IMG/VR virus record: IMGVR_UViG_3300006737_000144
Coordinates: 1 to 27,845 of that record
Length of the DNA stretch: 27,845 nt
From: a virus
Direction: 5' to 3' (one strand)
Position numbers and translations under genes: made by a program
Notes under the pieces: model-generated
Told to the model about the DNA's origin: nothing
The model's database searches: none
The model's input: the letters and a program-made list of their open reading frames with translations, nothing else
Part shown: positions 1 to 27,845 of the stretch, in pieces
Layout: each line of letters begins with the position of its first letter
Numbering within the stretch: position 1 is the stretch's first letter

Positions 1-37
1 CGGTCAGCAAAAGTCTGACGGCAAATCTCACAAATAT

Positions 38-403
38 TTATTTAGGTTTTTTCCGCATATTGAAAAACTTAGCTGCGGATCTGGTCGCAAATGAAGCACT
101 AACGATTGCACCTAATGATACCTGGTAATAGGTCGGCATTGCTTCAAGTGCCTGGAACCCAGACGTAACTATATCCCTTCCCCACTCTCCGCAAAATGCA
201 AGAATAAGAGGTATTGAAAATAGTACCGTTAGCCATTCATCTTTGAGTGACGATTGGCTGGCTCTCATTGCAGCTAAATCCCAATCAATTTCGCCTGTCG
301 CTTCCTTCATCTTGATTTGAGCGTTGGCTTTTTGGATCGCAGTTTTGCCTTCCAGATAACTAGATGCAAGACTTCCAAAACTAGATATTAGTTGTCCTAT
401 CAT
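38..403 (-). CDS. Holin, GTA_holin_3TM-like (121 aa)
   Basis: Probable holin, the inner-membrane protein that times lysis. Two hydrophobic segments are visible, at about residues 57-74 (following the motif KDEWLTVLFSIP) and 92-114 (YYQVSLGAIVSASF), with a basic tail ending RKKPK. The N-terminal half is amphipathic with an acidic/basic stretch (ATGEIDWDLAAMRASQSS). This pattern matches, from memory, the GTA_holin_3TM family common in alphaproteobacterial and marine phages. The ATG overlaps the stop of the upstream EF-hand gene by 4 nt (ATGA), which implies coupled translation. It is the last complete gene of the late transcript in the window, in a cluster of small membrane proteins, which fits a lysis role. 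No endolysin is seen next to it. Confidence 0.8.
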   Translation of the reverse strand: MIGQLISSFGSLASSYLEGKTAIQKANAQIKMKEATGEIDWDLAAMRASQSSLKDEWLTVLFSIPLILAFCGEWGRDIVTSGFQALEAMPTYYQVSLGAIVSASFATRSAAKFFNMRKKPK

Positions 404-717
404 TTTCTATTCATCCATGCAGTTGTTCCCATATAAGTTCCGACGATACCCGCCATGCTTATATAGAATAAATTTGAGACATCGGATAAAGCTGCTAAGC
501 GTTCTAAAGATACCAGGGGAGTGAACAACACAAAAGTAAACACGCCCATAGCAATAAGACTTGCAGTCGCCATATATCTCTGCGACCTAAGTTTTCTGCT
601 TTCCGCTTCTGCTTTATTAATTTCATTAATCGCCGATAACTCTTCGTCACTTACGGTTCCATCTCCATCAATGTCATACTTGGCATATCTCGATTTTGGT
701 TCCAGCTTCTTTGTCAT
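400..717 (-). CDS. EF-hand-loop membrane protein (105 aa)
   Basis: Small membrane protein of unknown function. Residues 15-26 form a canonical calcium-binding EF-hand loop (D15, D17, D19, T21, S23, E26, with G20 at the usual glycine). A charged linker and two hydrophobic segments follow, at about 49-69 and 83-102. The topology therefore suggests a soluble N-terminal calcium-binding head and two membrane helices. The ATG follows the stop of the 82-aa gene directly (TAAATG) and also overlaps the stop of the 50-aa gene (ATGA). Its own stop overlaps the holin start. Similar proteins occur beside holins in marine phages, from memory. A role as a regulatory partner of the holin is inference only. 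Confidence 0.75.
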   Translation of the reverse strand: MTKKLEPKSRYAKYDIDGDGTVSDEELSAINEINKAEAESRKLRSQRYMATASLIAMGVFTFVLFTPLVSLERLAALSDVSNLFYISMAGIVGTYMGTTAWMNRK

Positions 718-866
718 TTACTCTTCTTTCGGACAGGCTTCTTTTTGGACTGTGATAACTTTGGTCGTCCCCGCTTCCGTGATGTAGATGCAGTACCACT
801 CATTGAGGGATCTTCCTGCTGCTTTCTTCCGAACTCTGTTAACCAGCTTATAATTCGATGTATCAT
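714..866 (-). CDS. Small basic protein with RGRP (AT-hook-like) motif, overlapping in a second frame (50 aa)
   Basis: Short gene read in a different frame inside the 82-aa gene at 718-966. It starts at an ATG preceded by GGAG with 7 nt spacing, an excellent ribosome binding site, and its stop overlaps the start of the EF-hand gene as ATGA. The N-terminus is a short amphipathic stretch (MIHRIISWLTEFGRKQ). The C-terminal half is strongly basic, with KRGRPKL resembling an AT-hook and a Lys/Arg-rich tail. The frame stays open further upstream to 947, but only the 866 start has a good binding site. Both overlapping frames look like real proteins. The function is unknown: nucleic-acid binding is suggested by charge, while membrane association during lysis is suggested by context. 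Confidence 0.5.
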   Translation of the reverse strand: MIHRIISWLTEFGRKQQEDPSMSGTASTSRKRGRPKLSQSKKKPVRKKSK

Positions 867-966
867 TTTTAATCTCCGATTTAGTTTGTAACGGTGAGAT
901 ACACAATGCCAACCACGCAAAGCAGACCAGCACCGCCAACGATCCACAGAAGTATTTTAAGATCAT
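718..966 (-). CDS. Small protein with N-terminal membrane or signal segment (82 aa)
   Basis: Residues 1-23 are strongly hydrophobic (KYFCGSLAVLVCFAWLALC), consistent with a signal anchor or signal peptide. The rest is soluble, with a conserved-looking end (EWYCIYITEAGTTKVITV, then CPKE). Cysteines lie close to the hydrophobic segment, but no clean lipobox is present, so lipoprotein status is doubtful. The start overlaps the end of the 162-aa gene by 86 nt and has AGGAAAGAG as its ribosome binding site. The stop abuts the EF-hand gene. Similar short WYC...GTTKV proteins recur in marine phage lysis regions, from memory. A spanin-like role is possible but unproven. Its last two thirds also encode the 50-aa protein in another frame. 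Confidence 0.6.
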   Translation of the reverse strand: MILKYFCGSLAVLVCFAWLALCISPLQTKSEIKNDTSNYKLVNRVRKKAAGRSLNEWYCIYITEAGTTKVITVQKEACPKEE

Positions 967-1369
967 TCATTAACTCTTTCCTGCGCTTTACCTTGGCTGC
1001 CAGCCGTTTCTTTTCCGCATCCGCGTATTCTTTTATGCGCTTTTTTCGCTCGTCTAAAATGTCTTGAAAAGTAGAACTTCCAAATCTCAAATTTATTAAG
1101 GTTTTAATTTCTTGCAAACTTTCTTCAGCAATTCGTGCATCAATAGTTTCGGCTGCAATCGATTTGAGAGAGAAGGAACCTGGTGCAGCCTTTTTATTTT
1201 TAGCGCGATCTAATATAGACTTACTATCAAGCAACGTATCTATTTGTGAAGCAATATCACGAACATCGCGTGCGGTACTAATGCCACTTTTGATAGCATC
1301 TACTGCTCCTTTAAATGCTTTAAAAGCACTAGCAGCAGCCATTACTTCACCAACCCCAAACCCTAACAT
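881..1369 (-). CDS. C-terminally membrane-anchored coiled-coil protein (162 aa)
   Basis: Function not recognised with certainty. The first 60 residues are helical and small-residue rich (AAASAFKAFKGAVDAI), resembling conserved phage proteins found near holins. Residues about 95-135 are highly charged and likely a coiled coil (DERKKRIKEYADAEKKRL). Residues about 139-161 form one strong transmembrane helix (LLWIVGGAGLLCVVGIVYL). The start is supported by a GGGGGG tract 3 nt before the ATG; an internal Met at residue 10 has a weaker site. Its position between an XhlA-like protein and the overlapping small genes fits a lysis-accessory or i-spanin-like role. However, the membrane helix is C-terminal, whereas a classical Rz has it at the N-terminus. 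Confidence 0.65.
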   Translation of the reverse strand: MLGFGVGEVMAAASAFKAFKGAVDAIKSGISTARDVRDIASQIDTLLDSKSILDRAKNKKAAPGSFSLKSIAAETIDARIAEESLQEIKTLINLRFGSSTFQDILDERKKRIKEYADAEKKRLAAKVKRRKELMNDLKILLWIVGGAGLLCVVGIVYLTVTN

Positions 1370-1394
1370 GGTCCCCCCAGGTAATATTAATAAT

Positions 1395-1556
1395 TTAATT
1401 TATTTGAAATAAGATCCCAATGAGCATGAGTATCACCGCACCCATGCCAGAAATGAGCACCAGTTCCAATTTTTTAAGCCTATTATAGATGTCGCGGAAC
1501 TGAATTGAATTCTCAGTTTCTAATTTAACTACTCTTGTTTCTAATGCTTTGGTCAT
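1395..1556 (-). CDS. XhlA-like small coiled-coil/TM protein (53 aa)
   Basis: Short gene with ATG at 1556 and TAA at 1395-1397. Residues 1-30 form a charged heptad-like helix (ALETRVVKLETENSIQFRDI), followed by a single transmembrane segment at about 32-52 (LVLISGMGAVILMLIGILF). An N-terminal coiled coil with a C-terminal membrane helix is the arrangement of haemolysin XhlA-type lysis accessory proteins. AGGACAGACAG precedes the start. The gene sits 15 nt after the third fibre gene and 25 nt before the 162-aa membrane protein, so it opens the lysis cassette. The assignment rests on architecture, not on a specific motif. Confidence 0.65.
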   Translation of the reverse strand: MTKALETRVVKLETENSIQFRDIYNRLKKLELVLISGMGAVILMLIGILFQIN

Positions 1557-1571
1557 CTGTCTGTCCTATTA

Positions 1572-2444
1572 CTATACAAAATATGTCACTTCGAGAGCCA
1601 TACCTTTATCACTACCACTTGACATCCAACCACGCATATTCCAGTTAGTAGTTCTACCATTTGAATCTCCCCAGTTATTTTGATTAGCGGGTTCACTATT
1701 ATCATCAGCAGAATAAATTTTACTACCATGCATAAGATAAATGTAAGATGTATTAGAAAACACATACGCAACACCAGAATGTTTTGCTCCAGTAGAAGCA
1801 TAAGCAGTTCCCATTCCAACTACATCAGAGGCAGTTCCAGTATTAACTGGAGTTATGGGCAATCCACTAATGTACCAAATATTAGTATTAGTATCTCCTT
1901 GACTACTACCAGTTAACCAACAAGTTACACTAACTAAATTTCCTACTCTTGCGTACCTTGCTCCATTGTCAATGCCAAATGAGCCGTTTGATGGAGCAGG
2001 TGTCCAAGAGCCACTAGCTTGAGTAACCGCACTAACATGAGCAGTAACAGATGAAGAACTTATCCGAGCATCAGCAAACGTACCAGATGTAATCTTTGAC
2101 GTTGCTAAAGCTGGAACATCACTAGCGGAAAGGGATAATCTAGCAGAAGGAACAGTACCACTTGTTAAATTGTCTGCTGACAATGCAGTTAAATCTACAT
2201 GCTGAGTTACAGAACCAGAAGATAATCTTGCATCCGCAAAAGTACCCGAAGTTATTTTAGATGTAGCTAAGTCTGGTATTCTTGCATCAGCAAAAGCTCC
2301 AGAAGTAATTTTAGATGTTGGTAAATCTGGTATTCTATCTGCACCTAAACTCCCAGAGGTAATCTTAGAAGCTGGCAAAGCTGGTATATCATCAGCAGTT
2401 AAGCCACCAGAAATTATATTTGCTAAGTCTCTTGCTTTGGTCAT
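1572..2444 (-). CDS. Tail fibre-like protein 3, repeat shaft and tip domain (290 aa)
   Basis: Probable receptor-binding or accessory fibre. The N-terminus (MTKARDLANIISGG) is a type often seen on marine phage fibres. Residues about 24-140 are shaft-like imperfect repeats built on SKITSGxFADAR(I/L) and NLTSGTVPSARL. Residues about 145-290 are a tip domain beginning GSWTP, then RYARVGNLVSVTC and WYISGLPIT, ending in LEVTYFV. The tip aligns by eye with the tip of the 218-aa fibre protein at 2853-3509, so the two are probable paralogues. The ATG overlaps the stop of the 133-aa gene (ATGA). The N-terminus lacks the T7 fibre adsorption domain, so attachment probably occurs through another fibre or the nozzle (inference). 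Confidence 0.75.
   Translation of the reverse strand: MTKARDLANIISGGLTADDIPALPASKITSGSLGADRIPDLPTSKITSGAFADARIPDLATSKITSGTFADARLSSGSVTQHVDLTALSADNLTSGTVPSARLSLSASDVPALATSKITSGTFADARISSSSVTAHVSAVTQASGSWTPAPSNGSFGIDNGARYARVGNLVSVTCWLTGSSQGDTNTNIWYISGLPITPVNTGTASDVVGMGTAYASTGAKHSGVAYVFSNTSYIYLMHGSKIYSADDNSEPANQNNWGDSNGRTTNWNMRGWMSSGSDKGMALEVTYFV
2198..2372 (-). repeat. About 54-bp tandem coding repeat in fibre 3 shaft
   Basis: About three in-frame units of 18 residues (SKITSG-x-x-ADAR-x-PDL-x-T) encode the shaft. The DNA units are clearly related; for example, the stretches around 2240-2280 and 2300-2335 share long runs, but they have diverged at many third codon positions. That fits old duplication kept at the protein level. 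Confidence 0.7.
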
Positions 2445-2842
2445 TTTGCTTTTTCCGCAGTTACATATTTAGCTTTTAAATCATCAGTAAAATGAGAGGT
2501 AATAGCAGTCTTTACATCAGCATCAACTTCACCAAAGACCCTAGTTAATTCTGCATCCCAATCAAAATCTTCTTCTTGCCAGCCTTTCGCAGCAACCTTA
2601 ACATCACCAACTTTTTTACCCTCTGGCAAAGTATCTCCAGGAATAAAAACATCACCAACCTTTTTGCCATCTGGTATAAGCCCATCATTTTGGTGCTGGG
2701 TAGTGTAAAGAACATCTCCTTGATATGTTGAACCCATGTCTTTCCAAACTTTCTTTGCCATAAAGGCACAAGAATGACCATCAGATATTCTTCTAACATC
2801 TACTGAAAATTCGTGTTTAGTTATTTCATATTTTGTAGCCAT
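2441..2842 (-). CDS. Hypothetical protein between fibre genes, possible fibre chaperone or linker (133 aa)
   Basis: Not recognised as a named family. It is a small soluble protein without a membrane segment. The middle holds two copies of a GKKVGDV motif (PDGKKVGDVFIPGDTLPEGKKVGDVKV region, about residues 57-83), and the C-terminal third is acidic and helical (WDAELTRVFGEVDADVKTAI). The gene lies between two paralogous fibre proteins and is coupled to the downstream one by an ATGA overlap. AGGAG lies 7 nt before its ATG. Small genes in this position in phages often act in fibre folding or attachment, and that is the only support for a chaperone role. It could equally be a minor structural subunit. 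Confidence 0.6.
   Translation of the reverse strand: MATKYEITKHEFSVDVRRISDGHSCAFMAKKVWKDMGSTYQGDVLYTTQHQNDGLIPDGKKVGDVFIPGDTLPEGKKVGDVKVAAKGWQEEDFDWDAELTRVFGEVDADVKTAITSHFTDDLKAKYVTAEKAK
2601..2674 (-). repeat. 48-bp-offset direct duplication inside the 133-aa gene
   Basis: Two 26-bp copies, 2601-2626 and 2649-2674, match at 23 of 26 bases (both begin acatcaccaac and end ctgg). They encode the two GKKVGDV motifs and lie 48 bp apart, in frame, which suggests a recent tandem duplication. Confidence 0.8.
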
Positions 2843-2852
2843 TTTTTCTCTC

Positions 2853-3509
2853 CTATGATGCAGTTATATAAGTACATTCAGCATAAAAATATCTATATTC
2901 AGTTCCTAGATAACTAGGTTGTATCATTTTGCCTTTTGTCCACAAACCCCCTAATGAGTTGTGTTCATTAAGAACCCTCTGCCCATTATAATCCGACATA
3001 AAATCCAAAGTAGTTGAATTTGCCATAACCATAGTTTGACCTTGGTCATAAGACCCATGAAAAGAACCTTGCCCAATAGGACTACCACTATTCCAAGAAG
3101 TAAAAGGCAAGCCAGTCATTTGACAGGCATCATCACCACTACCAGAACTGCTTGTCCATTGGAAGTAACAACTAACATGGCATATTCTTCCAACTTTAAC
3201 ATATTTAGCTTGATGAAAATTCCACCCATGAAAATTAATACTTGGCGACCAAGAGCCAACAGAAGATGCTACTGACATACTTGTTAGGTTTGCTCCGCTA
3301 ACTGCTGGTAAGGTAGCTGGAAATCTAGCATCTGGCATTGTCCCACTCGTTAGGTTTGATGCTGATAAGTTAGATAGGTCAACGTGTTGTGTTACTGACG
3401 AACTTGATAGCCGAGCATCAGCGAAAGTTCCACTTGAAATAGCAGACGTTGGAATACCTGTTACATTTGCACCACTAAAATTATATCTATTTCCTTCGTA
3501 TGTACTCAT
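2853..3509 (-). CDS. Tail fibre-like protein 2, short shaft and tip domain (218 aa)
   Basis: Probable fibre or receptor-binding protein. Residues about 10-75 are shaft-like, with ISSGTFADARLSSSSVTQHVDL and NLTSGTMPDAR. Related words occur in the 290-aa fibre and at the C-terminal end of the main fibre. The tip begins near residue 85 (SVGSWSPSINF), continues YVKVGRICHVSCYF and QMTGLPF, and ends AECTYI. This order of motifs parallels the tip of the protein at 1572-2444. The ATG has GGAG with 7 nt spacing and follows the main fibre stop by one base. It carries no T7-type adsorption domain. The Trp- and Tyr-rich tip is typical of receptor-contact regions. Confidence 0.75.
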   Translation of the reverse strand: MSTYEGNRYNFSGANVTGIPTSAISSGTFADARLSSSSVTQHVDLSNLSASNLTSGTMPDARFPATLPAVSGANLTSMSVASSVGSWSPSINFHGWNFHQAKYVKVGRICHVSCYFQWTSSSGSGDDACQMTGLPFTSWNSGSPIGQGSFHGSYDQGQTMVMANSTTLDFMSDYNGQRVLNEHNSLGGLWTKGKMIQPSYLGTEYRYFYAECTYITAS

Positions 3510-3510
3510 C

Positions 3511-5937
3511 TTATTTCTCCATTAATAACCAACCTTGAGTGTCACCAGAAAATACCAGAGCAAATCCAGCACGTTCAGTTGCTACTGTCATATCACTTGT
3601 GTCACCTTGAATTTTCTTTGAGTTCCTTGCCACAGTAAGGTTGTTCGTATCAAACGTAGCACTCAAATCTATAAATCTAATTGTATCGCCAGCCGTAGGA
3701 CTAGCTGGTAAAGTCGCCGTAATTGCTGCACTTGATGTATCAACAAAATATCCTTTAGATGCGGCAGCATTAAAAGCTGACGTTTTAGTTTCCCAGGTAA
3801 AGTCAGTTTCAACTGTGACACTACCGCCAAGTGCTATCGCAGATCCGTTTATAGTTATACCAGAGTTAGCTAAAGCTGAGTTGGGCACAGAAGATAATCT
3901 GGCATTTGGTAATGTGCCTGTTGAGAGATTGGATGCGTTAGTTGTATCAACTGTGGCAAAGGTATTATCACCACGAAGAAACGTGGTTGTATCTTTTGTG
4001 CCAGAAGAACCTAGTCTTGCTATTGGAACTGTACCACTATTTAGATTGTCTGCATTTACTTGAGCTACATTAAATGTTCCGTAAGCAACTGCATCTACTA
4101 CATCACCATCTGCAAGAGCAGAAGCAAAAGTTATTGTATCGCCAGACGTAATCGTTATATCTGCTCCAGATAGCCTCACTCCATTTAAAAACACATCAAT
4201 AAATCCAGCATCATAGGCGAGAGTATTGCTATTAGCATCAGAACCAGTAACAGAAGAAGGAGTGCCAGAGATATTATAAGTATATCTTTGAGAGGTTCCG
4301 TTTACTGAAGATCCTGCGTTCTGCCAACCACTCGAACCATACACCAGTAAAGTCGAACTGGTGGAATTGAAAAAGAGGTCACCGTTATCTAATGAAGATG
4401 TTGGATTAGAAGAACCAATCCTATACCTTTCAGCAAACGAATTTACTCCAGATATATTTGATGCCGTTGTGTTAATATTACTAATTGCTCCAGCAACCGT
4501 ATTAATGTTACTTGCATTTGATACGGCAGAGTTAATATTTGAAGCATTAGAGACTGCTGAGTTTATATTAGAAGCATTAGAAACTGCTGAGTTTATGTTT
4601 GAACTATTTCCAGCAACGGATGTAACATTTGAACTTATTCCCGCAACCGTTGTTACGTTGGAACTTATACCAGCAACAGTAGTTACATTGGAACTTATGC
4701 CAGCTACGGTAGTTACGTTTGCTTGTATTCCACTTACAGTATTAATATGACCTTGGTTTGTAGACGTAGGTGTTAATTGTCGCCAAGTAGTATTCGTTAA
4801 ATCATACACCTTCATTATATCGTTGGTCGTATCAAAGAAAATCGCACCATCTTGTAAACTGTTTCCGTCGTTGTCCTGTGTCGGATCGCCACCAGATGTT
4901 GACTTCGCACCAAGAAATCTGTCATCGAATGTATCGAGTGCTGCTTCTGCTGCTGATTGTGCATTGGATGCTGCCGTTGCACTTGTCGCTGCTGCGCTTG
5001 CAGAACTGGCTGCTGCCGTTTGATTGGCTTGTGCTTTTGCCTGGTAATGTAAAGCTGAGTATAATCCCGACGTACCGCCGTTTGTAGAAGTGAGCGAAAA
5101 CGTACTGTCCTCTGCCGTGATCGCGTATTTTCCAGCATCGGCTCTATGATTTGAAGCAGTAGTTGCCGACGTTGCAGCGTTTGTGGCTTGTGTACTAGCC
5201 GTACTTGCTGACGTTGTTGCAGATGCAGCATCCACTATAAGGGACCATTTTGCGCTATCTGTATTGGTTGTTAAAGGCTGCGATCCAGAAGATGTATGCG
5301 CCGTGATACAAATAAAGATATTGTTTGTGCTGGTATCTTTGACCAGATCACGAACAACATAAGCGGTACTTGCTGCCCAATTACCTTTAAGCGTTCCTAA
5401 TTCCTGGGTAACAGATAAATTACCAGAACTATCGAAAGCAAATATTTTGTCAGCCCTATCTGTTGCTGACAAAGTAAATGTTGCACCAGAAATTGTATTA
5501 CCAACAGATGCTTTAATTGAGCGATCCACTTCTTCCTGGATCTGCTGCGTAATCATCGTTAATCGATCAAGAGCATTTTCATGTGATGCTGCGGGGAACG
5601 GATCGTTTTCTATATAATCTGTACCTTGTGAGAGCGTTAACTTTCGTCTAATAATTACGGTGGTATTGTTTGCTGGACGGTGGTTCGTGGATGCATCATA
5701 ATGAGCATCGGAACTTGTACCAGTATTATATTTAAAAAGGACATTTCCCCCGCTATCCGTCCCAGCACCAGTAACAACATAGTTTGTATTTAGAGTTTTT
5801 GTGGTTTCCGTACCTGCGCTATCTCTGACAATTACTTCCAGGTCTGCATCTGCAAAAATTTTAAAGGTATATGCAAAACTATGTTGCGTACCATTTGCCG
5901 ATAAACTGACTTTTGTGGTGGTGCTACTAACTGTCAT
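3511..5937 (-). CDS. Main tail fibre, T7 gp17-like N-terminal domain (808 aa)
   Basis: Main tail fibre. Residues 1 to about 150 match the Phage_T7_tail (T7 gp17 N-terminal) pattern that attaches fibres to the tail: a beta-rich start (SSTTTKVSLSANGTQHSFAY), then VIIRRKLTLSQGTDYIENDPF and ENALDRLTMITQQIQEEVDRSI. An Ala/Ser/Thr-rich helical shaft follows, then ten 10-residue repeats at about residues 399-499. Residues about 500-620 hold a DGDLFFN...W-type segment and a beta domain, and the C-terminus is a compact domain (ATLPASPTAGDTIRFIDL to GWLLMEK). Words such as NLSTGTLPNARLSS near the end recur in the two downstream fibre proteins. AAGGAC lies just before the start. Receptor specificity cannot be read from the sequence. 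Confidence 0.92.
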   Translation of the reverse strand: MTVSSTTTKVSLSANGTQHSFAYTFKIFADADLEVIVRDSAGTETTKTLNTNYVVTGAGTDSGGNVLFKYNTGTSSDAHYDASTNHRPANNTTVIIRRKLTLSQGTDYIENDPFPAASHENALDRLTMITQQIQEEVDRSIKASVGNTISGATFTLSATDRADKIFAFDSSGNLSVTQELGTLKGNWAASTAYVVRDLVKDTSTNNIFICITAHTSSGSQPLTTNTDSAKWSLIVDAASATTSASTASTQATNAATSATTASNHRADAGKYAITAEDSTFSLTSTNGGTSGLYSALHYQAKAQANQTAAASSASAAATSATAASNAQSAAEAALDTFDDRFLGAKSTSGGDPTQDNDGNSLQDGAIFFDTTNDIMKVYDLTNTTWRQLTPTSTNQGHINTVSGIQANVTTVAGISSNVTTVAGISSNVTTVAGISSNVTSVAGNSSNINSAVSNASNINSAVSNASNINSAVSNASNINTVAGAISNINTTASNISGVNSFAERYRIGSSNPTSSLDNGDLFFNSTSSTLLVYGSSGWQNAGSSVNGTSQRYTYNISGTPSSVTGSDANSNTLAYDAGFIDVFLNGVRLSGADITITSGDTITFASALADGDVVDAVAYGTFNVAQVNADNLNSGTVPIARLGSSGTKDTTTFLRGDNTFATVDTTNASNLSTGTLPNARLSSVPNSALANSGITINGSAIALGGSVTVETDFTWETKTSAFNAAASKGYFVDTSSAAITATLPASPTAGDTIRFIDLSATFDTNNLTVARNSKKIQGDTSDMTVATERAGFALVFSGDTQGWLLMEK
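4441..4740 (-). repeat. Ten 30-bp tandem coding repeats in the main fibre shaft
   Basis: A strict 30-bp period runs across 4441-4740. Two subtypes are seen: units encoding NVTTVAGISS (4622-4651, 4652-4681 and 4682-4711 are the closest) and units encoding NINSAVSNAS (4531-4560, 4561-4590). Flanking units are more diverged. The Asn-Val/Ile pattern every ten residues is expected of a trimeric fibre shaft. Confidence 0.85.
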
Positions 5938-5953
5938 GTCCTTGTCCTTATTT

Positions 5954-8900
5954 TCAGTTATTCATTATGTTTCGGTATTCGTTAACCGTATCGACATATT
6001 CCGAATGATTTTGTTGTAGTCGTTCCTGGAACTGCTTGCCTAACTCTGTTGCAAAGAATAATCCGCTGGCTTTAGTGCCACTAATATCAATCACTCTATC
6101 CCTGGCATCACTTATAATTTTATCGAATTCGTCTTTCATCTTTTGAAAAGCCATAGAATTACCGCCTTCCATATAGGCTTTCTTTCGCTGATTATATCGC
6201 TTTATATTGCTCTTACTTTTTGCCCATTGCTTTAATGCTTCTAGCGTTTGGTGTCCCATTAGTTGATGAATGAGATCGCGTTCCGCTGGTTCCAACGCTA
6301 CGTTTTTATGTACCTCATCTGGAAGCCTGTTGGGACCATAGCCAACCTTCGCCCATTCTCTGTCGAATTGATAAGCAAGGTTTACATCTTTTTCAGTATT
6401 AAGATCATACGTCTTGCTGCCGATTGTAATTTTTCCATTCTCAATAGACGTAGTATTAGGACCAACTGTGTTGGTATATATAGGGGACATAATGTTTGGA
6501 CCTAATGCACCGTCTGCCATTTGCGTTTGACCCCAAATATTCCGTCTTGCTGGTAGTGTAGATGATACACCTGGGATCTGCGATTTTATGCTATCAAGAA
6601 CACCCTGTGCATCCCTAACAACTGGATCTACTTGCCTTTCGACCTGGGCAACAATTCGAGGAACCAGACTTCTCGCAAAGTTTTTAACCGTTCCTTCCTG
6701 GTATCGGACAGGATCTTGCAATATTGAAACGAGATTGCTGAAGCCTTGCATGAAGGTTTTATCCGTTAACTGATTAGCAACGGCTAATACAACCGCACTA
6801 GCTATTTCTCCACCTTCTGCATTTGACGTATCATAAACAAACATAGTTTCGCCAACATCTGCCCACAAAGATATTACAGATGAAAAAGGTTCAAACCCGA
6901 TATAGCTATGATATGTATCGCCTATTCTAACACTATAAGGTCGCCAACCTTCTCTTCTTAAAGTTGCTTGATGTTCTCGATCTGCTGGTCCCCCGCCTGT
7001 AATTCTCCCTGTAGCAACGTAACCTAAAGCAACCACCGTTGTCATAGCTGCCATTGATTGCCTTGCCGTTGCCATATCGCTTGCAGCTTTTTGTTCTGGT
7101 GTAGCGTTTGGTCTTTTACCTGTAGCTATTGTTTCTCTTAGATTTGCACTCAATAAACCCAGGGCAGATCTTTCCACAAACGAATATTTAAATCCATTAT
7201 ACGGAGTTTTAAAAAACGGAATAAAGTAACGAAGCAATGGCAGATTTCGTACACCTTGCAAACTCTTACCAGCTTGATCTACCTCACTTTGCAGCGTTAC
7301 ATACTGAGCATGAGCATCCCCTATTCTTACTGCATCGTCTGGTGGATTATGAACAAAGTTTGCTACAAATTCTGAAAAGTCCTCTACACCTAAATTTTTT
7401 TGTTTCGCCATTCTAAAGGCTTGCTGATAGAGCGACATGCGCTGCGCTATTACTTTAAAATATGTATCTTCAAATTCTAACATGCTTGTCGGCACACCGC
7501 CCAATGTCATAAACTTACCAAGACCATTAACCGCGTTTCCCATTACTCCAGTTGCGCCAAATGCTTCTGCACTAAATGCACGCTGGTGACGTTGCCCAGA
7601 AGTCATTTCAATTTTACTGCCTAATATTGGCTTCTCACCTGTTTTGTACGCTACCCTGGCAATATTCCAGGCTTCGGTAAAAGCCATAACTGAACCAAAC
7701 AAAGCAGCATTAGCTTCGCCAAACTCAACCCCGCCTTCTCGACCCATTAAGTTTCGTCTAAATGCACCTACACCCGCTGCTACAAATGTTTCGGGAACAT
7801 GAGCAAATGTTGTTAGGAACGCTCCAGTAACATTTTTCATATGTGTCACAGGCGAACTTAATAAAGCATTGATCCAGAATTCATAGAACGCATCCATTAT
7901 CTTACCGCCAAGACCTTTATTATTTCTTGTGAGATGCGCCTTTGCGTTTACGTTATCCTCTAAATCCAGGTATCTATTAGCCATTTTCTGAATACCGTCT
8001 TTGCCACCCATTTCATCTATGAGCAATCTAACATCTTGGTTTCTCAGTCTATTGGCTTGTTCGTTTCTGACAGGAATTCTGAATTGTTGTAATGCCCTGG
8101 CTATTTCTGTTTGCGATCCTTTTATCTGTGCTTGTAATTGTCCTACTAATTCAAATTGTTGTCGAAATGATACTAATGCCTGGTCGCCACCTCCAGCAGC
8201 CAATTCAGCTAATTCATCTAATTTCTTTATTTCAGTTGTTAAGAGTGTTCGAGCAGCCAGCATAGTTTCTGTCATACCGAAACCCTTAACTGTAATCGCT
8301 TCACCTTTATTTCTTGCTAAAATTCTTTTCTTTAGATTTTCTGGCGCAAGACCCACAAGATCCGCTAGTTTCTCAACTTCCTCATTTTCTAATTTACCAC
8401 GCTTAATTCTGTCTATTTCGCCCTTTTGTGTTTTTGAGATCGCTTCAATGGTATTAAGAACGCTTTGTTCATTTGGGATCTTATCGTCGCCCTGGCTGCC
8501 ACTAACCCGAAAATCCGTAAGCAATCCTTTTTCTGGCTTTACATCAACTTTGCGTTGTTCCTGGAATTCTTTAAAACTTTCGTCAGTTGGCTTGAACGGT
8601 GTTTTCTGACCAGCCGATTTTTCTTCGGGTATCTTTACTTTAATCTTCGTACCGTCATCGTCGCCTAAAAATTTGTCTAACGGATGTTTAGTAACCTTTT
8701 TTTTCTCTTCGGGAAACACATCGCTATCAGCGAAGAAATCAGCTAGATCTTTTGGCTTTCGTTCACCTGTTTGCAATTCTCTTGAAATATCACGGCTTTT
8801 AAATAGCTTGTCGCCGAATATCATTTTGCCAAGCCAGCCACCAACCTCAGAACCGCCCTTACCAAAAAGAGCAAGTTCGATTGGCTTTTCTTGTCCTGGC

Positions 8901-8977
8901 TGATTTTCCAATGGATCTGTCGGTCCACCACTCAATAGAGATGAAACCGCAGAATTTTCTGCGTCAGTTAATGCCAT
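5954..8977 (-). CDS. Giant internal virion/ejection-type protein 2 (1007 aa)
   Basis: Probable virion protein that enters the cell with the DNA, in the place of T7 gp16. The N-terminal 150 residues are charged and low-complexity, with many Lys/Glu/Asp. Residues about 250-330 are helical. A region at about 360-402 (FYEFWINALLSSPVTHMKNVTG, then a hydrophobic stretch) resembles a conserved segment of very large phage and polyvalent proteins that I know as LLSxPxTHxxN. Residues about 585-598 (FIPFFKTPYNGFKYSF) and a hydrophobic helix at about 640-658 follow. No lytic transglycosylase or protease motif was found. GGA lies 6 nt before the ATG, and an intrinsic terminator ends 9 nt upstream. Membrane insertion or channel formation is inference. 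Confidence 0.75.
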   Translation of the reverse strand: MALTDAENSAVSSLLSGGPTDPLENQPGQEKPIELALFGKGGSEVGGWLGKMIFGDKLFKSRDISRELQTGERKPKDLADFFADSDVFPEEKKKVTKHPLDKFLGDDDGTKIKVKIPEEKSAGQKTPFKPTDESFKEFQEQRKVDVKPEKGLLTDFRVSGSQGDDKIPNEQSVLNTIEAISKTQKGEIDRIKRGKLENEEVEKLADLVGLAPENLKKRILARNKGEAITVKGFGMTETMLAARTLLTTEIKKLDELAELAAGGGDQALVSFRQQFELVGQLQAQIKGSQTEIARALQQFRIPVRNEQANRLRNQDVRLLIDEMGGKDGIQKMANRYLDLEDNVNAKAHLTRNNKGLGGKIMDAFYEFWINALLSSPVTHMKNVTGAFLTTFAHVPETFVAAGVGAFRRNLMGREGGVEFGEANAALFGSVMAFTEAWNIARVAYKTGEKPILGSKIEMTSGQRHQRAFSAEAFGATGVMGNAVNGLGKFMTLGGVPTSMLEFEDTYFKVIAQRMSLYQQAFRMAKQKNLGVEDFSEFVANFVHNPPDDAVRIGDAHAQYVTLQSEVDQAGKSLQGVRNLPLLRYFIPFFKTPYNGFKYSFVERSALGLLSANLRETIATGKRPNATPEQKAASDMATARQSMAAMTTVVALGYVATGRITGGGPADREHQATLRREGWRPYSVRIGDTYHSYIGFEPFSSVISLWADVGETMFVYDTSNAEGGEIASAVVLAVANQLTDKTFMQGFSNLVSILQDPVRYQEGTVKNFARSLVPRIVAQVERQVDPVVRDAQGVLDSIKSQIPGVSSTLPARRNIWGQTQMADGALGPNIMSPIYTNTVGPNTTSIENGKITIGSKTYDLNTEKDVNLAYQFDREWAKVGYGPNRLPDEVHKNVALEPAERDLIHQLMGHQTLEALKQWAKSKSNIKRYNQRKKAYMEGGNSMAFQKMKDEFDKIISDARDRVIDISGTKASGLFFATELGKQFQERLQQNHSEYVDTVNEYRNIMNN

Positions 8978-8986
8978 GATTTTTCC

Positions 8987-9012
8987 AAAAAAAAAGCAGC
9001 ACGGACGGCTGC
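8987..9012 (-). terminator. Intrinsic terminator between the two giant genes
   Basis: Read on the minus strand, GCAGC (9012-9008), a 7-nt loop and GCTGC (9000-8996) form a 5-bp GC-rich stem followed directly by nine T residues (8995-8987). It lies in the 79-nt gap after the 1368-aa gene and only 9 nt before the next ATG, so it may act as a leaky terminator or attenuator for the fibre and lysis genes. Confidence 0.75.
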
Positions 9013-9056
9013 AATTATATTACATTCTAGTTTATTTTCGTTACATTGGAAACAAA

Positions 9057-12000
9057 TTATATTCCAGGTTGTTCATTTTCTTGCTGACCAGCCATCTGAG
9101 ATCCAACAACCGCTGCACCCCCGCCACCCGCTGCCATACCGCCAAGTTCAAATAAGGACATACCACGCTCAACGCTTTGTTTCATCTTTTCTGTTATTGG
9201 TATTACCAGCATTTGTTTATCTCTTGAGAGAAATAATTTTTTTTCCATATTTGGCAAATCTCGTTGGTTTACCGCACCTAAATCCCCAATATCTGCTTTA
9301 TAGGGTTTGGCTTTTTTATCTAACTGCTTTAAAACTTTCTCAGCCATTTTTGGAATTGTTTGCCCATAATGCGTTTCAAAAGTCTCTCTGTATCTTTCAC
9401 CCCATCGATTTATTTGATCCTCTGGTCCCGATACAACTACAAAATCTTTTCCTTCTTGTATTGCTCGCCTAACAAGTGTTTTGATTTGCAATTCTGCCAC
9501 ATCTTGTGTCTTACCCACAAATGGTCCTCTTGGAATAAAACCATGTCTGCTACGGCTAGTTTCAAACTTTTGTGTGTCCTTGCTTTGATTAAAACTTTGA
9601 ACTTCTTTTAACCGCTGCATATCAACATCTAAGTCATTGAAAATTTTACTATCAATGCCTTTTGCTAAATCTTGTAATGCATCTGCTCCAGCAGCAACTA
9701 TGTCCATATCATATTCAACCATAAAACCTAAATCTTTATAACTTAAACCTTGTGAAGATATGTGTGCAGTTGTATCGCCACGATATTTCTTCCCAATACG
9801 AAGTTTGTTTATGCCTGGAACGACGGAATTTAACAAAGTCGCAATTCCACCAGATCCTACTCGACCTGTTCTTAAATATTCCTCTAAAAGTTGAGCGGTG
9901 TTGTCGCCCATATTGCCGTGATTATAAGCCACTTGCACTTGGTCCTTCGCTCTTTTCCCTAAATTAAGACTTGCTTCTTGTACCATATTGTCAAAAGAAA
10001 AATTTGCATCGTTATCTAAAATATCGATAACGCTAGTAATAAACTCTGACACACTTGGAGGTTTATCTTTAACACTTTGCAAATAAGTCGTCATATTTTC
10101 ATTCATCATAAACGATGGTCCACCGTCTAAAATATCCTTCATATATCCTTTCCAAGACTTGCTATCAAACTCATAAAGATCTGTTCCATCATCAAATTTT
10201 CTTTGAAAAGTTTTTACTATTTTATCTTTAAATGTATTAAATGCTTCGACTTTTCTTTCTGGCGCAATGTTATTAAATTCATCAATCGCTTGATCAACCT
10301 GTTTAAACTTTTGTTCCCTGGTCTGATTTATAAACTCTTTTGCATCAGCTACTTTTCGCGCTTTTTCTAAGTTTCTCTCTGTAGGCATATTATGACGACC
10401 ACGCTGCGACCAATCAGATTGCATTTCTTCTACATACAACATTTTCTCGCCGTTAGGACCAATCCTGTCTGTAACACGAACATGTCCTATATCGTTTGGT
10501 GCTAGATGACTATAATGGGTAACTGGTGCTTTATTTAATTTATTTTGAATTTCCTCTCCTAATGTAAAACGATGGGGGGAACCAAGACCTATATTAATCA
10601 TGTAAGGACTTAATTTTTTATTAAACTCAACTCTATCTGCTGAAACCGCTTTTTCTTGTTGGTTCCAAAACATGTCAAATGCTTTTGGTAAATCCATCAT
10701 TGTACTTTCAAATCGATTTGCAGGTCCAACTAAATCAAGTCTATTATCTTTTGGGTTGCCAAATACATAGTCTCTTAGATCATTCATTTCAGATCGCAAT
10801 TCGTCATAATCTTTCTTTTTTGTTTCATTTATTAGACCCTCAACCACACGCTTAATTCTTGGACCCAATTGTGAATTATTAACACCAGCCGTATCACCCA
10901 GGCTATTACCTTCAAACGCTTTACCTAACTCATAAAACCTTGGATCAAACATAGGATCATCTAAAATATTTTGAACTAGATTTATTTTTTCACTATTCGG
11001 TAGACTTTTTAACACATCTCTAAAAACATTAATTTCATTTTTTAATTGATTTTTTACTTCATAATTCGTTTTGCCTGGATCTAACAATTGCATAATTTCA
11101 TTATGAGCAGGGTCCATGTCGAAGCTATCATTTGAAAGAATTAACTCTCTATAGTTGCTGCCACCCCCTAGTTTATATTCGTGTTGTGGCTGCCCGACTA
11201 TCTCTGTTGTATCATTCGGATTTGCGGGATCAAAGTCGGGAACATCATCTGGATCTAAAGAATAATGAAGATGCCCTTCGTCGTGTGCATCAGTTGTTGC
11301 TCGAACTTGTGCTTCATTCATTGAAGTAACACCTTCATCATAGCCAACTACAACACGACCATCTGGCGACGTAACTTGATAACCTAAATCATCATTACCC
11401 ACAATATCGTAACCAATACCCATAGTGTCACTACCTTTCACATAAGGATTTTGCATGTATTCTTCTTCTGCCTTGAGGTTAAAATATTCTTCAATGTCAG
11501 ATCGCATATCGATATTATTTCCTTGAAAATCAGTAAATTCAAAGCTGCCTTCTTTCATTGCTTGAACTGCTGCTTTAGAATTAAAGGTATCACTTTCCAA
11601 AATTTGATTTGGATAATTAGCGTTATCTATAAAATCCATTGTCGAATAACCCATATGACTTAAAATCGGGTCGATATGTTCTGAATTATAATCCTCCTTC
11701 ATTTCACCTTTTTCAAAATCATAAATGTAATTATCAAGAGTATGTTGCCATTCAGAACTATCTGTAATTTCTGAGGTGTTAAATGAAATTTCTTTATTTA
11801 CCAGGTCTGGATCTGGCTTATCTGGCATTTCAATGAGTTTGCGTTCCCTTATATTTACATAGTTTTGTTTTATCGTTTCAATCATTTCTTGCTTAGTAAT
11901 CTTGTTATCGTTGTTGAATTTCTCAAGACCTAACCAATTAAGTTCCTCTTGTTTTACATTAAATTTGTTGGCAAGCTGCCCTAGAAACTGTTTCCCTGTT

Positions 12001-13163
12001 CCCTTGTCTTGATTAATGGTTTCTAATGCTTCTTGTGCTTTGCTATAAAAACCCATTTCATCCAATGGTGTTAATCTTTTTGGCGGTCCACCACCACCAC
12101 CCATACGACTAATTATTTGATCCGCTATAGGACCAACAGGATTAGAATGTAATGTAGTTCCAGTTCCACGCTCTTTTATTCGTTCATTTGCTGCTTCTGC
12201 TGAACTATTAACCATATCCCTCACGGCTCGATATGCCATAGGTCCAACTCTTTTTGCTATTTCACCAGTACCAATTAATGCACCAGCACCACCTGCACCA
12301 AAAGCACCAGCCATAGCACCTCGACCAAAGTTGTATTTGTCTTGACCGCCCTCAACATCTGGACCCGCTTCCATTGCTACCTTCTGTCGAAAGAAATCAT
12401 CAACACCGCTATATAATGCACCCTCATAGACTGCTGCTGCCTTTGGATCTACCGCTGCTCGAAGCATTGTTTTTAATGCACCCTTACCGCCGACATTTAC
12501 AAATTTCTTACCTAACAAACCCAAACCCAATGTTCCTAGTCCCACATATGTTGTTGGATCTTGTAGAACACCGTTGAAGAAACGCTTTGTCCCTTTCCAG
12601 GTAAACATAGGCAATTCGCCGTAAGTATTTAAAAGGTGAAGGAAAGCATGGGATGCTTGTGGATTACTCTTTGCCTTAAATCCTAATTTAGTTGCCTGTA
12701 TGCCTAATGATGGTAAGTGATAGTTTAACCAGCCAATATGCTCGATACCCCATTGTGCAAACTCTTCTGGTGTTTTTGGTCCTACATCTTCAGCAGTATA
12801 CATAGCAGCGATTGACGATGGGTGTACTCCTGTTTTATCCTTTTTATTATAGAACGCATCATAATAAACTTTTGAAGCAGATGCCCAAGCCATACCTTCC
12901 CTGGTATTGATATCGAGAAGTAGATCCTCAGTTACAGATCCATCCTCATTCTCTTTAACCGCTGGCAAGATATCCTTGTTCTGCTCATTCCCTGCATCAA
13001 AAGCATAATCAAAATCAATAACATTTGGATCAAGACCCTTCTGTATAAAGAAATCACGCTTCATATTCTTGTAGCCTTGCCTATTCATATTGGCTTCGCG
13101 TTCATTCGTCATTAACTCGAAATAATCTGCATGTGGATCTATTTGACTTTTTTCTGTTGTCAT
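9057..13163 (-). CDS. Giant internal virion/polyvalent-type protein 1 (1368 aa)
   Basis: Very large protein, probably packaged and ejected with the genome. The start was set at 13163, because there the ATG overlaps the upstream stop (TAATG) and AGGAGG lies 9 nt before it; the frame stays open for 12 more codons upstream. The N-terminal 200 residues resemble the start of other giant marine-phage virion proteins (NTREGMAWASASKVYYDAF, DPTTYVGLGTLG). Gly/Ala-rich hydrophobic stretches lie at about 203-222 and 277-300. A split C-terminal module follows: HYSHLAPNDIGHVRVTD and VEEMQSDWSQRGR (about 895-923), a 270-residue insert, GPFVGKTQDVAELQIKTLVR (about 1211), and IPITEKMKQSVERGMSLFEL near 1320-1340. 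The same motif order occurs at the end of many large phage and prophage proteins, from memory. Its activity is unknown. Confidence 0.75.
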   Translation of the reverse strand: MTTEKSQIDPHADYFELMTNEREANMNRQGYKNMKRDFFIQKGLDPNVIDFDYAFDAGNEQNKDILPAVKENEDGSVTEDLLLDINTREGMAWASASKVYYDAFYNKKDKTGVHPSSIAAMYTAEDVGPKTPEEFAQWGIEHIGWLNYHLPSLGIQATKLGFKAKSNPQASHAFLHLLNTYGELPMFTWKGTKRFFNGVLQDPTTYVGLGTLGLGLLGKKFVNVGGKGALKTMLRAAVDPKAAAVYEGALYSGVDDFFRQKVAMEAGPDVEGGQDKYNFGRGAMAGAFGAGGAGALIGTGEIAKRVGPMAYRAVRDMVNSSAEAANERIKERGTGTTLHSNPVGPIADQIISRMGGGGGPPKRLTPLDEMGFYSKAQEALETINQDKGTGKQFLGQLANKFNVKQEELNWLGLEKFNNDNKITKQEMIETIKQNYVNIRERKLIEMPDKPDPDLVNKEISFNTSEITDSSEWQHTLDNYIYDFEKGEMKEDYNSEHIDPILSHMGYSTMDFIDNANYPNQILESDTFNSKAAVQAMKEGSFEFTDFQGNNIDMRSDIEEYFNLKAEEEYMQNPYVKGSDTMGIGYDIVGNDDLGYQVTSPDGRVVVGYDEGVTSMNEAQVRATTDAHDEGHLHYSLDPDDVPDFDPANPNDTTEIVGQPQHEYKLGGGSNYRELILSNDSFDMDPAHNEIMQLLDPGKTNYEVKNQLKNEINVFRDVLKSLPNSEKINLVQNILDDPMFDPRFYELGKAFEGNSLGDTAGVNNSQLGPRIKRVVEGLINETKKKDYDELRSEMNDLRDYVFGNPKDNRLDLVGPANRFESTMMDLPKAFDMFWNQQEKAVSADRVEFNKKLSPYMINIGLGSPHRFTLGEEIQNKLNKAPVTHYSHLAPNDIGHVRVTDRIGPNGEKMLYVEEMQSDWSQRGRHNMPTERNLEKARKVADAKEFINQTREQKFKQVDQAIDEFNNIAPERKVEAFNTFKDKIVKTFQRKFDDGTDLYEFDSKSWKGYMKDILDGGPSFMMNENMTTYLQSVKDKPPSVSEFITSVIDILDNDANFSFDNMVQEASLNLGKRAKDQVQVAYNHGNMGDNTAQLLEEYLRTGRVGSGGIATLLNSVVPGINKLRIGKKYRGDTTAHISSQGLSYKDLGFMVEYDMDIVAAGADALQDLAKGIDSKIFNDLDVDMQRLKEVQSFNQSKDTQKFETSRSRHGFIPRGPFVGKTQDVAELQIKTLVRRAIQEGKDFVVVSGPEDQINRWGERYRETFETHYGQTIPKMAEKVLKQLDKKAKPYKADIGDLGAVNQRDLPNMEKKLFLSRDKQMLVIPITEKMKQSVERGMSLFELGGMAAGGGGAAVVGSQMAGQQENEQPGI

Positions 13164-14935
13164 TAGTCTGACCCTCCTCCGAATAGTCTGCTCCACCAAC
13201 TTGGATTGCTTGCTCCGCTGCTTCCGTTACTAAAAACATCTCCACCATCGCCATCTGGATTTATTGATTGCTCCGACTTAATCTTTTGTATTTGTTGAAG
13301 TGTTTTCATTTCTTCGTATTGGAACCTGGGTGCTAGACCGCTATTGTTAATTTTTTCAACTAATCCTTTGACTACTAATGCGTTAATCGGACCCTGTGGC
13401 AATCCCATTATGTCATCAAATATCAAACTGTTAGGAGAGAGAATTCCAGCATCTTGAAAACTGCTAAAAAACTTTGTCTGATTTCTAAAGTTACTTGTTA
13501 AATAACTATAGGCTTCTCTTGGATTAACATTGTGCTTTTTTACCAGATCGTCATAGGTTTGCAGCGCATCATTAATTGCTTCTTTCTGCCCGATACTCGT
13601 TTTTGGATCAACAATGATCCCATCTATATTTACACCTAATACACGCATTAGGTTTTTGCGTTCTGATTTTATTGCTAATGCCCTGGGTGTTTTGGCTTTT
13701 TGCTCCTGGATCTCAGATATTATACTCAGCGCATCCGTTGTGCTTAGTTGTTTGTTAGTGATATAGTTTGGTATATCTTCGCGTATTACCTCTAAATCTG
13801 CATCACTTGTCGCGTTATCGATCTGATTATTAAGCGTAAACATTAAGTCTGGATCTGACTTTGTTGGCGCATCTGCCATTCGGATCGCCTTCAGCGCATT
13901 AAAATCTTTTGCAGATAAGTCATTCTTTTCTAATGCAGTTGTTAATTGTTCAAGTGTTACTGGCTCTCCCTCAAATGTATTTGGGTTGTCTAATTCCTTA
14001 CTTAATTTAGATAAAAAATCGATATTTGTTTCTCTTTGTGTTTCTGTTCGCTGCGCCTTGGCTAAAGCTAACGCATTTTTCTTTCTGGTTAATTGGTCAC
14101 TTGTCAGACTATCCCGAAGATTTAACGCTTTATTGAGCAAAGAATTTCTAGCTGATCCTGTGATATTCGGATAGCGATCTGGACTTGCCAGGTTATTTAC
14201 TATTTGATCTGCATGTTCTGGATTGCCACTTATAGCTGCTGCGCTAAGATCTTGATATATGTCGCTACTCTCAACACCAACTCTAGTTTCAGCTTCAAGA
14301 GCTACACGACCAGCAGCCGATATTAAGCCTAAATTTTCCATTTTCTGAAAAATACTAGGCATTGCTGGGGAACCAAAATCGGGACTAGGATCACCAGGAG
14401 TTCCAAACAATTCACGCATCGCTTGCATCTTTTCCAATGAATTTCCATGTGTAATTTGCTTTTTTAGAACACGGATTTTTTCTAAATGAACTGCTTTAGA
14501 CTGATCTATCCTATTGGATCTGGCTAGTTTCATTATGTTACCGCGACTACTTGTGACGGTATTTGCAGCACTCGCTAGAAACCGTTTCTTTACGACAGGA
14601 TCAGAAATACCCCTGCTTAAATCATTTATAGTGCGTTTACTGCTTGCATCCCAACTCGCTAACATTGCAGCAGGATTTTTATTGTCTAGTGCCTTTAAAC
14701 TGTGCCCTTGCATTGCAGACACAAATTTGTTTTCTAAATCAGCTACTTCCGTTGCACGCTGCATCTTGGTTTCAGCACGCAAAAAATCCAAACTGATATT
14801 AGAAGCCGTTTTAAACAACTCGCCCTGTGCAGCTATTGCTTGTGTTGCAGCATTAACATTAGCCTGGACATTCAGCATAGTTTGACCAGTTTTCGGTGTT
14901 TGAAAACTTTGTACTTTATAAGTAGGAACTTTCAT
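13163..14935 (-). CDS. Internal virion protein, gp15-like by position (590 aa)
   Basis: Large soluble protein without obvious membrane segments. It is mostly helical, rich in Ala, Lys, Asn and Gln, and begins MKVPTYKVQSFQTPKTG. The first 150 residues look like long helices (ATQAIAAQGELFKTASNISL, FLRAETKMQRATEVADLENK). The C-terminus is a Gly/Ser-rich tail with a Trp-Trp pair (NPSWWSRLFGGGSD). It lies directly between a gp14-like gene (stop and ATG adjacent) and the first giant gene, the place of T7 gene 15, whose product joins the ejected periplasmic tunnel. Assignment to that role rests on gene order and size. It is shorter than T7 gp15 (747 aa). I see no enzymatic motif. Confidence 0.7.
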   Translation of the reverse strand: MKVPTYKVQSFQTPKTGQTMLNVQANVNAATQAIAAQGELFKTASNISLDFLRAETKMQRATEVADLENKFVSAMQGHSLKALDNKNPAAMLASWDASSKRTINDLSRGISDPVVKKRFLASAANTVTSSRGNIMKLARSNRIDQSKAVHLEKIRVLKKQITHGNSLEKMQAMRELFGTPGDPSPDFGSPAMPSIFQKMENLGLISAAGRVALEAETRVGVESSDIYQDLSAAAISGNPEHADQIVNNLASPDRYPNITGSARNSLLNKALNLRDSLTSDQLTRKKNALALAKAQRTETQRETNIDFLSKLSKELDNPNTFEGEPVTLEQLTTALEKNDLSAKDFNALKAIRMADAPTKSDPDLMFTLNNQIDNATSDADLEVIREDIPNYITNKQLSTTDALSIISEIQEQKAKTPRALAIKSERKNLMRVLGVNIDGIIVDPKTSIGQKEAINDALQTYDDLVKKHNVNPREAYSYLTSNFRNQTKFFSSFQDAGILSPNSLIFDDIMGLPQGPINALVVKGLVEKINNSGLAPRFQYEEMKTLQQIQKIKSEQSINPDGDGGDVFSNGSSGASNPSWWSRLFGGGSD

Positions 14936-15436
14936 TTACGCATACTTCCATGTGTTATACATATTAGCACCACCACTAAGCAGCGATTGACCAGCGCGGA
15001 AAACACCAGCCTGTCTTGCCTGGTCGCCATACATTGTATTGAGATCTGCCTTCAAGCGTTCTGCAACACCCTCTTCTTCTAGTTCTTGCTTACCCACTCT
15101 CGCGTTAAAATCCATTATTTGAGTTTCAAGATCTGCTTCACTTGCATTAGCCAGGGCAACTTTTAAAGGAGTACCAGTATCAGCTAACCAACCATTGTAT
15201 CGAAACCCCTGTGTCGTCGCAGCCTGGAGATCTTTAAATTCTTTAGAAAACCGCTGAATTTTCAGACGTTCTGATTGATATAATTGTTCTGCTGCTACAT
15301 CTTTTACCTTGGCATTACGTTCATTAATGCTGGCATTATAGTCAAACACCGCTTCTTGTTGTCTGCCTTGTGCAACTGCCGTAGCTGCACTTGCAGCCGT
15401 TGATGCTACTGATAAAGCTATCTTAATTGGGTCCAT
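14936..15436 (-). CDS. Internal virion protein, gp14-like (166 aa)
   Basis: Probable internal core protein. The start MDPIKIALSVASTAASAATAVAQG is a hydrophobic Ala/Ser-rich helix typical of gp14-type proteins, which go into the outer membrane upon ejection. Next come charged helices (NERNAKVKDVAAEQLYQSE), then a region with GFRYNGWLADTGTPLKVALANASEADLETQI, a conserved-looking core of this family in marine podoviruses. The C-terminus is Gly/Ser-rich (GQSLLSGGANMYNTWKYA). T7 gp14 is 196 aa, so the size is comparable. The start overlaps the end of the gp13-like gene by 14 nt. The function is inferred from family resemblance and from its place between gp13- and gp15-like genes. Confidence 0.8.
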   Translation of the reverse strand: MDPIKIALSVASTAASAATAVAQGRQQEAVFDYNASINERNAKVKDVAAEQLYQSERLKIQRFSKEFKDLQAATTQGFRYNGWLADTGTPLKVALANASEADLETQIMDFNARVGKQELEEEGVAERLKADLNTMYGDQARQAGVFRAGQSLLSGGANMYNTWKYA

Positions 15437-15881
15437 GTCTTATATACGCATATCTATAAAAGTTACTTTTATCTGGACCAAACTTCTTCATTAACCCTTC
15501 GTTTTCAAATCCCAGGTAATCAAGAAATCTAATCCCTTGCTCAAAATCTTCGTTAACCGTCGCTTGTATTCGCTCAAATCTAGGGTGATCTGAAAGAATT
15601 TTATTCCACATTTTTATTATCTTACGCGTGTAAGCTAATGATGAATATTCTTGGTTTCTCAGCAGCACTATCCAGGCTTCAGCTAAATGCGGATAGATCT
15701 CAACTAATCCACCAACACCGATTACCTGGTCATCTTGATATCCAGTATAAGCGGTCCAATAGTTCTGCGTTTTCGTAGTAAAATCGATAAATTTTGCTTG
15801 ATCGTAATTCGTGCCAAATTCTTCAGCGTTCTTCATTAAATCATACAAATGATCTGTATGAAATGGAACGACATACATCAT
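15423..15881 (-). CDS. GNAT-fold protein, T7 gp13-like virion protein (152 aa)
   Basis: GNAT-like protein in the place of T7 gene 13. It begins MMYVVPFHTDHLYDLM, typical of this group, and shows the GNAT layout: a central strand pair (VIGVGGLVEIYPHLAEAWIVL), a long helix (YTRKIIKMWNKIL), then ATVNEDFEQGIRFLDYLGFENEG, where residues before the helix and the GF...EG end correspond to the acetyl-CoA side. T7 gp13 assists virion assembly and is lost from or minor in mature virions. Whether this protein keeps any acetyltransferase activity cannot be told. The start overlaps the tail tubular protein B stop by 4 nt (ATGA), so the two are coupled. Confidence 0.8.
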   Translation of the reverse strand: MMYVVPFHTDHLYDLMKNAEEFGTNYDQAKFIDFTTKTQNYWTAYTGYQDDQVIGVGGLVEIYPHLAEAWIVLLRNQEYSSLAYTRKIIKMWNKILSDHPRFERIQATVNEDFEQGIRFLDYLGFENEGLMKKFGPDKSNFYRYAYIRHGPN

Positions 15882-18469
15882 TCGTCAAACGTCGTTAACC
15901 TTGGATAAAGTGCTAATACGGTTAATGGCAATGCCTGGCTTTGTGTTACAACCACATGTCCATCTGTTTCATAGCCACCATCAAACTCAACTTCTTTATC
16001 ACCTGTAAACATTTCCACCGCTTTATCCATTGGACTTGCTGACGTTCTGAAAGGAATAAGGTCTGTTTGAGAAGATGAACTTCCTACCCTAACACCTAGA
16101 CTTCTATATACGCGAACCGTTACATCATTAACTCTTTTAATCTTACCTTGAGATGTACCCTGCATCCCCCCAGCATCTATTCGCATAGTCTGTAATATAC
16201 TATTATACGAAAGACCAATATGCGCTTTTGTAACTGCTCTATCTAAGGTAACTGCACCACTAGAAACTTGTTTGTCCGTATGCGCTGCACCATTACCAAG
16301 AATTTTAACTGTTTGTCCTTCCAGGTGCGATAATCCAGAAATTGTTGTTGCAGCGGAACCAGAATAGGTCAACCCACTATCAACGAAAAAAGCATCTTCT
16401 ACATCTGTTCCAAAATCAATTGGCTTTAATCTTTCTATATATCTTTTTGTTGCTCCGTTAATAGTTCTTTGTACCACCACATAAACTTCCTCCTCAGATC
16501 TTGTTGAGGAAGGAATAGAAGCTACACTCTCGACCAAAGCGTGTGTTTGGCTTGTGACCGCTAGTCGTGTGCTATCTGAACTTGTCAGCGTTAAATGTCC
16601 TGTTGCCGACGGTGTGGTTTCTGTAACCGTAACAGTATTCGCTGCGGGGTTTGCCACCGTCAGATCCGCATGATTATTCAGCATTGTGTAGATATTATCA
16701 GCAGTTGTATCGTTGTTTGTATTTGGTCGCCAGCCTAATGAACTTGATGCAGCCGAACTACCAGCAGCTTCACTTGTAAATGTAATCGCCGTTCCGTCTG
16801 ATTTGGTAACTGTTATTGTTGAACCAACCGCAATATTTGCATAATCCGTGACCGTGATCGTTGCGGTTCCAGATGATCCACCAATTATGTGATCATGCCA
16901 GGCAACAACCTCTTCTTCCCTGCGGTATGTCATTCCGATAAGTTTTCCGTTTTCCAGGACACACCAAACAATATTATCTGGCTCTTGCTGCAACGTAATT
17001 TCTTTGATCAAACCTTCCGTTATATTCTCAGCCAATATAGTGAGATCTGGTGCATAGTAGCTATCAGAGCCAAAACTATAGGTTAACTCTCTTAATTTTC
17101 TCTTCGCACGCTGCACAAACAAAACAACATTTGCAACACTTACAGGCTGGATGTTTGCCGATCCGTAGCTGGCTTGTCGTAAGATCTGTGTGTTTGTTGG
17201 AGAAATAGGCTCATCTGATGATGCTCTCACAACGAATTCACCACCAGATGTTCCAACTAGCAAAGCGCGGGAAGCCGTAAGGAAGCGTATAACATTTACT
17301 TGGTTTGATCCAATTGTATAGATCAAAGCGGATGAATTGAGAGTTCCCGCGTTAAAATCTTCAAAATCACCCGAAACCGAAAAGAACATTGTTTGTGGCT
17401 GCGTTGCCGTATTAGCAAACACTAACCGTTGCTCAAAGAACACAACACACGACGGAAATCCTGTTGTGGTTGAAAATGCGCCTAAACTCCATTCACTCGT
17501 TGCACCTAGATTGCCTGTTATCGTTACAGACTGCCCAGCAGCTTCATCGACTAAATCATTACTTGGCGCGAACAGAATTGTATCGGCGGTAACTTGAACA
17601 ATGACTAATGCGGTTTGATTATTGCCACCGTTGCTGGCTCCGCTAATTGTAACTGTTTGCCCAACCTTAAAGCCTTCCAGGATAAAATTAGCACCAGTAT
17701 CAGTAATTCGATCATTATGTTCTAGTCCTGTTGAACTTGGATCTCCTTCTTTAAATCCAATTGTTGTGGCGGTATAGCTCGCCATTAGCTCAGTTCTTAG
17801 ATCTTCGTTCTCCTGGACCGCAGCCGTAACTGATGTTGCACTTGAATAAGCGGTAATCTTGGCAAAGCCATCATAAAAATTTATTAACCGTCCCACATCT
17901 GTTGCTGCAAATAAACTAGCCGAAGCCGTAACCGTTACAGATCCAGTAAGCCCACTTGATGATAATGTCGTCGTCGTCGTGTTTTGATCCAACATAGGAC
18001 CGCGCCGAAAATCAACTTCTGTAATTGTCCAGGCAGTATGCCCTGTTCTTGAGATCTTACGCACAGAATGATCTGGATGCACGATATACATAACATCCGC
18101 ACTTTGCGTAAATTTGATATCAGCTATTTGTGCTGACGTATAAGGGGTTGCTACTTCTACGGCACTTCCCCCGCTTACAACCTGCCCACCGTCGCGGTAG
18201 ATCCGAAAGTAGAGATTGCCGAATTCCAGGATATAGGTTTGCTCTACGTTAAATTCAAAAGGTATTAACCTGGTTGCATTTGCACTTGTTTTGACTTCAG
18301 CAATAAACTCTGTCCCAGGTCGTCTTGTTGCGCCACCATGAGCATGGACTAAAAAATTTTGAAGCTGCTTACAACCGTTAGCATATTTGGCGATATCCGT
18401 CCTTCCGTCCAAGCGTGCTGATAACTGACCCGCCGTAAAGTTTGTAAAGGCTGGTGATGCTTTGACCAT
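15878..18469 (-). CDS. Tail tubular protein B / nozzle, T7 gp12-like (863 aa)
   Basis: Tail nozzle protein. The N-terminus is diagnostic: FTAGQLSARLDGRTDIAKYANG, then FLVHAHGGATRRPGTEFI and FEFNVEQTYILEFGNLYFRIY. Further landmarks are VDFRRGPML, FFEQRLVFANTATQPQTMFFS, SGDFEDF, MTYRREEEVVAWHDHIIGG and RTINGATKRYIERL. T7 gp12 is 794 aa, and the extra length here appears to come from inserted beta domains. One, at about residues 530-644 (bases 16538-16880), interrupts the usual junction between AWHDHIIGG and VESVASIPS. Another lies at about 240-315 (GFKVGQTVTISGASNGGNNQT). The gene starts at TAATG shared with the tail tubular protein A stop. The product forms the tail tip with tail tubular protein A and the fibres. 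Confidence 0.92.
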   Translation of the reverse strand: MVKASPAFTNFTAGQLSARLDGRTDIAKYANGCKQLQNFLVHAHGGATRRPGTEFIAEVKTSANATRLIPFEFNVEQTYILEFGNLYFRIYRDGGQVVSGGSAVEVATPYTSAQIADIKFTQSADVMYIVHPDHSVRKISRTGHTAWTITEVDFRRGPMLDQNTTTTTLSSSGLTGSVTVTASASLFAATDVGRLINFYDGFAKITAYSSATSVTAAVQENEDLRTELMASYTATTIGFKEGDPSSTGLEHNDRITDTGANFILEGFKVGQTVTISGASNGGNNQTALVIVQVTADTILFAPSNDLVDEAAGQSVTITGNLGATSEWSLGAFSTTTGFPSCVVFFEQRLVFANTATQPQTMFFSVSGDFEDFNAGTLNSSALIYTIGSNQVNVIRFLTASRALLVGTSGGEFVVRASSDEPISPTNTQILRQASYGSANIQPVSVANVVLFVQRAKRKLRELTYSFGSDSYYAPDLTILAENITEGLIKEITLQQEPDNIVWCVLENGKLIGMTYRREEEVVAWHDHIIGGSSGTATITVTDYANIAVGSTITVTKSDGTAITFTSEAAGSSAASSSLGWRPNTNNDTTADNIYTMLNNHADLTVANPAANTVTVTETTPSATGHLTLTSSDSTRLAVTSQTHALVESVASIPSSTRSEEEVYVVVQRTINGATKRYIERLKPIDFGTDVEDAFFVDSGLTYSGSAATTISGLSHLEGQTVKILGNGAAHTDKQVSSGAVTLDRAVTKAHIGLSYNSILQTMRIDAGGMQGTSQGKIKRVNDVTVRVYRSLGVRVGSSSSQTDLIPFRTSASPMDKAVEMFTGDKEVEFDGGYETDGHVVVTQSQALPLTVLALYPRLTTFDE

Positions 18470-19059
18470 TAGATCCTCGCGTTAATAAACTCATTTGCTT
18501 CAAGTGTCATTCGATCTGAAGTCGAAGAATTACTTGCAGATGCACCCTCTACCGCATCCATAAATCTTGCTTCACTAACTGTCTGCTCATACTTCGCTTG
18601 CATCGCATTACCTAGAGCCACAGAGTTTGTGAGGGGATAAGCAAAATCAGCAGCTAATGCCACACTAATTGTTTCGATTAAACCCGCATCATATTTGTTT
18701 ATGTCTAATTCCCTGGCGATATAGATTAGATTTATTGTTGCTTCGTCTGTAAGTATCTTTCGTCCTTCCAGGTTAAAAACAATAGAACTTGTGTCCAGGT
18801 TTACAGGACGTAGACAATACGGATCTACTGGTAATGAAAACGCATTTGCAAATTCAAATGCAGGTGATGTTGCATCTGGTGTTAAAGTCACCCTGGTCAA
18901 TAGGCAATTCCAATTATGGGATCGACATACACGATCTCTAATAAAATCATAACGCTGGTTACATAATCGCGCTGCCTTACTATCTTCCGTAAATGCAGCA
19001 ATATTGGATGCACCAATCATGTTTAGTGCTGAATTACAAAGATCAACTTTACTTGCCAT
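18469..19059 (-). CDS. Tail tubular protein A / adaptor, T7 gp11-like (196 aa)
   Basis: Adaptor ring protein joining portal and nozzle. The start was set at the ATG at 19059 (MASKVDLCNSALNMIG), which gives the family's normal N-terminus and exactly the 196 aa of T7 gp11; the frame is open 15 codons upstream, but that part would be read through the terminator hairpin. Family features are SKAARLCNQRYDFIRDRVCR followed by HNWNCLLTRVTL, then a LPVDPYCLRPVNLD segment, and a helical end (EARFMDAVEG). The gene overlaps tail tubular protein B as TAATG. A terminator lies directly upstream, so transcription must read through it or restart. Confidence 0.9.
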   Translation of the reverse strand: MASKVDLCNSALNMIGASNIAAFTEDSKAARLCNQRYDFIRDRVCRSHNWNCLLTRVTLTPDATSPAFEFANAFSLPVDPYCLRPVNLDTSSIVFNLEGRKILTDEATINLIYIARELDINKYDAGLIETISVALAADFAYPLTNSVALGNAMQAKYEQTVSEARFMDAVEGASASNSSTSDRMTLEANEFINARI

Positions 19060-19072
19060 AATAAATCCATTG

Positions 19073-19102
19073 AAAAAAGAAAAGGGGGTTTCCCCCCTTC
19101 TC
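19073..19102 (-). terminator. Strong intrinsic terminator after the capsid genes
   Basis: On the minus strand the RNA forms a 10-bp stem (GAGAAGGGGG with CCCCCUUUUC, one G-U pair) closed by a GAAA tetraloop, then six U residues. It lies 10 nt after the decoration-like gene and 13 nt before the tail tubular protein A start. It is well placed to make capsid mRNA more abundant than tail mRNA, like Tphi after gene 10 in T7. Confidence 0.9.
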
Positions 19103-19112
19103 AATTAAAAGT

Positions 19113-19577
19113 TTATGATTGGACCCACATCATTGTTAAAGCAACTGTGCCTGTGCCAGCAGCACCGCCCATAGTTACCGTAACAGTTTTGCCATCTTCA
19201 TTAGCATCAACTTCTTCTCCGTTTAACAAAGCCAAAGTCGCTACAACGTCTACGATCTGTGCAGATGTAGATGCTGCTGCTGCTTTATACGCTGCTGCCG
19301 ATGCTGATACGTCAGTTCCGTCAGCATCTTTGTGTGCTGCAAAACCAACAGATAAAGTGGTTGAAGATCCCATAGCATCATGCGCAAGAGATCCCGAAAG
19401 AATTCTTGCGCCATCTGGTAATGTAAACATTTCGATTATGTCACCAGAAGCTAAAGATGATGCTTCATATGTTGCCCTCGCAACTCTTACTTCTCCACCA
19501 AGTTCGTTTGCTTTTACAAGCTCTCTTGGGGTGTTCTGAGTTCTTTGGGTTTGTACGTCAGAATATACTGTTGCCAT
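19113..19577 (-). CDS. Capsid decoration-like structural protein (154 aa)
   Basis: Probable minor head protein. It begins MATVYSDVQTQRTQ, contains EVRVARATYEASSLASGDII, then FTLPDGARILSGSL and AMGSSTTLSVGFAAHKDADG, and ends in a beta strand (VALTMMWVQS). This order (ATYEASSLASG, LPxGARxL, LGSSTTLSVG) is a widespread family next to capsid genes in marine phages, from memory. It is Ala/Gly/Thr-rich and mostly beta, without a membrane segment. GGGGAG lies 8-9 nt before the ATG. It sits 13 nt after the major capsid gene and before a strong terminator, so it belongs to the highly expressed capsid unit. A decoration role is inference from position. Confidence 0.7.
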   Translation of the reverse strand: MATVYSDVQTQRTQNTPRELVKANELGGEVRVARATYEASSLASGDIIEMFTLPDGARILSGSLAHDAMGSSTTLSVGFAAHKDADGTDVSASAAAYKAAAASTSAQIVDVVATLALLNGEEVDANEDGKTVTVTMGGAAGTGTVALTMMWVQS

Positions 19578-19590
19578 TTTCTATTCTCCC

Positions 19591-20454
19591 CTACGCGCTT
19601 TCATCGCATATTATGGAAATTACTTTGGCTTCTTCCATCCTAGTTGCTCCGAATGTGGCGCAATAGAATACCTGGGTGGAATAGCTTTTATCTGGTCGCT
19701 TGTCGATTTCAGCCATTACATTTCGCCCAACTGCCAGAGTGATCCCACTTTCAGCGAAAGCAAAACACGTTCTGTTGTTTCCAGATTTTGCCAACCTATT
19801 AGAAACATGGAATTCCATGCCCATGTAGGAAGATATCGATCCAGTTGTTAAAGCCCTAATTGTGTTAAAATCAGAACTTGTTACCTGGGTTGTGTTCAAC
19901 AGACTTTCGATCTGCGCTGGACTAACAACAATGTGCAATCTCTCAGACGGATCAACATTGCCTTCGCTAAATATTTTTCGTGTTTGTATTAGCTTTGCAA
20001 TTGTTAAATCGGCTGATCCATGTGCAATTATTTGTGCAGACGGAAGTGCAGTTGACGTTGCTCCAGCTTTTCCTGTTAAGGAAGTCCCTGTTGCAGCAGC
20101 AATAATTTCGTCATCTATTGCTCGACCCATCGCATATCCAGCACTTTGGCTATAGACATTTGTGGGGTCTGCAAGAGTGGCGACTTTATCCGCATCGTCA
20201 ATCATGTCTGCCCATTCGTATGTTTCCATCACAACCATTCTTCTGGAGTGTGGTGTTTCTAGCAATGGTGTATCACCATGTCTCGATGTTCGTTTAACGG
20301 CAGCCGTACTACCAACCTGGTCGAAAAAAGCCTTTTCTCCAGTTACGCTTTCTTCACGAACCGCACCTCTGAGAAGTGACCCTTTCTGTTGGGACAAAGT
20401 GGTAATATTAGCTGAAAATTGTTGCACAAACGCATTAGTAATTTGATTACTCAT
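19591..20454 (-). CDS. Major capsid protein, Phage_capsid_2-like (287 aa)
   Basis: Major capsid protein. Features include FVQQFSANITTLSQQKGSLL at the N-terminus, RTSRHGDTPLLETPHSRR, then YEWADMIDDADKVATLADPT, which is the best family marker. Residues about 170-200 (RLHIVVSPAQIESLLNTTQV) and a C-terminal ATFGATRMEEAKVISIICDE also fit the HK97-type capsid fold family Phage_capsid_2. At 287 aa it is shorter than T7 gp10A (345 aa). AGG lies 6 nt before the ATG. It is preceded by a leader with its own promoter and hairpins and followed by a decoration-like gene and a terminator. I see no slippery site for a frameshifted longer form. Confidence 0.88.
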   Translation of the reverse strand: MSNQITNAFVQQFSANITTLSQQKGSLLRGAVREESVTGEKAFFDQVGSTAAVKRTSRHGDTPLLETPHSRRMVVMETYEWADMIDDADKVATLADPTNVYSQSAGYAMGRAIDDEIIAAATGTSLTGKAGATSTALPSAQIIAHGSADLTIAKLIQTRKIFSEGNVDPSERLHIVVSPAQIESLLNTTQVTSSDFNTIRALTTGSISSYMGMEFHVSNRLAKSGNNRTCFAFAESGITLAVGRNVMAEIDKRPDKSYSTQVFYCATFGATRMEEAKVISIICDESA

Positions 20455-20605
20455 GTCGTACCTTTCAGTTAAAGATTAAATTAAATCGCTACCTAACTTT
20501 TTGTCAGACGAAGGTTTTTTCAGTTTGAGGTCTGCACCTACTGGACCGCTAACGGTTATCCAGGTTGATGGTCACACTTTAAATAATCGGGCAGATGCTT
20601 GTCGA
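20455..20605 (-). promoter_or_regulatory. Capsid leader: two hairpins and a sigma70-like promoter
   Basis: This 151-nt gap has no gene. In transcription order it holds a hairpin at 20563-20541 (CTGG, a 3-nt bulge, ACCG, a 4-nt loop, CGGTCCAG), a second hairpin at 20539-20528 (AGGT-GCAG-ACCT), then a promoter-like pair: CTGACA (20507-20502) and TTTAAT (20485-20480) with a 16-nt spacer. Initiation would fall about 20 nt before the capsid ATG. Each hexamer matches consensus at five of six bases. The promoter is a prediction. Confidence 0.45.
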
Positions 20606-21436
20606 TTATTCGGTTGGTGTAATCAATTCTTGTAGTCGTAAGGCTTCTTGAACCGCATATTGATGTTCTGGATCTTTGTTATTCCAGAAGGGACCGCCTT
20701 GTCGCTTGATCTCAGCCAATTTTGCTCTGGCAACTTCGGGTGTCATACCGCCAGAAGTTTTCGCTCCTTCCAGGCTATCTTCACCAATTTTGCCTTTTAT
20801 AAAATCACCAACACCAACAAACGCTTTTATGAAATCTGGATGATCACCCAGGGTTCTACCGTCTGCTAGTTTTAGCTGCGTTAAATCCGCTGCATCAAAT
20901 TGTGCTATGGCTGCGTTTCCAATTTTTAATTTATCATCAAACGCTGCGCCGTATTCCTGTTTTATGCTATTTACACCCTCTTCGCGTAATTGATTAGCCG
21001 ATGTTGCATTTTGCCCTTCTTGCTGCTGCGTAACTTTTTGATACTCATTCAGCATGGCTTGTGCTTGTCTGTTATTCAATCCAGCCTTATGGGATGTGTC
21101 TCTAAACCAGCTTAGAAGTCCCTCATCTGCCGTTTGTCCTTCGGGCATCTCAACATTAAGTTTATACTCAGTAGCTTCTGCTGGTCGTCCCATGCGTGTA
21201 TAAACCTCATTCCATTGCTCATCTGATGCATCACTTCCTGGTACTGGTATCTTATCCGCACCAATTAAGGCTTGCTGGTGAGCATGGCTTTTTAATAGAG
21301 ATCCTAAATTCTTGTGTGTTTCAAAAACTCTATTTCCTTTGACTTCTTCTGGTATTTCATTTTTCCAATCGAATGTCGTTTCAGACGGAGTTATCGACGT
21401 TTCTGTCGGCTCCGCTACCTGGGTTTCTTCATTCAT
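20606..21436 (-). CDS. Scaffolding / capsid assembly protein (276 aa)
   Basis: Probable scaffold that guides procapsid assembly. It is acidic and helical, begins MNEETQVAEPTETS, and carries the recurrent marine-phage segment GADKIPVPGSDASDEQWNEV then YTRMGRPAEATEYKL. A long Gln-rich helix follows (RQAQAMLNEYQKVTQQQEGQ), then REEGVNSIKQEYGAAFDDKL, and a C-terminal part with MTPEVARAKLAEIKRQGGPF and DPEHQYAVQEALRLQELI. It lies directly before the capsid gene, the standard scaffold position. The ATG overlaps the Bbp19-like gene by 8 nt. No protease motif is visible, so the scaffold is probably not self-cleaving. Confidence 0.85.
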   Translation of the reverse strand: MNEETQVAEPTETSITPSETTFDWKNEIPEEVKGNRVFETHKNLGSLLKSHAHQQALIGADKIPVPGSDASDEQWNEVYTRMGRPAEATEYKLNVEMPEGQTADEGLLSWFRDTSHKAGLNNRQAQAMLNEYQKVTQQQEGQNATSANQLREEGVNSIKQEYGAAFDDKLKIGNAAIAQFDAADLTQLKLADGRTLGDHPDFIKAFVGVGDFIKGKIGEDSLEGAKTSGGMTPEVARAKLAEIKRQGGPFWNNKDPEHQYAVQEALRLQELITPTE

Positions 21437-21653
21437 CTTGTGCTATATCCTCTCTGTCTTGTGGTTCTGCCAGCATATTGTGAATAAACAGTATTACAGA
21501 TCGCTGACCTTCTCTGAACGCTGCTTCGTTACTATCGGGAACATATGTCGATGATTGCATATGAAATCGTAGTCCAAGATCCTCTAAAACGGTTTCACCG
21601 TCTGGAGTTTCCATTGCCATTTTGTAGGCTGCTTTTAAATCCTCTATCGTCAT
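21429..21653 (-). CDS. Bbp19-like small phage protein (74 aa)
   Basis: Small protein similar to the Bbp19-like phage family found between portal and scaffold genes. Visible family traits are an early helix with METPDGETVLEDLGLRFHM, a Ser/Thr-rich link (SSTYVPDSNEAAFREGQRS) and a C-terminal hydrophobic helix (VILFIHNMLAEP). The pattern resembles that family from memory. It is coupled to the portal gene by an ATGA overlap and overlaps the scaffold start by 8 nt. Its function is not known; the constant position beside portal and scaffold suggests a head-assembly role. Confidence 0.65.
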   Translation of the reverse strand: MTIEDLKAAYKMAMETPDGETVLEDLGLRFHMQSSTYVPDSNEAAFREGQRSVILFIHNMLAEPQDREDIAQDE

Positions 21654-23248
21654 TTATTGACCGCTGCTACCATTGGTGCTGCTTTGCCCATCGCTTCAGC
21701 TTGTTGTGCCAACTGTTGTTGTTCCATCATCATCTGCTGCTGCGCTGCTTTTTCTTCTCTTGTCCTGGCAACATCATCATCGCTTTTAATAACTGTGGCT
21801 GGAATTCCCAGCGTTTTAATTAAATGCTTCGCCACACCATCGAAGTCCACAAAGTCAAAAACCGCTGGATTAAGTTGTCCTATTGGACCCATTAGTTCTA
21901 ACATTTGAGTGAGGGATGTAACATCGACTTGTCGCTGCGCTTTTGCGAGTGGCGAAACATATTCAATTTCTATATCAGTTGTCTGTAGAGTTTCGGGCGG
22001 TACTGGAAACTTCTGTGATCGTGATAGAATATTATACACCCTGGTTATCATTGGTTGCAGCATTTCAACCTGCACTCGAAACATCGCTGGACCAAGTAGT
22101 CTCATTTTTTCCTCAGTCCTGGAAACCACTTCTGTGGCGGTCATCTGTGGACCTGTGCCCATGACTAATTGATCAATATAATAAGCAGATCTAATTGCGT
22201 TCCGTCGCTGCTCCTCCATATTTAGTCCCAGCGGATTATTTGCACCAATGTTTAAAGGCTCAATACGATCTCTCGTACCAGATCTATAAAAATTTAAACC
22301 CGACGGAACCGTTTTAATCGGTAGAATAAAGCTATCATCTGGAACCAATAACGGTGGATCTACTTGCTTTTGCGCTGCTCTAATCGTTGTTTCGCTCATT
22401 TTATTGAGCATTTTGATATCAGCCAATGCCGTCATAGAAACGGATCGTCCATAAATTTCGGTACTGCTTTTCTGAAACCTGGGGACTACATAACTAAATT
22501 CCTGGAAACCGCCTTCTGATAACACGACTTTTTCTGTTGGCTCAAAATAAACAGATGCAAACGGCGCATTTTCCTTGGTAACACTTGTGATATCATAATT
22601 ATCTCTTGGATATACGGCATGAACTAACTCTACCTGCTCATGCGGATATTCGTTAATTCTATCCTTCATTTTTATACTTAAACCATCTAAGCCAAAACGA
22701 TCACGCATAGCGTGTCCAGGCATTGAGAACACACGAAAAACCGTATCAATTCGCCCTCTTTTGTCCTCAGATACAAAACATTCGCCAATATGCCTGGTAG
22801 AGAAATTCACATCCGTCAGATCATCTTGCTCGATAAACATAACGCTTGTACCAAACACAACCAGATCCATATACATTTCATGGACTTGTTCAGAGAAATT
22901 ACTGCGTTGAAATGTGCGATACATAATATCTTCAACCGCTAATAACCATTCTCTCGCCTGGTCATTTCCATTAAGGCTGGGATCTCTAAATTCAAGCGTA
23001 AACCATTTTGTAGACATATTCGTTAACATGCCATGTAAAGATGCAGCCAATAACTCCGCTGCATGGATCGCCGTACCGTCAAAAATCAATTGTGATCTTT
23101 TATCACCCTTGGTTCGTGTTCTAGTGATATCTGCTTTCCTGGGCATTACATAATCGGCTAATTCTTGCCAATGCGTTTCCCATGTCGTTCTATGATTTCT
23201 TAACTGCGAAAGCTGATTATCCAGAACTTCTGCTACTTCATCTGACAT
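21650..23248 (-). CDS. Portal / head-tail connector, T7 gp8-like (532 aa)
   Basis: Dodecameric portal through which DNA enters and leaves the capsid. The protein matches the T7-type connector family: an N-terminal NHRTTWETHWQELADYVMPR, then FDGTAIHAAELLAASLHGML and TNMSTKWFTLEFRD, which is highly characteristic, then SNFSEQVHEMYMDLVVFGTS. The C-terminal half has YYIDQLVMGTGPQMTATEVV (the clip/wing region), EEKMRLLGP and a Gln-rich terminal helix (QQQMMMEQQQLAQQ). T7 gp8 is 536 aa, so the length is normal. The ATG follows the upstream stop without a gap. Confidence 0.93.
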   Translation of the reverse strand: MSDEVAEVLDNQLSQLRNHRTTWETHWQELADYVMPRKADITRTRTKGDKRSQLIFDGTAIHAAELLAASLHGMLTNMSTKWFTLEFRDPSLNGNDQAREWLLAVEDIMYRTFQRSNFSEQVHEMYMDLVVFGTSVMFIEQDDLTDVNFSTRHIGECFVSEDKRGRIDTVFRVFSMPGHAMRDRFGLDGLSIKMKDRINEYPHEQVELVHAVYPRDNYDITSVTKENAPFASVYFEPTEKVVLSEGGFQEFSYVVPRFQKSSTEIYGRSVSMTALADIKMLNKMSETTIRAAQKQVDPPLLVPDDSFILPIKTVPSGLNFYRSGTRDRIEPLNIGANNPLGLNMEEQRRNAIRSAYYIDQLVMGTGPQMTATEVVSRTEEKMRLLGPAMFRVQVEMLQPMITRVYNILSRSQKFPVPPETLQTTDIEIEYVSPLAKAQRQVDVTSLTQMLELMGPIGQLNPAVFDFVDFDGVAKHLIKTLGIPATVIKSDDDVARTREEKAAQQQMMMEQQQLAQQAEAMGKAAPMVAAVNK

Positions 23249-23539
23249 TTAGCCACCTAGTGTTGTTTTGTATGCCGTACCCAGCGATCCTGTGAGCATT
23301 GGTTTTCTTACTGGTGTTGCTCCAGATAAACCGCCAGCACCAGATAACATCGTTCTAGTCCGTTTGTTTCCTGTCCCAGCATATCCTGTACCAGTAGATG
23401 CACCGACTGCGGATTTCGGATTAACCGAAGCGGTTTCTGTTACCTCAGTTGGTTCCACTTTTGGTGTTGGTTTTACAACTGGTTCTGGTGCGGGTGTTGG
23501 TTCTGGCTGCGGTGGTGCTTTTGGTGATGGTTTTCCCAT
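23249..23539 (-). CDS. Pro-rich small protein B, next to portal (96 aa)
   Basis: Unknown function. The first 45 residues are Pro/Glu/Lys-rich and likely disordered (MGKPSPKAPPQPEPTPAPEP). The C-terminal half holds RTMLSGAGGLSGATPVRKPM followed by LTGSLGTAY, which parallels the end of the 76-aa protein at 23933-24163 (QTVLTGPQGL then GLLSG...Y). The two look like diverged paralogues on either side of the GNAT-like gene. Similar T-x-L-(S/T)-G-x-x-G-L tails occur in small proteins near portal genes of marine phages, from memory. It starts at TAATG shared with the GNAT stop and ends exactly before the portal ATG. Confidence 0.65.
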   Translation of the reverse strand: MGKPSPKAPPQPEPTPAPEPVVKPTPKVEPTEVTETASVNPKSAVGASTGTGYAGTGNKRTRTMLSGAGGLSGATPVRKPMLTGSLGTAYKTTLGG

Positions 23540-23952
23540 TAGATCATCCTCATATCTTCTTTAAGTAATCCATAGACCAGGGCATCTTCATTACCGAAAT
23601 ACCGCCTTAATCTACCTTCTTGTTTAAATCCCACTCCACTAATTAACTTGCGGGATCGTAAATTACTCTCATTACACATCGCGGAAACACGCTTTACTTT
23701 CATTGTCTCAAAACAATAATCAAACATCTGCTTAAAATAGCGACGTTGAAAAATTTTCGGGTTTTCACTTACGCAATACATATGCACATCGTTTCCTGTG
23801 TACTCAGAAAAAACAAATGCGCCTACTATCTCACCATTATGTCTAAATCCGTAGGCTTGCGCTGCATCCTCACCCTGGATCTTATCCAGCAGCAGCCGAT
23901 CTTTTAGCCATTGAATAAACGGTTTTGGATCATTAGTAGTTAGTGTTACCAC
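23539..23952 (-). CDS. GNAT-family N-acetyltransferase-like protein (137 aa)
   Basis: GNAT-fold protein. Visible motifs are YGFRHNGEIVGAFVFSEYTG (the central strand pair), a helix around YFKQMFDYCFETMKVKRVSA, then NESNLRSRKLISGVGFKQEG with R-R-Y-F and a closing strand (ALVYGLLKED), as in RimJ/RimL-like acetyltransferases. The GTG at 23952 is the likely start, since AAGGGG lies 7 nt before it. The gene overlaps the 76-aa Pro-rich gene by 20 nt. The substrate is unknown: it could modify a host protein or be a structural relative without activity. It is a different gene from the gp13-like GNAT at 15423-15881. Confidence 0.8.
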   Translation of the reverse strand: MVTLTTNDPKPFIQWLKDRLLLDKIQGEDAAQAYGFRHNGEIVGAFVFSEYTGNDVHMYCVSENPKIFQRRYFKQMFDYCFETMKVKRVSAMCNESNLRSRKLISGVGFKQEGRLRRYFGNEDALVYGLLKEDMRMI

Positions 23953-24163
23953 TTAATAACCCCTTACCAGTCGATACCGTCGTTGTGTCCTTCCCTAAAC
24001 CCTGGGGACCAGTTAAGACCGTTTGCTTTGGACCCACCTTATTCGGATCGCGCATCTTCTTCTGCGTTTGTATCTTAATTGTTTTCTCTGGTTTTATCGC
24101 CTTCACAGGAACAGGAGGTGGTGGCGGTGGAACTGGTGGCATTTGTGGTGCGTTTTTGCTCAT
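23933..24163 (-). CDS. Pro-rich small protein A, after terminase (76 aa)
   Basis: Unknown function. Residues about 8-20 are a near-polyproline tract (PPVPPPPPPVPV), followed by a Lys-rich part (KPEKTIKIQTQKKMRDPNK). The C-terminal part, QTVLTGPQGLGKDTTT and then GLLSG, matches in pattern the 96-aa protein at 23249-23539. The ATG overlaps the terminase stop by 4 nt (ATGA). GPQGLGKDTTT superficially resembles a P-loop, but the spacing and context do not fit an ATPase. It is probably a disordered minor protein linked to head assembly, by location only. Confidence 0.65.
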   Translation of the reverse strand: MSKNAPQMPPVPPPPPPVPVKAIKPEKTIKIQTQKKMRDPNKVGPKQTVLTGPQGLGKDTTTVSTGKGLLSGNTNY

Positions 24164-25443
24164 GCTACAAAACTTCCTAATGGATTATAATCATTGTCTG
24201 CCATCTGTTGTGGAGGAGAAATAGAAACATCATATTCCTTATGTCCTACCGCAAGATATCGAAAGCAGTCGGCAAAGTGTGACGACCAATCGTGAACTGG
24301 TGTCGATCTAAAAACTCTATTCTTTTCATTATATTGTCGATGATAGTGTCTAAGCGCATCGAGCAATTGCTTACAATTCGTATGATCAAACCAGCAGCGA
24401 CTAAAAAACATCTTCGCTGCATGTATACCATCCTCTAAAGGCAGCTTCGGAACCACACGAAAGTTTAGTCCCAAATCATAGGCAATCTCTCTCCTGCTCT
24501 TTCCTGTACCTAACTCACGCACCTCAATATCATGCGGCGCATTATGCGTTCCGTATAAATACCCTTTTTGATCTAAAACACGACAATAATGCGGTAAACC
24601 TTCACCCCTGTTTTCATAGCAATCAATCACCTGGATAGAACGACCAACCGTCTGTGTGAAAATTATAACACTACTATCGCCAACTCCTAGATCCCACCAG
24701 GTATCGACCCTGTGGTTTTCATCGTAGGGAACAGAAGAGATATGTCCCTTCTCCATTATATTTTCTATTTCTTTTCCGTATATCGCGCCAGCGACATTCG
24801 CGGTCCAGCTACATTCAAATTCCTGGGCGAACTGATCCTTAGACATCGCCGTCTTAGCACTCTCAATTTCTTCATCGTCCAATATGCCTGTCTCAGATGC
24901 CTTATACATCTTCGTAAACCAGGTCTTATCCGCTTTAGCAGCTTCATAGAGCTCATAGAAAGCCGACATCCCTCTTGGTGTCCCCACCACTATACCATAG
25001 CCCTTCCTATCTGATAGAGCAGGTCTTATGACCTCTGGGAACATACTCTCTGGCATATCCGAATATTCGTCCATCACGCAGCCATCTAAATAAAGTCCAC
25101 GCAAGTTCTGAAAATTTTCACCAGACAATAACATTATCCTCGCGCCATTAGGTAAATCACAACGCAATTCAGTTTCGTGAAACCTAACATTCGGTATAGC
25201 ACCTGCGAATTGTTTCAAATAATCCCAAGCAATCATTTTCGCCTGGCGATAGGTGGGTGCTATATAGGCATATCTAGGATTATCTTTTGTATTGAGAATA
25301 GCATCCCGCAACAAATGATTAATCGCCATTACCGTCTTTCCGAACCGACGGTGCATTACCAGGACGGACCATCTTTGCTTTTGCAGATCCGCGTGCAGCT
25401 TCTTTTGTAGATCCCTTGGCTTGTACGGTATCTTTATTTCCAT
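24160..25443 (-). CDS. Terminase large subunit (427 aa)
   Basis: DNA-packaging motor ATPase and headful or site-specific nuclease. The start was set at the ATG at 25443 (MEIKIPYKPRDLQ); the frame is open 12 codons further but the family starts here. Motifs: a Walker A variant HRRFGKT at residues 31-37, Walker B GCVMDE with D125-E126, the coupling motif GTPRG at 154-158, and the nuclease domain opening with WWDLGVGDSSV (D251, D256). It is smaller than T7 gp19 (586 aa), and the arrangement is closer to marine-phage terminases than to T7. A C-terminal HDWSSHFADCFRYL segment completes the nuclease. The gene overlaps the Pro-rich gene by ATGA. Confidence 0.92.
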   Translation of the reverse strand: MEIKIPYKPRDLQKKLHADLQKQRWSVLVMHRRFGKTVMAINHLLRDAILNTKDNPRYAYIAPTYRQAKMIAWDYLKQFAGAIPNVRFHETELRCDLPNGARIMLLSGENFQNLRGLYLDGCVMDEYSDMPESMFPEVIRPALSDRKGYGIVVGTPRGMSAFYELYEAAKADKTWFTKMYKASETGILDDEEIESAKTAMSKDQFAQEFECSWTANVAGAIYGKEIENIMEKGHISSVPYDENHRVDTWWDLGVGDSSVIIFTQTVGRSIQVIDCYENRGEGLPHYCRVLDQKGYLYGTHNAPHDIEVRELGTGKSRREIAYDLGLNFRVVPKLPLEDGIHAAKMFFSRCWFDHTNCKQLLDALRHYHRQYNEKNRVFRSTPVHDWSSHFADCFRYLAVGHKEYDVSISPPQQMADNDYNPLGSFVA

Positions 25444-25549
25444 GTTTCTCGTATTCCTGTCTGAATCGAAGCAAATCAAGTTCTCGCTTAATCCGCTTGT
25501 TCTGCTGGTTCTTACTATATGTCTCAGACATTGTGTGTGTGTTAGACAC
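25319..25549 (-). CDS. Small charged protein overlapping the terminase start (76 aa)
   Basis: Possible gene in a different frame from the terminase. The upstream part (NKRIKRELDLLRFRQEYEKHG) looks like a genuine charged helix and lies before the terminase ATG; the rest is Lys/Gly/Ala-rich and read across the first 125 nt of the terminase gene. The first codon is GTG at 25549, and an ATG follows at 25531. Neither has a clear ribosome binding site. The tail could be a by-product of an open frame, with the true product ending by some other route. I recall small genes at this place in related phages but cannot confirm homology. Confidence 0.4.
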   Translation of the reverse strand: MSNTHTMSETYSKNQQNKRIKRELDLLRFRQEYEKHGNKDTVQAKGSTKEAARGSAKAKMVRPGNAPSVRKDGNGD

Positions 25550-25783
25550 TCTTGTGTTTGGTTATATACGTTATAGCAATGGCGACCCGATTTTGGGGGG
25601 TAAGGGGGTCATAAAAACCCTGGAAAACCTATGTCGTAGGTTAGATACCTACCTCCACTCTCAATGAAAACAAAGACTTACGCTAGTCGTCGCCAATTCT
25701 GTCGCCAAAACCAGCATCAAATTACAAAATCAAGCCAGGCTGGGGTCGCGTGCGTGACCGACGACACTCGCAATGCAGCAGCA
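25550..25783. other. Non-coding gap between terminase subunits, candidate packaging or control site
   Basis: No gene is seen here. The gap holds a perfect 6-bp inverted repeat (AACCTA 25626-25631, 5-nt loop, TAGGTT 25637-25642), a direct repeat GTCGCCAA at 25689-25696 and 25701-25708 (12 bp apart), its core in inverse orientation at 25581-25586 (GGCGAC), and two G-runs at 25595-25600 and 25604-25608. On the minus strand TGC followed by TATAAC, just after the gap's G-runs, resembles an extended -10. A terminase binding (pac or cos) region is plausible but not shown. Confidence 0.4.
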
Positions 25784-26176
25784 CTATTCATTCCATGATA
25801 ACTGTATTGTCCCCGACACAGTAGGAGAAGTATCATTCGGGTTATTCCTTATCCCGCCTAACGGTTGCAACTGTCGCTTCCTCTTATCCAGCGCATCTAC
25901 CTTTAATCGCTTATACTGCACAGTAGCCATAGCAATCTTAGGATCATCGGGCAGCGGTTCATTAATGATATCCATGATCTTATCATCGATGTCCTCACCT
26001 TGTATCGCTCTGGCTTTGCTATACTTATCCCAGGCATCAGCATCCTTTTGAACATGCCTATAGATTGTCCTCTTGTTGGGAAGATGATCAGCACTATCAC
26101 AGATCTGTGCTAAACTCTCACCATCGATCAACCTATTGCAGATCTCATCCATATGCTTCTGTGTTACTTTTGACAT
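25784..26176 (-). CDS. Terminase small subunit, Sf6-type helix-turn-helix (130 aa)
   Basis: DNA-recognition subunit of terminase. The N-terminal 60 residues carry the expected helix-turn-helix pattern: MDEICNRLIDGESLAQICDS, then LPNKRTIYRHVQKDADAWDK. A linking helix follows (YSKARAIQGEDIDDKIMDII), then VQYKRLKVDALDKRKRQLQP, which corresponds to the oligomerisation region of the Sf6 terminase small subunit-like family. The length is normal for the family. It lies 6 nt after the zinc-ribbon gene and 341 nt before the large subunit ATG. Its binding site may be in the gap that follows. Confidence 0.85.
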   Translation of the reverse strand: MSKVTQKHMDEICNRLIDGESLAQICDSADHLPNKRTIYRHVQKDADAWDKYSKARAIQGEDIDDKIMDIINEPLPDDPKIAMATVQYKRLKVDALDKRKRQLQPLGGIRNNPNDTSPTVSGTIQLSWNE

Positions 26177-26182
26177 AACTAC

Positions 26183-26368
26183 TTATAGCCTTTTCTCTTC
26201 TTCTTCTTCATTCTTATGATCCTCATGTTCTAAGTCTGGTAAATGAACCTCAACGTATGATTTACAATTAGGACAAGATAAGTTTGTTGTAATCAACCAA
26301 CCTTCACCGTCCTCACAATCGTGATCTCCACCCCATATTAATTCTGTATTACAATGCCAGCATTTCAT
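26183..26368 (-). CDS. Small zinc-ribbon-like protein (61 aa)
   Basis: Two CxxC pairs, C3/C6 (CWHC) and C32/C35 (CPNC), form a zinc-ribbon pattern; an extra Cys is at 18. Between them is GGDHDCEDGEGWLITTNLS, and the end is very acidic (HEDHKNEEEEEKRL). Nearly identical short proteins starting MKCWHCNTELIWGGDHD are common in marine phages, from memory, but their role is unknown. The ATG overlaps the preceding 59-aa gene stop by 4 nt (ATGA). A structural zinc and protein or nucleic-acid binding are likely. Confidence 0.75.
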   Translation of the reverse strand: MKCWHCNTELIWGGDHDCEDGEGWLITTNLSCPNCKSYVEVHLPDLEHEDHKNEEEEEKRL

Positions 26369-26544
26369 TTATCAATAACCTTCGGCTTACAATAAGCCGT
26401 GTAATAGTTGCTGCTCTGATTATTCCCTGCTCTGTTAATCTCTTGTGCATACCAACTGCATCGCTGCAAACTAGGATATTCCATCTGTTCATCTACGACC
26501 TTAGAGTTTTCAAGAATAACCAGCACAAATATCAATGTTTTCAT
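26365..26544 (-). CDS. Small protein with N-terminal hydrophobic helix (59 aa)
   Basis: Short gene starting MKTLIFVLVILENSKVVDEQ and ending in YYTAYCKPKVIDK. The hydrophobic start is followed within a dozen residues by polar sequence, so it may be a short signal or simply a buried strand. A pattern of SLQRCSWYAQEINRAG then AYCKP, with two cysteines that could pair outside the cytoplasm, recurs in short marine-phage proteins, from memory. It is coupled to the zinc-ribbon gene by ATGA. It is the first gene after the promoter near 26655. Function unknown. Confidence 0.65.
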   Translation of the reverse strand: MKTLIFVLVILENSKVVDEQMEYPSLQRCSWYAQEINRAGNNQSSNYYTAYCKPKVIDK

Positions 26545-26729
26545 TTGAAAATGGTGGTCCCCGAAATCATTCTTTGCGAGGATGAAAGAGGACCATAAGT
26601 TTATTTTGGAAGGATATTATGAAATGAAAAAACATGTCGTAGTTCCGACATTATACCAAATATACGATCCTTCTTATGACATTCATAACACAATTTTCAA
26701 AGTTAATGAAATTTCCCTGTCGGTTTCTG
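26545..26729 (-). promoter_or_regulatory. Leader region upstream of the small-gene/terminase operon
   Basis: This 185-nt gap holds no convincing gene. It contains the extended -10 promoter and palindrome listed separately, and downstream of them a 6-bp inverted repeat (TGGTCC 26555-26560 with GGACCA 26590-26595) that could fold in the leader RNA just before the 59-aa gene. The open frame on the plus strand here looks like chance. Confidence 0.5.
26634..26658 (-). promoter_or_regulatory. Extended -10 promoter with overlapping palindrome
   Basis: On the minus strand TGG-TATAAT (26658-26650) is a perfect extended -10 element. No good -35 lies 17 nt upstream. Directly overlapping its last two bases is an inverted repeat, ATGTCG and CGACAT (26651-26646 and 26639-26634) with a 6-nt loop, covering the expected start of transcription. 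This looks like an operator for a repressor or activator. Confidence 0.55.
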
Positions 26730-27146
26730 TCACAACTTATAATACAACCGTATCAAAGCATCAGTATAACGTCGTCTGACTGTCCTGTGATCTATGCGTA
26801 ATTTCCTGCCAATTGCTGACCATCGAGGTCCACGATCATTGAACGCTGCGCTATGCGCTACTGCCCATATCAGTCTCTTTTCGTCTGCTTCCATATTAAG
26901 ATCGTTAAGTATATCCATAGCAAACTCGAACCTGGTGATCTGTTGCGGAGTTGCTTTTGGTAACGAAGGTGCGAAATCATGCCAGCCATAACTTTCCCAG
27001 GTTTTTACATAATCGACCCAGCTAGACATCTTCTGCTTACGAATAGCTGGTGGTAACTTACGCTCTGTCTCTGCTGCTTCCAAAAACAATGCATCTAGCT
27101 GCTTCATATCACGCAATCTAGGGTCGCTTTTTTCTCTGACACTCAT
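26730..27146 (-). CDS. DUF6362-like helix-turn-helix protein (138 aa)
   Basis: Probable DNA-binding regulator. It resembles the DUF6362 family: AAETERKLPPAIRKQKMSSW, then WESYGWHDFAPSLPKATPQQ, an ITRFEFAMDIL helix, EKRLIWAVAHSAAF and a C-terminal helix-turn-helix, RWSAIGRKLRIDHRTVRRRY. These marks are in the family's usual order and length. DUF6362 proteins are found in phages and prophages, often beside terminase or nuclease genes, with no settled function. The start lies downstream of a strong promoter and two copies of an inverted TGCTTAG motif, which could be its own operator (inference). Confidence 0.75.
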   Translation of the reverse strand: MSVREKSDPRLRDMKQLDALFLEAAETERKLPPAIRKQKMSSWVDYVKTWESYGWHDFAPSLPKATPQQITRFEFAMDILNDLNMEADEKRLIWAVAHSAAFNDRGPRWSAIGRKLRIDHRTVRRRYTDALIRLYYKL

Positions 27147-27218
27147 TGCTTAGCACTACTTACTAAGCACGATTTGCGTGTATTGTTTATAGATACTTGT
27201 TTTGTGTGCTTAGCTAAG
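27147..27218. repeat. TGCTTAG inverted and direct repeats before the HTH gene
   Basis: TGCTTAG occurs at 27147-27153 and 27207-27213, and its complement CTAAGCA at 27163-27169. The first and third form a 7-bp inverted repeat with a 9-nt loop next to the gene start, and the copy at 27207 extends into a perfect 10-bp palindrome (CTTAGCTAAG, 27209-27218). All lie between the promoter and the HTH start. An ATG at 27235 begins a 30-codon open frame through this segment, with its Shine-Dalgarno too close to be convincing. Confidence 0.6.
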
Positions 27219-27247
27219 AGTGCATTGCTATGCATACTCCTTCGTCG

Positions 27248-27277
27248 ATTGTAACGATCACCTAAAATTACTGTCAA
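27248..27277 (-). promoter_or_regulatory. Sigma70-like promoter upstream of the HTH gene
   Basis: TTGACA (27277-27272) matches the -35 consensus perfectly and TACAAT (27253-27248) matches the -10 at five of six bases, with an 18-nt spacer. Transcription would begin near 27241, about 95 nt before the HTH start. It is the best promoter in the window and would serve the packaging and head genes. GCACAGGA is repeated at 27298-27305 and 27322-27329, just upstream. Confidence 0.7.
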
Positions 27278-27329
27278 TAGCAAATATTCACGTTTGGCAC
27301 AGGACAGAACTATACGGTACAGCACAGGA

Positions 27330-27506
27330 TCAAATACCTAATATTTTTTTAATCCACCGTCGCCACCTGGGCAAAAATGGGTACTCATGCCAGAAGGATT
27401 GCTTGAACAATTCATCATCTCTGCTGCCATTGTCTTTAAGATAATCCAACGGCTGCTCGACGGTTCCGAATTCTTTTTCTTTGTCTGATTTCGTTTTTCG
27501 TGGCAT
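27330..27506 (-). CDS. Small basic protein of unknown function (58 aa)
   Basis: The likely start is the ATG at 27506 (MPRKTKSDKEKEFG), preceded by AAGGGAAG; the frame is open further upstream, but those starts have weaker sites and lie deeper in the nuclease gene. The protein is polar at the N-terminus and ends in an aromatic, basic amphipathic stretch (WHEYPFLPRWRRWIKKILGI). It overlaps the nuclease 3' end by 71 nt in another frame. No family is recognised. The amphipathic end could bind membrane or protein. Confidence 0.5.
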   Translation of the reverse strand: MPRKTKSDKEKEFGTVEQPLDYLKDNGSRDDELFKQSFWHEYPFLPRWRRWIKKILGI

Positions 27507-27843
27507 CGACTTCCCTTTCATACATTTGTTCCGCTTGCACCATTCCCCTGGCATATCCATTGTCCGTTAACTCAATCCCTGGCTTCACACCGTCCAAAAA
27601 TGCCTGTACATCCTGTAGTGACCTGCAAATGGCATATTCACACCCTAAATCCACTATTCGGCTTCCTACGTCCTTCTGCTGCTCTGTAGGATAATTCCCT
27701 GGTTGCTTGAGCTCGATAAACAATGGTTTTGTATTCGGCAGCAGTATCATCAGATCTGGAAATCCCTTCAACACACCCATTAACTTCTGTTTGTGAAAAT
27801 ATTGGACCTTATGATTGCCTTCATTCGGCGAATGATGGACCAA
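27436..27843 (-). CDS. VRR-NUC-type nuclease, cut by the window edge (at least 135 aa)
   Basis: Phage VRR-NUC endonuclease of the PD-(D/E)xK fold. The catalytic signature is visible: GFPDLMIL (D30 of this fragment), then FIELK (E44, K46), followed by PTEQQ, as in the family. The N-terminus HHSPNEG is the usual start of the core, so the TTG at 27843 is probably not the true start and the gene continues beyond 27845. After the core the protein has an extra 45 residues (MYEREVDATKNEIRQRKRIR). In phages such enzymes are stand-alone nucleases, possibly for DNA processing during replication or packaging. Confidence 0.85.
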   Translation of the reverse strand: MVHHSPNEGNHKVQYFHKQKLMGVLKGFPDLMILLPNTKPLFIELKQPGNYPTEQQKDVGSRIVDLGCEYAICRSLQDVQAFLDGVKPGIELTDNGYARGMVQAEQMYEREVDATKNEIRQRKRIRNRRAAVGLS

Positions 27844-27845
27844 AC

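Follow-up and report, generated by a model that had tools for sequence, protein, structure and literature searches.

Overlapping phage genes, lysis genes among them, are of a known kind. Two-component Rz/Rz1 spanins are found in an embedded architecture in lambda and in an overlapped one in P2 (PMC6139136). A second group, the disruptins, is described for phages without spanins (PMC12819732), with phiKT as the archetype (Holt et al. 2022, cited therein).

Here we describe three overlapping genes (f0, f1 and f2) on the minus strand of a 27.8-kb record from a marine bacterial virus. Our window, the whole 27,845-nt stretch of DNA that was analysed, covers these genes and two that follow them, which encode an EF-hand protein and a 121-aa membrane protein. 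The portal protein of the window is about 53–57% identical to that of HTVC010P-kind pelagiphages. Like Rz and Rz1, f1 and f2 are small overlapping lysis-cassette genes that encode a membrane-anchored protein and a disordered small protein in different frames. They differ in sitting before the holin, in having a third gene, f0, in the overlap and in the predicted periplasmic part of f1, which is short and beta. The first-pass annotation of this DNA had doubted the fit to Rz/Rz1, and rightly so: we rejected a two-component spanin on the grounds that none of the three frames encodes a lipoprotein or contains a lipobox, and f2 has neither a cysteine nor a signal. A unimolecular spanin (N-terminal lipobox plus C-terminal transmembrane segment) was rejected as well, as the lipobox is absent and f0 has the C-terminal segment only.

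Like the disruptins, f2 is short and cationic, has a predicted amphipathic helix and comes from a phage without a detected spanin. It differs in being nested in another gene, in a charge that is not selected and in its conserved AT-hook core. As in other overprinted (de novo, out-of-frame) viral genes, f2 appears to have opened a new frame within an older gene, and its product is disordered and its distribution restricted, but here two consecutive overlaps form a tail-to-head chain and cover nearly all of the middle gene. What is new here is this three-gene chain with its putatively overprinted candidate AT-hook peptide. We read the locus as a genuine chain in which three genes overlap, staggered head to tail, at the start of a phage lysis cassette, and we lean towards the scheme of expression and function proposed below.

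Gene layout and expression signals

The first gene of the chain, f0, encodes 162 aa (positions 881–1369, minus strand, as for all cassette features below). The second, f1 (718–966), encodes 82 aa from an ATG to a TAA stop, which is included in the coordinates, and the third, f2 (714–866), encodes 50 aa from an ATG to a TGA stop. The first 86 nt of f1 double as f0 (881–966), and this single stretch is read in two frames as two different membrane helices, one at the C-terminus of f0 and the other at the N-terminus of f1. About 150 nt are common to f1 and f2. Counting both overlaps, all but 14 nt of f1 are double-coding. The 82-aa and 50-aa frames, their Shine–Dalgarno-like (SD-like) sites and their ends are all as the first-pass annotation had described. 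It had presented the overlap as one of two genes; both frames are present, but f0, which takes part in the overlap as well, had escaped it.

The start codon of f1 lies inside an Asn-Asp pair of f0 that is conserved in relatives, behind a purine-rich site; in the window this site is AGGAAAGAG (974–982), within f0 and 7 nt from the ATG. The f2 start follows the f0 stop (881–883 in the window) by about 10–15 nt. Just past that stop the window has GGAG (874–877), again with 7 nt spacing, and GGAG, GGGA or GAGG is found in all 24 sequences that we compared (see below), in which the start and stop positions of f2 are also fixed. At the downstream end, the f1 TAA directly abuts the ATG of the EF-hand gene (400–717) and the f2 TGA overlaps the same ATG, making a TAAATGA junction (714–720) in 24/24 sequences.

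These signals suggest that f1 would be translated by internal initiation from the SD-like site within f0, and that f2 would be started by ribosomes finishing f0 about 10–15 nt upstream. With the stop of f2 overlapping the next start, the simplest reading is that f0, f2 and the EF-hand gene may form a chain of coupled translation, while f1 is translated alongside.

Relatives and origin of f2

Profile searches found forty-four loci with f0, twenty-nine with f1 and twenty-five with f2. Our comparison set comprises the 24 distinct sequences that carry all three genes (the window and twenty-three relatives), which are related to one another and mosaic. Across this set f1 ranges from 81 to 86 aa and f2 from 50 to 53 aa, and f2 always ends 4 nt beyond f1. 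In one close relative, L002 (= L089), f1 is 74% and f2 70% identical to its counterpart in the window, and start and stop are unchanged. The window f0 is nearest to L087 (83%), its f1 and f2 to L089, so parts of the cassette have probably been swapped by recombination.

All f2 loci examined sit within f1, and none was found outside it. The reverse does not hold: f1 is found without f2 in two other lineages. In one (L101/L102 and L177) the f2 frame is interrupted by stops, and in the other (L109–L122) f1 is a longer, two-domain protein, the first part of which is matched by the short f1. A third arrangement occurs in other marine phages, where a single frame encodes a 232-aa protein that runs from an f0-like part through a membrane helix to a Cys-rich tail. 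f0 is homologous to the f0-like part of these proteins (E 3e-7), and their Cys-rich tail is homologous to the second domain of the long f1 (E 8e-14); compared directly, the short f1 and the fused tail gave no significant match. The 232-aa proteins are found in L015, L019, L030, L033, L046 and others, where they adjoin the EF-hand gene upstream. In L022 and L079 the Cys-rich tail is absent entirely. Two loci (L123 and L124) have an extra 42-aa lysine-rich ORF (MTKQLKNKLRKVAKGLNKASRTHAKQAKTIQSVLKKSKKKTK) just after f1/f2.

Because f1 has homologs without f2 and f2 is found only within f1, f1 is the older frame, and f2 was most likely born by overprinting on it. This direction is read from the distribution of homologs and not from a rooted tree. 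The f0 tree is poorly resolved and too mosaic for gains of f2 to be counted; on it f2 needs up to three changes, which is compatible with a single origin. With dozens of diverged relatives, a clear age order of the two frames and a footprint that can be measured in each, the locus is useful for studying gene birth by overprinting.

Phage isolates (Roseobacter phages CRP-2, CRP-4 and CRP-7, HMO-2011 and others) yielded f0-type proteins only, without f1 or f2. In HMO-2011 and CRP-4, small basic proteins come after f0. A search of 50,697 phage records gave no match to f2 and chance-level matches only to f1. Neither protein matched a family above threshold in Pfam, PHROGs or NCBIfam, and PHROGs gave no convincing match. 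With no phage-record match and no family threshold passed, f2 would probably be missed by annotation pipelines. A pattern search of host genomes (genome_contigs, 84,980 species) found no relatives of f0.

Selection in the overlapping frames

In ten sequences, recoding f1 at random with synonymous codons left the f2 frame open in just 2–10% of trials. The open f2 frame is thus more than expected by chance, since it is open in 24 distinct sequences, all sharing its start, end and sequence pattern. In ten representatives that have diverged in f0, f2 shows an identity of 0.614, compared with 0.315 under a null in which f1 alone is constrained (maximum 0.364 in 1,000 trials); the observed value lies about 21 standard deviations higher, with the caveats that the null takes sequences as independent and that f0 may predate the f1–f2 module in some pairs.

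Substitution rates point the same way. In the f1/f2 overlap, the rate of doubly non-synonymous change is 0.38 of the f1-synonymous rate (dNN/dSN) and 0.50 of the f2-synonymous rate (dNN/dNS; CI 0.33–0.70, from bootstraps that ignore ancestry), and the ten representatives lead to the same result. Non-overlapping controls (f0 and the next gene) have dNN/dNS of 0.81–1.35. Taken alone the f1/f2 value of dNN/dNS is modest, because f1 lineages that lack f2 give a baseline of 0.70 (0.47–1.07), with dNN/dSN 0.13. Diversity at codon positions 1, 2 and 3 is 0.10, 0.05 and 0.31 in these lineages and 0.24, 0.17 and 0.29 where f2 is present, so that the third-position excess is gone; synonymous change in f1 is about halved where f2 overlaps it. 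In the f0/f1 overlap the two ratios are 0.57 (dNN/dSN) and 0.63 (dNN/dNS).

Together these comparisons show purifying selection on both f1 and f2 in their overlap and, more weakly, on f0 and f1 in theirs. The first-pass annotation had proposed comparing how far each frame is constrained in homologous phages, and the comparison supports dual coding. It had also held that stops in one frame of close relatives would speak against two genes; we saw these only in the side lineages that lack f2, and both frames are intact in the 24 closest sequences. We regard both frames as real, being kept in 24 distinct sequences with selection in each and f2 identity far over the null, and on this comparative basis consider dual coding of f1 and f2 close to certain.

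The f0, f1 and f2 proteins

f0 has a charged, helical N-terminal part followed by a C-terminal membrane helix (RRKELMNDLKILLWIVGGAGLLCVVGIVYLTVTN). Positive charges precede the helix, so f0 should be oriented N-in. f1 combines an N-terminal membrane helix with a small three-stranded domain (AF2 model with helix 3–23 and strands 40–46, 57–62 and 68–73; low confidence, mean pLDDT 69). Set against the i-spanin pattern of an N-terminal transmembrane segment and a periplasmic domain, the model shows a helix at the N-terminus and a short domain of beta structure. A fold search with the model returned nothing informative. Two cysteines, C59 and C78, are invariant in the alignment of relatives. We infer an inner-membrane location for f0 and f1, with most of f0 in the cytoplasm. 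If f1 is N-in like f0, as we assume, its small domain would therefore be periplasmic, and it is probably disulfide-bonded. f1 shares a W-x-C-x-Y strand pattern with DUF7300 and with the Cys-rich tails of the 232-aa proteins, and the long versions of f1 carry the fused-type domain. The f1 of the window is shorter, however, and scores below the DUF7300 cut-off (18 bits; gathering score 27); a DUF7300 match of any score was found in four of the 24 members.

The AF2 model of f2 (low confidence) has a helix at residues 2–16 and a disordered basic tail. W8, L9 and F12 are conserved in the helix, which has a hydrophobic moment of 0.42–0.76, and the peptide has a net charge of +9 to +13. Random synonymous recoding of f1 yields the same charge, and we rejected cationic charge as a sign of f2 function. 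The tail holds KRGRPK, an AT-hook core with GRP between basic flanks. This motif is kept in 21 of the 24 sequences and lost in L087, L092 and L100, and so is not indispensable. Eight nucleotide versions encode it, overlapping nine different sequences of f1, and its chance given f1 is about 0.0005–0.004 per sequence. Ser/Thr positions of f2 are also under selection. Pfam AT_hook (PF02178) gave weak matches (E up to 1, best 0.037) in seven of twenty-two f2 members and none for the f2 of the window. Like proteins of the AT-hook family, f2 thus has a KRGRPK core in a disordered basic tail, but it differs in its single motif, weak Pfam scores and loss of the core in three members.

f2 would be a soluble or peripherally membrane-bound peptide. 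Because selection falls on KRGRPK, we favour a nucleic-acid-binding AT-hook over a generic cationic peptide, and tentatively propose that f2 may be a small AT-hook peptide that binds nucleic acid late in infection.

Lysis context

The first-pass annotation had placed these genes in a lysis cassette. The window itself stops short of any endolysin, but in one relative, L107, holin and endolysin genes lie directly downstream. The order there is f0, f1, f2, a 73-aa two-transmembrane protein with hydrophobic segments, a holin (phrog_3427, E 6e-29; PF11351, E 1e-19), an endolysin (GH108, PF05838, E 2e-22) and an integrase. In the window, the 121-aa membrane protein (38–403) belongs to phrog_2524 (E 3e-28), a family that also weakly matches the L107 holin, and is likely the product of a lysis-region gene. 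The EF-hand protein is weakly holin-like (GTA_holin_3TM, E 0.002, under the curated cut-off).

A lipobox scan of the window and of the 36-kb L107 contig turned up no credible spanin lipoprotein; the scan is crude, though it recovered the controls lambda Rz1 and T3 18.7, and the ends of the L107 contig may not be complete. The cassette bears on how phages with a holin and endolysin and no recognisable spanin open the outer membrane. It is conceivable, if rather improbable, that f0–f1–f2 is an undescribed spanin-replacing lysis module of a group of marine phages, with f2, its newest part, a peptide that originated within another gene of the lysis region and became fixed in the lysis programme.

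Alternative explanations

Two alternatives deny that one of the frames is a separate gene. One is that f2 is a chance open frame kept only through conservation of f1; in its favour, the f1 residues alone leave the f2 frame open with a probability of up to about 10% per sequence, and the resulting peptides would be about 40% identical to the actual f2. This reading is very hard to reconcile with the observed excess over the null, the halving of f1 synonymous change, the start, SD and stop that are fixed in 24/24 sequences, and KRGRPK, which is fixed while the f1 residues under it vary; we give it almost no weight. f1, in turn, might be joined to f0 by a programmed +1 frameshift in their overlap, resembling the 232-aa proteins, where homologs of f0 and of the second domain of the long f1 share one frame with a membrane helix. 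Such a fusion seems quite improbable for a gene that has its own conserved ATG and SD-like site, usually with in-frame stops just ahead. In addition, f0 keeps the Asn-Asp pair containing that ATG, no slippery site is apparent by eye, and the short f1 does not significantly match the fused tail.

The others concern what f2 does. The main rival to a nucleic-acid-binding role is a disruptin-like peptide that breaks the outer membrane in place of spanins. The size, charge and amphipathic N-terminal helix of f2 would suit this role, as would its place just upstream of the holin and endolysin region in L107 and the failure to find a lipobox spanin, although that absence depends on the crude scan. 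However, the charge is imposed by f1, f2 has no export signal, and selection on KRGRPK and Ser/Thr is needless for a generic cationic peptide, so we judge a disruptin-like f2 unlikely. We have similar doubts about a holin regulator or membrane-peripheral lysis-timing peptide, in which the N-terminal helix would bind the membrane and the tail would contact phospholipids or a partner. The conserved W8, L9 and F12 are consistent with it, and TAAATGA couples f2 to the next gene, which encodes a membrane protein, but the conservation of KRGRPK is left unexplained and no homology to known antiholins was found in Pfam, PHROGs or NCBIfam.

Other genes of the region

The EF-hand gene joins an EF-hand loop (DIDGDGTVSDEE) to holin-like membrane helices, and its product is a candidate calcium-responsive lysis protein. 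At least 580 related stretches were found in viral contigs, in several gene contexts, and a relative is also present in Limnohabitans phage DC31 (L136). At the start of the cassette, an ORF at 1395–1556 encodes a protein of 53 aa that has a charged helix as well as a membrane helix at its C-terminus. It gave no convincing family match; by eye it has an XhlA-type look. Positions 1572–3509 encode tail-region proteins with repeated SKITSGTFADAR-like units that are common to the neighbouring genes.
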